DNA from: Actinomycetospora soli
GTDB taxonomy: Bacteria; Actinomycetota; Actinomycetes; Mycobacteriales; Pseudonocardiaceae
DNA: 64,000 nt
Assembly (NCBI RefSeq): GCF_021026295.1
Contig: NZ_JAJNDA010000005.1
Span: 1 to 64,000, forward strand
Direction: 5' to 3'
The notes under the pieces were generated by a model. That model searched no databases, was not told the origin of the DNA, and saw only the letters and a list, made by a program, of their open reading frames with translations. A program made the translations under genes and the position numbers. Within the stretch, counting starts at the first letter, position 1. Every line of letters begins with the position of its first letter. Positions 1-64,000 of the stretch are shown here, in pieces.

Positions 1-92
1 AGGCCCCCACCAGACCAGTGGGTTGATAGGCCAGACATGGAAGTACCGCAAGGTATGCAGTGGACTGGTACTAATAGGCCGAGGACTTGCCC
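1..92 (+). rRNA. 23S ribosomal RNA, 3' end (partial)
   Basis: The window opens inside the last part of a 23S rRNA gene. The conserved 3' segment with GGTACTAATAGGCCGAGGAC at about 67-86 is the terminal stem region of actinobacterial 23S rRNA. The 5' part lies outside the window. The exact mature 3' end cannot be fixed by eye; it lies near 90-98. A 5S gene follows after about 125 bases, the usual 23S-5S order of an rrn operon. Confidence 0.9.
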
Positions 93-202
93 GACACACC
101 ACCAACACCCACACCCGGGCCGTTGGCGTCGATCGGTCATCACACACAACGAAAAACTGCTGCTCGCGTCCACACCACTAACACCCCAACCCCCCACAAC
201 AC

Positions 203-358
203 AGGTGGGGGTGGTTCGGTGTTCCGGTGGCCACAGCGGAGGGGAAACGCCCGGTCCCATCCCGAACCCGGAAGCTAAGCCCTCCAGCGCCGATGGTACT
301 GCGACCGCCAGGTCGTGGGAGAGTAGGACACCGCCGGAACACCCAACCACCCCCACCT
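203..358 (+). repeat. Processing stem that encloses the 5S rRNA
   Basis: AGGTGGGGGTGGTT (203-216) and AACCACCCCCACCT (345-358) are perfect 14-base inverted repeats. They sit just outside the terminal helix of the 5S RNA and would extend it into one long duplex in the precursor transcript. This is the kind of double-stranded substrate that RNase III or the actinobacterial RNase E/G machinery uses to release pre-5S. The perfect pairing is seen directly; the processing role is inferred. Confidence 0.7.
221..340 (+). rRNA. 5S ribosomal RNA
   Basis: This is a 120-base 5S rRNA. Its 5' end GTTCCGGTGG pairs with its 3' end CCGCCGGAAC to form helix I. The conserved internal blocks GGTCCCATCCCGAACCCGGA (about 253-272) and the loop segment GGGAGAGTAGG (about 317-327) are present. 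It follows the 23S 3' end on the same strand and is the last RNA of this rrn operon. No tRNA follows it. Confidence 0.95.
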
Positions 359-419
359 CGTGTGGACACACATATTTCGAGAGTGAACGGCGCGGACCGG
401 TATCGGCCGCGTGACAGAC

Positions 420-453
420 ACGGGGTAGGACCCATCCGGTCCTGCCCCGTTTC
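420..453 (+). terminator. Intrinsic terminator of the rrn operon
   Basis: ACGGGGTAGGACC (420-432) pairs with GGTCCTGCCCCGT (438-450) over a five-base loop. The single non-Watson-Crick position becomes a U-G pair in RNA. A short T-rich stretch follows, weak as is usual in actinobacteria. It ends only 12 bases before the Shine-Dalgarno sequence of the next gene, so it could also limit readthrough from the rRNA operon into that gene. Confidence 0.75.
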
Positions 454-474
454 GTCGTGTCAGGAGGCCGATCG

Positions 475-2265
475 GTGAGCGTGGACCCGCAGGACAGCCG
501 GGGCGACCGATCGTCGTCCGCTCCGGAGGACCGGCGGCGGTCCGACGACTCGCGAGACGGCGGACGGGGCCGGCCGGCCGGCGGAGACCGCCGCGGCGGG
601 CGGCCCGACGACCGACGTGGCCGACCCACACAGGGCGGCGACCGCAACCGCGGAGGCCGGCCGGACGACCGCAGCCGTTCACCCCGCCCGGAGCGGGGCG
701 GACCGCGCCAGGACCAGGCGCGCGGCCGTGATCGCGACGGCGCCCCGGGTCGGGACGACCGTCGGACCACTGCTCGCCCGTACGGCGACCGATCCGCACC
801 GTCCGGGTCCGGAGCTGACCGGCGCCCGGAGCGCACCGAGAACGTCCGGGGGCGCTCCGACTCGGACCGCTCCTCGCGTTCCTGGGAAGACCGTCGCCGC
901 GAGGGCGGTCGACGGGGCGGCCGGTCCGACAGCGAGCACCGCGGTCCCCGCCGCGACGCCGGGCCCGACCGTTCCTCCGACTCCCGCGACGACCGTGGTC
1001 CGCGGCGCGAGCAGACGGATGACCGTCCCCGACGGAGCGACGCCCCGCGCGCCGGTCAGGCGCCGGACCGGCGTCCGTCCGGTCCTCGCGACGACCGTCG
1101 TGACGGCGCGCCCCGTGGCGATCGTCGTGATGGCCCGCCGCGTGGCGACCGTCGTGATGGCCCGCCCCGCGGCGACCGTCGTGACGGCCCGCCCCGCGGT
1201 GACCGCCGGCAGGGCCCCCCGCGGGACCGCGACGGACGGCCGCCGCGTGACCGTCGCGATGCGCCGCGTGGCGACGACCGGACACGGACCCCGCACGCCG
1301 AGGACCGCCCGATCCGCCGCCACCAGGACGCGCAGCCGCGCCCGACGGAGCCGGCGCTGCCCGACGAGGTGACCCCGGATCTGCTCGACGGCGAGGTCCG
1401 CCGTGACCTGCGCGGACTGCCGAAGGACCTCGCGGACAACGTGGCGCGGCACCTCGTCGCGGTCGGCGAGCTCCTCGACGACGACCCGGAGGCCGCCCTC
1501 GCCCACGCACGCTTCGCCCGTCACCGGGCCTCGCGCGTCGCCGTGGTGCGCGAGGCGTGCGGTCTCGCGGCCTACCACGCGTCCGAGTGGGCCGAGGCGC
1601 TCTCGGAGCTGCGGGCCAGCCGTCGTATGGGAGGCGCCGCCCACGTGGCGGTGATGGCCGACGCCGAGCGCGCGCTCGGCCGGCCCGAGCGGGCCCTCGA
1701 GATCGCGCGGAGCCCCGAGTCGGCGGACCTGCCGCGCGACGAGGCGATGGAACTGCTGATCGTCACGTCCGGCGCCCGGCGGGACCTGGGCGAGTACGCG
1801 GCGGCGGTCGTGGGCCTGCAGGTCCCCGAGCTCGACGTCCGGCGGACCGACGACCCGTGGACGTGCCGTCTCTTCTACGCCTACGGCGAGGCCCTCGTGG
1901 CCGCCGGTCGCCGCGAGGAGGCCGTCCGCGCCTTCCTCGACGCCGCGCAGACCGACGCCGACGGTGAGACCGACGCGGAGGAGCGGGCCGCGCTCGTGGC
2001 TGCCGGGGTCGACACCCCGCCCGGAGAGCTCGAGACCGCGGACGAGCCCGGTGACGTCGACGACGTCGACGGGTCCGACGAGACGGGCGCGCCCGCGGAC
2101 AGGACCGTCGAGACCGACGACGACACCGTCGAGCCCGACGACATGGCCGACGACACGGCCGACGACGGGGCACCCGGGGCGGACGGACCCGTCGTCGGGA
2201 ACGGCCCGACCGACACCGCGACCGACACCGCGACCGAGGCGCCCCGCGGGGACGACGAGCGGTGA
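475..2265 (+). CDS. TPR-type protein with long Arg/Asp/Gly-rich disordered N-terminus
   Basis: The 596-residue protein is the positional counterpart of Rv1691. The GTG at 475 is chosen because AGGAGG at 462-467 lies seven bases upstream; a GTG at 457 has no such site. Residues 1 to about 290 are low-complexity and rich in Arg, Asp, Gly and Pro, with a nine-residue repeat (RGDRRDGPP-like). Residues 300 to about 495 are alpha-helical and Ala-rich, like tetratricopeptide repeats. The last 100 residues are acidic with many Asp and Thr. TPR domains bind other proteins, and RG/RGD-rich tails often bind RNA, but no precise function is known for this family. It overlaps the next gene by four bases (GTGA), so translation is probably coupled. 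Its place directly behind the rRNA terminator is notable. Confidence 0.85.
   Translation: MSVDPQDSRGDRSSSAPEDRRRSDDSRDGGRGRPAGGDRRGGRPDDRRGRPTQGGDRNRGGRPDDRSRSPRPERGGPRQDQARGRDRDGAPGRDDRRTTARPYGDRSAPSGSGADRRPERTENVRGRSDSDRSSRSWEDRRREGGRRGGRSDSEHRGPRRDAGPDRSSDSRDDRGPRREQTDDRPRRSDAPRAGQAPDRRPSGPRDDRRDGAPRGDRRDGPPRGDRRDGPPRGDRRDGPPRGDRRQGPPRDRDGRPPRDRRDAPRGDDRTRTPHAEDRPIRRHQDAQPRPTEPALPDEVTPDLLDGEVRRDLRGLPKDLADNVARHLVAVGELLDDDPEAALAHARFARHRASRVAVVREACGLAAYHASEWAEALSELRASRRMGGAAHVAVMADAERALGRPERALEIARSPESADLPRDEAMELLIVTSGARRDLGEYAAAVVGLQVPELDVRRTDDPWTCRLFYAYGEALVAAGRREEAVRAFLDAAQTDADGETDAEERAALVAAGVDTPPGELETADEPGDVDDVDGSDETGAPADRTVETDDDTVEPDDMADDTADDGAPGADGPVVGNGPTDTATDTATEAPRGDDER
1087..1221 (+). 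repeat. Five tandem 27-bp coding repeats
   Basis: Five consecutive copies of a 27-bp unit encode RDDRRDGAP, three copies of RGDRRDGPP and RGDRRQGPP inside the disordered N-terminus of the TPR protein. DNA differences between copies are mainly third-position changes, so the array is somewhat diverged but still in frame. Degenerate copies continue to about 1290. Such arrays expand and contract by slippage, and length may differ between strains. Confidence 0.8.
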
Positions 2266-3281
2266 CGCGCCACGACGCGCTCCTGGTCGACCTCGACGGC
2301 ACCGTCTACGCGGGCCCGGATGCCATCCCGGGCGCCGTCGAGGCCCTGGAGGCCGCCCGGGAGCGGGGGTCGACGGTCTCCTACGTCACGAACAACGCCT
2401 CGCGCACGCCGGGCGCGGTCGCCGGGCACCTGGCCGACCTCGGTCTCACCGTCACCGAGGACGACGTGGTCACGAGCGCCCAGGCCGGCGCTGCGGTCCT
2501 CGCCGGGCAGGTCGACGCGGGCGCACGGGTGCTGGTGCTCGGCACCGACGCCCTGGCCGACGAGGTCACGGCGGTCGGTCTGACGCCGGTGCGGAGCAAC
2601 GACGACGAGCCGGTCGCCGTCGTCCAGGGCCACTCGCCCGACACGGGCTGGCGGCAGCTGGCCGAGGCGGCGCTGGCGTTGGCCCGCGGCGCGACCTGGG
2701 TCGCCTGCAACGTGGACCCCACGCTCCCCTCGGAGCGGGGCCTGTTGCCCGGGAACGGGTCCATGGTCGCGGCGCTGCGCCACGCCAGCCGTCGGGAACC
2801 GCAGGTCGCGGGCAAGCCCGCGGCGCCGCTGCTGCGCCAGGCGATGGAGCGGGTGGGGGCGAGCAGCCCGCTCGTGATCGGCGACCGGCTCGACACCGAC
2901 ATCGCCGGCGGGCACGCCGTCGACGCCGAATCCCTGCTCGTCCTCACCGGCGTCTCCACCGCGACGGACGTCCTCGCCGCCCCGCCCGAGCAGCGGCCCA
3001 CCTACGTCGCCGCCGGTCTCGCCGCGCTCGCCGACCTCGATGCCGTCCGCGTCGGCGTCGACGACGGGTGGACCGCGACGGTGCACGACGACGGGTCGCT
3101 CGAGCTGGCGGCGCCGGCGGGCGCCGGGGAGACCGCCGAGGACCGGGCCGCGGCGCTGCGGGCGCTCGGCGCGGCGCACTGGGCGGCGGTCGGCGACGTG
3201 GCGCGTGCCCCGCGGGTGACCCCGGCCGACGACCTCGCGGGCCGGACGATCTCCGCCCTGGGCCTCGACGCCGACGGGTGA
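2262..3281 (+). CDS. HAD-IIA family phosphatase (glycerol-3-phosphate phosphatase-like)
   Basis: The 339-residue protein carries the HAD motif I DLDGT near residues 10-14 (nucleophile Asp10, acid Asp12). It has the motif II region NNASRTP near 46, the motif III Lys of GKPAAP near 185, and motif IV GDRLDTDIAGG near 206. This is the NagD/class IIA cap arrangement. The mycobacterial ortholog at the same position, Rv1692, is reported to dephosphorylate glycerol 3-phosphate in polar lipid recycling; the same role is inferred here. A C-terminal extension of about 75 residues follows the HAD core. The GTG start overlaps the previous stop as GTGA. Confidence 0.9.
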   Translation: MTRHDALLVDLDGTVYAGPDAIPGAVEALEAARERGSTVSYVTNNASRTPGAVAGHLADLGLTVTEDDVVTSAQAGAAVLAGQVDAGARVLVLGTDALADEVTAVGLTPVRSNDDEPVAVVQGHSPDTGWRQLAEAALALARGATWVACNVDPTLPSERGLLPGNGSMVAALRHASRREPQVAGKPAAPLLRQAMERVGASSPLVIGDRLDTDIAGGHAVDAESLLVLTGVSTATDVLAAPPEQRPTYVAAGLAALADLDAVRVGVDDGWTATVHDDGSLELAAPAGAGETAEDRAAALRALGAAHWAAVGDVARAPRVTPADDLAGRTISALGLDADG

Positions 3282-3296
3282 GTTAGCGTGGGACCC

Positions 3297-3464
3297 GTGG
3301 ATCACGGTGGGTCGGACGACGGGCTGGCGCGGCTGCGCGAGGCCGCGGCCGCCGTCGAGGGCCTGGACGCGTCCCGGGGCGCCGACCCGATGGAGCACGC
3401 CGACCGGTTCGAGGCGCTCCACGAGGCGCTGACCTCGGCGCTCGCCTCGGTCGACCGGGGCTGA
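3297..3464 (+). CDS. Conserved small protein of the tlyA cluster (Rv1693-like)
   Basis: A 55-residue protein starts at GTG 3297 (MDHGGSDDGLARLREAA...) and ends TGA 3462-3464. It is acidic, helical and Ala/Glu-rich. M. tuberculosis has a small unknown gene at exactly this place between the HAD phosphatase and tlyA (Rv1693). A TAGCGT hexamer at 3284-3289 lies seven bases before the GTG, which fits a leaderless promoter of its own. A GTG at 3288 in the same frame is the alternative start. Function is unknown. It may bind a neighbouring product, since it is kept with tlyA across genera. Confidence 0.7.
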   Translation: MDHGGSDDGLARLREAAAAVEGLDASRGADPMEHADRFEALHEALTSALASVDRG

Positions 3465-3469
3465 CCGGC

Positions 3470-4291
3470 GTGGCGCGCACGTCGAGCCGCCGCCTGCGCC
3501 TGGACGCGGAGCTGGTGCGGCGGGGACTCGCCCGGTCCCGGGAGCAGGCCGCCGCCCTCATCGCGGACGGCCGGGTCACCGTGGGCGGCAGCGTCGCGAC
3601 GAAACCCGCGACCGCGGTGGAGACCGCGGCCGCCGTCGTCGTCACGCCCGAACCGGACGGCACCGTCGACGACTGGGCCAGTCGCGGCGCGCACAAGCTG
3701 ATCGGCGCCCTCGAGGCGTTCGAGGTCGACCCGACGGGCCTGCGCTGCCTCGACGCGGGCGCCTCGACGGGCGGGTTCACCGACGTCCTGCTGCGCCGCG
3801 GCGCGCAGGAGGTCGTGGCCGCCGACGTCGGGTACGGCCAGCTCGTGTGGTCGCTGCGGACCGACGACCGCGTGACGGTGCTCGACCGCACCAACGTCCG
3901 CGCACTGAGCCCGGAGCAGATCGGCGGGCCCGTCGACCTCGTCGTCGCCGACCTGTCCTTCATCTCCCTCCGGCTCGTCCTCGACGCCCTCGCGGCGTGC
4001 ACCCGACCCGACGGCGCGCTGCTCCCGATGGTCAAGCCGCAGTTCGAGGTGGGGAAGGACCGGCTCGGCTCCGGCGGGGTGGTGCGCGACCCGGGACTGC
4101 GCGCCGAGGCGGTCCTCGGGGTGGTGGCCGCCGCCCGCGAACGGGGGCTGACGCTGGCCGGGGCGACGGCCAGCCCCCTGCCCGGTCCGTCGGGGAACGT
4201 CGAGTACTTCCTGTGGCTGCGGCCGGGAACGGGTACGGGTGAACAGGACGACGCGATCGTGCGTCGTGCGGTCGAGAACGGGCCACAGTGA
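3470..4291 (+). CDS. tlyA: TlyA family rRNA 2'-O-methyltransferase
   Basis: The 273-residue protein has an N-terminal S4 RNA-binding domain (residues about 5-65, with LVRRGLARSREQAAALIADG) and a C-terminal FtsJ/RrmJ-type methyltransferase domain. The SAM loop LDAGASTGGFTDV is near residue 92-104, and the catalytic K-D-K-E set is represented by the HKLIG, VVADLSF and MVKPQFE segments. Family members methylate 2'-OH of C1409 in 16S and C1920 in 23S rRNA, and loss gives capreomycin and viomycin resistance in mycobacteria. It starts with GTG six bases after the small ORF and precedes nadK by 19 bases, so it is likely cotranscribed. Confidence 0.95.
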   Translation: MARTSSRRLRLDAELVRRGLARSREQAAALIADGRVTVGGSVATKPATAVETAAAVVVTPEPDGTVDDWASRGAHKLIGALEAFEVDPTGLRCLDAGASTGGFTDVLLRRGAQEVVAADVGYGQLVWSLRTDDRVTVLDRTNVRALSPEQIGGPVDLVVADLSFISLRLVLDALAACTRPDGALLPMVKPQFEVGKDRLGSGGVVRDPGLRAEAVLGVVAAARERGLTLAGATASPLPGPSGNVEYFLWLRPGTGTGEQDDAIVRRAVENGPQ

Positions 4292-4310
4292 ACCAGGAAC
4301 GGGAGAACCG

Positions 4311-5216
4311 GTGCGGGACGCGCTGATCGTGGTGCACACCGGGCGCGAGGCGACCCGGAAGGTCGCGTCGACGGTGGCGTGCAGCCTGCACCGCGCCGGG
4401 TTCTCGTTGCGGGTGATGCCCGACGAGTACTCGAGCGACGCCGGGCTCTTCGACGACCTCGAGCCGCACGAGCGCCCCCAGCGGGTGGCGCCCGACGACG
4501 ACGCCGCCAACGGCGCCGAGATCGTCATCGTGCTCGGCGGGGACGGCACGCTCCTGCGGGCCGCGGAACTCGCGCGCTCGGCGCGCGTCCCGCTGCTGGG
4601 GATCAACCTCGGCCACGTCGGGTTCCTCGCCGAGGCGGACCTCGACGACCTCGACGAGGTCCTCGACGCCGTCGTCAACCGCACCTATCGCGTCGAGGAG
4701 CGGATGACGGTCGACGTCACCGCCTCCGCCGACGGCCAGGTGCTCGGACGGACCTGGGCGCTCAACGAGGCGATCGTCGAGAAGACCAACTGGGCGAAGC
4801 TGCTCGACGTCGTGCTGGAGGTCGACCACCGGCCCGTGTCGGAGTTCGCCTGCGACGGCGTGCTGTGCGCGACCCCCACCGGCTCCACGGCCTACGCCTA
4901 CTCGGCGGGGGGACCGGTGGTGTGGCCGGAGGTCCAGGCGATGCTGCTGGTGCCGTCGAACGCGCACGCCCTGTTCTCGCGGCCGCTGGTCGTCTCGCCC
5001 GAGTCGCGGGTCGCGCTCGAGGTGTCGGGGCGCGGGGACGCGGGGGTGCTCGTCTGCGACGGGCGCCGGACCCTGGACCTGCCGCCCGGGTCGCGGGTGG
5101 AGATCGGCAAGGGGGAGACGCCGGTGCTGCTGGTCCGCCTCCGGGTGCAGCCGTTCACCGACCGCCTGGTGCGCAAGTTCGGCCTGCCCGTGCAGGGCTG
5201 GCGCGGGCGCCGGTAG
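4311..5216 (+). CDS. nadK: NAD kinase
   Basis: The 301-residue enzyme phosphorylates NAD to NADP. The diagnostic GGDGT motif is at residues about 76-80, followed by the NLGHVGFLAE segment and the TPTGSTAYAYSAGGP nucleotide-binding loop near 185-199. GTG 4311 is chosen because it begins the conserved Val-Arg-Asp-Ala-Leu-Ile-Val strand and has GGGAG five bases upstream. A longer frame back to 4239 would overlap tlyA. The mycobacterial ortholog is Rv1695 (ppnK). It is probably in one operon with tlyA. Confidence 0.95.
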   Translation: MRDALIVVHTGREATRKVASTVACSLHRAGFSLRVMPDEYSSDAGLFDDLEPHERPQRVAPDDDAANGAEIVIVLGGDGTLLRAAELARSARVPLLGINLGHVGFLAEADLDDLDEVLDAVVNRTYRVEERMTVDVTASADGQVLGRTWALNEAIVEKTNWAKLLDVVLEVDHRPVSEFACDGVLCATPTGSTAYAYSAGGPVVWPEVQAMLLVPSNAHALFSRPLVVSPESRVALEVSGRGDAGVLVCDGRRTLDLPPGSRVEIGKGETPVLLVRLRVQPFTDRLVRKFGLPVQGWRGRR

Positions 5217-5245
5217 GGATCCGGCCACCGCGGTCCACCGACCGT

Positions 5246-5261
5246 TCGACCACCTGTTCGA
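5246..5261. promoter_or_regulatory. LexA (SOS) box upstream of recN
   Basis: TCGACCACCTGTTCGA read on the other strand is TCGAACAGGTGGTCGA. This matches the actinobacterial LexA consensus TCGAAC-N4-GTTCGA with one mismatch. It lies 43 bases before the recN -10 hexamer. RecN is a DNA-break repair protein and is a classical SOS gene in other bacteria, so LexA control is plausible. The site is somewhat far upstream of the predicted -35 region, which leaves some doubt. Confidence 0.6.
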
Positions 5262-5303
5262 ATTCGATCGGCGTGTTCGGCCCTGGGTGTCGGACCCCGT
5301 CGT

Positions 5304-5309
5304 TACAGT
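5304..5309 (+). promoter_or_regulatory. -10 element of a leaderless recN promoter
   Basis: TACAGT matches the TANNNT -10 consensus and ends six bases before the GTG start of recN. Transcription would begin at or within a base or two of the start codon, so the message would have no Shine-Dalgarno leader. No SD-like sequence is present in front of the GTG. Confidence 0.6.
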
Positions 5310-5315
5310 GACGGC

Positions 5316-7175
5316 GTGCTCTCCGAGCTGAGAATCCAGGGCCTCGGCGTGATCGAGGACGCGACCCTGGAGCTGCATCCGGGGCTCACCGCGGTGACCG
5401 GCGAAACGGGCGCCGGCAAGACGATGGTGATCACCGGGCTGCACCTCCTGGGTGGCGGTCGCGCGGACTCCTCGCGCGTGCGACGTGGGGCGTCGCGCGC
5501 CGTGGTGGAGGGCCGCTACGTGCTGCCCGTCGACGGCGCATCCGCGACGGCGGACGGGCCCGGCGACGACGACGGGCCGCGCGACGCCGCGGACGTCGCC
5601 CGCGACGCCGGGGCCGCGCTCGACGACGACGGGTCGCTCATCGCGGCCCGCACGGTGTCCGCGGACGGGCGCTCCCGGGCGCACCTCGGGGGCCGGTCGG
5701 TGCCGCTCGCGGTGCTCACCGACGTCGCCGACGCCTCGCTCGCCGTCCACGGCCAGCACGAGGCGCTGCGCCTGCTCCGGCCCGCCGAGCAGCGCGCGGT
5801 GCTCGACCGGTTCGCCGGGGCCCCGGCGGCCGACGCGCTGGCGCGCTACCGCGACGTCCGGAGCCGGTGGCGCACCGCCGTCGCCGAGCTCGCCGAGCGC
5901 CGCGAGCGCACCCGGGAGATGGCCCGCGAGGCCGACCTGCTCCGCCACGGCCTCACCGAGATCGAGGCGCTCGACCCGCAGCCCGGCGAGGACGAGGAGC
6001 TGGTCGCCGAGGCTCGCCGGCTCGCCGACGTGGACGACCTGCGGTCCGCCGCGCTCACCGCGCTCGCGGCGGTCGCCGGCCCGCCGGACGGCACCGGGGA
6101 CGAGCCCGACGCGACCGCCCTCGTGGGGGAGGCGCGCCGCGCGCTCGCCACGGACGACCCGCGGCTGACCGCGCTGGAGCCGCGCCTGGCCGAGGCCGCG
6201 GCGCTGCTCACCGACGTCGCGGCGGAGCTGTCGGGGTATCTCGACGGGCTGGAGGCCGACCCGGAGCGCCTTGCCCGGGTGCTGGAGCGCCAGGCCGCGC
6301 TCAAGGGGCTCACCCGCAAGTACGCCGCCGACGTCGCGGGGGTGCTCGCGTGGGCCGACACCGCCCGGGAGCGGCTCGAGTCGCTCGACGTCTCCGACGA
6401 GGCGATCGCCGCGCTGGCCGCGGAGGCCGACCGGCTGGGCGCCGAGCTGGCCGGGCACGCCGCCGAGCTGAGCGCCGTCCGCTCCGAGGCGGCCACGCGT
6501 CTGGCGGAGGCGGTCAGCACCGAGCTCGACGGGCTCGCGATGGCCGCGGCCACCGTCACCGTCGAGGTGAGCCGCAAGGACAGCACGGGCGCGGACGCGA
6601 TCGAGCTCGACGGGCGCCGGGTGGCGGCCGGGCCCGACGGGGTCGACGAGGTCGAGCTGCTGCTCGCCCCGCACGCCGGGGCGCCGCCGTTGCCGATCGC
6701 GAAGGGCGCCTCGGGCGGCGAGCTCTCGCGCGTGATGCTGGCCGTCGAGGTCGTGCTGGCCGGGGCGGACACGGTGCCGACGCTCGTGTTCGACGAGGTC
6801 GACGCCGGCGTCGGCGGCCGGGCCGCGGTGGAGATCGGGCGCCGGCTGGCGCGTCTCGCCGAGACCCACCAGGTCGTGGTCGTCACGCACCTGGCGCAGG
6901 TGGCGGCGTACGCCGACCGGCAGCTGGTGGTGGACAAGGGGTCGGTCACCGAGGGCGTCACCCGCAGCTCGGTGCGCACCCTCGACGACTCGCAGCGGGT
7001 GGTCGAGCTGGCCCGGATGCTCGCCGGCACGGAGGAGACCGAGACCGGGCGGGCGCACGCCGAGGAGCTGCTCGCCGCCGCGGCCGACGACAAGCGGGGC
7101 GTGCCCGAACCGACGCCCATCAGCCGGGGTGCGGCGAAGGGCGGTGGTCGGCGGCCGAAGCGCCGCGCAGGCTGA
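5316..7175 (+). CDS. recN: DNA repair protein RecN
   Basis: The 619-residue SMC-like ATPase has an N-terminal Walker A GETGAGKTM near residues 28-36. Long heptad-rich coiled-coil segments run from about 150 to 400. The C-terminal part holds the signature ASGGELSRVML near 467 and Walker B LVFDEVDAGVGG near 490. RecN gathers broken DNA ends during recombinational repair and acts in the cytoplasm on the nucleoid. The basic tail (last 30 residues) may contact DNA. Upstream lie an SOS box and a leaderless promoter. A spacer of 99 bases separates it from nadK, so it likely has independent control. Ortholog of Rv1696. Confidence 0.95.
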   Translation: MLSELRIQGLGVIEDATLELHPGLTAVTGETGAGKTMVITGLHLLGGGRADSSRVRRGASRAVVEGRYVLPVDGASATADGPGDDDGPRDAADVARDAGAALDDDGSLIAARTVSADGRSRAHLGGRSVPLAVLTDVADASLAVHGQHEALRLLRPAEQRAVLDRFAGAPAADALARYRDVRSRWRTAVAELAERRERTREMAREADLLRHGLTEIEALDPQPGEDEELVAEARRLADVDDLRSAALTALAAVAGPPDGTGDEPDATALVGEARRALATDDPRLTALEPRLAEAAALLTDVAAELSGYLDGLEADPERLARVLERQAALKGLTRKYAADVAGVLAWADTARERLESLDVSDEAIAALAAEADRLGAELAGHAAELSAVRSEAATRLAEAVSTELDGLAMAAATVTVEVSRKDSTGADAIELDGRRVAAGPDGVDEVELLLAPHAGAPPLPIAKGASGGELSRVMLAVEVVLAGADTVPTLVFDEVDAGVGGRAAVEIGRRLARLAETHQVVVVTHLAQVAAYADRQLVVDKGSVTEGVTRSSVRTLDDSQRVVELARMLAGTEETETGRAHAEELLAAAADDKRGVPEPTPISRGAAKGGGRRPKRRAG

Positions 7176-7290
7176 GCCGGGCGGTGGTCCCGCGTTCACC
7201 CCTGTGACGGATGTGGCGCCCGGGTCGGGTGAGACCTGTGGTGTGGCTCGGCGTGGCGACGTGTCCGGATCGTGATCGCCCGTCAGCATC

Positions 7291-8508
7291 GTGCGCATGC
7301 GATGGCCTGGACGCGGGACCCGGACGCGATCGGTGCTGCCCGGCGTGAGCGGCACGGCCCGGATCGGGCGCCGCGGATCGTCGGGGGCGGACGCCGCCTA
7401 CCTGCGTCGGCTCGGCCCGGGGGACGTGGCCGTCATCGACCAGGTCGACCTGGACCGGGCGACGGCCGCGGCGCTGCTCGAGGCCGGGGTGGTCGGGGTC
7501 GTCAACGCGGCCCCGTCGATCTCCGGTCGCTACCCGAACCTCGGACCGGAGATCCTGGTCGAGGCGGGCGTGACCCTCGTCGACGACTGCGGCGCCGGGG
7601 TCTTCACCGACCTCGTCGACGGCGCCATCGTGCGGCTGCACGACGGCGCGGTGCACATCGGCGACCGCGAGGTGCTCCGGGGCTTCGGCCAGGACCGCGC
7701 CAGCGTGGCCGACCTCCTCGAGGAGGCCCGCGGCGGCATGGCCGCCCAGCTCGAGGCGTTCTCCGCCAACACCAGCGAGTTCCTCGGCCGCGAGCGCGCC
7801 CTGCTCGTCGACGGCGTCGGCGTCCCCGCGATCTCGACCTCCATGCGCGACAAGCAGGTCGTCGTCGTCGCCGGCGGTCCGGGCACGGCCGAGGAGGTCC
7901 GGGCGCTCACCGGGTTCATCCGCGAGTACAAGCCCGTGCTCATCGGGGTCGGCGACGGTGCGGACGCGCTGCGCGACGCCGGGCTCACGCCCACGGTCGT
8001 GCTCGGGACGGTCGCCGAGCTCGACCCCGCCGTCGCCCGCAAGGCCCGCGACGTCGTCGTGCCCGCCGACCCGGACGGCTTCATCGCCGGGCTGGCGCGG
8101 ATGCAGGACCTCGGCGTCGACCCGGTCGCCTTCCCGTCGTCGGCCAACCCGGAGGACCTCGCCCTGCTGCTCGCCCACGCGCACGGCGCGGCGCTCGTCG
8201 TCGCCGTCGGCTTCGACGCGAGCCTGGGCGGCTTCCTCGACCGCGGCCGGTCCGGGTCGATCCCCTCCACCTTCCTGACGCGGCTGCGGCTCGGCCCGAC
8301 CCTCGTCGACGCGCCCGCCGTGCTCGCGCTCCACCGCAGCCGGGTCTCGATCCTCACGCTGGTCATGCTCGTCGTCGCCGTCCTGGCCGCCGCGGTCGTG
8401 GCCGCCCTCGCGCTCGGCGCCGGGCCCTCGCTCGTGCTGCTGCTGCAGACCGGCGGCCGGGCGGTCCTCGACTGGGGCACCGCGGTCGTCCGGAGCGTCG
8501 TCGGATGA
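7291..8508 (+). CDS. steA: SteA-like cell-division protein with thiamin pyrophosphokinase-like fold
   Basis: The 405-residue protein matches the family of Rv1697 and corynebacterial SteA. It has an N-terminal domain with a thiamin-pyrophosphokinase-like core (about 20-320). A hydrophobic segment near residues 353-380 (LTLVMLVVAVLAAAVVAALAL) would anchor it in the membrane by its C-terminus. In Corynebacterium glutamicum SteA and SteB act together in cell separation and RipA activation. The start is GTG 7291; ATG 7297 in the same frame is an alternative, with CAGCAT seven bases upstream as a possible leaderless -10. It overlaps steB by ATGA, so the partners are coupled. Confidence 0.85.
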   Translation: MRMRWPGRGTRTRSVLPGVSGTARIGRRGSSGADAAYLRRLGPGDVAVIDQVDLDRATAAALLEAGVVGVVNAAPSISGRYPNLGPEILVEAGVTLVDDCGAGVFTDLVDGAIVRLHDGAVHIGDREVLRGFGQDRASVADLLEEARGGMAAQLEAFSANTSEFLGRERALLVDGVGVPAISTSMRDKQVVVVAGGPGTAEEVRALTGFIREYKPVLIGVGDGADALRDAGLTPTVVLGTVAELDPAVARKARDVVVPADPDGFIAGLARMQDLGVDPVAFPSSANPEDLALLLAHAHGAALVVAVGFDASLGGFLDRGRSGSIPSTFLTRLRLGPTLVDAPAVLALHRSRVSILTLVMLVVAVLAAAVVAALALGAGPSLVLLLQTGGRAVLDWGTAVVRSVVG

Positions 8509-9422
8509 TCTCGTTCCGCTATCACATCGTGTCGCTGTGCGCGGTGGTCCTCGCGCTCGCGCTCGGCGTCGTCCTCGGGGCCTCCTCGCTGTCCCAGACG
8601 ATGCTCGGGGCGCTCTCCTCCGACCGCGCCGACCTCTCCGGGCAGGTGGGCACGCTGACCGCCGAGCGGGACACCGCCCGCGCGCAGCAGTCGGCGGCCG
8701 ACCGGGTCCTCGCCGGGACCGCGCCCGCGCTCGTGGGCGGCGCGCTGCGCGACCGCACCGTCGTCCTGCTCGCAGCACCGGACGCCGACCCCGCCGACCT
8801 CGACGCGCTCACCGGGCTCGTCGGGCAGGCCGGGGGACGGGTGACCGGCACGCTGTCGCTGACCGACGCGATGCTCGCGCCCGACCGGGCCGACGCGCTG
8901 CGCACCCTCGTCACCCGCGTGCTCCCGGCCGGCGTGCAGCTGCCGTCGACCACCGACGTCGGCACGTTGACCGGCTCGCTGCTCGGCTCCCTGGTCACGA
9001 CCGGACGCGGCCCGTCGAGCTCGCCCGCCGAGGTGGGCACGGCGTTCACCGCCCTGGCCGACGGCGGGTTCCTCGCGCCCGGTGCCGCCCCGGCGCCGGC
9101 GCAGCTCGCGCTCGTGGTCGGCGGGACCGCGGCGCCCGCACCCGACGCGGCGGGCCGGTCCGCGACCCTCGCCCGCCTGGCCGCGGGCGTGCACGCCGGC
9201 GGCGCCGGGACGGTGCTGGCCACCCGGTCCGCCGACGGCGCGGTCGCGGTCGTGCGCGGCGACCAGGCGCTGCGCGGGGTCTCCACCGTCGACGGCGTGG
9301 GGGCGACGGCGGGCCGGCTCGCCGCCGTGCTCGCCGCGGCCGAGCAGGCGGCCGGGCGCTCGGGCGCGTACGGCGCGGCCCCGGGGGTCGCACCGTTGCC
9401 ACCGCGGTCGCCCGCGGCCTGA
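8505..9422 (+). CDS. steB: SteB/MctB family protein (copper transporter-like, DUF3186)
   Basis: The 305-residue protein begins with MISFRYHIVSLCAVVLALAL, the conserved start of the Rv1698 family. One N-terminal membrane helix (about 8-28) is followed by a coiled-coil segment (about 35-60) and an extracytoplasmic Ala/Gly-rich domain. Rv1698 (MctB) was described as an outer-membrane copper export protein. The corynebacterial homolog SteB works with SteA at the septum, and that second role fits the steA neighbour better. The ATG overlaps the steA stop (ATGA). No metal-binding motif is evident in the sequence. Confidence 0.85.
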   Translation: MISFRYHIVSLCAVVLALALGVVLGASSLSQTMLGALSSDRADLSGQVGTLTAERDTARAQQSAADRVLAGTAPALVGGALRDRTVVLLAAPDADPADLDALTGLVGQAGGRVTGTLSLTDAMLAPDRADALRTLVTRVLPAGVQLPSTTDVGTLTGSLLGSLVTTGRGPSSSPAEVGTAFTALADGGFLAPGAAPAPAQLALVVGGTAAPAPDAAGRSATLARLAAGVHAGGAGTVLATRSADGAVAVVRGDQALRGVSTVDGVGATAGRLAAVLAAAEQAAGRSGAYGAAPGVAPLPPRSPAA

Positions 9423-12067
<2,645 letters not shown>

Positions 12068-12078
12068 GCCGCCGCGAC

Positions 12079-12131
12079 GTCAGCGGTGGCCCACGGCTGA
12101 CGTCCGGCGTCCGCCGTGTGCCACCGCTGAC
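12079..12131. terminator. Strong hairpin between convergent genes; copy 1 of a dispersed repeat
   Basis: GTCAGCGGTGGC (12079-12090) and GCCACCGCTGAC (12120-12131) are perfect inverted repeats. An inner CACGGC/GCCGTG pairing extends the stem to 18 pairs with one bulged position. It lies between the stops of the NUDIX gene and the AraC gene on the opposite strand, so it can end transcription from both sides. Part of it (12079-12102) recurs with one mismatch near the tRNA-Pro gene at 35716-35739. Confidence 0.65.
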
Positions 12132-12145
12132 ACCCCCACCCGCCG

Positions 12146-12910
12146 TCAGGACGCCCGGACCTCGCTGGGCGCCACCCCGCGGTGGCGTCGGAACGCCGTG
12201 GAGAAGCTGAACGGGTTCGCGTAGCCGACCCGGCGGGCGACCGCGGCCACCGTGACGTCGGGTTCGGTGAGCAGGGCGTGCTCGGCGACGGCGAGGCGGT
12301 GCTCGCGGACGTAGGCCGAGGGCGACGTGCCGACCGCGTCGTGGAAGCGGCGGGCGAACGCCGCGCGGCTCACGCCGGCGCGGTCGGCGAGGGCGGCGAC
12401 GCTCCAGGGCGCGGCCGGGTCGGCGTGCAGGGCGGCCAGCGCCGCGGCCACGGCCGCGTCGGCGACCTCGCCCTGCGAACCGCGGGCGAGGAGGACGTCG
12501 CGGACGGTCTCGACGACGAGCCAGTCGAGCAGCCGGGCGGACACGACGTCCCCCGCGGCGGCACCGGTCCCCGCCTGGTCGGCGACCCGCTCGATGAGCA
12601 GGCGGCAGAACTCCGAGTCCGCCGGGGCGAGCACCTCGTCGGGCAGCGCGAGCAGGCGCGCCGGTCCCTGCAGGGCGAAGCGGGCGACGACGACGGTGGT
12701 CGGGTCGACCGCGACGACCGGCACCGACCCGGCGTCGTGCAGGAGGAGGGCGTCCCCGGGGCCGAGGTCGGTGCCGAGCGCCCGGACCCGGCCCCGCGCC
12801 ACGGCGACGAGGCTGCGCCGGTGGCCGGTCGCGAGCGTCGCCCGGCCGGACGGCTCCGCCACCACGAGCTCCGGCTCCACCACACGGACCGCGCCGAGCA
12901 GGGCCTCCAC
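12146..12910 (-). CDS. AraC family transcriptional regulator with cupin sensor domain
   Basis: The 254-residue regulator has an N-terminal cupin-like sensor (about 1-120, beta-rich with GDALLLHDAG). Its C-terminal double helix-turn-helix runs from about 155 to 254, with VSRAAFARRFHDAVGTSPSA and VAAVARRVGYANPFSFSTAF. GTG 12910 is preferred because TATCCT lies eight bases upstream on the minus strand (12924-12919), a leaderless arrangement. An ATG at 12958 would add 16 residues upstream of that -10. It is divergent from the flavin-oxidoreductase gene, its most likely target. The ligand is unknown. Confidence 0.85.
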   Translation of the reverse strand: MEALLGAVRVVEPELVVAEPSGRATLATGHRRSLVAVARGRVRALGTDLGPGDALLLHDAGSVPVVAVDPTTVVVARFALQGPARLLALPDEVLAPADSEFCRLLIERVADQAGTGAAAGDVVSARLLDWLVVETVRDVLLARGSQGEVADAAVAAALAALHADPAAPWSVAALADRAGVSRAAFARRFHDAVGTSPSAYVREHRLAVAEHALLTEPDVTVAAVARRVGYANPFSFSTAFRRHRGVAPSEVRAS

Positions 12911-12993
12911 GCCGCCCGAGGATAGACGCGCGCGAAGGTGCCGGAGCGCCACGGACATGGGCGGACCGGTCGCCGACGGCCAGGCTGGACGCC

Positions 12994-13419
12994 ATGACGA
13001 TCACCGCCGCCGACCGCGAGCTGCTCGACCGCCCCCTGTTCGGCCTGCTCACCATCCCGCCCGGCCCGCAGCGGCTCCCGGCTCCGCGCCCGGTGTGGTT
13101 CGAGACGACCGCCGACGGCGGGCTCCAGCTGTTCTCGATGGCCGACGCGCTCAAGGTCCGGCGGCTGAGCGCGGACCCGCGCGCGAGCTTCGTCGTCGTC
13201 GCCCCCGCCGACGAGCCGGAGCGGTGGGTCTCGGTCGAGGCCGACGTCACCGTGCACGACGACGGGGCGAGCGAGCTCGCGCACCGCCTCGCCGACCGCT
13301 ACTGGGCCGACCCGGACACCGACGAGCACCGGGAGCTGCTCGCGTCGTTCGCGGACCCGGCGAAGGTCCGCCGGATCGTCCTGCACCCGCGGCGCGTCAC
13401 CCGGGGCCCGGCGGTGTGA
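12994..13419 (+). CDS. Pyridoxamine 5'-phosphate oxidase-like flavin/F420 protein
   Basis: The 141-residue protein has the split-barrel pattern of the pyridoxamine-phosphate-oxidase-like superfamily. Strands around FGLLTI, PVWFETTADGG, and KVRRLSADPRASFVVVAP are visible, followed by the WVSVEADV strand and a C-terminal RIVLHPRRV strand. Actinobacterial members of this size (TIGR-type F420 families) bind F420, FMN or biliverdin. The exact cofactor cannot be read from the sequence. The ATG at 12994 has CAGGCT seven bases upstream, a weak leaderless -10. It is divergent from the AraC gene. Confidence 0.75.
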   Translation: MTITAADRELLDRPLFGLLTIPPGPQRLPAPRPVWFETTADGGLQLFSMADALKVRRLSADPRASFVVVAPADEPERWVSVEADVTVHDDGASELAHRLADRYWADPDTDEHRELLASFADPAKVRRIVLHPRRVTRGPAV

Positions 13420-13437
13420 GGCGGTAGAACCGAGCCC

Positions 13438-14361
13438 GTGGCACACCCAGCGGACGTCGTGGCCACCTACCTCGACCACCTCGACGTCGAGCGCGGCATG
13501 TCGGTGCACACCCTCTCCAACTACCGCCGCGACCTGGACCGCTACCTGGGGCACCTGGAGCGGGTCGGCCGCACCGACCTCGCCGAGGTGACCGCACCCG
13601 ACGTCGGGACCTTCCTGGTGGCGCTGCGCACGGGGGAGGACGGGCACCGGCCCCTGGCGACCTCGAGCGCCTCACGGGCCGTCGTCGCCGTGCGCGGGCT
13701 GCACCGGTTCGCCCTGGCCGAGGGGGTCGTCGCGCAGGACGTCGCTGCCGAGGTGCACCCGCCCGCGCCGCCCCGCACGCTGCCCGAGGCGCTCGACGTC
13801 GACACCGTGACCCGGCTGCTCGAGGCGCCGTCCGCGGACGACCCCCGCGGCGTGCGGGACCGGGCGCTGCTGGAGCTGCTCTACTCGACGGGGGCCCGGA
13901 TCAGCGAGGTGGTGGGCCTCGACGTCGACGACGTGGACGTCGAGCAGCGCACCGTGCTGCTGAGCGGCAAGGGCGGCAAGCAGCGGCTGGTGCCGGTCGG
14001 GCGGCCCGCGCTCTCCGCCCTGGAGGCCTACCGGGTGCGCTCGCGGCCGGGGTTCGCGGTGCGCGGCCGGGGCACGCCGGCGCTGTTCCTCAACGCGCGG
14101 GGGGCGCGGCTGTCCCGGCAGAGCGCCTGGAACGTGCTGCGCGAGACCGCCGAGTTCGCGGGCGTCACCGCCGACATCTCGCCGCACACGCTGCGGCACT
14201 CGTTCGCGACGCACCTGCTCGACGGCGGCGCCGACCTGCGCGTGGTGCAGGAGCTGCTCGGTCACGCCTCGGTGACCACGACGCAGATCTACACGATGGT
14301 CACGGTCGACCGGCTGCGCGAGGTGTACGCGACCTCGCACCCCCGCGCCCGGGCGGGCTAG
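13438..14361 (+). CDS. xerD: Tyrosine recombinase XerD
   Basis: The 307-residue recombinase resolves chromosome dimers at dif with XerC, under FtsK control. The N-terminal SAM-like core-binding domain covers about 1-100. The catalytic set is Arg in [10 protein letters not shown] (near 153), Lys in GKGGKQRL (near 180), His-x-x-Arg in HTLRHSF (near 252), His in LLGHAS (near 275) and the nucleophile Tyr in TTQIYTMV (near 284). The GTG at 13438 has TAGAAC seven bases upstream. The gene follows the pyrG-NUDIX pair as in M. tuberculosis (Rv1701). The stop codon TAG is part of the next gene's -10 hexamer. Confidence 0.95.
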
Positions 14362-14371
14362 CGTCCGAGGA

Positions 14372-15538
14372 GTGGACTTCACCGAGGCCGAGGACCACCG
14401 GCTGATCCGGGAGGCGGTGCGCGAGCTCTGCGCCCGGTTCGACGACGACTACTGGGCGGCCTGCGACCGCGACCACGCCTTCCCGTGGGCCTTCTACGAG
14501 GCGATGGCCGCCGGCGGCTGGGTCGGCATCGCGATCCCCGAGCAGTACGGCGGCGGCGGGCAGGGCATCGAGGCCGCGTCGATCGTGCTGGAGGAGGTCG
14601 CGGCCTCCGGGGCGTGCATGAACGGCGCCAGCGCGATCCACATGTCGATCTTCGGGATGCACCCCGTGGTGCTGCACGGCAGCGAGGCGATGAAGGCGCG
14701 CTACCTCCCGCGGATCGCGACCGGTGACCTCCACGTGGCCTTCGGCGTCACCGAGCCCGACGCCGGGCTGGACACGTCCGCCATCACGACCCGCGCGGAG
14801 CGCACGCCGGGCGGCTACCGGGTGCACGGCCGGAAGGTGTGGACGTCGAAGGCCCTGGAGTCGGAGAAGGTCCTCCTGCTCGTGCGCACCACGCCGACCG
14901 CCGAGTGCGCGCGGCGCACCGACGGGCTGTCGCTGCTGCTCGCGGACCTGCGCGACCCCGCCGTCACGATCACCCCGATCGCCAAGCTCGGCCGCAACGC
15001 GGTCGCCTCGTGCGAGGTCGCCTACGACGGGCTCGAGGTGTCCGCCGACGACCTCGTCGGCGAGGAGGGGCAGGGCTTCCGCCAGATCCTCGGCGGGCTG
15101 AACGCCGAGCGGGTCCTCATCGCGGCCGAGGCCCTCGGGACCGGCCGGGCGGCGCTGCGGCGGGCCGTGGCCTACGCGAAGCAACGGCGGGTGTTCGGCC
15201 GGTCGATCGGCGCGAACCAGGCGGTCTCCCACCCGTTGGCCGAGGCCCACGCGCGCCTGCACGCGGCCGCGCTGGTGGTCCGGGAGGCGGCGTGGAAGGT
15301 CGACCGGGGCGAGCCCGCGGGCGAGGCGGCGAACACCGCGAAGTTCGTGGCGGCGGAGGCGGGCTTCTTCGCCGCCGACGCCGCCGTGCAGACCCACGGC
15401 GGGTTCGGCTACGCCGAGGAGTACCACGTGGAGCGCTACTTCCGGGAGGCCCGGCTGCAGCGGCTCGCCCCGCTCCCGCAGGCCATGGCGCTGAACTACC
15501 TCGCGCAGACCGTGCTGGGACTCGAGCGGTCGTACTAG
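14372..15538 (+). CDS. Acyl-CoA dehydrogenase
   Basis: The 388-residue flavoenzyme is a full-length acyl-CoA dehydrogenase. The N-terminal helical domain begins MDFTEAEDHRLIREAVRELC. The FAD-binding middle domain has FGVTEPDAGLDTSAI near 123, and the C-terminal domain includes QTHGGFGYAEEYHVERYFRE near 340-360. It removes two hydrogens from an acyl-CoA with FAD as acceptor; the chain type is not evident. TAGCGT at 14359-14364 ends seven bases before the GTG, a leaderless promoter that reuses the xerD stop codon. The gene is convergent with a CoA-transferase and shares a CTAG stop overlap with it. Confidence 0.9.
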   Translation: MDFTEAEDHRLIREAVRELCARFDDDYWAACDRDHAFPWAFYEAMAAGGWVGIAIPEQYGGGGQGIEAASIVLEEVAASGACMNGASAIHMSIFGMHPVVLHGSEAMKARYLPRIATGDLHVAFGVTEPDAGLDTSAITTRAERTPGGYRVHGRKVWTSKALESEKVLLLVRTTPTAECARRTDGLSLLLADLRDPAVTITPIAKLGRNAVASCEVAYDGLEVSADDLVGEEGQGFRQILGGLNAERVLIAAEALGTGRAALRRAVAYAKQRRVFGRSIGANQAVSHPLAEAHARLHAAALVVREAAWKVDRGEPAGEAANTAKFVAAEAGFFAADAAVQTHGGFGYAEEYHVERYFREARLQRLAPLPQAMALNYLAQTVLGLERSY

Positions 15539-16734
15539 ACGATCCCGCGCGCCGCGAGGTCGTCCAGCTCGGCGGGCGTGAGCCCGAGCTCGCCGAGGAC
15601 CTCGCGGGTGTGGGCGCCGAGCTCGGGGCCGAGGTGGTCGACGCGGGCCTCGACGCCGGACAGCCGCGGGACCGGGCCCTGCACGAGCAGGCTCCCGAGC
15701 TGGTCGTCGGGGATCCGCCGGAAGACCTCGCGGGCGAGCATCTGGTCGTCGGCGACGAGGTCGGTGACGTCGTAGACCGGGGCGGCGGCGATCTCGGCGG
15801 CCTCGAACACCGCCATGGCCTGCTCGAGGGTCTGCCGGGAGACCCAGTCGGCGACGATCGCGTCGACCTCGCCGGCGCGGGCGAGGCGGCGCTGCGGGTC
15901 GGCGAACTCGGGGTCCTCGGCCAGCTCGGGGCGGCCGATCGCGCGGAACACCCGCAGGGCGACGGTGGGCGCGCTGCCGGACATGGCGATCCAGCGGTCG
16001 TCGGCGGTGCGGTAGGTGTTGCGCGGCGCGGAGATGTCCCACCGGTTGCCCGCCCGGTGGGGCACGACCCCGGTCTGGTCCCACGTGAGCAGGGACTGTT
16101 CGAGGATCCGGGCGAGCGGGTCGAGCAGGTTGACGTCGATGAGCCGGCCGCCCGCGCCGCGCAGGTCGCGGTCGTAGAGCGCGGTCATCACCGCGAACGC
16201 CGCGTGCAGGGAGGCGACGCTGTCGGCGAGCATGAACGCGGGCAGGGTCGGCGGCCCGTCGGCCTCGCCGGTCATGTGCGCGAAGCCGCTCATGGCCTCG
16301 CCGAGGGTGCCGAACCCGGGGCGCTCGCTCTTCGGGCCGGACAGGCCGAAGCCGGTCACGTGCAGCATCACGACCTGCGGGTTCACCGCGTGCAGGCGCT
16401 CGTGGTCGAGGCCCCAGCGGCGCAGCGTCTGCGGCCGGGTGTTCGCGACGACGACGTCGCAGCGCTCGACCAGGCGGCGGACCAGGTCCTGCCCGTCCGG
16501 GGTCCGCAGGTCGACGGTGACCGAGCGCTTGTTGCGGCCGATGCTCTTCCACATCAGGCCCACGCCGTCGCGCTGCGCGCCCCAGCCGCGGATGGCGTCG
16601 CCGACGCCCGGTGGCTCGATCTTGACGACGTCGGCGCCGAACTCGCCGAGGTAGGTGGCCGCGAGCGGTGCCGCGGCGAGCGAGGCCATGTCGAGCACGC
16701 GGAGCCCCGCGAGCGGGAGGCGGTCGACGCTCAG
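15535..16734 (-). CDS. CaiB/BaiF family CoA-transferase (class III)
   Basis: The 399-residue protein begins the classic family fold with LPLAGLRVLDMASLAAAPLA, and has KIEPPGVGDAIRGWG near 45 and NKRSVTVDLRTPDGQDL near 70. A catalytic Asp is expected in the LADSVASLHAAF segment near 176. Such enzymes move CoA between acyl groups. No ATG, GTG or TTG exists before this conserved start; the only fitting codon is CTG at 16734, which overlaps the upstream TGA as CTGA. That suggests a CTG start with translational coupling to the ANTAR gene. The enzyme probably activates a substrate for the facing acyl-CoA dehydrogenase. Confidence 0.88.
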   Translation of the reverse strand: MSVDRLPLAGLRVLDMASLAAAPLAATYLGEFGADVVKIEPPGVGDAIRGWGAQRDGVGLMWKSIGRNKRSVTVDLRTPDGQDLVRRLVERCDVVVANTRPQTLRRWGLDHERLHAVNPQVVMLHVTGFGLSGPKSERPGFGTLGEAMSGFAHMTGEADGPPTLPAFMLADSVASLHAAFAVMTALYDRDLRGAGGRLIDVNLLDPLARILEQSLLTWDQTGVVPHRAGNRWDISAPRNTYRTADDRWIAMSGSAPTVALRVFRAIGRPELAEDPEFADPQRRLARAGEVDAIVADWVSRQTLEQAMAVFEAAEIAAAPVYDVTDLVADDQMLAREVFRRIPDDQLGSLLVQGPVPRLSGVEARVDHLGPELGAHTREVLGELGLTPAELDDLAARGIV

Positions 16735-17465
16735 CTCCCCGTCCCCTCGTCGGAGCGGCGCCGGTGCTCCTCGAGCAGCCACCCGGCGACGTCGCGCAGC
16801 TTGATGTTCGACTGCTGCGAGGCCTCGACGAGCATCCGGAAGGCCCGCTCGCCGTCGACCCCGTGCCGTTCCATGAGGATGCCCTTGGCCTGCCCGATCT
16901 GGTCGCGGTTGCCGAGGGCGATGTCGAGGCCCTCGGCGCGGCTCGCCCCGTAGAGCGCGATCGCTGCCTGCAGGGCGAACACCTCGAGGGTCACCCGGCC
17001 GGCCTCGGAGAAGGCGCCGGGGGTGAAGGAGTACAGGTTGAGCGAGCCGACGGGCGCGTCGGGCGGCCCCATCGCGTAGGACAGCATCGCCCGGACGCCG
17101 GCCGCTCGGGCGCGCGGCCGCCACCGGGGCCACCGCGTCTCGTCGTCGAGGTCGATCGCCTCGACGTGGGTCGGCTCGTCCCGGTGCCCGGCGTCCACGC
17201 AGGGACCCTCGTCCAGCTCCGCCTGGGCCGCGTCGAGGTCGGCGACCCAGTCGCTCGACGGCGCCCGGCTCGTGACCTTCCCCCGGTCGGTCTGGGTGAT
17301 CCCCGCGCCGTCGGCGCCGGGCACGCGCTGCGCGGCGACCTCGACGATGCGGGTGAGGACCTCCTCCGTCGTCCCGAGCCCCTGGTCGGGGGTCGGGGCG
17401 CGGAGCACGCTGGTGGCGGCGTGGCTCAGGGCCTCGGACAGGGCGTCGACCTCGTGCTGTTCCAT
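16731..17465 (-). CDS. GAF and ANTAR domain protein (RNA-binding antitermination regulator)
   Basis: The 244-residue protein has a GAF sensor domain (about 20-165, with VPGADGAGITQTDRGK and ELDEGPCVDAG). A C-terminal ANTAR domain (about 180-235) contains NRDQIGQAKGILMERHGVDGERAFRML. ANTAR proteins bind paired hairpins in nascent RNA and prevent termination. The ATG at 17465 follows GGGGAG. The mid-GAF DEGPC segment is typical of actinobacterial members. The stop overlaps the start of the CoA-transferase gene, so that gene's expression may depend on this regulator. Signal and RNA target are unknown. Confidence 0.88.
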   Translation of the reverse strand: MEQHEVDALSEALSHAATSVLRAPTPDQGLGTTEEVLTRIVEVAAQRVPGADGAGITQTDRGKVTSRAPSSDWVADLDAAQAELDEGPCVDAGHRDEPTHVEAIDLDDETRWPRWRPRARAAGVRAMLSYAMGPPDAPVGSLNLYSFTPGAFSEAGRVTLEVFALQAAIALYGASRAEGLDIALGNRDQIGQAKGILMERHGVDGERAFRMLVEASQQSNIKLRDVAGWLLEEHRRRSDEGTGS

Positions 17466-17547
17466 TTCTCCCCGGTCTGGTGCGCGTCCGCCCGGCGGCG
17501 TCGAGGCGGGTCCTTCAGAGTAGGAGATCCGGCCCCGACCGGAGGCG

Positions 17548-17961
17548 TCAGGCGGTGCCGTGGCGGGTGCCCCCATCGGAGTCGTGACCGGTGCCGGTGC
17601 CGGTGCCGTTGTCGGGTTCGCGGACGAGCACCGACGCCCGCTGGCGGGTCACGCCGAAGAGCCGGGCGATCTCGTTGATGCTCATGCCCGCGCCGTGCAG
17701 GGCGCTCGCCTCCCGGCGGCGCCAGCGGCCGCCCACGGAGTTGAGCGACTCGAGCGCCCGGGAGATGCGCTCCACGATGAGGGGCGGCTCCTCGGAGCGG
17801 ACCGCGGTGGTCCAGTCCGTGCCGGCGGCCCGCAGGCGCTGGAGCTCCGCCGCCCGGTCCCGGGCGGCGCCGAGGCTCTCGATGCAGGTCCCGAGCTCGA
17901 CCACGAGGTCGGCGAGCGCGCCGTCGACCTCGTCGGGCCGTTCCGGGGTCTCCTCGGCCAC
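17548..17961 (-). CDS. Small helix-turn-helix DNA-binding protein
   Basis: The 137-residue protein has a helical acidic N-terminus (about 1-60) and a C-terminal helix-turn-helix, GMSINEIARLFGVTRQRASVLV (about 95-116), that resembles sigma-70 region 4-like repressors. The tail is low complexity, with GTGTGTGHDSDGG coded by a short GGTGCC-type repeat. GTG 17961 is chosen because GGAGGGAGGG precedes it. It is divergent from an anti-sigma-like ATPase gene and 160 bases from it. The two may form a regulator and partner pair. No close family function is recognised. Confidence 0.7.
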   Translation of the reverse strand: MAEETPERPDEVDGALADLVVELGTCIESLGAARDRAAELQRLRAAGTDWTTAVRSEEPPLIVERISRALESLNSVGGRWRRREASALHGAGMSINEIARLFGVTRQRASVLVREPDNGTGTGTGHDSDGGTRHGTA

Positions 17962-18121
17962 GGGCCCTCCCTCCGTCTGTCCGCAACCTGTGTTGCAGGC
18001 AATGGTTGTTGCGTAATCGGTTGTGTGCGACTCTATGGGGAGCGCCCTCCGTTGCGCATCAGCGGGTGAGTGCGCCGAACGAGTGAAGGGTCGGTAGGGC
18101 CGACCCGGATCGGAACCCCGC

Positions 18122-18679
18122 ATGACCACACTCTCCGCAACCGTCGACCTCCCGGTCACCGAGCACACGGTCCGCGACGCCCGCGTGCTCGTCCTCGACC
18201 TCGTCGACAGCTGGGACAGCACCACCTGCCGCGTCGACCTGGCGCTGCTGATCGACGACCTCAGCTCCGACGTCGTCTCCCACGCCGACGGCGAGCACGA
18301 CCTCCGCCTGGAGCTGACGCTCCACGAGGACCTGCTCCGCGTCTCGCTCGCCGACGGCAGCGCCGTCCGCCCCGCCGTGGTGGACGCGCTCACCGGCCGG
18401 CTGCGGCTGCTCGCGGCCCTCGCCTCGCGTTGGGGTCACGAGCCCTACCGGGGTGGGCACCGGGTGTGGTTCGAACTCGGCGTCGACGCGTCGACGGCGG
18501 CCGCCGAGCCGGGGGAGGAGATGCTCCCGGCGATCGCGGCCCGTCTGCGGTCCCTGCTCGAGGGCACCGACGACGTCGTCCGCGAGGACGTCGGCGGGAC
18601 CCCGCTGCGCCGGGCCCGCGTGGTGCGCTGGCTCGCGGCCCTGCGCGACGGGCGACCGGCCCGCCGCACCCGGAACTGA
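18122..18679 (+). CDS. Anti-sigma factor-like ATP-binding protein (HATPase_c_2)
   Basis: The 185-residue protein resembles RsbW/SpoIIAB-type serine kinases. The N-box region reads LLIDDLSSDVVSHADG near residues 41-56, and the C-terminal strand GGHRVWFELG near 112-121 matches the end of the fold. The usual N-box Asn is replaced by Asp, so kinase activity is doubtful. A C-terminal helical extension of about 60 residues follows. The ATG at 18122 is preceded by GGGTCGG...CCGACCC, a possible operator at about 18089-18107. It may sequester a sigma or anti-sigma partner. The divergent HTH gene is a candidate partner. Confidence 0.65.
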   Translation: MTTLSATVDLPVTEHTVRDARVLVLDLVDSWDSTTCRVDLALLIDDLSSDVVSHADGEHDLRLELTLHEDLLRVSLADGSAVRPAVVDALTGRLRLLAALASRWGHEPYRGGHRVWFELGVDASTAAAEPGEEMLPAIAARLRSLLEGTDDVVREDVGGTPLRRARVVRWLAALRDGRPARRTRN

Positions 18680-18687
18680 CCGGAGGA

Positions 18688-20292
18688 CTACCGCAGGTCG
18701 CAGGCCACGACGAGCGGCGTCCGACGCGCGGCGAGGGTCGGCACGACGTCGTCGAGCACGTCGGCGAGCTCCGCCGCGGTGTGCACCCGGCGCGACGCGC
18801 ACCCCAGCGCGGCGGCGAGCCCGGGCACGTCCACCTCGCCGAACCCGGGCCACGGGGCCTTGCCGCCCGCGGCCGACGCGAGCCGGTCCATGATCGCGTA
18901 GCGCCCGTTGTCCAGGACGAGTACCAGCACGCCGACGCCGTAGTGCGCCGCGGTCCACAGCGCCTGGACCCCGTAGAGCGTCGAGCCGTCGCCGACGACG
19001 GCGACCACCGGACGGTCCGGCGCCCCCATCCGTACCCCGATCGACGCGGGCACGCCGAACCCGAGCCCGCCCTGTGCCGCGGAGAGGAACCCCAGCGGCG
19101 CCCGCGCGGGCACGAGGCGGTGCAGGTCGGGGCGCGACGAGGGCGTCTCCTCCACGACGACCGCGTCGGCCGGCAGCCGTGCCGTCAGGGCCGTGAACAC
19201 CGTCGGGGCGTCGAGGTGCGCACCACCCGTGACCGCGTGCGGGGAAGCCTCGGGCGCTCGTGTGGCACCGGGGTTCCCCGCACGCGGGGTGGAGCGCGGG
19301 GTGGCGAGCGGCGGGAGCGCGGCCGTCAGCGCCGTGACGGTCGCGGCGGGATCGGCGAGCACCGCCAGGTCGGCCCGGCTGTGGTGGACGTCCTCGGGGT
19401 CGTCGGAGACCAGCAGCACGGTCGTGCCCGGCTCCACCAGCTCGCCGGGGGAGTACTGGTACTGCCGGAACACGGGGGCGCCGACGACGAGGACGAGGTC
19501 GTGCCCGGCGAGGGTCGCGCGCAGGGCGGCGCGCTCGGGCGGCAGGTGCCCGGCGAAGGACGGGTGGTCCTGCGGGAAGCCCGCGCGCGCGGCGAACGCC
19601 TCCTGCCACACGGGCGTCCCGAGGTGCTCGGCGAGCCGGACCAGGGCCGTCCACGCGGCGGGCGAGTCCGCGTCCGCCCCGACGACGAGGGCCGGGGACG
19701 TCGCGGCGGCGACCCGGTCCGCCAGTTCCCGCACCGACCCGTCGTCGGGAAGGAGGCCGCGCCGGACGAGCCCGGGGGACGGGAGCGTCCGTGGGTCGGC
19801 CTCGGCGGCCCAGTCGTCGCTCGGGACGGTCACGACGGCGGGTCCGCGGGCGCTGACGGCCTCGTGGAAGGCGCGGTCGAGGGCGCCCGGGACGTCCTGC
19901 GGCCGGGCGGGCGCCGACCACCAGACCGGGTAGGAGCCGGCGAGCCCCTCGAGGTCGCCGGCGAGGAAGGGGCGCGCGGCGAGGTGGCGGCGGTCCTGCT
20001 GGCCGACGAGGACGACGAGCGGGGTGCGGTTGACCCGCGCGGTCGCCAGGGCGCCGACCGCGTTGCCCAGGCCCGCCGTCGTGTGGAGGACGACGAGGGC
20101 CGGCCGGTCGGTCGCGGTGGCGTAGCCGGTGGCCAGCCCGACGACCGAGCCCTCGTGCAGGGCGAGCACGAAGTCGAGGTCGTCGGGCAGGTCGGTGAGC
20201 AGCGTGATCTCGGTCGACCCGGGATTGGCGAAGATCCGGTCGAGGCCGCGCCGGCGCAGGACGTCGAACGCGGCCTCGCGGACGGTGGTCAG
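18688..20292 (-). CDS. Benzoylformate decarboxylase-like thiamine diphosphate enzyme
   Basis: The 534-residue protein matches the MdlC type of ThDP decarboxylases. The activating Glu lies in ALHEGSVVG near 47, the substrate His in VVLHTTAGLGNA near 70, and the C-terminal ThDP motif in VVGDGSTLYGVQ...LDNGRYAI near 420-450. It would convert benzoylformate to benzaldehyde and CO2 in mandelate-type catabolism. The frame has no ATG or GTG before TTVREAAFDVLRRRGL; the fitting start is CTG 20292 in a CTGA overlap with the transporter stop. A palindromic element codes a Pro/Ala-rich linker near residues 336-354. It lies in one operon with an aromatic-acid-type transporter. Confidence 0.87.
   Translation of the reverse strand: MTTVREAAFDVLRRRGLDRIFANPGSTEITLLTDLPDDLDFVLALHEGSVVGLATGYATATDRPALVVLHTTAGLGNAVGALATARVNRTPLVVLVGQQDRRHLAARPFLAGDLEGLAGSYPVWWSAPARPQDVPGALDRAFHEAVSARGPAVVTVPSDDWAAEADPRTLPSPGLVRRGLLPDDGSVRELADRVAAATSPALVVGADADSPAAWTALVRLAEHLGTPVWQEAFAARAGFPQDHPSFAGHLPPERAALRATLAGHDLVLVVGAPVFRQYQYSPGELVEPGTTVLLVSDDPEDVHHSRADLAVLADPAATVTALTAALPPLATPRSTPRAGNPGATRAPEASPHAVTGGAHLDAPTVFTALTARLPADAVVVEETPSSRPDLHRLVPARAPLGFLSAAQGGLGFGVPASIGVRMGAPDRPVVAVVGDGSTLYGVQALWTAAHYGVGVLVLVLDNGRYAIMDRLASAAGGKAPWPGFGEVDVPGLAAALGCASRRVHTAAELADVLDDVVPTLAARRTPLVVACDLR
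19233..19287. repeat. 55-bp palindromic element, copy 1, inside the decarboxylase gene
   Basis: CCGCGTGCGGGGAA (19233-19246) and TTCCCCGCACGCGG (19274-19287) are perfect 14-base inverted repeats around a 27-base centre with TCGGGCGCTC. A second copy of the same length lies between genes at 44028-44082; the two agree at 43 of 55 positions. Two differences in the stem are compensatory pairs (T-A to C-G, C-G to A-T). Here it codes a linker between the central and C-terminal ThDP domains, which would tolerate an insertion. Confidence 0.7.
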
Positions 20293-21521
20293 GACGCCGT
20301 CCGATCGCGCTCGACGGCGGTGCCGGCGAGGTCCGACGCGGGCTCGGTGCGCCGCACGAACACCACGGCGACCGCCCCGAGGGCGGCGACCAGGGCGAAG
20401 AAGTAGAAGCCCCACGGGTAGGCGACGCCCCCGGCGACCAGGGCGCCGGTGAACGCCGGCCCGGAGATCGCGCCGAGGCGGCCGACGCCGCTCGCCGAGC
20501 CGAGGGCGGTCCCGCGGGCGGCGGCCGGGTAGATGCGCCCGACCCAGCTGTAGACCAGCACCTGCGAGGAGAACACGAACACGCCGGCGAGCAGGATCGC
20601 GACGTAGACCGCGGCGCCGGGCAGCCGGATCGAGAGCAGGGCGAGGAAGACCGCGGCCACGGCGAACCAGGTGATGGTGGCGGGGCGGACGCCGATGCGG
20701 TCGGCGACCCGGCCGCCGACGAGCAGGCCGATCACCGCGCCGACGTTCAGCGCGAGCAGCTGGAACAGGGCCTGGGTGAGCTCGTAGCCCGCGAGCCGCA
20801 TGATCTCGGGCAGCCAGGTGTTGAGGCCGTAGACGAGCAGCAGGCCCATGAACGACGCGACCCAGAAGGCGACGGTCGCGACGCCGTAGCCGCTGCGGAA
20901 GAGGTCGCCGACCGGGTTCTTCCGGCCCGCCGTCGCCTCCCGTGCGACCGGCGCGGCGTCGGCGGGGAGCCGGCGCGCCATCAGCGGCACGAGCACGAGC
21001 GCGGGCACGGCGCCGACGACGAACATGAACTGCCAGCCCAGGCTTGACACGAGCAGGGCGCCGAGCAGCGACGCGGCGACGGCGCCCGCGTGGTAGCCGG
21101 TCATGAGGATCGTGGTGGCGGTGTTGCCGCGGCGCGGCGGGGCGTGCTCGGCGGTCATCGCGAGGGCGACGGGCAGGACGCCGCCGAGGGGGATGCCGGC
21201 GAGGAAGCGCAGGGCGCCGAGGACACCGGCGTTCGGGGCGAGCGCGCAGGCGGCACCGAGCAGGGAGAACGCGACGACGCAGGCGATCATCGTGCGGCGC
21301 CGGCCCCACACGTCGGCCACGGGCCCGACGGCCAGGGCGCCGACCATGACGCCGAGGAGGCCGACCGTGGCCACCGTGGTGGCGCTGCCGGGGCTCAGGG
21401 CGAAGACCGGGTCACGGCGCAGCACCGGGATGACGACGCCGAGGACGACGAGGTCGTAGCCCTCCAGGGCCACGGCCGACCACGCGAGCCACCGCACCGC
21501 GCTCGAGGACGGGTTCGTCAT
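20289..21521 (-). CDS. MFS transporter, aromatic acid:proton symporter type
   Basis: The 410-residue protein has about twelve membrane helices and the AAHS-like start AWSAVALEGYDLVVLGVVIPVL, in which the Asp of the first helix is typical of benzoate and 4-hydroxybenzoate carriers. The loop 2-3 motif is GPVADVWGRRRTM. ATG 21521 is preceded by AGGAAGG. It likely imports an aromatic acid such as mandelate or benzoylformate, inferred from the decarboxylase gene that overlaps its stop by CTGA. The IclR gene lies upstream on the same strand at 168 bases distance. Confidence 0.85.
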   Translation of the reverse strand: MTNPSSSAVRWLAWSAVALEGYDLVVLGVVIPVLRRDPVFALSPGSATTVATVGLLGVMVGALAVGPVADVWGRRRTMIACVVAFSLLGAACALAPNAGVLGALRFLAGIPLGGVLPVALAMTAEHAPPRRGNTATTILMTGYHAGAVAASLLGALLVSSLGWQFMFVVGAVPALVLVPLMARRLPADAAPVAREATAGRKNPVGDLFRSGYGVATVAFWVASFMGLLLVYGLNTWLPEIMRLAGYELTQALFQLLALNVGAVIGLLVGGRVADRIGVRPATITWFAVAAVFLALLSIRLPGAAVYVAILLAGVFVFSSQVLVYSWVGRIYPAAARGTALGSASGVGRLGAISGPAFTGALVAGGVAYPWGFYFFALVAALGAVAVVFVRRTEPASDLAGTAVERDRTAS

Positions 21522-21689
21522 CGCTGCCACCTTCCTGCCGTGACGTCCGTGTCCGCGGCGTGCGGCGGAGTATGCGAGCAGGGCCGCCCCGCGGTCACCG
21601 GTTCCTCCCGCTGAGCGGAAGACCCCGCGCACCCGCGACGACGACGGCGGCGGGGACGCCCGGCTCCACGGCGCGGTCCGGCGGACGCG

Positions 21690-22466
21690 TCAGCGCCCGG
21701 GACGGAGCCCCAGGTTCCGCGACGCGGTGGCGGCGGCGACCTTCACGGCGGGCACGTACGGCGGCAGCGGGACGGCCGCCGGGACCACGACGCCGAGGGC
21801 GGCCACGACCGTCCCGTCGGCGCCGACGACCGGTGCGGCGACGGAGGAGGCGCCCTCGGTCATCTCCTCCCGCGACAGGCAATGCCCGGTGCGCCGGATG
21901 TCGGCGAGCGCGGCGCGCAGGGTGGCGGGGTCGGTGATCGTCCCGGGTGCCAGGCGGGGGAGGCCCCGGGTGATCACCTCCTCGACGAAGGCCGTGGGGG
22001 CGTGGGCGAGCAGCACCTTGCCCGGCCCGCTCGCGTGCAGCGGCATGTCCCGCCCGACGCGGGAGCGGACCGTGAGCTCCTCCCGTCCGGCCAGGCGCTC
22101 CACGAACAGGGCGCGGTACCCGTCGCGCACCACGAGGTGGACGACGTGCCCGGTCACCGCCGCGAGGTCCTGCATCGGGGTGAGTGCGGCCTCGCGCAGC
22201 GTCCGGGCCGCCGGGGCGAGGGCGCCGATCCGCCAGAGCCGCAGCCCGATGCGGTAGCGCCCACGCCCGACCCGCTCGAGGGCGCCCCACCCGACGAGCT
22301 CCGCGACGATGCGGTGCGCCGTCGCCGGCGGCAGACCCGTGCCCGCCACGATGTCGCCGAGGGCCAGCTCGGGGGACGCGTCGCTGAACGCGGCGAGCAC
22401 CGCGAGCGCACGGCCGAGCACGGAGCGTGGCGCTGTGCCGTCGTCCTCGGCCCCGCCCGCTGTCAT
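21690..22466 (-). CDS. IclR family transcriptional regulator
   Basis: The 258-residue regulator has an N-terminal winged helix (about 15-75, ALAVLAAFSDASPELALGDI and GLPPATAHRIVAEL). Its C-terminal IclR effector domain (about 85-255) contains LHASGPGKVLLAH near 140 and CLSREEMTEGASSVAAPV near 193. IclR proteins commonly control aromatic acid catabolism. It precedes the transporter and decarboxylase genes on the same strand and is the likely local regulator. A perfect 14-bp palindrome lies 17 bases before its start, a candidate autoregulatory operator. Confidence 0.9.
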   Translation of the reverse strand: MTAGGAEDDGTAPRSVLGRALAVLAAFSDASPELALGDIVAGTGLPPATAHRIVAELVGWGALERVGRGRYRIGLRLWRIGALAPAARTLREAALTPMQDLAAVTGHVVHLVVRDGYRALFVERLAGREELTVRSRVGRDMPLHASGPGKVLLAHAPTAFVEEVITRGLPRLAPGTITDPATLRAALADIRRTGHCLSREEMTEGASSVAAPVVGADGTVVAALGVVVPAAVPLPPYVPAVKVAAATASRNLGLRPGR

Positions 22467-22482
22467 GGCGTCGGGGGTCCCC

Positions 22483-22496
22483 CGGAAGCGCTTCCG
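22483..22496. promoter_or_regulatory. Palindrome CGGAAGCGCTTCCG, candidate IclR operator
   Basis: This is a perfect 14-bp palindrome in the 131-base spacer between the divergent IclR and parA-like genes. IclR-type operators are short palindromes with a GGAA/TTCC-like outer part, which this has. It lies just upstream of the IclR start, so it could serve for autorepression. Binding is inferred only from sequence and place. Confidence 0.45.
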
Positions 22497-22597
22497 TCAC
22501 ACGTCGGCGCGTCATGATGGCCCCGCTCGGGCCCCCCTCCTAGCCTGGGCGGACCACGGAGGCGCGGGGGTCACCCGGAGGGAGGACGAGCACGATC

Positions 22598-23512
22598 ATG
22601 TCGGCACCTCTCTTCGACGCCGAGTCGCTCCGGATGGGCGAGCCCGCTCGGCCGGACGTGCCGGCGGTGACGTCGGCGCCCGAGCCGCCCGACCCGTCGT
22701 CGCGACCCCGCCGGGAGATCCCGGAGCCCGCGCCGCTGTCCGGGCACGGCCCCGCGACGGTCCTCGCGATGTGCAACCAGAAGGGCGGGGTCGGGAAGAC
22801 GACCTCGACGATCAACCTCGGCGCCGCGCTGGCCGAGTACGGCCGGAGGGTGCTGCTGGTCGACTTCGACCCGCAGGGCGCGCTGTCGGTGGGGCTCGGG
22901 GTGCAGCCGCACGAGCTCGACACCACGATCTACAACCTGATCATGGAACGGCGCGTCACCCTCGACGACGTCGTGCTCCGCACCGCGGTCGAGGGTCTGG
23001 ACCTGCTCCCGAGCAACATCGACCTGTCCGCGGCCGAGGTGCAGCTGGTCAGCGAGGTGGGCCGCGAGCAGACGCTCGGCCGGGTCCTCGCGCCCGCGCT
23101 GGCGCACTACGACTACGTCCTCGTCGACTGCCAGCCCTCGCTCGGCCTGCTCACCGTCAACGCCCTGGCCTGCGCGCACGGCGTGCTGATCCCGCTGGAG
23201 TGCGAGTACTTCTCGCTGCGCGGCGTGGCCCTGCTGATGGACACGATCGAGAAGGTGCAGGACCGGTTGAACCCGGACCTCGAGATCACCGGCATCCTGG
23301 CCACCATGTACGACCCGCGCACCCTGCACACCCGCGAGGTCATGGCCCGCGTGGTGGAGGCGTTCGGCGACCTCGTCTTCGACACCGTCATCAACCGGAC
23401 GGTGCGCTTCCCGGAGACCACGGTGGCCGGCGAGCCGATCACCCGGTGGGCCTCGCGGTCCCAGGGCGCGGAGGCCTACCGGGCGCTCGCGCGAGAGGTC
23501 ATCGCACGGTGA
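22598..23512 (+). CDS. ParA/Soj-like chromosome partition ATPase
   Basis: The 304-residue protein has the deviant Walker A CNQKGGVGKTTSTINLG near residues 59-75, switch I with DFDPQGALSVGLG near 89-101 and Walker B YVLVDCQPSLGLL near 171-183. The first 50 residues are Pro-rich and variable. It is the counterpart of Rv1708, which sits in front of scpA and scpB. The presence with condensin subunits suggests a role in nucleoid organisation rather than the main parABS system. TAGCCT at 22541-22546 is a plausible -10, and GGAGGGAGG precedes the ATG. It overlaps scpA by GTGA. Confidence 0.9.
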   Translation: MSAPLFDAESLRMGEPARPDVPAVTSAPEPPDPSSRPRREIPEPAPLSGHGPATVLAMCNQKGGVGKTTSTINLGAALAEYGRRVLLVDFDPQGALSVGLGVQPHELDTTIYNLIMERRVTLDDVVLRTAVEGLDLLPSNIDLSAAEVQLVSEVGREQTLGRVLAPALAHYDYVLVDCQPSLGLLTVNALACAHGVLIPLECEYFSLRGVALLMDTIEKVQDRLNPDLEITGILATMYDPRTLHTREVMARVVEAFGDLVFDTVINRTVRFPETTVAGEPITRWASRSQGAEAYRALAREVIAR

Positions 23513-24300
23513 CGCTCGCCCCGGAGCGGCCGGGCTTCCAGGTCAGCCTGGAGAACTTCACCGGCCCGTTCGACCTGCTCCTGCAGCTCATCGGCCGCCA
23601 CGAGCTCGACGTCACCGAGGTCGCGCTCTCCCGCGTCACCGACGACTTCATCGCCTACACCGCCGCCCTCGGCGGGTCGGCCGACCTCGAGGAGACCACC
23701 GGGTTCCTCGTCGTCGCCGCGACCCTGCTCGACCTCAAGGCGGCGCGCCTGCTGCCCAGCGCCGAGGTGGAGGACGAGGACGACCTCGCCCTGCTCGAGG
23801 CCCGGGACGTGCTCTTCGCGCGGCTGCTGCAGTACCGGGCCTACCAGCAGGTCGCGGCCCTGTTCCGGGAGCTCGAGTCCTCGGCGCGCCTGCGCTACCC
23901 GCGGGCGGTGTCGCTCTCGCCGGAGCTCGCGTCGCTGCTCCCGCCGGTCGAGCTCGGCGTCGACGCCGCCGGGTTCGCCGAGATCGCGGCGGCCGTCTTC
24001 CGGCCCTCGCCCCCGCCGACCGTGGGCCTGGACCACCTGCACGCGCCGACCGTCTCGGTGCCCGAGCAGGTGGTGATCATGAGCGGGCGGCTCGAGGTCG
24101 CGGGACGGCTGACCTTCGCGGAGCTCTGCGCGGACTGCGAGCACGGCGTCGAGGTCGTCGGCCGGTTCCTCGGCGTGCTCGAGATGTACCGCTCGCGCCA
24201 GGTCGCCCTCGACCAGGACGAGGCCTTCGCCGAGCTCGCGGTGCGCTGGGCCCCGGACGCCGAGGACCGCGGGACGGCGGCGTCGGACCCCGAGGCATGA
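23509..24300 (+). CDS. scpA: Segregation and condensation protein A
   Basis: The 263-residue kleisin subunit of the SMC condensin complex has the typical start FQVSLENFTGPFDLLLQLI (residues 10-28) and the central RLLQYRAYQQVAALFREL near 105. The C-terminal winged helix ends near residue 250. It bridges the two SMC heads and recruits ScpB. GTG 23509 overlaps the parA-like stop as GTGA, and the stop overlaps the scpB ATG as ATGA, so all three are coupled. Ortholog of Rv1709. Confidence 0.95.
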   Translation: MTLAPERPGFQVSLENFTGPFDLLLQLIGRHELDVTEVALSRVTDDFIAYTAALGGSADLEETTGFLVVAATLLDLKAARLLPSAEVEDEDDLALLEARDVLFARLLQYRAYQQVAALFRELESSARLRYPRAVSLSPELASLLPPVELGVDAAGFAEIAAAVFRPSPPPTVGLDHLHAPTVSVPEQVVIMSGRLEVAGRLTFAELCADCEHGVEVVGRFLGVLEMYRSRQVALDQDEAFAELAVRWAPDAEDRGTAASDPEA

Positions 24301-24860
24301 GCCCCGACGACGAGCTCCCCGGGCTCGGCACGGACGCCGAGCTCGACGCCGCGCTCGAGGCCGTGCTGATGGTCGTCGACGCCCCGGTCCCGCCGAGCCA
24401 GCTCGCGGAGGTCCTCGAGGAACCGCTGGCACGGGTGACGACGGCGCTCGAGCGACTCGCCACGTCCTACGCGTCGCACGGCTTCGAGCTGCGCCGCACC
24501 GACGAGGGCTGGCGCTACGCCTCCCGCGCCCGGTTCGCGCCCTACGTGGAGCGGTTCGTCCTCGACGGCCAGCGCGCCCGCCTCACCCGTGCCGCCCTGG
24601 AGACCCTCGCCGTCGTCGCCTACCGCCAGCCCGTGACGCGCGCGCGGGTGTCCGCGGTCCGCGGGGTCAACGTCGACGGCGTGATGCGCACGCTCACCGC
24701 CCGCGGGCTGATCGTCGAGGCGGGGACGGACGGCGCCACCGGGGGGACGCTGTACCGGACCACGGAGCTGTTCCTGGAACGTCTGGGCCTCGGCTCGCTC
24801 GACGAGCTGCCCCCGATCGCGCCGCTGCTGCCCGAGGTCGACGACATCGACGAGCTGTGA
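24297..24860 (+). CDS. scpB: Segregation and condensation protein B
   Basis: The 187-residue protein carries two winged-helix domains with the family segments LEAVLMVVDAPVPPSQLAEV near 21 and LETLAVVAYRQPVTRARVSAVRG in the middle, the diagnostic ScpB stretch. It binds the ScpA linker within the condensin complex and works on the nucleoid. The ATG overlaps the scpA stop by four bases. Ortholog of Rv1710. The gene ends 73 bases before an unrelated SDR gene, which interrupts the usual scpB-rluB adjacency. Confidence 0.93.
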   Translation: MSPDDELPGLGTDAELDAALEAVLMVVDAPVPPSQLAEVLEEPLARVTTALERLATSYASHGFELRRTDEGWRYASRARFAPYVERFVLDGQRARLTRAALETLAVVAYRQPVTRARVSAVRGVNVDGVMRTLTARGLIVEAGTDGATGGTLYRTTELFLERLGLGSLDELPPIAPLLPEVDDIDEL

Positions 24861-24933
24861 CCACGCCCGTGACAGGAAAGCGTCGTTGCTGTCGTCCAGC
24901 GCCAGGAAAGCCACATCGTCGAGGAGCTGCCCC

Positions 24934-25551
24934 GTGCCCAGCGTGATCGTCGTAGGAGTCGGCCCGGGCATCGGGACGTCCGTGGCGAGGCGGTTCGCCC
25001 GGGAGGGGTTCACCGTCGGGCTGATCGCCCGGCGCGAGGAGACCGTCGCGACCGCGGCGGACGCCGTCGGCGGCACCACCTGGACCCGGACGGCGGACGC
25101 GACCGACGAGAAGGCCCTCCGCGCGGCGCTGCGTGCCTTCGTCGACGAGCACGGCACACCCGACGTCGTGGTCTACAACGCAGCGATCATCCGCACCGAC
25201 GAGCCGGGTGAGCTCGACCAGCAGACGATGCTCGCCACCTACGCGGTCAACGTCGTCGGGGCGATCACGACGGCGGGGGAGCTGCTGCCGGAGATGAGCG
25301 GTACGTACGTCATCACCTCCGGCATGGTCCGCCCCGACCCCGGCCTGACCAGCCTGTCGCTGGGCAAGGTGGGGGTGCGCGGGCTGGTGGACCTGCTCAA
25401 CGCCTGGCGCCCCGAGGTGCACACGGCGTCGGTGACGGTCGGCGGCCCCGTCGAGCCCGGCGGGCCGTGGGACCCCGACAAGATCGCCGAGCACTACTGG
25501 CAGCTGCACACCGGGGCGGTCACCGACCAGGAGATCCGGCACGGCTGCTGA
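24934..25551 (+). CDS. Short-chain dehydrogenase-like protein without the catalytic tyrosine
   Basis: The 205-residue protein has an SDR nucleotide-binding start, VIVVGVGPGIGTSVARRFA, and the YNAAI strand in place of NNAG. The usual YxxxK pair is changed: the segment reads LTSLSLGKVGVRGL, so Lys is kept but Tyr is replaced by Leu. The protein is also shorter than the usual 250 residues. It may be a non-catalytic or atypical family member. GTG 24934 is set by GAGGAG at 24921-24926. It is inserted between scpB and the rluB group together with a convergent MFS gene. Confidence 0.8.
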   Translation: MPSVIVVGVGPGIGTSVARRFAREGFTVGLIARREETVATAADAVGGTTWTRTADATDEKALRAALRAFVDEHGTPDVVVYNAAIIRTDEPGELDQQTMLATYAVNVVGAITTAGELLPEMSGTYVITSGMVRPDPGLTSLSLGKVGVRGLVDLLNAWRPEVHTASVTVGGPVEPGGPWDPDKIAEHYWQLHTGAVTDQEIRHGC

Positions 25552-25564
25552 GCCGGCTCGGCGC

Positions 25565-25610
25565 CGAGTGCGGCGGAGTGCGCCACCGGTGACGCACTCC
25601 GCCGCACTCG
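25565..25610. terminator. Bidirectional hairpin terminator
   Basis: CGAGTGCGGCGGAGTGCG (25565-25582) pairs perfectly with its complement at 25593-25610 over a ten-base loop. It lies between the stops of the convergent SDR and MFS genes. The 18-bp perfect stem would be very stable. No T-run follows on either side. Confidence 0.65.
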
Positions 25611-25623
25611 CGCTGTCCGCCGG

Positions 25624-26802
25624 TCACCCGCGAGATCCGGCCCGGCGCCGGACGAGCGCCGCCGGGATCGCCACGAGCGTCGCCGCGACGACCAGCACGC
25701 CGCCGAGCGCGAGCGCCGGGCGGGCGTCGTCGCCGCTCACCACGGTCACGAGCACCGGGCCCACCACCTGCCCGATCCCGTAGAGCGCGGAGAACACGGC
25801 GACGACGGGTCCCGCGCCGCGTCCGGCCAGGGTGCGGGCCAGCGGCAGGGTGAGCATGACGATGCCGATGAACGTCCCGCCGAAGACGACCGCCGAGACG
25901 ACGACCGCGACCGGCGAGGCCACGAGCGCCGGGAGTGCCAGTCCGGCCGCCTGGACCGCGAGCGCGGCGAGCAGCGCGACACCACGGCCACGTCGCGCCG
26001 CCACCCGCGCCCAGAGCAGGCACGACGGGATCCCCGCCAGCCCGGCGATCGTCCACGAACTCGCGGCGACCCACGGCGGGCCGATGTCGGTCGCGACGTC
26101 GACCAGGAACGTGCCGGTGATGATGTAGCCGGCCCCCTCGAGGAAGTACGCCGTGCCCAGGGCCACCAGCGGGAGGCGCCGGGGCGGCGGGCCCTCGGTC
26201 GCGCCGCCGTCGTCGGGGTCCGCGGGCAGCCGCACGAGCCGGACCGCGACCAGCGACAGGGCGAGCGCGAGCACGGCGGCGACCCACCAGGTCGCGGTCC
26301 AGCCGCCGAGGGCCGCGGCCAGCGGGGTCACGAGGCCGGACAGGGCGATCCCGCCGCCGACGCCGCCGAAGACCCACCCGGCGAGGTCGTCGCGGTCGCG
26401 GCGGCGCAGCAGGGTGAGCACGAGATCGGCGGCGGTGACGAAGGCGAACGCGCTCGCGACTCCGGAGACGCCGCGGGCGGTCGCCCACACCCCGAACGCC
26501 GACGACAGCGGCATCGCCGCGAGGGTCAGCACCGTCAGGACCAGACCCGTCGTCAGGACGGCGGCGCGGTGCCGGCGGACGACGGGCGCGGCGGCCAGGA
26601 GGCAGCCGACGAGGTAGCCGAGGTAGTTGGCGGCGGCGAGCAGGCCCGCGTCGGCGGTGCCGAGGCCGGCGCCGGACCCCATCACCGGGATGATCGGGGT
26701 GAAGACGAACCGGCCCACGCCCATGGCCGCCGCGAACGCGGCGGCCCCCGCGGCGACCACGGGCCCCAGGCGCGGGCGGGCCGCGACGGTCGGCGTCGAC
26801 AC
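25624..26802 (-). CDS. MFS transporter, YbfB/YjiJ type
   Basis: The 392-residue protein has about twelve hydrophobic segments. Its first helix, AAFAAAMGVGRFVFTPIIPVM, matches the YbfB/YjiJ family (GxGRF-x-tPiiPxM). Substrates of this family are poorly known; export of small molecules is assumed. GTG 26802 has TAGGCT eight bases upstream on the minus strand, so the mRNA is probably leaderless. It is divergent from rluB with only 42 bases between starts. Confidence 0.85.
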   Translation of the reverse strand: MSTPTVAARPRLGPVVAAGAAAFAAAMGVGRFVFTPIIPVMGSGAGLGTADAGLLAAANYLGYLVGCLLAAAPVVRRHRAAVLTTGLVLTVLTLAAMPLSSAFGVWATARGVSGVASAFAFVTAADLVLTLLRRRDRDDLAGWVFGGVGGGIALSGLVTPLAAALGGWTATWWVAAVLALALSLVAVRLVRLPADPDDGGATEGPPPRRLPLVALGTAYFLEGAGYIITGTFLVDVATDIGPPWVAASSWTIAGLAGIPSCLLWARVAARRGRGVALLAALAVQAAGLALPALVASPVAVVVSAVVFGGTFIGIVMLTLPLARTLAGRGAGPVVAVFSALYGIGQVVGPVLVTVVSGDDARPALALGGVLVVAATLVAIPAALVRRRAGSRG

Positions 26803-26810
26803 GGTCGCCG

Positions 26811-26836
26811 AGCCTAGTGCGCAGCACGACTACGCT
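26811..26836. promoter_or_regulatory. Back-to-back -10 elements of two divergent leaderless genes
   Basis: On the minus strand TAGGCT (26816-26811) serves the MFS gene at 26802. On the plus strand TACGCT (26831-26836) serves rluB at 26845. Each ends eight bases before its GTG. The whole intergenic space is 42 bases, so the -35 regions must overlap the opposite promoter and polymerases would compete. Confidence 0.55.
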
Positions 26837-26844
26837 GGAGTCCC

Positions 26845-27591
26845 GTGACCGAGGGTGAGCAGGGAGTCCGCCTGCAGAAGGTGCTCAGCGAGGCCGGCGT
26901 GGCCTCGCGGCGGCAGGCCGAGATCCTGATGCGCCAGGGCCGGGTGGAGGTCGACGGCGAGGTCGTCACGGAGATGGGCCGCCGCGTCGACCCGGACACC
27001 AGCGTCATCCACGTCGACGGCAGCCGCATCGTCACCGACGTGGAGACCGTGCACCTCGCGCTGAACAAGCCCGAGGGGATGCTCTCGACGATGTGGGACG
27101 GCGAGGGCCGGCGCTGCGTCGGCGACGTCGTGCTGGAGAAGGCGGGCTCGACGAAGGGCCTCTTCCACGTCGGGCGGCTCGACGCGGCGACCGAGGGTCT
27201 GCTGCTGCTCACGAACGACGGCGAGCTGGCGAACCGGCTGATGCACCCGTCCTACGAGGTGCCCAAGACCTACCTCGCCGAGATCCGCACGCCGATCGCG
27301 AAGGACCTCGGGAAGCGGCTGCGCGAGGGCGTCGAGCTCGACGACGGGCCCGCCGCGGTGGACAGCTTCAAGGTGATCGACCGGTCGGGCGCGCGGGTGA
27401 TGGTCGAGGTCGTGCTGCACGAGGGCCGCAACCGGATCGTGCGCCGCCTGTTCGACGCCGTCGACAAGCCCGTCGAGCGGCTGGTGCGCACCGCGGTGGG
27501 CGAGGTGCGCCTCGGTGACCAGCGTCCGGGCACGCTGCGCAAGCTCGGGCGCGGCGAGGTGGGAGCGTTGTACCACGCGGTGGGCCTGTAG
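26845..27591 (+). CDS. rluB: Ribosomal large subunit pseudouridine synthase B
   Basis: The 248-residue enzyme has an N-terminal S4 domain (RLQKVLSEAGVASRRQAEIL, residues 9-28) and an RsuA/RluB catalytic domain. The active Asp lies in HVGRLDAATEGLLLLTND near residue 113, and GRNRIVRRLFDAV is near 194. It isomerises a uridine in 23S rRNA, probably the position equivalent to U2605. The start is GTG 26845 with a leaderless promoter. It is followed by cmk and der as in Mycobacterium (Rv1711-Rv1713). Confidence 0.92.
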   Translation: MTEGEQGVRLQKVLSEAGVASRRQAEILMRQGRVEVDGEVVTEMGRRVDPDTSVIHVDGSRIVTDVETVHLALNKPEGMLSTMWDGEGRRCVGDVVLEKAGSTKGLFHVGRLDAATEGLLLLTNDGELANRLMHPSYEVPKTYLAEIRTPIAKDLGKRLREGVELDDGPAAVDSFKVIDRSGARVMVEVVLHEGRNRIVRRLFDAVDKPVERLVRTAVGEVRLGDQRPGTLRKLGRGEVGALYHAVGL

Positions 27592-27656
27592 GCGGCTTCA
27601 TCAGGCACAATGGACTCCCGGACGCACGTGTGGTCGACGTTCGGGAGGCGCTGGTC

Positions 27657-28412
27657 GTGGAGAAGGTCCTGCAGGGAGTCGTGGCGGTCGACGGACCGTC
27701 GGGCACCGGCAAGTCGACGACCGCCCGCGGCCTGGCGATGCGCCTCGGCGCCCGCTACCTCGACACCGGCGCGATGTACCGGGCGGCCACCCTCGCGGTG
27801 ATGCGCTCCGGCGTCGCGCTGGACGCGACGGTCACCGACGCGGACGGGCACGACGACGCCGTCGCGGTGGCGCTCGCGGCCGACCTCGTCATGTCCACCG
27901 ACCCGGCCGAGCCGCGGGTCCGCCTCGGCGGCGAGGACGTCGGCGCGGAGATCCGCGGCGCGGAGGTCACCCGGAACGTCTCGGCGATCTCGGCGCTGAC
28001 CGAGGTCCGCCACCACCTCGTGGCCGAGCAGCGGCGGATCCTCGCCGAGGCACGGCAGGACGGGTCGGGCATCGTCGTCGAGGGCCGCGACATCGGCACC
28101 GTCGTCGCCCCGGACGCCGACCTGAAGATCTACCTCGTGGCCTCGGACACCGTCCGGGCGGGCCGCCGCAGCGCGGAGGACACGTCCGCCGGCCGCGCCA
28201 CCGACGCCACCGCCACGGGCGCCGACCTCGCCCGCCGCGACCGGCTCGACTCCTCCCGGGCCGCCTCCCCGCTGCGGGCCGCCGAGGACGCCGTCGAGGT
28301 GGACACCTCGACGCTCGACGTCGAGGGCGTCCTCGACCGACTCGAAGAACTCGCCGCCGAGCGCGGCATGCTGGTTCCCGCGCTGGCCGAGTCCAGCGCC
28401 AACGGAAGGTAA
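27657..28412 (+). CDS. cmk: Cytidylate kinase
   Basis: The 251-residue kinase phosphorylates CMP and dCMP. The P-loop GPSGTGKSTTARGLA is near residues 13-27 and is followed by ARYLDTGAMYRAATL. The CMP-binding GRDIGTVVAPDADLKIYL segment is near 142. GTG 27657 is chosen since GGGAGG lies eight bases before it and the protein then begins just before the first beta strand. GTG 27630 in frame is the alternative. The TAA stop is unusual for this GC content. A gap of three bases separates it from der. Confidence 0.93.
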   Translation: MEKVLQGVVAVDGPSGTGKSTTARGLAMRLGARYLDTGAMYRAATLAVMRSGVALDATVTDADGHDDAVAVALAADLVMSTDPAEPRVRLGGEDVGAEIRGAEVTRNVSAISALTEVRHHLVAEQRRILAEARQDGSGIVVEGRDIGTVVAPDADLKIYLVASDTVRAGRRSAEDTSAGRATDATATGADLARRDRLDSSRAASPLRAAEDAVEVDTSTLDVEGVLDRLEELAAERGMLVPALAESSANGR

Positions 28413-28415
28413 GAC

Positions 28416-29789
28416 GTGACGCAGGAACTGCCTGCGGATTTTGACCTGCCCGAGCACGACCTCGAGCGCCCGGCCCAGCCGGTGCTCGCGGTCGTCGGGC
28501 GTCCGAACGTCGGCAAGTCGACGTTGGTCAACCGCATCATCGGCCGCCGCGAGGCGGTCGTCCAGGACGTCCCGGGCGTGACCCGTGACCGGGTCGCCTA
28601 CGACGCCCTGTGGAACGGGCGCCGCTTCACCCTGGTCGACACCGGGGGCTGGACCCCCGACGCCAAGGGCATGCAGGCCGCCATCTCGGCGCAGGCCGAG
28701 ACCGCGATGGCCACCGCCGACGCGATCCTGCTCGTCGTCGACGGGCAGGTCGGCGCGACGTCGGTCGACGAGGCCGTGGCGCGGACGCTGCGCCGGTCGG
28801 ACCGGCCGGTGCTGCTCGCCGCCACGAAGGTCGACGACGAGCGCGGGCTCGGCGAGATCGCCGCGCTCTGGCGCCTCGGGCTCGGCGAGCCGCACCCGGT
28901 GTCCGGTCTGCACGGCCGCGGTTCGGGCGACCTGCTCGACGCCGTGCTCGACGTGCTGCCGGAGTCCCCGCGCGACGACGTCGACCTCGAGGGCGGCCCG
29001 CGGCGCGTGGCGCTGGTGGGCAAGCCCAACGTCGGGAAGTCCTCACTGCTCAACCAGCTCACCGGGGAGAACCGCTCGGTGGTCGACGCGACCGCCGGCA
29101 CGACGACGGACCCGGTGGACTCGCTCGTCGAGATCGACGGGCAGACCTGGCAGCTCGTCGACACCGCGGGCCTGCGCCGCAAGGTCCACCAGGCCTCCGG
29201 CATGGAGTACTACGCGTCGCTGCGCACCAAGGCCGCCATCGAGGCGGCCGAGGTGACCGTGCTGCTGCTCGACGCCTCGGAGCCGATCAGCGAGCAGGAC
29301 CTCCGGGTGGCCACGCAGGTCACCGAGGCGGGCCGCGCGCTCGTGCTGGCGATGAACAAGTGGGACCTCGTCGACGAGGACCGCCGCACCGCGATGAAGC
29401 GCGAGCTCGAGCGGGCCCTCGTGCGCCTGCCCTGGGTGGAGCGGGTCAACATCTCGGCCCGCACCGGCCGCGCGGTGCAGAAGCTGGCCCCGGCGATGCG
29501 CACGGCGCTGGAGAACTGGGACCGCCGCATCCCGACCGGGCGGCTCAACCAGTGGCTCGCCGACATCGTCGCCGCCACGCCGCCGCCCGTGCGCGGCGGC
29601 AAGCAGCCGAAGATCCTCTACGCCACCCAGGCGCAGAGCCGTCCGCCGACGTTCGTCCTGTTCACCTCCGGCTTCCTCGAGGCGGGCTACCGCCGCTTCC
29701 TCGAGCGCAAGCTCCGCGAGGCCTTCGACCTCACGGGCACGCCGATCCAGATCAACGTGCGCGTCCGGGAGAAGCGCAGGAAGAGCTAG
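28416..29789 (+). CDS. der: GTPase Der (EngA), ribosome assembly
   Basis: The 457-residue protein has two GTPase domains in tandem. The first G1 motif is GRPNVGKST near residue 28 and the second GKPNVGKSS near 202. G3 motifs DTGG and DTAG, and G4 motifs ATKVD and MNKWD, are visible. The C-terminal KH-like domain runs from about 370 to the end. Der acts in 50S subunit assembly. GTG 28416 follows GGAAGG. The stop TAG is within a CTAG that is also the stop of the facing LuxR-type gene. Confidence 0.95.
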
Positions 29790-32404
29790 GCGGGACCGTC
29801 CGGCCGGGGCCCGGCCACCACGACGAGGGCCGCGCGGTCGGAGAGCCCGAGGCGCGAGCACGCGCGGTAGATGTGCGACTCCACGGTGCGCACCGAGACC
29901 TGGAGCCGGCCGGCGATCTGCCGGTTGGTCAGGCCCTCGCCCGCGAGGTGGGCGATCTCGCGTTCCCGGGCCGAGAGCACGACGGGGGTCCCGGCGGCGT
30001 CGAGCGCCGGGGTGCGGAGCCCCTCGCACGCGGCGGCGAGCCGGCGGGCCCGCCGTTCCGCCTCGGCCGCGGCCACCAGCCCGCCGTCGACCCGGGCGGC
30101 CGCGGCGGCCTGGGCCGCGGCGTCGGCCGCCTCCGGGCGCATGCCGGCGCGCTCGAGCCGCCCGGCCACCGCGAGGAGCTGCTCGTGGTCCCCCGCCGCG
30201 GCCGCGTGGTCCGCGGCCAGCCTCGACCGGGGCGAGCCGACCTGCTCGTCGAGCTCACGGAGCCGCGCCGCCTGGTCGTGGTCGCCGAGCCGCACGGCCG
30301 TCTGGCGGGCGAACACCTCGGCGGCCGCGATGCCGACGGCGCGGCAGCGCTCGGCGGCCCGACGGGCGGTGTCGACGGCGTCCTGCCGTGCGCCGGCGGC
30401 TGCGTGTCCCCAGGCCCGGGCGAGGTCGATCTCGAACTCCGTCATCGCCACCTGCGGGTGCCGCCGGTCCTCCGCCGCGGCGAGCGCGGCCCGGGCCGCC
30501 GCCGCGTCCCCGAGCATCCCGTGGCACTGCGCGACCAGGGCGAGCAGCCAGGCCGCCCAGCCGCCGCCGTGTCCGGGGAACACGGTGAGCACGCCCTCCA
30601 GCGCGGGGACCGCCGACCGCGGCGAGCCGAACACCGACCCCAGCCGGCCCTCGAAGAGCGCCACCCAGAGGGCACCCTCGGCGCCGGGGAGCCCGCGCGC
30701 CCACGCGAGCCGGCGCCGCGCCGCCTCCGGCTCGCCCCGCAGGTGGGCGTCGAGGATCTCGCTGAAGGCGAGGTTCCCGGCGTAGTTCACCATCACGCGG
30801 CCCCGCAGCGCCGCCGCGAGCCCGCGCTCGACGAGGTCGGCGGGCGGGCGTCCGTCCCCGACGAGCGCGCGGGCGTACCCGAGTCCCCAGCTCACGAGGA
30901 CGACGTCGTCGTCGTTCGGGTCCGGTGCGGCGAGCACCCGCTCGCCGCGGACGGTCGCCGCGGTGACCTCGCCGCGGCACGCGGCGATGACGCACCGGAT
31001 GCCGTCGTACCGGGGGTCCTCGGGGGCGGGACCGGTGGTCGCCGCGGACCGCTGCTCGGCCTCGCGGAGCACGTGCTCGCCGCCGTCCAGGGCATCCGAG
31101 CCCGAGGCGCCGAAGTGGGCCACCAGGGTCCGCAGCAGCACCGCGCGGGTCACCTCGTCCTGGTCGGCCGCCTCCTCGGCGGCCACGGCGAGGAGCGCGT
31201 CGGCCTCGTCGGCGCGCAGCAGGTAGACGAGGAGCGCAGCGAGGGCGGCGCGGGCGTCGAACCCGCCGCCCGCCCCGATCGCGGCGCGCAGGAGCCGCTC
31301 GGCCAGGGCGAAGTCGCTCAGCCCGGACGCCTGGCGGGCAGCGGTGAGGAGCAGGTGCGGGTCCGGGCGGCGGCCGTTGTCGAGGGACAGCACGGCCCGC
31401 CGCAGGTCGTCCCCGACCCGGCCGCCGTCCGTGTCGGCCGCGCCCGCCAGCGCGTCGGAGAGTTCCGCCCGCAGCCGGCGGGCCCGCGGGATGCCGAGGC
31501 GCGACCGGACCACCTCCCCGTAGAGCGGGTGGGCGGGGCGGGCGTCCCAGCGGTCGCCCGCCTCCTCCAGGGCGACGAGCGCCCGCTGGGCGGTCTCCTC
31601 CACGGCGTCGGCCCCGGCGAGCCGCTCGAGCAGGTCGAGGTCGAGGGGCTCGACGACGGCGAGGAGCTCGAGGACCCGCTGCTGGGGTCCGGACAGTCCC
31701 GCCAGGCGCGCACCGACCAGGTCGGTCAGCACCGGGGACAGCGTGACCTCGCCGGACCACACCCACGAGCCGTTCTCGACCCGCAGGTGGCCGGCGGCGC
31801 GCTCGCCGTCGACGAGATGGCGCAACCACAGCAGGTTGCCGCCCGAGATGTCGTGCAGCCGCCGGGCCGTGACCGGCTCCACGGGTGCGCCGAGGGCCCC
31901 GGCCAGCGCGGCCACCGTGCGCTCCCGGTCGAGGGGCCCGACGTCGAGCCGCGCGGCCACGTCGTCCTTCCAGAGGGCGGTGACCGCCTCGGGGGCGGGC
32001 TCGCCGCTGCGGGCGGTCAGCACGAGCCGCACCCCGCGGCCGACCAGACGACCGACCGCGACGGCCGAGAGCTCGTCGAGCAGGTGGGCGTCGTCGACGA
32101 GCAGGACGTCGCGGCCGTCGCGGGGACCGAGCGAGGCCACCGCGCGCTGCAGGCCCGACAGGTCCGCTGACACCTCGGGGAGCACGTCGAGCAGCGCGCC
32201 GAGCGGGAGCTCGCGGGCGGACGCCGTGGCCCGGACGATCCCGAGGACGTGGGCCCGCCCCAGCCGGTCGAGCAGCTCCCGGGCGAGGCGGCTCTTCCCG
32301 ACCCCGGCCGCGCCGACGAGGACGACCGCCCCGTGGTCGGCCAGCGCCGACGACGCCCGCGCCAGCTCGTCCTCGCGGCCGGTGAACGGCCAGCCCCCGC
32401 TCAC
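29786..32404 (-). CDS. Large ATP-binding LuxR-type regulator (LAL), downstream copy
   Basis: The 872-residue regulator has an N-terminal AAA/NB-ARC-like ATPase with Walker [19 protein letters not shown] near residues 28-45 and Walker [13 protein letters not shown] near 99. A long Ala-rich helical middle (about 300-800) looks TPR-like. The C-terminal LuxR helix-turn-helix is [20 protein letters not shown] near 827-846. LAL proteins activate catabolic or antibiotic genes in response to unknown inducers. GTG 32404 overlaps the stop of a paralog (GTGA). The two proteins are alike throughout, which points to tandem duplication. No clear target gene lies downstream. Confidence 0.88.
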
Positions 32405-34992
32405 GACACCCGGCGCGACGCGGCGACGGTCACGAGGGCCGCCCGGTCGGGCAGGCCGAGCCGGGAGCAGGCGCGGTAGACGTGGGACTCGACGGTGCGC
32501 ACCGAGACGTGCAGCCGTTCGGCGATCTGCCGGTTGGTCAGGCCCTCACCGGCGAGCAGGGCGACCTCCCGCTCGCGGTCGGACAGCGGGACCGGCGCGT
32601 CCGCCTCGGCGAGGGCGGGGGTCCGCGCCCCCTCCCCGGTCGCGGCGAGCATCCGCGCCCGCTCCTCGGCCTCGGTGGCGACGACGAGCCGACGGTCGCG
32701 GCGGGCGGTCGCGGCCGCCTGCGCGGCGGCGTCGGCGGCCTCCAGGACCATCCCCGCCACCTCGAGGTCGCCCGCCACCGCGAGGAGCCGGTCGGGGTCC
32801 TGCGCGGCGAGTGCCTCCGCGTGGGCCCGCGCGCCGCGGGAGCGCGGGGTGCCGAGCCGCCGGTCCAGCTCGCCCAGCCGGGCGGCCTGGTCCCGGTCCC
32901 CGAGGCGGACCGCGGTCTGGCGCAGCAGGACCTCCGCGGCGTGCGTGCCCAGGTCGGCGCACCGCCGGGCGCCGCGGTGCGCCGCGTCCACGGCCTCGCG
33001 CACGGCCCCGGACGCCGCGGCGGTCCAGGCGTGGGCGAGGTCGTACTCGTGCTCCACCACCGGGATGTGGGGGTGCCGGCGCCGGCGGGCGTCCTCGAGG
33101 GCGGCGCGCGCGGCGGCACCGTCGCCGAGCACCCCGTGGCACTGGGCGACGAGCGCGGCCCCCCAGCCGCCCCAGCCGCCGCCGTGCCCGGGGAAGGACG
33201 GCAGCGCGGACTCGAGCGCCCGGATCGCGGTGCGGGGGAGTCCGGCGCCGCGGGCGACGCGGCCGTCGTAGACCGCGGCGAAGCTCGGGGCCTGTGGGCC
33301 GGTGAGGCCGTGGATCCAGTCGAGCCGACGGCGGGCCCGGGCGGGCTCGCCGCGCAGGTCGGCGTCGAGGAGCTCCATGTAGCCGATGTTGGCGGTGACG
33401 GTCGCGGTGATGCCGTGCCGGGCGGCCTCGATGCCGCGCTGCAGCAGTGGCCGCAGGTCGCCGCGGTCGCCGGTGAGCGCCCCGAGCAGGCCGAGGACGA
33501 AGCACGCGAGCGCGACGGTCTCGTCCGGTCGGGCCGGGTCGTCGACGACCGCCTCGGCGAGCTCCCGCGCCTCGGGGATCCGCCCCGCCGACCCGAGGAA
33601 CATCGCGCGCAACGCGTCGTAGGCCGGGTGGGGCCGCCCGCCGTGGTGGGCGGCCTCGTCGCGGGTGAGCAGGTCCGGACCGGAGCGGGGCGGGTCGAGC
33701 TGGAAGTGGTGGGACAGGCCGCGCAGCACGACGGCCTGCCGGCGTTCCGCCTCGGTCGCCCCGGCGCGGCCCTCGGCGACGATGACGTCGGCCTCCTCGA
33801 CCCGCATCTGGTAGTCGAGCAGGTGGGCCAGACCGAGCCGCGCCGAGAACCCGCCGCCCGCCGCGACCGCCGCCCGCAGCAGCCGCTCGGCCAGCGCGAA
33901 GTCGCGCAGGCCGGACGCCTGGACCGAGGCCGCGACGAGCGCGTCGGGGTCGAGGGGGCGGTCGCTGCCCAGGTCGAGCACCGCGCGACGCAGGCCGTCC
34001 CCGGCCCGCCGTCCGCCGGTGCGGGCGAGGGCCTCGGACAGCTCGCCGCGGAGCCGCCGGGCGCGGGGGACGCTCATCGTGGCGCGGACCGACTCGCCGT
34101 AGAGCGGGTGGGCGAGCCGGACCTCCCAGCGGTCGCCGTCGGGCAGGACCACCACGAGCCCCCGGTCGGCGACCTCCTCGACCACGGCCTCGCCGACCAG
34201 CGTGCCGAGCATGCCCGGCCCCAGCGGCTCGGCCACGGCGAGCAGCTCGAGGACCCGGCGCTGCGGGGCGGTGAGGGTGCCGATGCGGGCGTCGAGGAGG
34301 TCGCGCAGCGCGGGGGAGAGGCCGACCCGGCCGGTCCACACCCACGTCGACCCGTCGCGGGCGAGCCGCCCCGCGGCCCGCTCGCCCTCGACGAGGTGGC
34401 GCAGCCAGAGGACGTTGCCGCCGGCGGTCTCGTGCAGCAGGCGGGCCGTGCGCGCCTCGAGCGGCCCGCCGAGCACGGTCGCGAGGACGGCGGCGGACTC
34501 GTCGCGGGTGAACGGCTCCAGCTCGATCCGCGGGGCGTCCTCGTCCTTCCACAGGGCGGTCACCGCGTCCGGCGTGGGTTCGCCGCTGCGCAGGGTGACC
34601 ACGAGGCGCGCGTGGCCGCCGTGGGCGAGCTGGTGGACGACGGTGGCGGAGACGTCGTCGAGCAGGTGCGCGTCGTCCACGACCAGCAGACCGTCCGGCA
34701 CGGCGCCGAGCGCGTCGAGCGCGGCCCGGACGTGGTCGGCGTCCGGGGAGGTGACGTCCACCGCCGCGCGGGGGAGCACGTCCACGAGGGCGCCCAGCGG
34801 GATCTCCTGCGCGGAGGACGTCGCGCGGACCGTCCCGACGACGGGTCCGCGGCTGCGGGCGGCCAGCTCGCGGGCCAGGCGGCTCTTCCCGACCCCGGCG
34901 GGACCGCCCAGGATCACCGCACCGCGGTCGCGGAGGGCGGCACCGGCGGCGGCCAGGACCTCGTCGCGCGCGGTGAACGGCCAGGTCTCCAT
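32401..34992 (-). CDS. Large ATP-binding LuxR-type regulator (LAL), upstream copy
   Basis: The 863-residue protein has the same plan as its neighbour: Walker [19 protein letters not shown] near 27-44, Walker [13 protein letters not shown] near 99-110, helical repeats in the middle, and the LuxR motif [20 protein letters not shown] near 820-839. ATG 34992 is used. Similarity to the downstream protein extends over start, ATPase and C-terminus, so the pair arose by duplication and is translated in one coupled operon. An inverted repeat TTCACCAT/ATGGTGAA lies 45 bases upstream of the start and is the best operator candidate. The inducer is unknown. Confidence 0.88.
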   Translation of the reverse strand: METWPFTARDEVLAAAGAALRDRGAVILGGPAGVGKSRLARELAARSRGPVVGTVRATSSAQEIPLGALVDVLPRAAVDVTSPDADHVRAALDALGAVPDGLLVVDDAHLLDDVSATVVHQLAHGGHARLVVTLRSGEPTPDAVTALWKDEDAPRIELEPFTRDESAAVLATVLGGPLEARTARLLHETAGGNVLWLRHLVEGERAAGRLARDGSTWVWTGRVGLSPALRDLLDARIGTLTAPQRRVLELLAVAEPLGPGMLGTLVGEAVVEEVADRGLVVVLPDGDRWEVRLAHPLYGESVRATMSVPRARRLRGELSEALARTGGRRAGDGLRRAVLDLGSDRPLDPDALVAASVQASGLRDFALAERLLRAAVAAGGGFSARLGLAHLLDYQMRVEEADVIVAEGRAGATEAERRQAVVLRGLSHHFQLDPPRSGPDLLTRDEAAHHGGRPHPAYDALRAMFLGSAGRIPEARELAEAVVDDPARPDETVALACFVLGLLGALTGDRGDLRPLLQRGIEAARHGITATVTANIGYMELLDADLRGEPARARRRLDWIHGLTGPQAPSFAAVYDGRVARGAGLPRTAIRALESALPSFPGHGGGWGGWGAALVAQCHGVLGDGAAARAALEDARRRRHPHIPVVEHEYDLAHAWTAAASGAVREAVDAAHRGARRCADLGTHAAEVLLRQTAVRLGDRDQAARLGELDRRLGTPRSRGARAHAEALAAQDPDRLLAVAGDLEVAGMVLEAADAAAQAAATARRDRRLVVATEAEERARMLAATGEGARTPALAEADAPVPLSDREREVALLAGEGLTNRQIAERLHVSVRTVESHVYRACSRLGLPDRAALVTVAASRRVS

Positions 34993-35036
34993 CGTGAGGT
35001 CCGGCCCCCTCCCTGCACTCCGTCCGGGGCAGAGTG

Positions 35037-35063
35037 TTCACCATTCGCCCCAGCGATGGTGAA
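35037..35063. promoter_or_regulatory. Inverted repeat before the LAL operon, operator candidate
   Basis: TTCACCAT (35037-35044) and ATGGTGAA (35056-35063) are perfect inverted repeats with an 11-base spacer. A third related half, GTGAAC, follows at 35070. They lie in the 148-base space between the LAL operon and the divergent DinB-like gene, so one regulator could control both. Confidence 0.5.
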
Positions 35064-35140
35064 GTGCTCGTGAACTGTTCCGCCGGGGTCCGGCGGCGGT
35101 ACGGTGCGCGCGCCCGATCTGCCTCGTCAGGGGGTTCCCC

Positions 35141-35701
35141 GTGCACGATCTCGGACCTGCCACCGCCGCCGCGGCCCGCGTCGTCGCGCTGGTGACCGAC
35201 GAGGACCTCGACCGGCCCACGCCGTGCTCGGCCTGGCCGGTGCGCGACCTCGTCGAGCACCTCGCGGGCCTCGCCTGGCACTTCGCGGGCGTGGCGCGGG
35301 CGACCCCGCCGTCGTCGCCCCCGCCCGCGTCCGACCTGCCCGACGGGTGGCGGGACCTGCTCGCCGAGGAGCTCGCCGAGCTCGCCGCGGCGTGGCGTCC
35401 GGAGGAGGCGTGGCAGGGATCCGACGAGGCCGGCGGGGTCACGATGCCCCGCGCGGCGCTCGGGATCGTCGCGCTCGACGAGGTCGTGCTGCACGGCTGG
35501 GACCTCGCGGCCGCGCTCGAGGTGCCGTTCTCGGTGGCCGAGGCCGACGTCGAGGTGTGTCTGCCGTTCGTGGAGCAGGTGGCGGGGATGGACGGCGGGC
35601 CGTTCGCGCACCCGCTGCCCGGCGCGGGCGAGTCGGCCGGGCTCGAGCGGCTGCTCCGGCTGTCCGGCCGTGACCCGGCGGCCGGTCCGCCGTCGCTGTA
35701 G
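35141..35701 (+). CDS. DinB/mycothiol-dependent maleylpyruvate isomerase-like protein (TIGR03086 type)
   Basis: The 186-residue protein has the start PCSAWPVRDLVEHLAGLAWHF (residues 27-47), where the His of the LVEH helix is the usual metal ligand. The second ligand region is EVVLHGWDLAAAL near 113-125. This is the four-helix DinB_2/MDMPI_N fold common in actinobacteria and often linked to mycothiol transfer. The function of this member is unknown. GTG 35141 follows GGGGG. TACGGT near 35099 may be its -10. It is divergent from the LAL operon. Confidence 0.8.
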   Translation: MHDLGPATAAAARVVALVTDEDLDRPTPCSAWPVRDLVEHLAGLAWHFAGVARATPPSSPPPASDLPDGWRDLLAEELAELAAAWRPEEAWQGSDEAGGVTMPRAALGIVALDEVVLHGWDLAAALEVPFSVAEADVEVCLPFVEQVAGMDGGPFAHPLPGAGESAGLERLLRLSGRDPAAGPPSL

Positions 35702-35715
35702 GGCGGGTCTCCGGT

Positions 35716-35749
35716 GTCAGCGGTGGCACACGGCTGACGCCGGACGTCA
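35716..35749. repeat. Dispersed repeat, copy 2
   Basis: The first 24 bases (35716-35739) repeat the left part of the hairpin at 12079-12102 with one mismatch; similarity then fades. In this copy the right arm is different: GTCAG and GTGGC have partial partners at 35743-35762, so it folds less well. It lies between a stop codon and the tRNA-Pro promoter region. Both copies lie directly after a gene's 3' end, which may mean a shared terminator family. Confidence 0.55.
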
Positions 35750-35858
35750 GGGGTGCGCCACGATCGTCCGGCGGGGCCGACGTGATCACGACCCGTCGCC
35801 GGGGGCGCCGGGACCGATGCGGTAGTGTTCACGACGCTGCAGCGGTCGGGCAGCGGTT

Positions 35859-35935
<77 letters not shown>

Positions 35936-35942
35936 GCACGCG

Positions 35943-35985
35943 AGGCCCGCTGACACTGGTGGATTACCAGGTCAGCGGGCCTTTC
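35943..35985 (+). terminator. Intrinsic terminator of tRNA-Pro
   Basis: AGGCCCGCTGAC (35943-35954) pairs perfectly with GTCAGCGGGCCT (35971-35982), followed by TTTCT. The loop of 16 bases has a small inner stem CTGGT/ACCAG. This is the clearest Rho-independent terminator in the window. Confidence 0.85.
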
Positions 35986-36021
35986 TCGTCACCGTGGAGA
36001 TCCGCCCGTAGCGTGCCGACC

Positions 36022-36243
36022 ATGGACACGGGGACCGTGCGGACCGTGCGCACCCTCCTGGGGACGGCAGCTCTCGTCTGCGCCGCCCTCGTCGGGGGTC
36101 TCGTCAGCGTCGTCCTCGAGGACCCGACCGACGTCCGGGCCTGGGTGGGTGTCGTCCTCGCGATCGTGGCCGCCGGCCTCGTCGGGCGGGCCGACCGGTT
36201 GGTGCGACGGAACGCGGCGGGCCCGACCGATCCGGCCCGGTGA
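36022..36243 (+). CDS. Small membrane protein of unknown function
   Basis: A 73-residue protein begins at ATG 36022. Two hydrophobic segments are present, about residues 11-31 (LLGTAALVCAALVGGLVSVV) and 41-55 (WVGVVLAIVAAGLVG), then a basic Arg-rich tail. TAGCGT (36009-36014) ends seven bases before the ATG, which supports a leaderless transcript and this start rather than longer frames. No family is recognised. It stands alone between the tRNA terminator and an AraC gene. Confidence 0.65.
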   Translation: MDTGTVRTVRTLLGTAALVCAALVGGLVSVVLEDPTDVRAWVGVVLAIVAAGLVGRADRLVRRNAAGPTDPAR

Positions 36244-36314
36244 GCCGGCGCTCGGGCCATCACGGCCCTGGGCACTCATGGTGACCCCGGTTACAGTCCT
36301 CCCGACCCCGGGAG

Positions 36315-37271
36315 ATGCCGTTGACCACCAGCGCCACCGACGAGTGGGAGAGCCTGCTCTCGGCGACCCACCTGCCCTGGTCGGTGCGGGTCCCGACGAC
36401 GGGTGAGGAGTTCCGGGCCGTCGTCCGCCGGCAGTGGATCGACGACCTCGCCCTGGTCGACTGCGAGTGCGGCCCGTGCAGCGGCGTGCGGGGCCGCAGC
36501 CAGCTCGCCGCGACCGACGGCGAGCACCTCGTCGTCCTGATCAACCGTGGCGGGAGCGAGACCGTCGGGCAGGACGGGCGGGAGGCCCTGCTGCGGCCCG
36601 GCGACGCGGTGGCCTGGGACAGCGCCCGTCCGGCGCGCTTCGCGGTGTGGGAGCCCCTGGTCAAGCGCAGCCTGCTCGTCCCGCGCCAGGCGATCGAGGG
36701 CACCGATCTCGTCGGCGGTGTCGTCATCGACGGCGACGGCCCGGCCATGCAGCTCCTCGTCGGCTACCTCGACACGCTCAGTCGCACCCTGCCCCACCTC
36801 GCGGGTGCGGCGGTGACGGCGGCGCGCAACGCGACCCTCGAGCTCCTGCGCGGCGCGCTGCGGCCCGACACCGCGGTCGACCCGACCGCCGTCCGACCGG
36901 CCCTGCGCGACCGCGCGGACCGCTGGCTCGACGCGCGACTCGCCGACCGCGACGTCGGCGTCGAGACGGTGGCCGCGGCCCTCGGCGTCTCGGTGCGCAC
37001 CGTCAACCGGCTCTACCGCGACACCGGAGAGACCTTCACGACGGTGCTGCGCGCGCGGCGCCTCGCCCGGGTCCGCGCGGACCTGCTCGCCGGGGACGCG
37101 ACCGTCGCCGCCCTGGCCGCCCGCTGGGGCTTCTTCGACGCCAGCCACCTCACCCGCAGCTTCCGTGCCGCGCACGGCTGCTCGCCGCGCGAGTACCGCC
37201 GTCGCGCCACGACGTCCGAAGCGGTCGCGCTGGTACCGGCGCCGGGCGCTCCGGTACACGCGCCGACCTGA
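36315..37271 (+). CDS. AraC family transcriptional regulator
   Basis: The 318-residue regulator has an N-terminal AraC_binding_2-like sensor (about 20-190, with [19 protein letters not shown]). Its C-terminal double helix-turn-helix (about 205-305) has [20 protein letters not shown] and [23 protein letters not shown] 36315 directly follows GGAG, too close for normal Shine-Dalgarno pairing; TTG 36321 has a six-base spacing and may be the true start. TACAGT at 36292-36297 is the likely -10. The next gene, an alpha/beta hydrolase on the same strand, is a plausible target. The inducer is unknown. Confidence 0.85.
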
Positions 37272-37319
37272 CCCGCCCCGCGAGGCTCACGGTGCACCGG
37301 AGCACCGAGGAGGCAGGTC

Positions 37320-38219
37320 ATGGCCCGTCGCGATGTCGAGTTCAGCGCCGAGGACGTCACGCTGCGGGGGTGGTTCTTCCCCGCCGAGGGCGTGTCGGGG
37401 CCCGCACCCGTCGTCGTGCTGGCGCACGGCTTCTCCGCGGTGAAGGAGATGTACCTCGACGAGTACGGCGAGTCCTTCGCCGCGGCGGGCCTGAACGCCC
37501 TGGTCTTCGACAACCGCAACTTCGGCGCCTCCGACGGCGAGCCGCGCCAGGAGATCGACCCGGTGGCGCAGGTCCGCGACTACCGCCACGCCATCACCTA
37601 CGCCTGCTCGCTCGACGAGGTCGACCGCACCCGGGTCGGCGTGTGGGGCTCGAGCTACTCCGGCGGGCACGTGCTCGTCGTCGCGGCGATCGACCGCCGG
37701 GTCAAGGCCGTCGTCGCGCAGGTCCCGCTCGTGTCCGGCTACGAGAACATCCGCTCGCTCGTGCGGTCGGACCTCATCGGCGGCTTCCGCGAGCAGTTCG
37801 ACGCCGACCGCGAGGCGCGGGGCCGGGGCGAGGCGCCGGCGATGGTGCCCGTCGTCGACCAGGACCCGATGGCGCCGTCGGCGCTGCCCACCCCGGACTC
37901 GTGGACGTGGTTCACCGGGACCCACGAGCAGCGCGCGCCGTCCTGGCGCAACGAGGTCACGCTGCGGACCGTCGAGATGCTCTCGGAGTACGAGCCGATC
38001 AGCTACATCCACCGCATCAGCCCGACCCCGCTGCTCATGCTGGTGGCCGAGAAGGACGTCCTGACGCCGACCGAGCTCGCCATCGGCGCCTATCAGCAGG
38101 CCCGCGAGCCGAAGAAGCTCGTCATCCTGCCCGGCGGGCACTTCGACGCCTACGTCGACGGCTACGACCACTCCATGCCCCCGGCGCGCGACTGGTTCGT
38201 CGAGCACCTGCGAGGCTGA
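37320..38219 (+). CDS. Alpha/beta hydrolase (dienelactone hydrolase-like or X-Pro peptidase-like fold)
   Basis: The 299-residue protein has the oxyanion region [14 protein letters not shown] near 34 and the nucleophile Ser in [14 protein letters not shown] near 108-112. An acid Asp is likely in VAEKDVLTP near 244, and the His in [11 protein letters not shown] near 276. The WGSSYSGG elbow is typical of serine hydrolases related to DUF1100/acetyl-xylan-like enzymes. The substrate is unknown. ATG 37320 follows GAGGAGG at 37307-37313. It probably belongs to one unit with the AraC gene 48 bases upstream and the YchJ gene six bases downstream. Confidence 0.85.
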
Positions 38220-38225
38220 CCGGCC

Positions 38226-38603
38226 GTGACCTCCCGTCGCTGCCCCTGCGGACTGCCCGAGCCCCTCGCTGCGTGCTGCGGCCGCTACCTCGGGCCGGAC
38301 GGCGCCGCCCCGCCGACCGCGGAGGCGCTGATGCGGTCGCGGTACACGGCGTTCGTGCACCACGACGTCGAGCACCTGCTCCGCACCTGGCACCCCTCGA
38401 CCCGGCCGGCGACGCTCGAGCTCGACCCCGACACCCGGTGGCGCGGGCTCGAGATCGTCGACCGGGTCGGGGGCGGGCTGTTCGACACCGAGGGCGTCGT
38501 CGAGTTCCGCGCCCACCACCGCGACGGCGTCCAGCACGAGCGGAGCCGGTTCACCCGCGTCGACGGGCGGTGGACCTACCGCGACGGCTCCGTCGCGCGC
38601 TGA
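38226..38603 (+). CDS. YchJ family SEC-C motif protein
   Basis: The 125-residue protein begins with a zinc-type SEC-C motif, [14 protein letters not shown] (residues 6-19). A NTF2-like domain follows with [20 protein letters not shown], the signature of the YchJ family. The function is unknown; UPF0225 members are linked to protein quality control only by the SEC-C domain. GTG 38226 lies seven bases after the hydrolase stop. Confidence 0.9.
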
Positions 38604-38656
38604 ACGGCGGACGTTCGTGGTTCGATCGCGTCTCGCACACAGTTTGGGGTACGACG

Positions 38657-40153
38657 GTGAACCTCGCACAGAACCTGGTCGACACGGCGGACAGGTCCCC
38701 GGACGGGATCGCACTCCGGGCCGGCGGGTCGACCATCGACTACGCGTCCTTCCTCGCGACCGCCCGCGCCGTCGGCGGCGCGTTGCGGGACCTGGGCGTG
38801 CAACCGGGCGACCGGGTGGGGCTGGTGTCCTCGAACGTCCCCGCGTTCCCGATCGGCTTCTACGGCGCGTTGCTGGCCGGGGCCGGGGTGGTGCCGATGA
38901 ACCCGATGCTCACGCAGCGGGAGGTGAGCTACTACCTCGAGGACTCGGGCGCGAGCGTGGTCGTCGTGCTCGACGAGGTGGCCCGGGCCGCGCGCGGGGC
39001 CGCCGAGGCCGCGGGCATCCCGGTCCTCGAGCTGCCCGCCGCGGGACCGGCGGACGGGTCGCTCGCCGGCGAGCCGGTCACCGACCCGGTCGACCGGGCC
39101 GACGACGACCTCGCCGTCATCCTCTACACCTCCGGGACGACGGGTCAGCCCAAGGGCGCGATGCTGACCCACCACAACCTGGACACGAACTGCCGCACCA
39201 CCGTCGAGGCCCTCATCCGCACGACGCCCGACGACGTGATCATGGGCTGCCTGCCGCTCTTCCACGTCTTCGGCCTGACCTGTGGGCTCAACGCGGCCGT
39301 GGTGTCGGGTGCGTCGTTGGCGCTCATCCCGCGCTTCGACCCGAAGGCCGTCCTGCAGATCATCGAGCAGGAGCGGGTCACCGTCTTCGAGGGCGTGCCC
39401 ACGATGTACGGCGCGCTGCTCGACGTCGACGCGGAGTCCGACACGAGCAGCCTGCGGACCTGCATCTCCGGCGGTGCCGCGCTCCCCGTCGAGCTGCTCC
39501 ACTCCTTCGAGAAGAAGTTCGACGCGACCATCCTCGAGGGCTGCGGCCTCTCCGAGACGTCCCCGGTCGCCTCGTTCAACCAGCCCGACCAGGAGCGCAA
39601 GCCCGGTTCGATCGGCCGGCCCGTGCCGGGGATGGAGCTGCGGCTCGTCGACAACGACGGCGCCGACGTCGCCGTGGGCGAGGTCGGCGAGATCGCCATC
39701 CGCGGCGAGGGCGTGATGGCGGGCTACTTCGGGCGCGACGAGGCGACCGCCGAGTCCATCCCCGACGGCTGGTTCCGCTCGGGCGACCTCGCGAAGGTCG
39801 ACGACGACGGCTACTTCTTCATCGTCGACCGCAAGAAGCAGCTGATCATCCGGGGTGGCTACAACGTCTACCCGCGCGAGGTCGAGGAGGTGCTCTACCA
39901 GTACCCGTCGGTCGCCGAGGTGGCCGTCGTCGGGCTGAAGCACTCCCGGCTCGGCGAGGAGGTCGGGGCCGCCATCTCCGTGCGCGGCGGCGCCGAGATC
40001 GACGTCGAGGAGCTCAAGGCGTTCGCGAAGGAGCAGCTCGCGGGCTACAAGTACCCCCGCCACGTCTGGGTCGTCGACGACCTGCCCAAGGGCCCGACGG
40101 GCAAGATCCTGCACCGGGAAGTCGAACCGCCCTCGGACCTCGAGGTCGAGTGA
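38657..40153 (+). CDS. Long-chain fatty-acid-CoA ligase (FadD-like)
   Basis: The 498-residue AMP-forming synthetase has the P-loop [14 protein letters not shown] near residues 156-169, the A5 motif GCGLSETSP near 296, the A7 [18 protein letters not shown] near 371, and the catalytic Lys in [12 protein letters not shown] near 483. It activates a carboxylic acid to acyl-AMP and then acyl-CoA. The acid is not evident but the sequence is close to medium/long-chain FadD types. GTG 38657 is preceded by GGGG at seven bases. Its stop overlaps a doubtful small ORF. Confidence 0.92.
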
Positions 40154-40349
40154 CCGCCGATCCCGACGAGGTCCCGACCGGGGCGCCGCCGGACCGCGCG
40201 CTCACCGACGCCGCCCGTGGCGGCGCTCCGGTGCGTCGTCGTCGACGGCGCAGGCGCCGGTCGGCCTCGTGCGGGACCCGCTGCCGGTGGCGCGCGGGGT
40301 CGGCGGGCCCGTCCGCGAGCTCGCCCCGGTGATCGACGACCTCGGCTGA
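40150..40349 (+). pseudogene. Possible frameshifted small gene after the acyl-CoA ligase
   Basis: A GTG at 40150 overlaps the ligase stop (GTGA) and opens a frame [20 protein letters not shown] that ends at 40332 after an unnatural Arg run. From about 40240 the codon pattern shifts to the -1 frame, which reads QAPVGLVRDPLPVARGVG and closes at TGA 40347-40349 with all G/C third positions. One frameshift near 40232-40250 would join both into a protein of about 66 residues. It may be a broken gene, a sequencing slip in CGTCGTCGTCGACGGCG, or chance. The region 40350-40415 holds only the next promoter. Confidence 0.35.
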
Positions 40350-40415
40350 ACCCTCTCCCCGCGGGAGACGCGAACGCTTGACCCTCGCGCCGCGGAAGCA
40401 ACCACGCTCCGAGGC

Positions 40416-40778
40416 ATGGACGACGACGCCAGCACCACCGCGCAGCTCCCCGCCACGATCACCACGTTCCTCGACGCCCAGGTGGCCCGCGACGAGACGA
40501 GGGCGCTCCCGCTCCTGACCGAGGACGCCGTCATCGTCGACGTCGCCGACGGCGGCGAGGTCTTCAGCGGCCCGGACGGGCTGCGGCGCTTCCTCGTCGA
40601 GGCAGGGACGGAGTTCACCTACACCACCGAGCTCACCGGGGTGACGCGGGACGGGGACATCTGGGTGGTGGGCCACCACCTCGAGGGCGACTTCCCCGGG
40701 GGAGAGGCGGACCTGGACTACCGGTTCACGCTCGCCGGCGACCGGATCGCCCGGCTCGACGTCGTGCTGCCGTCGTGA
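40416..40778 (+). CDS. SnoaL/NTF2-like protein
   Basis: The 120-residue protein has the alpha plus beta cone pattern of the NTF2-like superfamily. An N-terminal helix ends with FLDAQVARDETRALPLLTED, followed by FSGPDGLRRFLVE and paired strands with DIWVVGHHLEG and YRFTLAGDRIARLDVV. Members bind small hydrophobic ligands or act as isomerases and cyclases; the role here is unknown. TTGACC at 40378-40383 and a CACGCT-like -10 seven bases before ATG 40416 suggest its own leaderless promoter. Confidence 0.75.
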   Translation: MDDDASTTAQLPATITTFLDAQVARDETRALPLLTEDAVIVDVADGGEVFSGPDGLRRFLVEAGTEFTYTTELTGVTRDGDIWVVGHHLEGDFPGGEADLDYRFTLAGDRIARLDVVLPS

Positions 40779-40953
40779 CCGCCGCAGGGACCACCAGGGT
40801 TCGGACGGAGCAGGTCGGGCCCCGCCGCTCCTCGACCCGGAACTCGCCCCCGCCGTCGGCCGCCGTGCTGCTCGTGCCCACTCCGTCGGGGCCCGCCACC
40901 GGCCGGCGTCGGCCCGGGAGCAGCTGACGACCGGAGGACGCCCCGCCCCGTCG

Positions 40954-43095
40954 TCAGGACAGGGCGGGCGTCCGCGACTCCAGCGCACTGGTGAGCAGCG
41001 CGACCAGGGTCGCGTGCTGGGCGTCGGCGGTGGCGATCTCGCCCTCGGACCCGTCGAGCGCGACCGCGGCGAGCCCGGCCTTGTCGTCGATCAGCTCGGC
41101 GATGCGGGCGTCGATGGTCTGCGCGGCGAGGATGCGCCACGCCGTGACGGGCATCGACTGGCCGATGCGGTGGCAGCGGTCGATCGCCTGGGTCTGCTCG
41201 GCCGCGGTCCAGGGCAGCTCCGCGAGCACGATGTCCGACGCGACCTGCAGGTTGATGCCCACGCCGGCCGCCGTCAGCGAGCAGACGATGACCTGGACCT
41301 CCGGGTCCTCGACGAAGGCGTCGATGTTCTTCTGCCGGGCGGTGCGGGACTGGTCGCCGCGGATCGCCGCCCAGCGCACCCCCTGCTTGTCGAACGTCGC
41401 CTGCGCCTCGTCCATCACGTCGACGTGCTTGGCGAAGAAGACGACCTTGCCGGCGCTGCGGGCGAGCTGCGCGGCGTAGTCGGCCGCGAGCGCCGCCTTC
41501 GCCTGCCCGATCCGGCGCATCATCGTGAAGACGTTGTCGCCGTTGGGGGAGTTCTCGGCGTCCTTCTGCTCCCACGAGGCCACCAGGCGGACGAGGTCGC
41601 GGTCGATGCCCTCGACCGCCCGCTCGCCGCCCGACCGGGCGGCCAGGGCCTCGTCGTACCGCGCCATCATGCGCGCCGCGAGGTCGCGCTCCGCCGCCCG
41701 GATCGAGCGGCCGGTGGGTCCGTCGAGCTCGACGGGCAGGTCGGCGATCCGGCGCTCCGGGATGTCGGCGGCCACGTCGACCTTGCGTCGCCGCACGATC
41801 CCCATGTCGACGACCGCCTGGCGGGCCTCCGGGTAGAACTCCCGGTCGGCGGGCGTGAGGCCGGTGTCGGTGAGGGAGTCCATGAGGTCGGCGAGGGGCT
41901 TCTTCTCGTCGATCCAGCCGAGGAACTCCCAGATGGCGAGGAAGTCCTCGATGTCGTTGATCAGCGGGGTGCCGGTCAGCGCCATGAGCAGCGGCCGGCC
42001 CGCGAACGAGCGGACCTTCTCGGAGAGCGACAACACGTGCTGGGAGCGCTGCGAGCCCTTGTTCTTGATGAAGTGGGCCTCGTCGACGACCATCCCGCGG
42101 AAGCCGAAGTCGCCCAGCCAGCCGACGTGGCGGTCGAGGACGTCGTAGTTCACGACGACGATGTCGGCGAACCCGTCGACCGAGTCGCCGTTGCCGTGCA
42201 CGGCGGTGACCCCGCGGCGCGGGCACCACAGCCCGGCCTCGCGCACCCAGTTGGTCTTGACGACGTTCGGGACGACGACGAGCAGCGGGTAGGCCTCGGC
42301 GGCCTCCGCGGCGAGCAGCGCCTGCGCGGTCTTGCCCAGCCCGGGCTCGTCGGCGAGCAGGAAGGTGCGGTGGCCCTCGGCGACGGCCTCGACGACCTCG
42401 GCCTGGTGCGGCATGAGCAGCTGGCCGCCGCGGGTCTGCAGCGACCCGGGCTCGGGCAGGTCCATGCAGGCCGGGGCCCCGGCGCTCGCGCGCTCGAAGG
42501 AGCGCAGCAGCGGCTCGAGGAGCTCCCAGCTGGCCAGGCGCGACGGGCGGGGCGCGCTCGGGCGGGAGATCGAGTAGTCGGGCTCCATGAAGGGGTTCGC
42601 GAGCTGGCGCGAGATCACCGAGCGCGGGACGACGCCGCTGCGCACGGGCGCGACCGGCTCCTCCTCGGGCTCGGGCTCCGGCTCCTCGGCGACCTCGATG
42701 CCGGCCTTGCGCAGCATGTCGCGCTCGAGGGCGCGGGCCTCGTCGGAGACGACGGCGTCCTCGGAGAGCAGCACCATGAGCCGGGAGTCGCGCACCGCGC
42801 TCATCGCCAGGGAGGTGGCGACGTCGTCGAGCCGCTTGAGCTGCTCGGCGCGCTTCGTCTCGCCGAGGGACTCGTCGGCGCGGACCCGGGCGCGCTCGTC
42901 GCGCAGCATCAGCGCGACGGCCTGGAACTTCGTGCGGATCGACTCGGTCACCCGGCCGTTGCCGAGCGCGGTCTTGACCTCACGGACGGCGCGCTGGAGC
43001 ACCGACATCACGTCGTCGCCGCCGCGGCGGCCACCACGCCGCCGGTCGTTGGCGGCGCCACGGCGAGCCCTCGTGGGCTGGCCTCCTCGAGCCAC
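40954..43095 (-). CDS. SNF2-family DNA translocase/helicase
   Basis: The 713-residue protein has helicase motif I LLADEPGLGKTAQALL near residue 245-260, motif II VVDEAHFIKNKGSQRS near 336, motif III LMALTGTPLINDIEDF near 366, and C-terminal motifs V-VI with LTAAGVGINLQ and QAIDRCHRIGQ. An N-terminal helical region (about 30-150) has no clear DNA-binding domain. Bacterial SNF2 proteins move along DNA and remodel protein-DNA complexes; RapA-like binding to polymerase is not indicated. GTG 43095 is chosen because GGAGGAG precedes it. TATAGT at 43288-43283 on the minus strand is a strong -10 about 190 bases upstream. Confidence 0.88.
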   Translation of the reverse strand: MARGGQPTRARRGAANDRRRGGRRGGDDVMSVLQRAVREVKTALGNGRVTESIRTKFQAVALMLRDERARVRADESLGETKRAEQLKRLDDVATSLAMSAVRDSRLMVLLSEDAVVSDEARALERDMLRKAGIEVAEEPEPEPEEEPVAPVRSGVVPRSVISRQLANPFMEPDYSISRPSAPRPSRLASWELLEPLLRSFERASAGAPACMDLPEPGSLQTRGGQLLMPHQAEVVEAVAEGHRTFLLADEPGLGKTAQALLAAEAAEAYPLLVVVPNVVKTNWVREAGLWCPRRGVTAVHGNGDSVDGFADIVVVNYDVLDRHVGWLGDFGFRGMVVDEAHFIKNKGSQRSQHVLSLSEKVRSFAGRPLLMALTGTPLINDIEDFLAIWEFLGWIDEKKPLADLMDSLTDTGLTPADREFYPEARQAVVDMGIVRRRKVDVAADIPERRIADLPVELDGPTGRSIRAAERDLAARMMARYDEALAARSGGERAVEGIDRDLVRLVASWEQKDAENSPNGDNVFTMMRRIGQAKAALAADYAAQLARSAGKVVFFAKHVDVMDEAQATFDKQGVRWAAIRGDQSRTARQKNIDAFVEDPEVQVIVCSLTAAGVGINLQVASDIVLAELPWTAAEQTQAIDRCHRIGQSMPVTAWRILAAQTIDARIAELIDDKAGLAAVALDGSEGEIATADAQHATLVALLTSALESRTPALS

Positions 43096-43282
43096 GTACT
43101 CCTCCTCCGTGCACGACGCCGTCGTGCTGGCCTGTCGTGAGACAGCGGGGGCGCGAGGGTGCCGACCCGATGGGAGCGACCTCGACCCGTCGCCCGGGAG
43201 CCCCGCCGCAGAACAGGACCGCTCTGCGAAGAACCGGTGCGTCACCCGGACCGTGCGACACCACGGGTGGCGTCGCACCCGC

Positions 43283-43288
43283 GACTAT
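43283..43288 (-). promoter_or_regulatory. -10 element TATAGT upstream of the SNF2 gene
   Basis: TATAGT on the minus strand is a near-ideal actinobacterial -10 and lies 188 bases before the SNF2 start. It would give a 5' leader of about 180 bases with no other gene in it. The spacer 43096-43328 between the SNF2 start and the stop of rnhA on the same strand holds nothing else I can support. Confidence 0.45.
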
Positions 43289-43328
43289 ACGCGGACGGGA
43301 CGCGACCCGGTACGGGACACGCGCGAGG

Positions 43329-43967
43329 TCAGGCCACGGCCTTCGACCGCTCGACGGCGAGCCGGTCCACGAGGTCGTTCATCTCGTCGCCGGAGTGCCC
43401 CTTGACCCAGCGGAAGGAGATGTCGCCGCGCTCGTTGACCAGCGTGATCAGCGGTTCCCACAGGTCGCGGCTGACGACCGGCTTCTTCGCGCTCGTCGTC
43501 CAGCCACGCGCGATCCAGCCCTTCCACCAGCCGTCGCGGAAGCAGTTCACGACGTAGGTCGAGTCGCTGACCACCACCAACGGGCCCTCGAGCGAGCGCA
43601 CCGCCTCGAGCGCGGCGCGGATCTCCATGCGCTGGTTCGTGGTGCCGGCCTCGCCGCCGCTGTCCTGCCGGCCGTCCCGCGTCGCCCACGCCCAGCCACC
43701 GGGGCCGGGGTTGCCCGAGCACGCGCCGTCGGTCCAGACCTCCAGCGCCCCCTCGGCCGCGGGCATGTCCGCGCGCGCCGGCCTCGTCGCCTTCGTCGCG
43801 GCCTTCTTCGCGGGTGCCGTGCCCGGCGCCTTCGCCGGGGCGTCCCCGGCCGTGTCCGCGCACGCCACGTGCGCCCACCGCGGGCCGGCCTTCGCGATCT
43901 GCTCGCCGGGGGAGACGGGGGCGGCGCACACCCCGCAGGTGGTCGCGTACTTGGCGGTCATCGGCAC
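43329..43967 (-). CDS. rnhA: Ribonuclease HI with N-terminal zinc-ribbon-like domain
   Basis: The 212-residue protein joins a short CxxC...HxxC module (CGVCAAPVSPGEQIAKAG, then WAHVAC; residues 10-36) to an RNase HI domain by an Ala/Lys/Thr-rich linker (40-68). The catalytic set is complete: Asp in VWTDGACSGNPGPGGW near 75, Glu in NQRMEIRAALE, Asp in VVVSDSTYVVN and His/Asp in VKGHSGDEMNDLVDRLA. It cuts RNA in RNA-DNA hybrids. GTG 43967 is preceded by TACCCT at six bases on the minus strand, so the message is probably leaderless; ATG 43961 is the alternative. The front domain may add nucleic-acid binding. Confidence 0.9.
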   Translation of the reverse strand: MPMTAKYATTCGVCAAPVSPGEQIAKAGPRWAHVACADTAGDAPAKAPGTAPAKKAATKATRPARADMPAAEGALEVWTDGACSGNPGPGGWAWATRDGRQDSGGEAGTTNQRMEIRAALEAVRSLEGPLVVVSDSTYVVNCFRDGWWKGWIARGWTTSAKKPVVSRDLWEPLITLVNERGDISFRWVKGHSGDEMNDLVDRLAVERSKAVA

Positions 43968-44027
43968 GCGGCCAGGGTAGGTCGCGCCGCTCCCGCGCCC
44001 GTCACCCGCCGCGTGTCCGCCACCTCG

Positions 44028-44082
44028 CCGCGCGAGGGGAGGATTCGGGCGCTCTTCTGGCCCGAGGGTTCCCCTCGCGCGG
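44028..44082. repeat. 55-bp palindromic element, copy 2 (intergenic)
   Basis: CCGCGCGAGGGGA (44028-44040) and TCCCCTCGCGCGG (44070-44082) are perfect inverted repeats around a centre with TCGGGCGCTC and CCCGA, which extends the stem. It has exactly the length of the copy inside the decarboxylase gene (19233-19287), with 43 of 55 identical bases. Here it lies between rnhA and the sulfur monooxygenase gene, 20 bases after the stop of the latter, and could also act as its terminator. Confidence 0.7.
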
Positions 44083-44101
44083 GACCGGGGGAGGAGTGGC
44101 G

Positions 44102-45313
44102 TCAGCGCTTGCCCGCACTCCAGGCGTAGGGCAGCTCGGAGCCGTTGAGCACGTGGTCGCCGACCGTGCGGAGCTTGTGGATCAGCGGGTTGTGCACCGA
44201 GATGGTGCGGGCGTTGCGCCAGTGCCGGTCGAGGCGCAGGGCCTCCGAGGTGATCGACGCGCCGCCGACCTCGAACAGCTGGGTCGTCGCGTCGAGAACC
44301 GTCGGGATGACGGCGGCCTGGGCGCGGGCGACGTCGAACTCGACGCGGTCGAGCAGGTCGGCGTCCTCGCTGTCCCCGGCGAGGATCACGTCGAGCTGGT
44401 CGGCGATGTCGAGCACGATCGTCCGGGCCGCGTAGGCGGCCGAGGACAGCCGGCCGATCACCTGCTGCACCAGCGGGTCGTCCTTGGGCAGGTCGGCGGC
44501 GGCGTGGGTGTAGGAGCGGGTGCGCTCGCGGACCCAGGCGGACACGTCGTCGGTCGCGCGCTGCGCGATGCCCGCGAGCACGGCGAGCTGCACGAGCTGC
44601 AGGTAGGAGGTGCCGTACGTGCGCCCCGGCGTCCCGTAGCCCGGCCCGAGCACCCGGTCGCCGGGCACGAGGACGTCGCTGAACTCGGTGGTGCCGCTCG
44701 CGGTCAGGCGCTGGCCGAAGCCGTCCCAGTCGTCGTGCTGGGTGATGCCCTCGGCGTCGGCGTCCACGAGGACCGCGACGCGCTCGCCGGCCTGGTCGGC
44801 CGCGACGATGATGTGGTCGGCGTAGAGGCTGCCGGTGCTGTAGTACTTCGTGCCGTTCAGGCGCAGGGCGCCGTCGGTGGAGCCGTCGGGGGTCAGGGTC
44901 GTCTGGTAGCGGTCGATCGCGCCGACGCCCGGCTCGGAGATCGCGTTGCCCACGAGCGTGCCGTCGGCGGCCGCGCGCAGCCAGCGCTCCCGCTCGGGCC
45001 CCGGCTCGGCGAGCAGCTGCTCCTCGACGAACCACCAGTGCACGCGCAGGGCCTGCGGCAGGTTCGACTCCGCCGCCGCCAGGGCGATGAGCTGCCGGAA
45101 CAGCTGGCGCACGCTCGCGCCGTACCCGCCGAACTCGACGGGCACCCGCAGCGCGCCGAAGCGCACCTCCTTGAGCGCGCGGACCTCGTCGAAGGCCAGC
45201 GCACGGTCGTGCTCGCGCTGCAGCGCGCCCTCCGCGATGCGCGCGAAGACGGGAGCGAAGAGCTCGTCGAGCCTCGCGTCGGGGGTGGTCTCGGTGGGCA
45301 CGGTGGCGGTCAT
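44102..45313 (-). CDS. DszC/SfnC-like flavin monooxygenase of the acyl-CoA dehydrogenase fold
   Basis: The 403-residue protein has an acyl-CoA dehydrogenase fold but lacks a clear catalytic Glu. It carries EFGGYGASVRQLFRQLIALA near 61, NAISEPGVGAIDRY near 125 and NPLIHKLRTVGDHVLNG near 380, as in DszC/SfnC and dibenzothiophene-desulfurisation-like monooxygenases. Such FMNH2-dependent enzymes oxidise organosulfur compounds to release sulfur. ATG 45313 follows GAGAGGAA. The cysteine-type leader peptide 110 bases upstream strongly supports a role in sulfur acquisition. The true sulfur substrate is unknown. Confidence 0.85.
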   Translation of the reverse strand: MTATVPTETTPDARLDELFAPVFARIAEGALQREHDRALAFDEVRALKEVRFGALRVPVEFGGYGASVRQLFRQLIALAAAESNLPQALRVHWWFVEEQLLAEPGPERERWLRAAADGTLVGNAISEPGVGAIDRYQTTLTPDGSTDGALRLNGTKYYSTGSLYADHIIVAADQAGERVAVLVDADAEGITQHDDWDGFGQRLTASGTTEFSDVLVPGDRVLGPGYGTPGRTYGTSYLQLVQLAVLAGIAQRATDDVSAWVRERTRSYTHAAADLPKDDPLVQQVIGRLSSAAYAARTIVLDIADQLDVILAGDSEDADLLDRVEFDVARAQAAVIPTVLDATTQLFEVGGASITSEALRLDRHWRNARTISVHNPLIHKLRTVGDHVLNGSELPYAWSAGKR

Positions 45314-45423
45314 GGGTTCCTCTCGCGGACGGGGGCACGGCGACGACCGGGCCGGGGCGCGGCGGCACGCGCGGCCGCCGGGCGGACCGGGCCCGGGAGG
45401 TGAGGGGGTGCGGCGACGAGACG

Positions 45424-45501
45424 TCAGGCGCGACACAGCGCGGAGGCGACCCGCGCGAGGTCGATGTGACCCCGCGTGGTCAGCAGCACCGCCGCGATCA
45501 T
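45424..45501 (-). CDS. Cysteine-type leader peptide before the sulfur monooxygenase
   Basis: A 25-residue peptide starts at ATG 45501 and ends RVASALCRA. It carries the actinobacterial leader motif T-x-R-x-HIDLxRVxSALCR that precedes cys and other sulfur-uptake genes in mycobacteria and Streptomyces. TATGGT lies six bases before the ATG on the minus strand (45513-45508), so the transcript is leaderless. Slow translation at the late Cys codon when cysteine is scarce is thought to raise expression of the next gene. The 110-base space to the monooxygenase ATG is GC-rich and can fold. The family match is by eye. Confidence 0.8.
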   Translation of the reverse strand: MIAAVLLTTRGHIDLARVASALCRA

Positions 45502-45555
45502 GGAGCGACCATAACCCGCCGTCGGGACGGGTCCAAGGCGGTGTGAGGAGGCAGG

Positions 45556-46506
45556 ATGCCGACCATGGCGATCTCGTCGGCCGTGTCCGTCTCTGACGAG
45601 GTCCGCGCGGCGGTCGCCGCCCGCCGGCCCGTCGTCGCGCTCGAGACCACGATCATCACCCACGGTCTGCCGCGACCGCGGAACGTCACGGCGGCCCGCG
45701 ACGCCGAGGCACTGCTGCGCGGGGCGGGGGTCGTCCCGGCGACGGTCGGCGTGGTCGACGGGCGGCCGACGGTCGGGCTCTCGTCCGGGGAGATCGACCG
45801 ACTCGGGGCCGCCGACGACGTGCACAAGATCGGCACGCGCGACCTGCCCGTGGCGATGGCGCAGGGCTGGTCGGGCGGCACGACGGTGTCGGCGACGGCC
45901 GTCCTCGCCCACCGCGCGGGCGTCGGCGTCTTCGCCACCGGCGGCCTCGGCGGCGTGCACCGCGGCGCCGCGACGACGTTCGACGAGTCGGCGGACCTCG
46001 TGGCGCTGGCGGGTGTGCCGATCCTCGTGGTCTCGGCGGGGGTGAAGTCGATCCTCGACGTCGGCGCCACCCTGGAGCGGTTGGAGACGCTGCAGGTCAC
46101 GGTGCTGGGCTACCGCACGACGACCTTCCCCGGCTTCTACGTGCGCGACTCCGGGTTCGGGATCGCGGACCGGGTCGAGACGCCGGGCGAGGTGGCCGCG
46201 GTGGTGCGGGCGCGGGACGCGCTCGGGCTGTCCTCGGCGGTGCTGCTCGCCCACCCGGTGGCCGAGGCGGACGAGCTCGACGACGAGCTGCACCGCGCGG
46301 TGCTCGACGGGGCCCTCGCCGACGCCGAGGCCCACGGCGTGCGCGGCAAGGACACCACCCCGCACCTGCTCGACCACCTGCACCGCGCGAGCGCGGGCCG
46401 CAGCCTGGAGGTCAACCTCGCGCTCTACCGGGCCAACGTCGCGCTCGGCGGCGCGGTGGCCCGGGAGCTGTCAGCGCTCGACGGCGGCGGCGAGGTTCGC
46501 CAGTGA
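45556..46506 (+). CDS. psuG: Pseudouridine-5'-phosphate glycosidase
   Basis: The 316-residue enzyme has the family stretches VALETTIITHGLPRPRN near 26-42, DLPVAMAQGWSGGTTVSAT near 95-113, and GVFATGGLGGVHRGA near 122. It splits pseudouridine 5'-phosphate into uracil and ribose 5-phosphate. The catalytic Lys is expected in VVSAGVKSILDVGATLE near 160. ATG 45556 is preceded by GAGGAGG. No psuK kinase is adjacent, so the pathway partner must be elsewhere. The last 36 bases overlap the 3' end of a convergent gene. Confidence 0.92.
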   Translation: MPTMAISSAVSVSDEVRAAVAARRPVVALETTIITHGLPRPRNVTAARDAEALLRGAGVVPATVGVVDGRPTVGLSSGEIDRLGAADDVHKIGTRDLPVAMAQGWSGGTTVSATAVLAHRAGVGVFATGGLGGVHRGAATTFDESADLVALAGVPILVVSAGVKSILDVGATLERLETLQVTVLGYRTTTFPGFYVRDSGFGIADRVETPGEVAAVVRARDALGLSSAVLLAHPVAEADELDDELHRAVLDGALADAEAHGVRGKDTTPHLLDHLHRASAGRSLEVNLALYRANVALGGAVARELSALDGGGEVRQ

Positions 46507-46929
46507 GGAGGCCATCGCCTCCTCGTGCACGTCCGCCCCGATGCCGGGCGGGACGTCGTCGGCGGTCACGACCACCTCGGTGCCGGACCCGGCCGGGCGC
46601 AGCGACCACGTCATCGTCATGACCCCGGCGAACGCGGGGTCGTCGGCCACGAACTCCGTCCGCCACTCCACCCGATGCGCGGTGACCTCGCCGAACCCGA
46701 CCTCCACGACGTCGGTCGCCGCGGTCGACTTCCCCGGGGCGCCGGCGGCGTCGAGGTAGGTCAGCTCCATCCGGAACCCGCCGCCCGGGCGCAGGTCCCA
46801 TCGCTCGATCCGCCCCCGCATGCCCTCCGGCGGCAGCCACGTCACGAGGGCGTCCGGGTCGACGAGGGCGGCGTGGACCCGCTCCGGGTCGGCGCTGATC
46901 ACGCGCGCGGCGCGGTCGGTGCGGGCCAT
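46471..46929 (-). CDS. SRPBCC family protein (AHSA1-like)
   Basis: The 152-residue protein has the helix-grip START-like pattern. It shows VISADPERVHAALVDPDALVTWLPP near 10-34, the beta strands GGFRMELTYLDA and HRVEWRTEF, and a C-terminal helix with EEAMASSLANLAAAVER. AHSA1-type single-gene members are common in actinobacteria, bind lipids or hydrophobic ligands, and have no assigned function. ATG 46929 is used. It is convergent with psuG and overlaps it by 36 bases. Confidence 0.85.
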   Translation of the reverse strand: MARTDRAARVISADPERVHAALVDPDALVTWLPPEGMRGRIERWDLRPGGGFRMELTYLDAAGAPGKSTAATDVVEVGFGEVTAHRVEWRTEFVADDPAFAGVMTMTWSLRPAGSGTEVVVTADDVPPGIGADVHEEAMASSLANLAAAVER

Positions 46930-46987
46930 GCGGCCGATCCTTCCCGACGGCGGGTGGCGGGACGGCGGGTGCCGGCGGCTGCCCGAC

Positions 46988-48346
46988 TCAGAACGTCAAC
47001 GACGTCTCGTGCGGCCCCTGGTCGAAGTGGCGCCGGCTGTAGCGGGCGATGAGGAACAGCACCGTGCCCACCGCCAGGTAGACCGCGGCCAGCAGCCAGA
47101 TCTCCGACGACTGCTGGAACAGCAGCGCGATGCTCGCGATGATCGCCAGCACCGGCACGACGCGCGGGATCGTGAAGTGCTCGTGGTCGACCCGGTCGTT
47201 CTTCAGCACGAGGCACGAGACGTTCGTCGAGATGAACACGAAGACCAGCAGCAGCACGGTCATGTCGGCGAGGGTGCCGATGCCGCCGACGAAGCTCATG
47301 CCGATCGTCGCCGCGCCGACCACGAGGATCGCCACCCACGGGGTGCGCAGCGTCGGCGCGACGTTGCCGAAGATCGAGGGCAGCAGTCCCGCCTCGGCCA
47401 GCCCGTAGGTCGCCCGGCTGGCCATGACCATGAACAGCAGCGCGCCGTTGGCGATCGCGATCAGGGCGACCACCGAGAACAGCCAGCCCGGGATCGCGAG
47501 GCCGGAGGCCGTGATGACCTCGAGCAGGGGGCCCGTCGACTCCGCCATCCGCAGCGGGTCGACCACGATCGCCGAGCCCAGCGCGATGAGCAGGTAGATC
47601 ACGCCCGCCGTGCCGATCGCGCCGAACAGCGCCCGCGGGTAGGCCCGGCTCGGGTCCTTGACCTCCTCGGCCATGTTCGCCGCGGCCTCGAACCCGAGGA
47701 AGGAGAAGAACGCCGTCACCGACGCGGCGAACGCGCCGTAGAGCAGGGGCTGGTCGGGCGAGGGCGTGAGGATGCGGGCGACGTCGCCGCCGCCGCTGCC
47801 GAACACGATCGCCGCCACGACGATCACGAGGACCAGGCCGCTGACCTCGATCACGCTCGCCACCACGTTCGCCGAGAGCGACTCCTTCACCCCGCGCAGG
47901 TTGATCGCGATGAGCAGCAGCAGGAACACGACGGTGACCGGGGCGGCGGGCACGTCGATCAGCTCGGAGAGGTAGTCCCCGGAGAAGGCGCTGGCGAGCA
48001 GCGCCGACGTCGTGATCCCCGAGGAGAGCATGAAGAAGCCGACCACGAACGTCACGAACGGCATCGTGAACGCCCGTTCGGCGTAGCGCGCCGCTCCGCC
48101 CGCGTGCGGGTACTTGGTGATCATCTCGGCGTAGGTGCCCGCGGTCAGCAGGGCGAGGACGAGCGCGAGGACCAGCGGCAGCCACAGCATGCCGCCCACG
48201 TCCTGGGCCATCGTCCCGACGAGGGTGTAGATCCCCGCCCCGAGGGTGTCGCCGACGATGAAGAAGAACAGCAGGACCGTGCCCACCGTGCGCTTCAGCT
48301 TGGTCGCGTGCGGCGCGGTCGCCGTGTCCGCCGGGGCGTCAGCCAT
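46988..48346 (-). CDS. APC family amino acid permease
   Basis: The 452-residue protein has about twelve hydrophobic segments. The first begins VGTVLLFFFIVGDTLGAGIY, the helix 1 substrate loop (GDTLGAGIY) of APC transporters. YPHAGGAARYAERAF near 83 and FFSFLGFEAAANMAEEVKDP near 227 also match. Substrate is probably a small amino acid or polyamine. ATG 48346 is chosen; the frame continues upstream but without a good start. It is divergent from an FkbM-like gene. Confidence 0.9.
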   Translation of the reverse strand: MADAPADTATAPHATKLKRTVGTVLLFFFIVGDTLGAGIYTLVGTMAQDVGGMLWLPLVLALVLALLTAGTYAEMITKYPHAGGAARYAERAFTMPFVTFVVGFFMLSSGITTSALLASAFSGDYLSELIDVPAAPVTVVFLLLLIAINLRGVKESLSANVVASVIEVSGLVLVIVVAAIVFGSGGGDVARILTPSPDQPLLYGAFAASVTAFFSFLGFEAAANMAEEVKDPSRAYPRALFGAIGTAGVIYLLIALGSAIVVDPLRMAESTGPLLEVITASGLAIPGWLFSVVALIAIANGALLFMVMASRATYGLAEAGLLPSIFGNVAPTLRTPWVAILVVGAATIGMSFVGGIGTLADMTVLLLVFVFISTNVSCLVLKNDRVDHEHFTIPRVVPVLAIIASIALLFQQSSEIWLLAAVYLAVGTVLFLIARYSRRHFDQGPHETSLTF

Positions 48347-48500
48347 CCGCGCATGGTCACACGATGTGCGACGAATGTCTGTTTCATCCCCGTGACCGTC
48401 GGTCCCGGCGTCCTGAGGACGGGTCCTCCGCGCCACCCGAACGAGTGCTGCTCACGCGATCGGCCTAACGTCGACGGCGCCATCCTGCGACATTCGGCGC

Positions 48501-49394
48501 ATGACGACTTCGTTGCCGGCTCCGTCGCGTCCCTTCGGCTTCCGGCATCGTGACCGGGCCCGGTTCGTCGCCTCCTACGTGAAGGACAAGACGGTCGGCA
48601 TGGTCACCGACGTCCGCTCGCACCGGCTGCGGCTCACCGCCTACGAGTGGTCGTACTCCGTCGCGCGGTTCGCCGGACGCCGGCCGGCCCCGCTGCGGGG
48701 GCTGGGCATCGACGAGGTCGACTCCCGCTTCGGCCGCTTCGCCGTGCGGCCCGGCACCATCGACGCCGCCTGCGCCTCGCCCGCCTTCGAGCGGCCCGAC
48801 GTCGACCGCCTGCTCGCCGAGCTCGACCGCTACCGCGCCGCGGGCCGGACGGTCACCTTCCTCGACATCGGGGCCGACCTCGGGACCTACACCGTCACGG
48901 TCGCGCGGCACGATCCCGCGGTCACGGTCGTCGCGTTCGAGCCGGCCTACGACTCGCACGACCTGCTCGCCCGCAACGTCGAGCTCAACGGCGTCGCCGA
49001 CCGTGTGCACCGCGTGCGGGTCGCGTGCGGCGACGGGTCGGTGGACCGCCTGCTGCTCACCTTCGACGCGGAGGAGCCCGGCAGCAGCGGCGTCCGCGCC
49101 GACCTCGTGGGCGGCGCGCGCCGCGAGCAGGTCGCCGTGACGACCGTCGACGCCACGCTCGCGGACCTGCCGGAGGTCCGCGCCGACGACGTCGTCGTGC
49201 TCAAGCTCGACGTCGAGGGCTACGAGGTCCCGGCCCTCGACGGCGCCCTCGCGACGACGACGGGGGCCGCCGAGGCGCTGCTGCTGGTGGAGGACTTCGT
49301 CGACCACGCCGTCGTCGGGTACCTGCAGGCCACCGGCTGGACGTTCGTCGACAAGCTGACCCCGTACAACAGCTTCTGGCGCCGGACCCGCTGA
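48501..49394 (+). CDS. FkbM family methyltransferase
   Basis: The 297-residue protein has a SAM-binding core typical of the FkbM family: TFLDIGADLGTYTVTVARH near 115-133, VAFEPAYDSHDLLARNVELNG near 140-160 and LKLDVEGYEVPALDGA near 234-249. The first 80 residues are basic. These enzymes methylate hydroxyls of sugars or polyketides; the substrate here is not evident. TAACGT at 48466-48471 is a possible -10 about 30 bases before the ATG. It is convergent with the LinD-like gene, ten bases away. Confidence 0.88.
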   Translation: MTTSLPAPSRPFGFRHRDRARFVASYVKDKTVGMVTDVRSHRLRLTAYEWSYSVARFAGRRPAPLRGLGIDEVDSRFGRFAVRPGTIDAACASPAFERPDVDRLLAELDRYRAAGRTVTFLDIGADLGTYTVTVARHDPAVTVVAFEPAYDSHDLLARNVELNGVADRVHRVRVACGDGSVDRLLLTFDAEEPGSSGVRADLVGGARREQVAVTTVDATLADLPEVRADDVVVLKLDVEGYEVPALDGALATTTGAAEALLLVEDFVDHAVVGYLQATGWTFVDKLTPYNSFWRRTR

Positions 49395-49404
49395 GCCCGC
49401 GCGC

Positions 49405-51360
49405 TCAGTGCAGCCGGACCTCGTGCCGCGCGCCGAGGTCGACCTCGAGCAGGGCGCGCCCCGACCCGTCCGCCGTGACCGTGTCGGCGGTCGTGCCCAG
49501 TGCGGCGTAGGTCCGCCCGGGGACGAGCCGGTCGACCGCGAGGGTGGTCCGCACCGGGCCGTCGCCGGGGCGCAGGACGAGGTCGAGGGCGTTCCCGTCG
49601 GTGACCGCGCGGGCGACGAGCACGTCGGGGTAGGCGACCTCGGCCAGGCGCGGGCCGTTGCGCCAGGCCTCGGGCACGGCGCCGTGGCCGAGCAGGTCGC
49701 GCAGGCCGCCCGCGCGCCCGAAGCGTCCGAGCACGCCGTAGAAGTTGACCAGTGGTGAGGAGTCGGCGTACCGGCGGGCGCCGTGGCGCTCCTCGACCGG
49801 CTCGCGGTCGGCGAGCCGGGCCGCCGCCGCGGCGGCCGTCTCCTCGTCGCCGACCTCGCGGGCGGCCATGGTGATCCCGATCAGCCCGAGCGTGTCGCGG
49901 CCGAGCGTGTAGTTGCCGGGATCGAGGCGCGAGACCAGGCCGAGGGGGAGGGCCGGCAGCCCGTCGGTGGTGTCCAGCTCCCGCTCCCGCAGCAGCCACC
50001 AGGCCCGCTGCGCGAGGTCGGGGAACCCCGCGTGCAGCCAGAACGTGGTGTTGAGCTGCACGGCGGCGCCCGCCCAGAAGTTCCAGGACAGGCCGAGGTG
50101 CCGGGCCCGGACGCCGACGATCCGCCCGTCCGGGCGCAGGAACTCGTGCTCGTAGGCGTGGTGCAGCCGGTCGCGGACGTCCTCGAACAACGCCGTGCCG
50201 TGCACCGCGTCGTGCGCGAGCAGCGTGTTGATGCCGAAGGTGTTGCAGACGGTGTAGATCCAGTTCGGCTCGCACGGGATCAGCGCGTAGTCCGAGGCGA
50301 GCATGCTGCGGTGGATCTGTCCGGCCAGCGCGTGGAAGTCGTGCGCGTAGGCCTCGTCGTCGGACCACCGGTAGGTCAGTCCGCCGGGCGCGGAGTAGCG
50401 GTCGTCGTTGAGCACCGAGTACGCGCCGACCATCGTCCCGTGCCAGCCCGAGAGCATGATGTTCTCGTCGGTGTCGAGCGGGTCGCGGTTGGTCGAGAGG
50501 TTGCCCCAGAGGTTCTCGGCCGCCCAGTAGCCCCAGACCTTGCGCAGCAGGACCTTCTCGATCGCGTTCCGCTGGGCCTCGGCCAGGTACCCGGAGAAGG
50601 CCGGGGTCCGGGTGAACTGCTACATCGCGACGCCGTTGCACAGCGCCGTCAGCTGATAGCGCAGGGCGGCCTCGCGGTACTGGTCGAGGATCGTGAAGCC
50701 CCGGAACTCGTCCACCGGCTGCAGGGCCATGTCCAGCGCGTAACGCAGGTGCGCGAGGTCGTCGGCGGAGCTCTCGACGACGGGCAGGTCGCTCGCGAGG
50801 GCCGGCGGACCGGTGATCAGGAAGTCGGTCCGCGCGAGCTCGGCGTTGAGCCGGTCCCGGGTGCGCCGCTGGGCCGCGTGGCGCCCGCGGTGCACGACGA
50901 CCGCCGCCACGAGCAGCACGACCACCGCGGCCGGGACGGCCGTGCGCATCGTCGGGACGACCTTGGTGGGGTCGACGGCGAGCGCCGACAGCCCGGCGCC
51001 CACGACCCACACGACCGGCGGCAGGACCACGGGCCCGGCGAACCACCAGACGACGAGCGCCAGCAGGAACACCAGGAGGGCCACCGCGGCGAGCACGGGG
51101 GAGCCGCCGTAGAGGAAGCCCCCGCCGGGCAGGACGAGCCCCAGCCCGAAGCTCGTCGGCGCGGGTGTCGCGCCGAGCCACCCGGGCAGTGAGCCGAGCA
51201 CCCAGAACACCGCGTACACGGCGACCGCCCGACGCATCCGGCGCGCCGTCACCGGGCCGAGGGCGGCCACGTCGGGCAGCAGCACGGTCGTCCGGCGGTC
51301 GCCGGCCCGGCCGGTCGGGGCGGTGGTGGTCACCGGTCCCGGCAACTCCGCGGCACTCAT
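49405..51360 (-). pseudogene. Linalool dehydratase/isomerase-like gene broken by an in-frame amber codon
   Basis: One frame of 652 codons runs from ATG 51360 to TGA 49405, but TAG at 50622-50620 splits it. The first half (246 residues) holds three or four membrane helices (about 35-160) and the start of the enzyme domain. The second half holds FSGYLAEAQRNAIEKVLL, LGLSWNFWAGAAVQLNTTF and the PCEPNWIYTVCNTFG segment. Its two Cys nine residues apart match the pair I recall for LinD (C171/C180). The context atg-TAG-cag-ttc suggests one C to T change of a CAG codon. Both halves keep normal codon use, so the event is recent, a sequencing error, or read through. The family hydrates or isomerises terpenoid alcohols such as linalool and geraniol. 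Confidence 0.75.
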
Positions 51361-51366
51361 CTCGTC

Positions 51367-51516
51367 TCAGGCCTTCCTGACGGCGGTCGTGGTCGGTGCC
51401 TCGCGACGGGCGGGCGGCGCGAACCCGGCCTGCTCGGGGGCGCGTCCCGGGAACAGGCGGAACCACTGCCGACGCACGAACGCGATGAGCAGTCCGGCCG
51501 CCACGCAGCACGCCAT
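51367..51516 (-). CDS. Small membrane protein in the LinD-like operon
   Basis: A 49-residue protein starts at ATG 51516 (MACCVAAGLLIAFVRRQWFR), with one membrane helix near 2-14 and a basic tail. GGGAGGGG lies five bases upstream, and the upstream part of the frame contains the operator palindromes, so a start at 51561 is unlikely. It ends six bases before the ATG of the LinD-like gene. Similar small one-helix proteins stand before LinD-like genes in operons of this kind, but I cannot name the family. It may help membrane insertion or complex formation. Confidence 0.6.
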   Translation of the reverse strand: MACCVAAGLLIAFVRRQWFRLFPGRAPEQAGFAPPARREAPTTTAVRKA

Positions 51517-51531
51517 CCCGGCCCCTCCCGT

Positions 51532-51565
51532 CATCTGATACGTCGCTGTGTCAGATGCCATCTGA
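51532..51565. promoter_or_regulatory. Overlapping TCAGATG palindromes, TetR operator candidate
   Basis: CATCTGATAC (51532-51541) and GTGTCAGATG (51548-51557) form an imperfect inverted repeat with one mismatch. TCAGATGCCATCTGA (51551-51565) is a perfect palindrome around one base. The half-site CATCTGA/TCAGATG thus occurs three times in 34 bases, between the divergent TetR and LinD-like operon. The TetR protein is the natural ligand. Confidence 0.7.
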
Positions 51566-51598
51566 CCAACTGGAACGCAGGCGTGTCAACATGAGGGG

Positions 51599-52216
51599 GT
51601 GACGGAGACCCGGCTCTACCGCGGCCTGAGCGCCGACGAGCGCCGCCGCCGACGCGACCGGCAGCTCCGCGAGGCCTGCCTGGACGTCGTCGCCGACCAG
51701 GGGGTCGCGGCGGTGACCGTCGAGCAGGTCTGTGCGCGGGCCGGCCTGACGAAGCGGTACTTCTACGAGAGCTTCCCCGACCGGGACGCCCTGCTCGTCG
51801 CCGTGCTCGAGGAGCTCTTCCGCACGGTGAACCGCCGCATCGTGGCCGCCCTGCTCGTGGCGGGGCCGACCCGGCTCGACCGGTCCCGGGCCGCCGTCGG
51901 GGAGCTCACCGACCTCCTCGCCGACGACCGGCGGCTCGCCCGGCTCTACGTCGAGGCCGCCGGGCACGGCACCCTGCGCCCCCACCGCGACCGCACGTTC
52001 GCGCGCTACGCCGAGTTCTGGCTGACCAACGTGCTCCGCCGGGACCCGACCGACCCCCTGGCCCGGCTCGCCGCCCGGCACGTCATCGCGGGCACCACCG
52101 AGGTCCTCTGCGCCTGGCTCGGCGGCGAGCTCGAGCTCGGGCGGCGGCGGGTGATCGACGCGCTCGCCGAGCTCGGGGCGCGCGACGTCCCCGGTCCGCT
52201 CGGGGGCGCGAGGTGA
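51599..52216 (+). CDS. TetR family transcriptional regulator
   Basis: The 205-residue regulator has an N-terminal helix-turn-helix with VTVEQVCARAGLTKRYFYESF near residues 39-59, typical of TetR, and a variable ligand domain. GTG 51599 is used; CAACAT six bases upstream may be a leaderless -10. It is divergent from the LinD-like operon and faces the three-half-site operator, so it probably represses that operon and itself. Its stop overlaps the next start by GTGA. The ligand may be a terpenoid or CoA ester, by context only. Confidence 0.88.
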   Translation: MTETRLYRGLSADERRRRRDRQLREACLDVVADQGVAAVTVEQVCARAGLTKRYFYESFPDRDALLVAVLEELFRTVNRRIVAALLVAGPTRLDRSRAAVGELTDLLADDRRLARLYVEAAGHGTLRPHRDRTFARYAEFWLTNVLRRDPTDPLARLAARHVIAGTTEVLCAWLGGELELGRRRVIDALAELGARDVPGPLGGAR

Positions 52217-52833
52217 CCGGGTCGCCCGCGCTGGACCGGCTGCTCCTGGTCGCCCTGCTCGCCGCGGCCGCCGTCAGCGCGGTCCAGCTCGTCCGCGGCC
52301 GGAGCGTCGACCGCTACGTGACCGGGCGGGGCGCCGAGACCGGGCACCTCGTGATGAACCTGGTCATGGCGCTGATGCTGACCCCCTGGTGGACCGGCGC
52401 GGTGCGCGCGGCCGCGGTGGGTGTCCTCGTGGTCCTCGGGCTCGCGTTCGCGGTCCTGCTGGTCCGAGGTCCGGGTGCGGCCCGTCCCGCTCACCTGTTC
52501 CACCTGGTCGCGGCCGGGGCGATGCTCTACGCGGAGCTCGCCGGGAGCCACGCGGGCGACATGGCGGGGATGGACATGGCCGATGCGGGTCCCGGCGCGG
52601 CGGCCTGGGTGCTCGCGGTGCTCTTCGCCCTCGATGCGATCGCGACGACGGCCGTCGTGCTGCTCGCGCCGCAGCTCGCCCTGGCACCCGAGCCGGTCCC
52701 GGTCCCCACTGGTCCGCCGGCGCCGGCGCCGGCGCCGGCGCCGCGCGCCGACGTCCGGACCCTGCGGGTGGGCACCGTCCCGCACGTCGTCATGGACGTG
52801 GGCATGGTCGCGATGCTGCTCGCCACGGGGTAG
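52213..52833 (+). CDS. DUF5134-like membrane protein, His/Met-rich
   Basis: The 206-residue protein has about six hydrophobic segments and a His/Met/Asp-rich loop SHAGDMAGMDMADAG near residues 115-130. A Pro/Ala-rich linker (about 156-180) precedes a last helix with PHVVMDVGMVAMLL. The pattern matches DUF5134, a family of unknown function; the Met/His clusters resemble copper-binding loops. GTG 52213 overlaps the TetR stop, so the two are cotranscribed. Confidence 0.75.
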   Translation: MTGSPALDRLLLVALLAAAAVSAVQLVRGRSVDRYVTGRGAETGHLVMNLVMALMLTPWWTGAVRAAAVGVLVVLGLAFAVLLVRGPGAARPAHLFHLVAAGAMLYAELAGSHAGDMAGMDMADAGPGAAAWVLAVLFALDAIATTAVVLLAPQLALAPEPVPVPTGPPAPAPAPAPRADVRTLRVGTVPHVVMDVGMVAMLLATG

Positions 52834-52870
52834 CGGCCCGGTGCCCCACGGAGTGGCTGGGTCATGGCAT

Positions 52871-52911
52871 GCCGTGTGTGGTGCACAGGAATCCTGAGCA
52901 CCACACGGGGC
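52871..52911 (+). terminator. Hairpin after the DUF5134 gene
   Basis: GCCGTGTGTGGTGC (52871-52884) pairs with GCACCACACGGGGC (52898-52911) with two mismatches. It lies 38 bases after the stop and before the acetoacetyl-CoA synthetase promoter. It probably ends the TetR-DUF5134 transcript. Confidence 0.45.
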
Positions 52912-52923
52912 ACTCGGCGGCCT

Positions 52924-52946
52924 AGCGTCGCCACGACGGCGACGCT
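52924..52946. promoter_or_regulatory. Inverted repeat over the acetoacetyl-CoA synthetase promoter
   Basis: AGCGTCGCC (52924-52932) and GGCGACGCT (52938-52946) are perfect inverted repeats with a five-base centre. The left arm overlaps TAGCGT (52923-52928), a likely -10. A protein bound here would block polymerase. The ATG of the downstream gene is at 52995. Confidence 0.45.
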
Positions 52947-52994
52947 CGTGCCGAGCCGTCCCCTGCCGCAACGACGCCCACGGAGCGTGACGCG

Positions 52995-54905
52995 ATGACC
53001 GTGATCCGAGACGCCGGCCCCCTCGACGGGACCGCCCTGGGGGAGTTCCTGGCGGGCCTGGACCGGTCGTTCGCCGACTTCGCCGAGCTCCACCGCTGGT
53101 CGGTCGAGGACCTCGACGGGTTCTGGCGCGCGATCCGCGACCACTTCGGGGTGGAGGGCCTCTCCGACGAGGTCCTCGCCTCCCGGGAGATGCCGGGCGC
53201 GACGTGGTTCCCGGGCAGCGCGATCAACTACGCCTCCCACCTGCTGCGGGGAGATCTGCAGGAGACCGCCGTCGTCGCCTACTCGCAGACCCGCGAGAAG
53301 CAGGAGCTGACCTTCGGCGAGCTCACCGACCGGGTGGCCCGGTGCCGCGCGGGCCTGCAGCGGCTCGGCGTCGGGCGCGACGACCGGGTGGTCGGGTTCC
53401 TGCCGAACATCCCCGAGGCGGTCGTCGCCTACCTCGCCTGCGCGTCGTTGGGCGCGATCTGGGCCGCGTGCGCCCCGGAGTTCGGCGCGCGCAGCGTGAT
53501 CGACCGGTTCGCGCAGGTCGAGCCGACCGTGCTCCTGACGATCGGCGGCTACGTCTACGGCGACAAGCCGATCGACAAGACCGCCGACGTCGCGACGATC
53601 CGGGCGGGCCTGCCGACCGTGCGCCACGTGGTGGCGGTGCCCTACGGTGCCCAGGAGGTCCCCGACGCCCTGAGCTGGGACGACCTGCTCGCGGAGCCGG
53701 GTGAGCTCGCCTTCGAGCCGGTGCCGTTCGACCACCCGCTCACCGTGCTGTTCTCCTCCGGCACCACCGGGCTGCCCAAGGCGATCGTCCACGGGCACGG
53801 CGGCATCCTGCTCGAGCACCTCAAGAACCACTCCCTGGCGCTCGACCTGCGCCCCGGCGACCGTTTCTGCTGGTTCACGACGACGGCCTGGACGATGTGG
53901 CCGATCCTCGTCTCCGGGCTGCTGTGCCGGGCGGCGATCGTGCTCGTCGACGGCAACTTCCTGTACCCCGACCTCACCGCGCAGTGGGCCATCGCCGCCG
54001 ACGCCCGGCTCACCCACCTCGGCACCAGCCCCGCCTACCTCATGGCCTGCCGCAAGGCCGGGGTCGAGCCGCGGTCGGGGCGCGACCTGTCGTCGCTGCG
54101 CCTGCTCGGGATCACCGGATCGCCCCTTCCCGACGACGGGTTCGACTGGGCCGCCGCGCAGCTCGGCCCCCGGGTGCTCGTCAACTCGATGAGCGGCGGC
54201 ACCGACGTCGGCTCCGGCTTCGTCGCCGGCAACCCGTGGCTGCCGGTGTACCGGGGCGAGCTGGCCGGGCCGTGCCTCGGCGTCGACGTCACCGTCTTCG
54301 ACGAGTCCGGCCGCGAGATCGTCGACGAGGTCGGGGAGCTGGTGATCCGCCGCCCGATGCCGTCGATGCCGGTCCGCTTCTGGAACGACCCCGACGACGA
54401 GCGCTACCGCGAGTCCTACTTCGACGAGTTCCCCGGCGTGTGGCGCCACGGCGACTGGGCGATCCGCACCTCCCGCGGCAGCTTCGTGATCACCGGCCGC
54501 TCGGACGCCACGCTCAACCGCGGCGGCGTGCGGCTGGGCACCGCCGAGTTCTACAGCGTCGTCGAGGAGCTCCCGGAGGTCGCCGACTCGCTCGTCGTCC
54601 ACCTCGAGGCCTCCGACGGCGGGCCGGGAGAGCTGCTGCTCTTCGTCGTCGTCGCCGGGGGAGGCGAGCTCGACGAGGGATTGCTCGGCCGGATCCGACG
54701 GGCACTGAAGTCCGAGCTCTCGCCGCGCCACCTGCCCGACGTCATCGAGGCCGTCCCTGCCGTCCCCCGCACGATGACCGGCAAGAAGCTGGAGAAGCCG
54801 GTGAAGCAGATCCTGCGGGGCCGGCCGGTCGAGGAGGTCGCGAGCCCGGGGGCCGTCGACGACCCGTCCGCGCTGACCGCGTTCGCGGAGCGGGCGTCCC
54901 GCTGA
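52995..54905 (+). CDS. Acetoacetate-CoA ligase (acetoacetyl-CoA synthetase)
   Basis: The 636-residue AMP-forming ligase has the family segments MPGATWFPGSAINYASHLL near 67, FSSGTTGLPKAIVHGHGG near 252, the aromatic TTTAWTMWPILVSGLL near 295 and the catalytic Lys of RTMTGKKLEKPVKQIL near 591. The WFPGS..NYA start is typical for acetoacetyl-CoA synthetase, which makes acetoacetyl-CoA from acetoacetate. Acetoacetate is a product of leucine and acyclic terpene breakdown, so the nearby LinD-like operon may supply it. ATG 52995 is used. Confidence 0.9.
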   Translation: MTVIRDAGPLDGTALGEFLAGLDRSFADFAELHRWSVEDLDGFWRAIRDHFGVEGLSDEVLASREMPGATWFPGSAINYASHLLRGDLQETAVVAYSQTREKQELTFGELTDRVARCRAGLQRLGVGRDDRVVGFLPNIPEAVVAYLACASLGAIWAACAPEFGARSVIDRFAQVEPTVLLTIGGYVYGDKPIDKTADVATIRAGLPTVRHVVAVPYGAQEVPDALSWDDLLAEPGELAFEPVPFDHPLTVLFSSGTTGLPKAIVHGHGGILLEHLKNHSLALDLRPGDRFCWFTTTAWTMWPILVSGLLCRAAIVLVDGNFLYPDLTAQWAIAADARLTHLGTSPAYLMACRKAGVEPRSGRDLSSLRLLGITGSPLPDDGFDWAAAQLGPRVLVNSMSGGTDVGSGFVAGNPWLPVYRGELAGPCLGVDVTVFDESGREIVDEVGELVIRRPMPSMPVRFWNDPDDERYRESYFDEFPGVWRHGDWAIRTSRGSFVITGRSDATLNRGGVRLGTAEFYSVVEELPEVADSLVVHLEASDGGPGELLLFVVVAGGGELDEGLLGRIRRALKSELSPRHLPDVIEAVPAVPRTMTGKKLEKPVKQILRGRPVEEVASPGAVDDPSALTAFAERASR

Positions 54906-54962
54906 GGTGGCTCCGCGACCTGCGCCGGTCGCGGACCCGTCGTCGGGAGAGGCAGCGGGCCG

Positions 54963-55934
<972 letters not shown>

Positions 55935-56354
55935 GTGACCAGGACGCTCGTGACGGGACTCGCCGCGCTGTGCGGGGCCGGGGCCTGCCTCCTGGCCGGG
56001 TGCGCCGCCGTCACCGACTCCGGACCGCCGAACACGCTGACCGTGTCCGCCGAGACCGGGACGCCGATGACGGTGTGGTTCGACGTCCGTCAGCGCAGCC
56101 CGTCCGGGCTGACGGGGGAGGGCATCGACGCGACCCCGGTGGAACTGTCCCCGGAGCGTCCGACCGCCGTCCTGCCCGTGCCCCACGAGAACGGCAACTG
56201 GGTCTGGGCGCGGGTCGCGGGGCCGCCCGACCGGAACCCGCGCACGACCCTGAGCTGCGAGCTCCGCGCGCCGGACGGGCGGGTCTTCGCGGTGGACGCC
56301 ACCGACCCGCTCGGACCCTCGTCCGACGAGGCGGCGTGCGGGGGCGCCGGCTGA
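55935..56354 (+). CDS. Putative lipoprotein
   Basis: The 139-residue protein starts at GTG 55935, five bases after GGGAGG. It has a lipoprotein signal peptide, TRTLVTGLAALCGAGACLLAGC, in two parts: a basic start and a hydrophobic stretch ending in the lipobox LLAGC near residue 20. The mature part is beta-rich and Pro/Thr-rich with no family I recognise. It would be tethered to the outer face of the membrane. The start at 55854 gives a longer frame but no signal sequence. Confidence 0.65.
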   Translation: MTRTLVTGLAALCGAGACLLAGCAAVTDSGPPNTLTVSAETGTPMTVWFDVRQRSPSGLTGEGIDATPVELSPERPTAVLPVPHENGNWVWARVAGPPDRNPRTTLSCELRAPDGRVFAVDATDPLGPSSDEAACGGAG

Positions 56355-56555
56355 CGGTGGCGCACGCAGGCGGCCGCGGGGAGCTGGGCGATGACCGGGC
56401 CCCGCGGGCCGGTGTGCGAGCCACGTGGGCGCCCTGCGCGACGCGATCACCGGCGGTGGTCCGGTCCCGGCGGACTCCGGCGCACGTGTCGGCCGGCCCC
56501 GCTCGCCGAGATTCTGGGCCCTCCGACGCCGAGGGGCGCCGCGTACCGGTCGGCG

Positions 56556-56864
56556 TCACGCCGGCCGTGCCGCGGCGCGTAGGGGAGTCGGGAAGGCGGG
56601 GTGGAGGGCCAGAGCGGTGATCTCGAGGTCGTTGTAGGGGAGGACCGGCAGCGTGCGCAGGTGCGCGTCGAGGTCCTCGCGGCTCTCGGCGTTCCAGATC
56701 GTCACGCTGGTCCCGCTCTCCGGGAGCCGCCACATCCAGACGATCACGCCCGCGTCGACGAGCGCCGTGGCGACCTGGCGCTCCCGGGTCATCAGTGCGT
56801 CCCGCTCCTCGGCGGCGAGCTCGAGCAGGCCTCCGGTCGGGGTCGCCGTCACGAGGTGGTCCAC
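56556..56864 (-). CDS. Muconolactone isomerase-like / YciI-type small protein
   Basis: The 102-residue protein begins MDHLVTATPTGG and has the stretch RERQVATALVDAGVIVWMWRLP in two helical/strand parts (near 30-51), then WNAESREDLDAHLRTLPVLPYNDLEITAL near 61-89. It matches the muconolactone delta-isomerase fold (ferredoxin-like, with a conserved Arg and PL-Y motif). It may act on a lactone intermediate of aromatic breakdown or just be a fold relative. GTG 56864 follows GGGAG. A TetR gene is divergent and a TGACATCA inverted repeat lies between them. Confidence 0.75.
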   Translation of the reverse strand: MDHLVTATPTGGLLELAAEERDALMTRERQVATALVDAGVIVWMWRLPESGTSVTIWNAESREDLDAHLRTLPVLPYNDLEITALALHPAFPTPLRAAARPA

Positions 56865-56894
56865 GGTGTTCTCCCGGGGTGTGATGGCACGGTG

Positions 56895-56920
56895 TGACAT
56901 CACGCTAGCCCTTGATGTCA
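56895..56920. promoter_or_regulatory. TGACATCA/TGATGTCA inverted repeat, TetR operator candidate
   Basis: TGACATCA (56895-56902) and TGATGTCA (56913-56920) are perfect inverted repeats with a ten-base centre that contains TAGCGT on the minus strand (56907-56902). That hexamer is the likely -10 of the isomerase-like gene, so a bound repressor would cover its promoter. A further partial copy TGTCATCA lies at 56926. The divergent TetR gene starts at 56952. Confidence 0.6.
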
Positions 56921-56951
56921 TGGCGTGTCATCACTCGGTATCGTCGGCATC

Positions 56952-57515
56952 GTGCCGCGGTGGGAGCAGGGCAGCGAGGAACGCCTGACGGCGGCCGCCC
57001 TGCAGCTGTTCCGCGAGCAGGGGTTCGACGCGACGAGCGTCGTCGAGATCGCGCGCCGGGCCCGCGTCACCAACCGCACGTTCTTCCGCTACTTCCCGGA
57101 CAAGCGCGAGGTCCTGTTCGCCGACGCGGACGCCGTGCGGACGGCCCTGGTGGAGGGGATCCTCCGCGCGCCCGAGGTCGCCGAGCCGCTCGGCGTCGTC
57201 GTCCGGGTGCTGGCGCAGTTCGACTGGGAGGGCCTCGCCCCGCGCTCCTCCCTGCGGGAGCGCCAGGCCGTCATCGCCGCCAACCCGGAGCTCCGTGAGC
57301 GCGACCTGACGAAGCAGCACGCCATGGCGGTCGACGTGGCCGACGCGCTCGCGCAGCGGGGCGTCGACGGGGCCGTCGCCGAGCTGGCCGCCCGGGTGGG
57401 GGTCCAGGTGTTCCTGACCGCCTACGAGCGCTGGCTCGACGCGACGGAGGACGAGGACCTGCCCGCGCTCGCCGACGAGCTCCTGGCGACGCTCGGGGCG
57501 ATCACGTCCTCGTAG
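56952..57515 (+). CDS. TetR family transcriptional regulator
   Basis: The 187-residue regulator has the N-terminal TetR helix-turn-helix VVEIARRARVTNRTFFRYFPDKREVLF near residues 31-57, shown here in parts. GTG 56952 is set by TATCGT (56939-56944) seven bases upstream, a leaderless promoter. A start at 56925 would place the promoter inside the gene. The C-terminal part resembles MftR-type C-terminal domains of actinobacterial TetRs. The divergent muconolactone-isomerase-like gene is the likely target. Confidence 0.88.
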   Translation: MPRWEQGSEERLTAAALQLFREQGFDATSVVEIARRARVTNRTFFRYFPDKREVLFADADAVRTALVEGILRAPEVAEPLGVVVRVLAQFDWEGLAPRSSLRERQAVIAANPELRERDLTKQHAMAVDVADALAQRGVDGAVAELAARVGVQVFLTAYERWLDATEDEDLPALADELLATLGAITSS

Positions 57516-57524
57516 TCCGGATCG

Positions 57525-58307
57525 TCACCCGGCCGCGCCTCCGAAGACGGGCGCCCGCTTCGCGAGGAAGGCCGCGATGCCCTCCCGGCCGTCGGCCGAG
57601 GCCCCGCGGGCGAACAGCGCGGCCGACTCCCGGTCGAGCTGCTCGTCCAACGTCGCGTCCGGGCTCGTCGCGACGAGGTGCTTGACGGCCCCGAGGGACC
57701 CGGCCGACCCGCGCAGGGCCGCCCCGACGTACTCCTCGACGGCGTCGTCGAGGTCCGCTGCCGGCACGACCCGGTTCACGAGTCCCCACTCCGCGGCGGT
57801 CGCGGCGTCGAGGCGGCGGTTGGTCAGGGCGAGCTCGTAGGTCCGGCGGGCGCCGATGAGGCGGGGCAGGAAGTACGAGGCGCCGCCGTCGGGGGAGAGG
57901 CCCGCCGCGCCGTAGGCGAACACGAAGCTCGCCTCCTCGGCGGCGACCGCGACGTCCGCGCCGGCGACCAGCGACAGGCCCGCGCCGGCCGCGGTCCCCT
58001 GGACGCGGGCGATCACCGGGGCGTCCGCCGCCGCGAGCGCCCGGACGGCGCCGTGGAAGGCCTCGGCGGTCTCCTGCAGGCGCGGAGCGACGTCGCCGGT
58101 GAACGACGACAGGTCGCCCCCGGCGCAGAAGAACCGTCCGCTGCTGCGCAGGACGATCACCCGGGCGTCGGCGGCCCGGTGCACCGCCTCCGCCAGGGCG
58201 GTCGCGGTCGCGAGGTCGATGCTGTGGGCCGCGTCGGGACGGTGCAGCTCGACGACCGCGACCCGGCGGTGGTCGACGGTCAGCCGGACCGGGTCAGGAG
58301 ACGCCAC
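57525..58307 (-). CDS. Enoyl-CoA hydratase/isomerase
   Basis: The 260-residue crotonase-fold protein has VIVLRSSGRFFCAGGDLSSF near residues 49-68 and RVQGTAAGAGLSLVAGADVAVA near 101-122, the oxyanion-hole region. The second catalytic position usually held by Glu is Pro-Asp-Gly-Gly in GLSPDGGASY, as in the Asp variants of isomerases. It acts on enoyl-CoA esters. GTG 58307 overlaps the end of the upstream acyl-CoA ligase by 14 bases, so the two are cotranscribed. Confidence 0.9.
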   Translation of the reverse strand: MASPDPVRLTVDHRRVAVVELHRPDAAHSIDLATATALAEAVHRAADARVIVLRSSGRFFCAGGDLSSFTGDVAPRLQETAEAFHGAVRALAAADAPVIARVQGTAAGAGLSLVAGADVAVAAEEASFVFAYGAAGLSPDGGASYFLPRLIGARRTYELALTNRRLDAATAAEWGLVNRVVPAADLDDAVEEYVGAALRGSAGSLGAVKHLVATSPDATLDEQLDRESAALFARGASADGREGIAAFLAKRAPVFGGAAG

Positions 58308-59838
58308 GCCCGGCCGTCTCCCAGTAGGGCGCGCGGAGTTCGCGCTTGAGGATCTTCCCGGCGCCGGACATCGGCAAGGCGTCGACGAACTCGACGCTGC
58401 GGGGGCACTTGTAGCCGGCGATCAGCGCCCGGCAGTGCTCGCGCAGCTCGTCCGCGGTCGTCGACGTCCCGACAGCGGCGACGACGACCGCGTGCACCCG
58501 CTCGCCCCACTGCTCGTCCGGGACGCCGATCACCGCGCAGCTGCTGACCGCGGGGTGGCGGGCCAGCGCGTTCTCGACCTCCGCGGAGTACACGTTCTCC
58601 CCGCCCGAGACGATCATGTCCTTGATCCGGTCGACGACGAACAGGTAGCCGTGCTCGTCGAGGAACCCGCCGTCACCGGTGTGCATCCACCCGCCGCGCA
58701 GCGCGGTGGCGGTCTCCTCGGGGCGGTTCCAGTAGCCCAGCATCACGTGCGGGCCGCGTGAGACGATCTCGCCGACCGTGCCCGGCGGCACCTCCCGGTC
58801 GTCGGGGTCGACCACGCGGACCTCGCTGTGCGGGGCCGCCCGCCCGGCGGAGCGGCGGAGCCCGTCGTGGCCGTGGTCGTCCGGGGTGAGGATCGTGCAC
58901 ACCGGCGACAGCTCGGTCATGCCGTAGAGCTGGGTGAACTCGGCCGTGGGCAGCCGCTTCGCCGCCCGGTCGAGGACGGCCTCGCTGATCGGACTCGCGC
59001 CGTAGATCACCCGCTGGAAGCTGGAGAGGTCGTAGGACGCGGCGTCCGCGGAGTCGACCAGCATCTGCACCATCGTCGGGACCAGCAGGGCGTCGGTGAC
59101 CTCGTGCTCGGCCACGGCGGCCGCGACCCCGACCGGGTCGAACCCGGGCACGATCACGTGCGTCCCGCCGACGACGTTGCGCGCCACCCAGGCGGCCCCG
59201 TCCGCGAGGTGGAACATCGGTGCGGCGTGCAGCAGCCGCCCGCCGGGCAGCAGGAAGTGCTCCGTCGCGGCGGTGCCCAGCGCCGAGCTGAGCAGGTTCG
59301 CGTGGCTGAGCATGACGCCCTTGGGGCGCCCCGTCGTGCCGCCGGTGTAGTAGATCGCCGCCAGGTCGTCGCCGCCCCGCAGCGCGTCCGGCGCCGGGTC
59401 GTGGCGGGCGATCAGGTCGTCGTACCCGAGCTCGCCGTCGGGAACGCCCTCGCCGCAGTGGATCACGGTCCCGACGACGGGTGCCCGCTCGAGGATGCCG
59501 GGGACCAGGTCCCGGAAGGTGTGCTCGACGATCAGGACCCGGGTGCCCGAGTCGGCGAGGGAGAAGGCGATCTCCTCGACGCTCCAGCGCGTGTTGACCG
59601 GGACCGTCACGCCCCCCGACCACGGCACCGCCAGCTGGACCTCGTGGTAGTCGTCCCGGTTGAGCGACAGGATCGCCACGCGGTCGCCGGCCTGCACCCC
59701 GAGCGAGCGCAGTGCCGCGGCGAACCGGGCGACCCGGTCGAGGCTCTCCCGCCAGGTGCGGGTGCGTCCCCCGAACACGGTGGCGGCGAGGTCGGGGGTC
59801 TGCTGGGCCGCGCGGGCCGGCCCCTGGGTCAGGCGCAT
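58294..59838 (-). CDS. Acyl-CoA ligase (AMP-forming)
   Basis: The 514-residue ligase has the P-loop YYTGGTTGRPKGVML near 161-175, QLYGMTELSP near 289, DHGHDG loop, GWMHTGDGGFLDEHGYLF near 383 and the Lys in LPMSGAGKILKRELR near 497. The start MRLTQGPARAAQQTPD is family-typical. It would convert a carboxylic acid to its CoA ester for the hydratase encoded downstream. ATG 59838 follows AGGTG. A TetR gene is divergent, so a local regulator is likely. Confidence 0.9.
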   Translation of the reverse strand: MRLTQGPARAAQQTPDLAATVFGGRTRTWRESLDRVARFAAALRSLGVQAGDRVAILSLNRDDYHEVQLAVPWSGGVTVPVNTRWSVEEIAFSLADSGTRVLIVEHTFRDLVPGILERAPVVGTVIHCGEGVPDGELGYDDLIARHDPAPDALRGGDDLAAIYYTGGTTGRPKGVMLSHANLLSSALGTAATEHFLLPGGRLLHAAPMFHLADGAAWVARNVVGGTHVIVPGFDPVGVAAAVAEHEVTDALLVPTMVQMLVDSADAASYDLSSFQRVIYGASPISEAVLDRAAKRLPTAEFTQLYGMTELSPVCTILTPDDHGHDGLRRSAGRAAPHSEVRVVDPDDREVPPGTVGEIVSRGPHVMLGYWNRPEETATALRGGWMHTGDGGFLDEHGYLFVVDRIKDMIVSGGENVYSAEVENALARHPAVSSCAVIGVPDEQWGERVHAVVVAAVGTSTTADELREHCRALIAGYKCPRSVEFVDALPMSGAGKILKRELRAPYWETAGRGVS

Positions 59839-59944
59839 CGGGGTCACCTCTGGGTCGAGTGCGGGGTGCCCCACTTCACACCCGTCGTCAGGAAATAGTC
59901 AAGGCGTACTAGTCCGAGCCGCAGGTTCCGCCTACGGTGGGCGC

Positions 59945-60607
59945 GTGCCGGCCTCTCCGAACGCCCCGCTCCCGGTGCAGCAGCGCGCCTGGGAGACCCG
60001 CGAGCGGATCCTCGCGGCCGCGGTCGCCTGCCTGGCCGAGGACGGCTACGCGGCCGCCACCACCGCGCGGATCCAGGGCCGGTCCGGGGTCTCGCGGGGC
60101 AGCCTCCTGCACCAGTTCCCCTCCCGGGAGCACCTGCTCGTCGCGGCCGTGCAGCACCTCGCCGCCGCACGGACCGCCACCCTCGACGCGCCGCCCTTCG
60201 CACGCGGCGACGTCGACGCCTCGATCGACGCGTTGTGGAACTCCCACCACGGCACGCTGTTCGCCGCGACCGTCGAGCTGTGGGTGGCCGCGAAGAACCA
60301 CCCCGATCTCGCGGCTGCCCTCGCCCCCCGCGAACGCGAGCTGGGCCGCGCCATCCGGGCTGCCGTCGCGGAGATGTTCGGGCCCGACCTCGCGGGCCGC
60401 CCGTGGTTCGGCGACTTCGTCTCCGTGCTGCTCACCAGCCTGCGGGGCGCCGCGCTGACCTACACCTTCGAGGCCCGTGACCGGTCCGCCGACCCGCTGC
60501 TCGGGGTCTGGAAGCGGCTCGTCCGGCTCTACCTCGCGAGCGACGAGGGGGAGGCCGGCGCTACGGCTGGACCACCTGGTCGCCGTTCGCGAGCGTCGCA
60601 ATCGTGA
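59945..60607 (+). CDS. TetR family transcriptional regulator
   Basis: The 220-residue regulator has the TetR helix-turn-helix TARIQGRSGVSRGSLLHQFPS near residues 40-60. GTG 59945 has TACGGT (59933-59938) six bases upstream, leaderless. In the spacer to the divergent ligase gene, GACTATTTCCTGAC and ACTAGT are possible operator parts, though not clearly palindromic. It probably controls the ligase-hydratase operon. Its 3' end overlaps the convergent thioesterase gene by 47 bases. Confidence 0.87.
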   Translation: MPASPNAPLPVQQRAWETRERILAAAVACLAEDGYAAATTARIQGRSGVSRGSLLHQFPSREHLLVAAVQHLAAARTATLDAPPFARGDVDASIDALWNSHHGTLFAATVELWVAAKNHPDLAAALAPRERELGRAIRAAVAEMFGPDLAGRPWFGDFVSVLLTSLRGAALTYTFEARDRSADPLLGVWKRLVRLYLASDEGEAGATAGPPGRRSRASQS

Positions 60608-61379
60608 CGCTCCCCAGGGCGCCGTGGCGGTCGAACATCGTCACGGTGCCGAGGGCGATGCCGTCGGACTCGACGCGGGACTCCGCGAACACGCCGACCC
60701 CGTCCCCGGCGTCGGGGACGCGCGCGATCGTCAGCGTCAGGTCCGCGTTGATGTACTCCACGCCGAGCGTGCCCCAGCTCGACGTCAGGTTGGCCGCGTC
60801 GGCGATCGCCGCCAGGTGCGCGAACCCGCTCGGCTCCTCGCCCTCGACGATCGGCGCGGCCGGGAACCAGGTCGCCTTCCGGGCCGCGTTCTCCTGCCGG
60901 CGGTCGGTGGTCCAGTCCCCGTCGGCGCGGTAGAGCGTCGGCTCGTCGGGATCGGGGACCAGGTCGGCGGGCGGCGGCGCGGGCACCGCGGGCAGCGGCG
61001 CCGTCCACGTCGTCCCCGCCGTCGGGCCACCGGTGGCCAGCAGCAGCAGGGACCCGCGCGCCACCGTCCCGGACGCCTGCACCAGGGCCACGTCGATCAG
61101 GCGCAGGCGCCGGCCGCCCCGCACGACCGTCGCCTCGACCCGGCTCGGCACCATCCCGCCCGGCCGGAACAGGTCGACGCTCCAGCGCACCGGCCGGAAG
61201 CGTTCGGGCTTCTCGAGCTGCGCGGCGGCGCGCTCGGCGCCGCGGGCCAGGATCCCGCTGACCGCCGTCCCGCGCGCCTGCCCCGGCCCGTCCGGCCCGC
61301 CCCACCCGCTCGTCGCCCGCCGCAGCGGCGTCAGCTCGTCGCCGTCGGCCCGGAAGAACGCCGTGGGTCTGGTGGTCAC
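60561..61379 (-). CDS. TesB-like acyl-CoA thioesterase domain protein
   Basis: The 272-residue protein has a double hot-dog pattern: SGILARGAERAAAQLEKPERFRP in the N-terminal half and GTLGVEYINADLTLTIARVP plus GTVTMFDRHGALGSVTIATLA in the C-terminal half. The C-terminal D-R-H-G-xxG stretch matches TesB-like thioesterases, which split acyl-CoA to acid and CoA. GTG 61379 begins TTRPTAFFRADG. It lies head to tail with the isochorismatase gene and is convergent with TetR. Confidence 0.8.
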   Translation of the reverse strand: MTTRPTAFFRADGDELTPLRRATSGWGGPDGPGQARGTAVSGILARGAERAAAQLEKPERFRPVRWSVDLFRPGGMVPSRVEATVVRGGRRLRLIDVALVQASGTVARGSLLLLATGGPTAGTTWTAPLPAVPAPPPADLVPDPDEPTLYRADGDWTTDRRQENAARKATWFPAAPIVEGEEPSGFAHLAAIADAANLTSSWGTLGVEYINADLTLTIARVPDAGDGVGVFAESRVESDGIALGTVTMFDRHGALGSVTIATLANGDQVVQP

Positions 61380-61492
61380 GCGGGCGATCTTCGCAGCCGC
61401 CGCCGGCCGCGCTCGACCCGACGATGCGGCGCCCCTGTCAGGCCCTGACGACGCCTGCGGGTCCCTCTCGTGACGGCGGCGCCCGCAGTCGG

Positions 61493-62008
61493 CTACCTGA
61501 TCAACGCCTGGACCTCGCGGAACGCGGGATTCGTGCTGGCACCGAGCCACTCGAACACCACCATCTCGGTGGTCACCACCTCGACGCCGTGGTCGCGCAT
61601 CCGTGCGACCGCGGCGTCGCGGTTCTCCGGCGCCCGGCTGCCGACCGCGTCGGCCACCACGGCCACGTCGTGCCCCGCGGCGCGCAGCGCGAGCACGGTC
61701 TGGAGCACGCACACGTGCGCCTCGCACCCGCACACCACGGCCCGTGGCCGGGGCAGCTCCAGCTCCGCCGCGAAGGTCGACTTCGTGACGGCGGGTCCGG
61801 GCAGCAGGTCCGCGATCTCAGCCACGGTGGGCCCGAGCTTCGTCGGCTCCTGCTCGGTGGTGGTGACGGGGACGTCGAGCAGGGTCGCCGCGCGGACGAG
61901 CCGCCCGGCGTTGCGCAGCACCTCGGGCGCGCCGGAGATCGCCGGCATCAGCCGCTCCTGCAGGTCGACGACGAGCAGGACCGAGTCCTCCGCGGTGAGC
62001 GCCGGCAT
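61493..62008 (-). CDS. Isochorismatase-like hydrolase
   Basis: The 171-residue protein has Asp-Leu-Gln in LLVVDLQERLMPAI (catalytic Asp near residue 13), a Lys in VTKSTFAAEL near 89 and the Cys in VCGCEAHVCVLQTVLAL near 108, the D-K-C triad of cysteine hydrolases. These enzymes hydrolyse amides or vinyl ethers; this subtype resembles YcaC/nicotinamidase-like members of unknown substrate. ATG 62008 has TACGTT six bases upstream on the minus strand, a leaderless promoter. Confidence 0.87.
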   Translation of the reverse strand: MPALTAEDSVLLVVDLQERLMPAISGAPEVLRNAGRLVRAATLLDVPVTTTEQEPTKLGPTVAEIADLLPGPAVTKSTFAAELELPRPRAVVCGCEAHVCVLQTVLALRAAGHDVAVVADAVGSRAPENRDAAVARMRDHGVEVVTTEMVVFEWLGASTNPAFREVQALIR

Positions 62009-62071
62009 GCCGCCAACGTAGCCGCGAGTCGGCAGGATCCGAACCGGTCGTCCCGTGGGCCGCCGGCGCAC

Positions 62072-62256
62072 GATCCGGACCTGCGGAGCGATGTGGTCGC
62101 TGGGCGAGCACTTCGCGCGGCGCGTTGGGATCTTGGGGGACGGGTCGGGACGTCGACCCGCCGTCGGGATGGGCGAGGTGCTGGTGGCGCAAGATCCGGA
62201 CCTGCGGAGCGAAGTGCTCGCTGAGCGAGCACTTCGCTCCGCGCGTCGGGATCTTG
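62072..62256. repeat. Two tandem copies of a 64-bp palindromic element
   Basis: Copy A (62072-62135) and copy B (62193-62256) agree at 58 of 64 bases and are 57 bases apart. Copy B, with two more flanking bases, is a palindrome: the 32-base left arm 62191-62222 matches the right arm 62224-62255 with three mismatches around one central base. Copy A is the decayed one. They fill the space between the divergent isochorismatase and acyl-CoA dehydrogenase genes. This resembles REP/BIME-type elements. No other copy is present in the window. Confidence 0.75.
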
Positions 62257-62305
62257 CTCGACGTGGAGGTGGCGCTCACGGGCCGGAGGCGGTAGATCAC
62301 CGGGC

Positions 62306-63667
62306 ATGACCACTGCATCCGGCGTCCCGCGCGGCAGCTCCGCTCCGCTGCGTGCCGCAGCGTCCGGCGTCCCGCGCGGCAGCTCCGCTCCGCTGCGTGC
62401 CGCAGCAGCCGGCGTCCCGCGCGGCAGCTCCGCTCCGCTGCGTGTCGCAGCGGGGTGGACCGAGCGGGTCCAGCACTACCGGGAGCGGTTCGGCACGTTC
62501 CTGGAGATCGAGGTCGGGCCGCTCGAGGAGGAGCTGGCGCGCCAGGACGTCGGCACCCCGTTCAACCCACACCTCGACGACGCCGGCCGCATGCACCCCG
62601 CGGTGTGGGAGGCCCGGCGGGAGGCGCAGCGCCGGTCGGCGGCGGCCGGGCTGTACGCCCCGCACGTGCCCGGGCCGGGGACCACCCGGTTCACCCGCCC
62701 CGAGATGCAGCACGTCGAGGAGTTCGTCTACCACCGCAGCGGGCTCGGCCTCGGGCTCGCCGCCCTGGCATGGACCGAGGGGCCGAACGACGCGATCGAG
62801 TACTGCACGCCCGCCGCGCGCGAGCACTGGGTCGACCCGCTGAAGCGCGCCGAGATCACCGCCGCGTTCGCGAACACCGAGCCGAGCGTCGGCACCGACG
62901 TCCTGGCCATCACCACGCGGGCGCGCCAGGACGGCGACGACTGGATCCTCGACGGCCACAAGGCGTGGATCACCAACGCGCACTTCTGCGACGTCATCCA
63001 GGTCACCGCCGTCACCGAGCCCGGCGCCGGGACGCGCAGCCTGACGATGTTCCTCGTCGACGCGAACGCGCCCGGCGTCACCCGGGGCCGCGACATCCCG
63101 ACGATGCTCGACGACGGCCTCACCGGCGAACTGCACTTCGACGGCGTCCGCATCCCGGCCGAGGACGTGGTGGGGCAGCCCGGCGACGGGTTCGCGCTGG
63201 CGATGACGTGGATCAACTGGCGACGGATGATCCGCGGCGGGATGTGCGCCGGGTGGGGGCAGTGGCTGCTGGAGCGCGCCGTCGGCCGGGCGCGCACCCG
63301 GACGGTCGGCGGTCGGCCGATCGCCGAGCAGCAGGTCGTCGCGCACATGCTCGCCGACATGGACGCCGACGTGTACACCGCGCGGGCGGCGTCGCTGCAG
63401 CTGCAGGTCGACCTGGAGGCGTTGCCCGGCGGCCCGGCCGCGGTGCCGCTCGACCCGGCCGGCCCGCGCCTGATGAGCCTGCTCAAGGTGGTCAACGACG
63501 AGGCGTTCTTCCGGGTCGCGGACCGCGCGATGCAGGTCCACGGCGGCGCGGGACTCCGGAAGGGCTCGCCGGAGGAGAAGCTCTTCCGCATCGCGCGGAA
63601 CCTCAGGATCCCGGCGGGGACCGACGAGATCCAGCGCAACGCGATCGCGCGGGGCCTGCTGCGGTGA
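62306..63667 (+). CDS. Acyl-CoA dehydrogenase with a repeat-expanded N-terminus
   Basis: The 453-residue protein has a 50-residue N-terminal extension of three near-identical 15-residue repeats (GVPRGSSAPLRAAAS), then a normal acyl-CoA dehydrogenase of about 400 residues. FANTEPSVGTDVLAITTRA near 190, WILDGHKAWITNA near 212 and RIPAGTDEIQRNAIARGLL at the end are diagnostic. ATG 62306 has TAGATC seven bases upstream. The extension looks like a DNA duplication rather than a domain; translation might also begin downstream at GTG 62455. The next gene overlaps by GTGA. Confidence 0.88.
   Translation: MTTASGVPRGSSAPLRAAASGVPRGSSAPLRAAAAGVPRGSSAPLRVAAGWTERVQHYRERFGTFLEIEVGPLEEELARQDVGTPFNPHLDDAGRMHPAVWEARREAQRRSAAAGLYAPHVPGPGTTRFTRPEMQHVEEFVYHRSGLGLGLAALAWTEGPNDAIEYCTPAAREHWVDPLKRAEITAAFANTEPSVGTDVLAITTRARQDGDDWILDGHKAWITNAHFCDVIQVTAVTEPGAGTRSLTMFLVDANAPGVTRGRDIPTMLDDGLTGELHFDGVRIPAEDVVGQPGDGFALAMTWINWRRMIRGGMCAGWGQWLLERAVGRARTRTVGGRPIAEQQVVAHMLADMDADVYTARAASLQLQVDLEALPGGPAAVPLDPAGPRLMSLLKVVNDEAFFRVADRAMQVHGGAGLRKGSPEEKLFRIARNLRIPAGTDEIQRNAIARGLLR
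62321..62455 (+). repeat. Three tandem 45-bp repeats in the acyl-CoA dehydrogenase 5' end
   Basis: Units start at 62321, 62366 and 62411 and are almost identical (GGCGTCCCGCGCGGCAGCTC...). Each unit carries GCGGCAGC and GCTGCGTGCCGC, so each can form a small hairpin. Copies differ at only a few bases, which points to very recent expansion. The array begins 65 bases after the 64-bp palindromic elements. Confidence 0.85.
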
Positions 63668-64000
63668 CCCTCGCCGCCGTCACGGGCCGCTTCCAGCCGG
63701 TGCACGACCAGCACCTCGAGCTGTTCGCCCACGCGCTCGCCCACCACGACGAGCTCGTGGTGGCCGTGACCAACCCCGACCGCGGGGCCCGTCGTCGGGA
63801 AGCCACCTCGGAACACCGGCACACCGACGCGGCGAACCCGTTCACGTTCCACCAGCGGGTCCGGCTGCTGACGGCCGCTCTCGCGGGGGCCGGCCTGACG
63901 GCGACGGTGGTGCCGTTCGACCTCACCCGTCCCGAGGTCTGGGGTGAGTACGTCCCGCTCGACGCGCAGCACTACGTGCGGGCGTACTCGGCCTGGGAGG
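63664..64000 (+). CDS. Cytidylyltransferase-like nucleotidyltransferase (partial, cut by window end)
   Basis: The frame starts at GTG 63664 in a GTGA overlap and runs off the window after about 112 residues. It begins LAAVTGRFQPVHDQHLELFAHAL, where the GRFQPVHxxH motif marks nicotinamide-nucleotide adenylyltransferase-like enzymes. It then has DELVVAVTNPD and, near 70, NPFTFHQRVRLL. The class transfers AMP or CMP onto phosphate groups. The exact substrate cannot be told from this part. The rest lies outside the window. Confidence 0.75.
   Translation, partial: MTLAAVTGRFQPVHDQHLELFAHALAHHDELVVAVTNPDRGARRREATSEHRHTDAANPFTFHQRVRLLTAALAGAGLTATVVPFDLTRPEVWGEYVPLDAQHYVRAYSAWE

Follow-up and report, generated by a model that had tools for sequence, protein, structure and literature searches.

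A short palindromic element dispersed in Actinomycetospora genomes and carried in frame between the domains of unrelated proteins

In the accessible parts of three papers (PMC2229807, PMC10969869, PMC3733652), palindromic repeats that lie in frame within coding sequence are reported chiefly from Rickettsia and in isolated cases from other organisms. As set out there, Rickettsia palindromic elements (RPE) are palindromic, form several families per genome, occur both between genes and in frame inside them, and encode a conserved peptide in unrelated conserved genes (PMC2229807, PMC10969869); their length is given as 105-146 bp (PMC2229807), and RPE-4 and RPE-6 are classed as short CGTC repeats (PMC3733652). 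REP and the GTAG and CGTC superfamilies are short multi-copy palindromes near gene ends, some of them intragenic and some in inverted pairs; REP are 20-40 bp long, and the CGTC group is without a dedicated transposase (accessible part of PMC3733652). MITEs (NEMIS, ERIC, RUP) are small, non-autonomous, dispersed and sometimes fused in frame (accessible parts of PMC2229807 and PMC10969869). The corresponding parts of PMC10969869 and PMC3733652 make no mention of actinobacteria for such palindromes. For Actinomycetospora and its family, the open-access literature searched yielded no account of elements of this kind. Judging from a reference title, similar palindromes reportedly occur in Wolbachia.

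The window analysed here is a stretch of 64,000 nucleotides from Actinomycetospora soli. An initial annotation had described two 55-bp palindromes in it, copy 1 at 19233..19287 (+) and copy 2 at 44028..44082 (+), and direct recomputation returned the same positions and length, the same identity (43/55), the shared centre TCGGGCGCTC and both compensated stem pairs, 6/50 (T-A to C-G) and 8/48 (C-G to A-T). With copy 2 as query on either strand of the window, the top four scores, given without positions, were 55 for copy 2 itself, 43 as for copy 1, then 38 and 34, of which the 38 may be copy 2's own opposite strand. The distance from 43/55 to the next scores indicates that the likeness of the two copies is not due to chance. 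Neither copy matched Rfam 15 at the gathering score, where only 5S, the end of 23S and one tRNA were found in the window, which ruled out a known RNA family for the element. A separate long quasi-palindrome, with a perfect inverted repeat around its centre, was seen at 62189-62257 and scored best of 14 hairpins in its own 400-kb block.

Copy 1 (covariance model (CM) match 19232-19291) lies in frame inside a gene of 535 residues at 18688..20295 (-), the GTG start of which was picked by homology to orthologs. Pfam places TPP_enzyme_N at residues 4-106, the M domain at 188-323 and the C domain at 391-530, and the element encodes residues 338-353; its position in a domain-boundary linker, after the M domain and before the C match, was as annotated. 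The name benzoylformate decarboxylase is unproven, as Pfam supports the superfamily only, and we refer to the gene as a TPP-enzyme or decarboxylase gene. Read antisense and in frame, copy 1 encodes RAGNPGATRAPEASPH, and the family consensus peptide is REGNPRATRALESSPH. Copy 2 (CM match 44027-44086) is intergenic, with minus-strand genes on both sides that were called with our own simple gene caller. One of them, 44102..45313 (-), presumably encodes an acyl-CoA dehydrogenase and has its 3' end 22 bp from the element; the other, 43329..43961 (-), lies downstream, has its predicted start 69 bp from the element and is taken by us to encode an RNase H domain protein.

Both copies are members of a dispersed family, here called family A, with at least 43 copies in the source genome (G000, one of 18 genus genomes analysed) when blastn with copy 2 and pattern searches were united. 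A 30-base pattern with up to 3 mismatches had 39 matches, compared to 0 for the reversed pattern, and 4 more copies came from further blastn and pattern searches. The copies examined were 39: C11:41189, C34:21025 and C44:214478, which had no locus, were left out, L041 was removed as a duplicate of L027, and a degenerate copy in a P-type ATPase gene (C5:129911) was met only in the ortholog comparison and stands outside the 39. Aligned, the 39 copies give the consensus CGTGAGGGGAGGATTCGAGCGCTCTnGTGGCACGAGGGTTCCCCTCACG and a unit length of 49-51 bp. An asymmetric inner loop with GGAT on one arm was present in 25/39, a near-full palindrome (AACCC or near) in 8/39 and another form in 6/39.

Further copies, for which the initial annotation had proposed a search genome-wide and in relatives, were numerous in G000 and were also found in related species. 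A CM built from the 39 aligned copies (E up to 0.01, 150 candidates scored per genome) had 16 to 105 matches in 8 of the 18 Actinomycetospora genomes: 105 in G010, 80 in G003, 67 in G015, 56 in G000, 48 in G001, 45 in G016, 28 in G014 and 16 in G007, counts that are upper bounds since a palindrome may match on both strands. The remaining genomes had 6 (G002), 5 (G017), 1 (three genomes) or 0 (five genomes) matches, and seven loci read from genomes with 6 or fewer (L151-L155, L164, L165) were other palindromes. The exact family A pattern was found across genome contigs in 18 stretches, all from Actinomycetospora. Allowing up to 3 mismatches, the pattern matched 7 of 61 genomes (the source genome plus relatives), namely 6 in the genus and G060, from another family of the same order and the only match outside the genus in this search; the reversed pattern matched none of the 61.

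In the family-wide CM scan (390 genomes, stricter filters, 14 candidates scored per genome), matches outside the genus were weaker (best 55.8 bits) and came from 10 genomes of 3 genera. Where read, they had a similar palindrome layout in a different spelling, and since the CM picked them by similarity, they do not establish a common origin with family A. Palindromes of 49-51 bp with a centre such as TCTGA were seen in three other genera of the family (L173-L185); those read were alike within a genus and different between genera. A phage-borne element was considered, and 0 exact matches in viral_contigs to one family A pattern with 27 specified bases speak against it. The G060 copy (L069, G060:C77, 487-2142) lies, like copy 1, inside a TPP-enzyme gene, and in a nine-gene tree this gene grouped with that of G016 (support 1.000, identity 0.896); either gene transfer or a misassigned or contaminated assembly would account for it.

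Gene calls for placement were made with a simple codon-usage caller written for this analysis. The 39 copies fell into 12 convergent, 15 tandem and 2 divergent spacers and 10 reading frames; one of the latter (L025, 5 residues from a predicted start) was dropped as a start-call artefact, leaving 9. The coding fraction was 0.89 to 0.92 in four 400-kb blocks, and the element avoids genes strongly (p ~2e-20 against a coding fraction of 0.88). Convergent spacers were over-represented (12/29 intergenic copies against 0.16 expected by number or length, p ~0.001), and divergent spacers (2/29) were under-represented by length (p 0.0014) and not clearly so by number (p 0.15). The stop codon of a neighbouring gene lay inside the element in 11/39 copies. 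Copies are mostly near gene 3' ends. No T-run followed the hairpin within the next 12 nt in the 39 copies (mean T 0.79, maximum 3, on the plus strand; mean 1.13, maximum 4, on the minus strand). Two inverted pairs were present in G000 (C33:229335/229413 and C22:263834/263900). Intergenic hairpins may stabilise or end transcripts; such a role is not needed to explain the spread.

In-frame insertion was found in unrelated protein genes and not only in the decarboxylase. The nine in-frame copies of G000 comprise two at C-termini (L009, which had no Pfam match, and L028) and seven in gene interiors. The interior hosts are the TPP enzyme of the window, an HldE-like PfkB + cytidylyltransferase protein, a CydDC-like double ABC protein, a fused NuoE-NuoF-like protein, an ABC exporter, a Ser/Thr kinase and a biotin carboxylase fusion; the names HldE, CydDC and NuoE-F are putative, being read from domain order, and AnmK and P-type ATPase, used below, are what we take two further hosts to be from their sequence. 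The seven interior elements lie between Pfam domains or, in the kinase, behind the kinase domain. For example, the element occupies residues 306-322 between PfkB (6-290) and CTP_transf (353-447), 149-165 between 2Fe-2S_thioredx (29-139) and 51K (251-421), 325-341 between ABC_membrane (21-289) and ABC_tran (353-496), and 432-448 between Biotin_carb_C (320-419) and Biotin_lipoyl (457-520).

Across species, 30 in-frame calls, orthologs among them, came from 103 distinct copies whose context was available. The consensus has two antisense frames free of stops, and every host that reads the element antisense (11/11, several species) uses the same one, which encodes REGNPRATRALESSPH: the TPP enzyme, L009, HldE, the kinase, CydDC, NuoE-F, the ABC exporter, AnmK (G016), the P-type ATPase (G015), L080 (G001) and L268 (G007). 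Here L163 was counted as an ortholog of the kinase L016 by assumption, and L084 and L086, near-full palindromes that the script labelled sense, have the same peptide and were counted with their ortholog L001. Sense reading was found in one frame for the biotin carboxylase fusion and L068, and in another for the C-termini of L028, its orthologs and L150. The L150 locus (G016:C14) contains two family A elements about 680 bp apart (1501-1560 and 2180-2239), one of which is within an AnmK-like gene and the other at a reading frame's 3' end.

The prospect that orthologs would lack the linker was not realised for the decarboxylase. A close ortholog (>=78% DNA identity) was present in 8 genus genomes, and each of these had the element at the same site and in the same frame; homologs in the remaining 10 were more distant (64-74%) and lay outside the linker comparison. 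The linker on either side of the element varied in length among the 8 genomes. Pairwise differences in this gene were 0.18 in the stems, 0.35 in the loop and 0.40 at four-fold sites elsewhere, and 0.21 at third positions in the element stems. Third-position GC was 0.59 to 0.76 in the element compared to 0.96 to 0.99 elsewhere in this gene. Codons otherwise avoided by the genome are thus retained in the element, a pattern that speaks for constraint on the nucleotides, arm-to-arm correction or re-copying and not for peptide selection. Multi-base arm changes at one site were seen in copy 2 (G015 compared to G000 and G003) and in the TPP enzyme (G010, G014 and G016 compared to the other five), and they may reflect one arm having been corrected from the other. 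An AlphaFold2 model of the decarboxylase had low confidence (mean pLDDT 64.6), with pLDDT <50 at residues 331-358, which enclose the element; because residues 384-416 and 464-486 were also <50, the model only weakly suggests that the element peptide is a flexible linker.

Covarying stems were found in part: some pairs change on both sides, and the covariation is modest. Among 110 distinct copies, 8/21 pairs had both-side changes and 1/500 shuffles reached the score, with sequence relatedness not removed. The clearest pair, columns 7/62, was T-A in 54 copies, C-G in 24, T-G in 24 and unpaired in 8, and the two outermost pairs of the given structure were unpaired in 59/110 and 61/110 copies. In the decarboxylase, 4/18 pairs changed on both sides among 9 sequences (the 8 and G060), and 30/500 shuffles reached 4 pairs and 5/500 the score, again with relatedness not removed. 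The RNAalifold covariation term for the 39 copies was only -0.61. Folded as RNA, copies 1 and 2 were well below their shuffled sequences (z -5.8 and -5.2), whereas the common form (L004) did not improve on shuffling on one strand (z -0.86) and did so only to some degree on the other (z -2.50).

Element-free orthologs exist for several other in-frame hosts. AnmK was filled in G003 and G016 and element-free in G000, G001, G007 and G015 (4/6 free); as G016 is distant from G003 and the four empty genomes are relatives of G003, this pattern requires that the element was lost repeatedly or was inserted twice at one place. NuoE-F was filled in G000, G001, G003 and G015 and element-free in G007, G010 and G014 (3/7 free). 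The P-type ATPase was filled in G015, G003 (with a second, partial copy), G001 and G000 (degenerate) and element-free in G007 (1/5). The biotin carboxylase fusion was filled in 4/4 orthologs examined.

Alignment of orthologous sites also exposed a second palindrome of the same length, family B (consensus GAGCGAAGGGCCCCTTCGGTCGAnTAGATCGACCGnnGGGGCCCTTCGCTC, from an alignment of 23 copies), with the in-gene peptide SEGPLRSTRSTEGALR. A family B CM had 15 to 150 matches per genome in 18/18 genus genomes, with 150 candidates scored per genome and both strands counted. Among 394 genomes of the class, evenly drawn and under stricter filters, it had strong matches in the source genome and weak ones in 22 others (at most 44 bits). 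Strong matches of A and B were found almost exclusively in Actinomycetospora. Five of 71 family B copies with context were in genes, all from loci fetched for family A, so no rate can be derived. The A and B consensus sequences agree at 29/49 positions, a value reached by 11/5000 shuffled-arm palindromes, and on this resemblance a common origin is likely. A third hairpin type of about 40 bp, GGTGAGC...GCTATGGC...GCTCAC, was seen twice in 400 kb (G000:C55:85554-85593 and 159597-159636), and a hairpin similar to it lies behind the ortholog of a copy 2 neighbour gene in G010.

The two families were found in place of each other. In CydDC, family A is present in G000, G003 and G015 and family B at the same register in G001 and G007, an exchange that keeps length and reading frame; nothing recognisable was at the site in G010 and G016. 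In HldE, A is present in G000, G003 and G015, B twice in G001 and G007, and A with two B in G010; G002, G013 and G017 have a short linker. A syntenic block of about 400 kb was compared in G000, G003, G001 and G007. The TPP-enzyme site and S5 were filled in 4/4. The copy 2 site was filled in G000, G003 and also G015 and empty in G001 and G007. S3 was filled in three genomes, weakly in G001 (48.6 bits), with an apparent deletion remnant in G007, where only the outer ends of the palindrome are kept, as expected of a deletion inside a hairpin. S4 had A in G000, B in G001 and neither in G003 and G007; S7 had a pair of A in G001 and B in the other three. S6 was filled in G000 and empty in G003, and the parts of G001 and G007 retrieved here had no match; S8 was filled in G007 only (1/4), and one further G007 copy had no syntenic match.

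Alignments of filled and empty sites had no visible target-site duplication or clean element boundary, and their flanks were diverged. Most sites of the block are common to species about 14% diverged in DNA, and no recent jump was caught. Same-site copies were more alike across species (identity 0.881, 40 pairs) than different-site copies within (0.835, 92 pairs) or across species (0.824, 333 pairs), a difference reached by 0/2000 label shuffles over 9 chosen sites. This indicates that sites are inherited, and it rules out concerted evolution that erases site identity. Plain descent does not account for the A/B exchanges. At fixed positions inside genes (CydDC, HldE) and between genes (S4, S7), one palindrome may have been exchanged for another in place, the hairpin serving as target or template by way of a host or hidden enzyme and without a dedicated transposase, which would rewrite protein linkers in situ; we hold this tentatively, as a possibility that is somewhat doubtful.

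Taken together, the data make it probable, in our judgement, that family A is a non-autonomous dispersed palindromic element that lies mostly near gene 3' ends and survives in genes as an in-frame peptide at a domain boundary or chain end, and that family B is probably its sister. This reading draws on the copy number, the two kinds of location, the one preferred frame, the filled and element-free sites, the presence of A or B at one site and the stem conservation in one gene. Weighing against it are the lack of a visible target-site duplication, clean boundary or Y1 transposase, the sharing of most block sites between diverged species, the AnmK pattern, the placement near 3' ends, the weak RNA folding of the common form (L004) and the simplicity of the gene caller. 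New copies would arise when the hairpin is copied by a putative recombinase or transposase acting in trans. Selection would remove most insertions in genes; those that extend the protein in frame, by REGNPRATRALESSPH in family A and SEGPLRSTRSTEGALR in family B, at the border of a domain or at a chain terminus, where the element does little harm, could survive. The palindrome would be kept by constraint or correction, and arm-to-arm correction may help to maintain it. PF01797, the Y1 transposase profile and the sole transposase family searched, was found in 0/18 genus genomes and in 5/14 control genomes, which ruled out REP moved by RAYT.

The placement data bear on the alternative that the element is a transcription-end or mRNA-stabilising hairpin, spread by its usefulness, with the in-gene copies as relics of gene ends or fusions. 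The excess in convergent spacers, the scarcity in divergent ones (by length) and the stop codons inside the element in 11/39 copies fit a functional terminator, and S4 and S7 carry A in one species and B in another as if any hairpin sufficed. However, the GC-rich hairpin is followed by no T-run in either direction in the 39 copies, which excludes a Rho-independent terminator as the sole explanation, and the conserved loop and asymmetric inner loop (GGAT arm in 25/39) are needless for a plain terminator. Moreover, seven G000 copies sit midway in long genes with known domains, and the element-free NuoE-F and AnmK orthologs have no gene end at the site. We therefore regard this alternative as unlikely.

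If the element were bound by a chromosome-organising or regulatory protein, with A and B tracking changed specificity, the nucleotide conservation of the stem inside a coding gene and the sequence types that differ by lineage would agree with this. Such a role is nevertheless very improbable, given that A and B coexist in the same genomes, that site occupancy differs between species, that CM matches range from 16 to 105 among family A carriers and that the 53 pattern positions in the one-contig G003 have no evident clustering by eye. Chance similarity or convergence of GC-rich hairpins has in its favour a very GC-rich genome in which hairpins are common, but it can be practically dismissed: the reversed-pattern controls refute it (39 matches against 0 in G000, and 0 control matches in all 61 genomes), and fixed-length, closely similar units stand at orthologous sites of several species. 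A dispersed element that persists in genes as a linker peptide is therefore the explanation we prefer. Several species, sites with and without the element, two interchangeable families and named strains within one high-GC genus put three questions within reach of a test: which activity mobilises these elements, how proteins tolerate an insert of 16 residues, and whether linkers between domains regularly originate from non-coding repeats.

Compared to the described systems, family A shares with MITEs its small size, non-autonomy, dispersal and in-frame fusions, and differs in being about 50 bp rather than about 100-200 bp, in that the whole element is one palindrome, and in having no visible target-site duplication (with flanks diverged) or parent transposon. 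Like REP, it lies near gene ends, is sometimes intragenic and sometimes in inverted pairs, and like the CGTC group it appears to lack a dedicated transposase; unlike REP (20-40 bp), its unit is 49-51 bp, no Y1 transposase was found in any of the 18 genus genomes, and the ends of its 60-column consensus, by eye, have no GTAG or CGTC tag, the palindrome ending in CGTG and CACG. The likeness to RPE that the initial annotation had drawn was supported by in-frame copies in unrelated genes and by element-free orthologs. Family A is in frame in unrelated protein genes, encodes a conserved peptide in one preferred antisense frame (11/11), with a few sense hosts in other frames, and has orthologs without the insert (AnmK, NuoE-F, P-type ATPase, S8), while 8/8 close orthologs of the window gene are filled. 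It differs from RPE in length (49-51 bp compared to 105-146 bp), in its actinobacterial host genus and in the exchange of families at the same residue, which is absent from the accessible parts of the RPE accounts (PMC2229807, PMC10969869, PMC3733652). By analogy, and with no claim of descent from them, family A appears to work like the Rickettsia palindromic elements.
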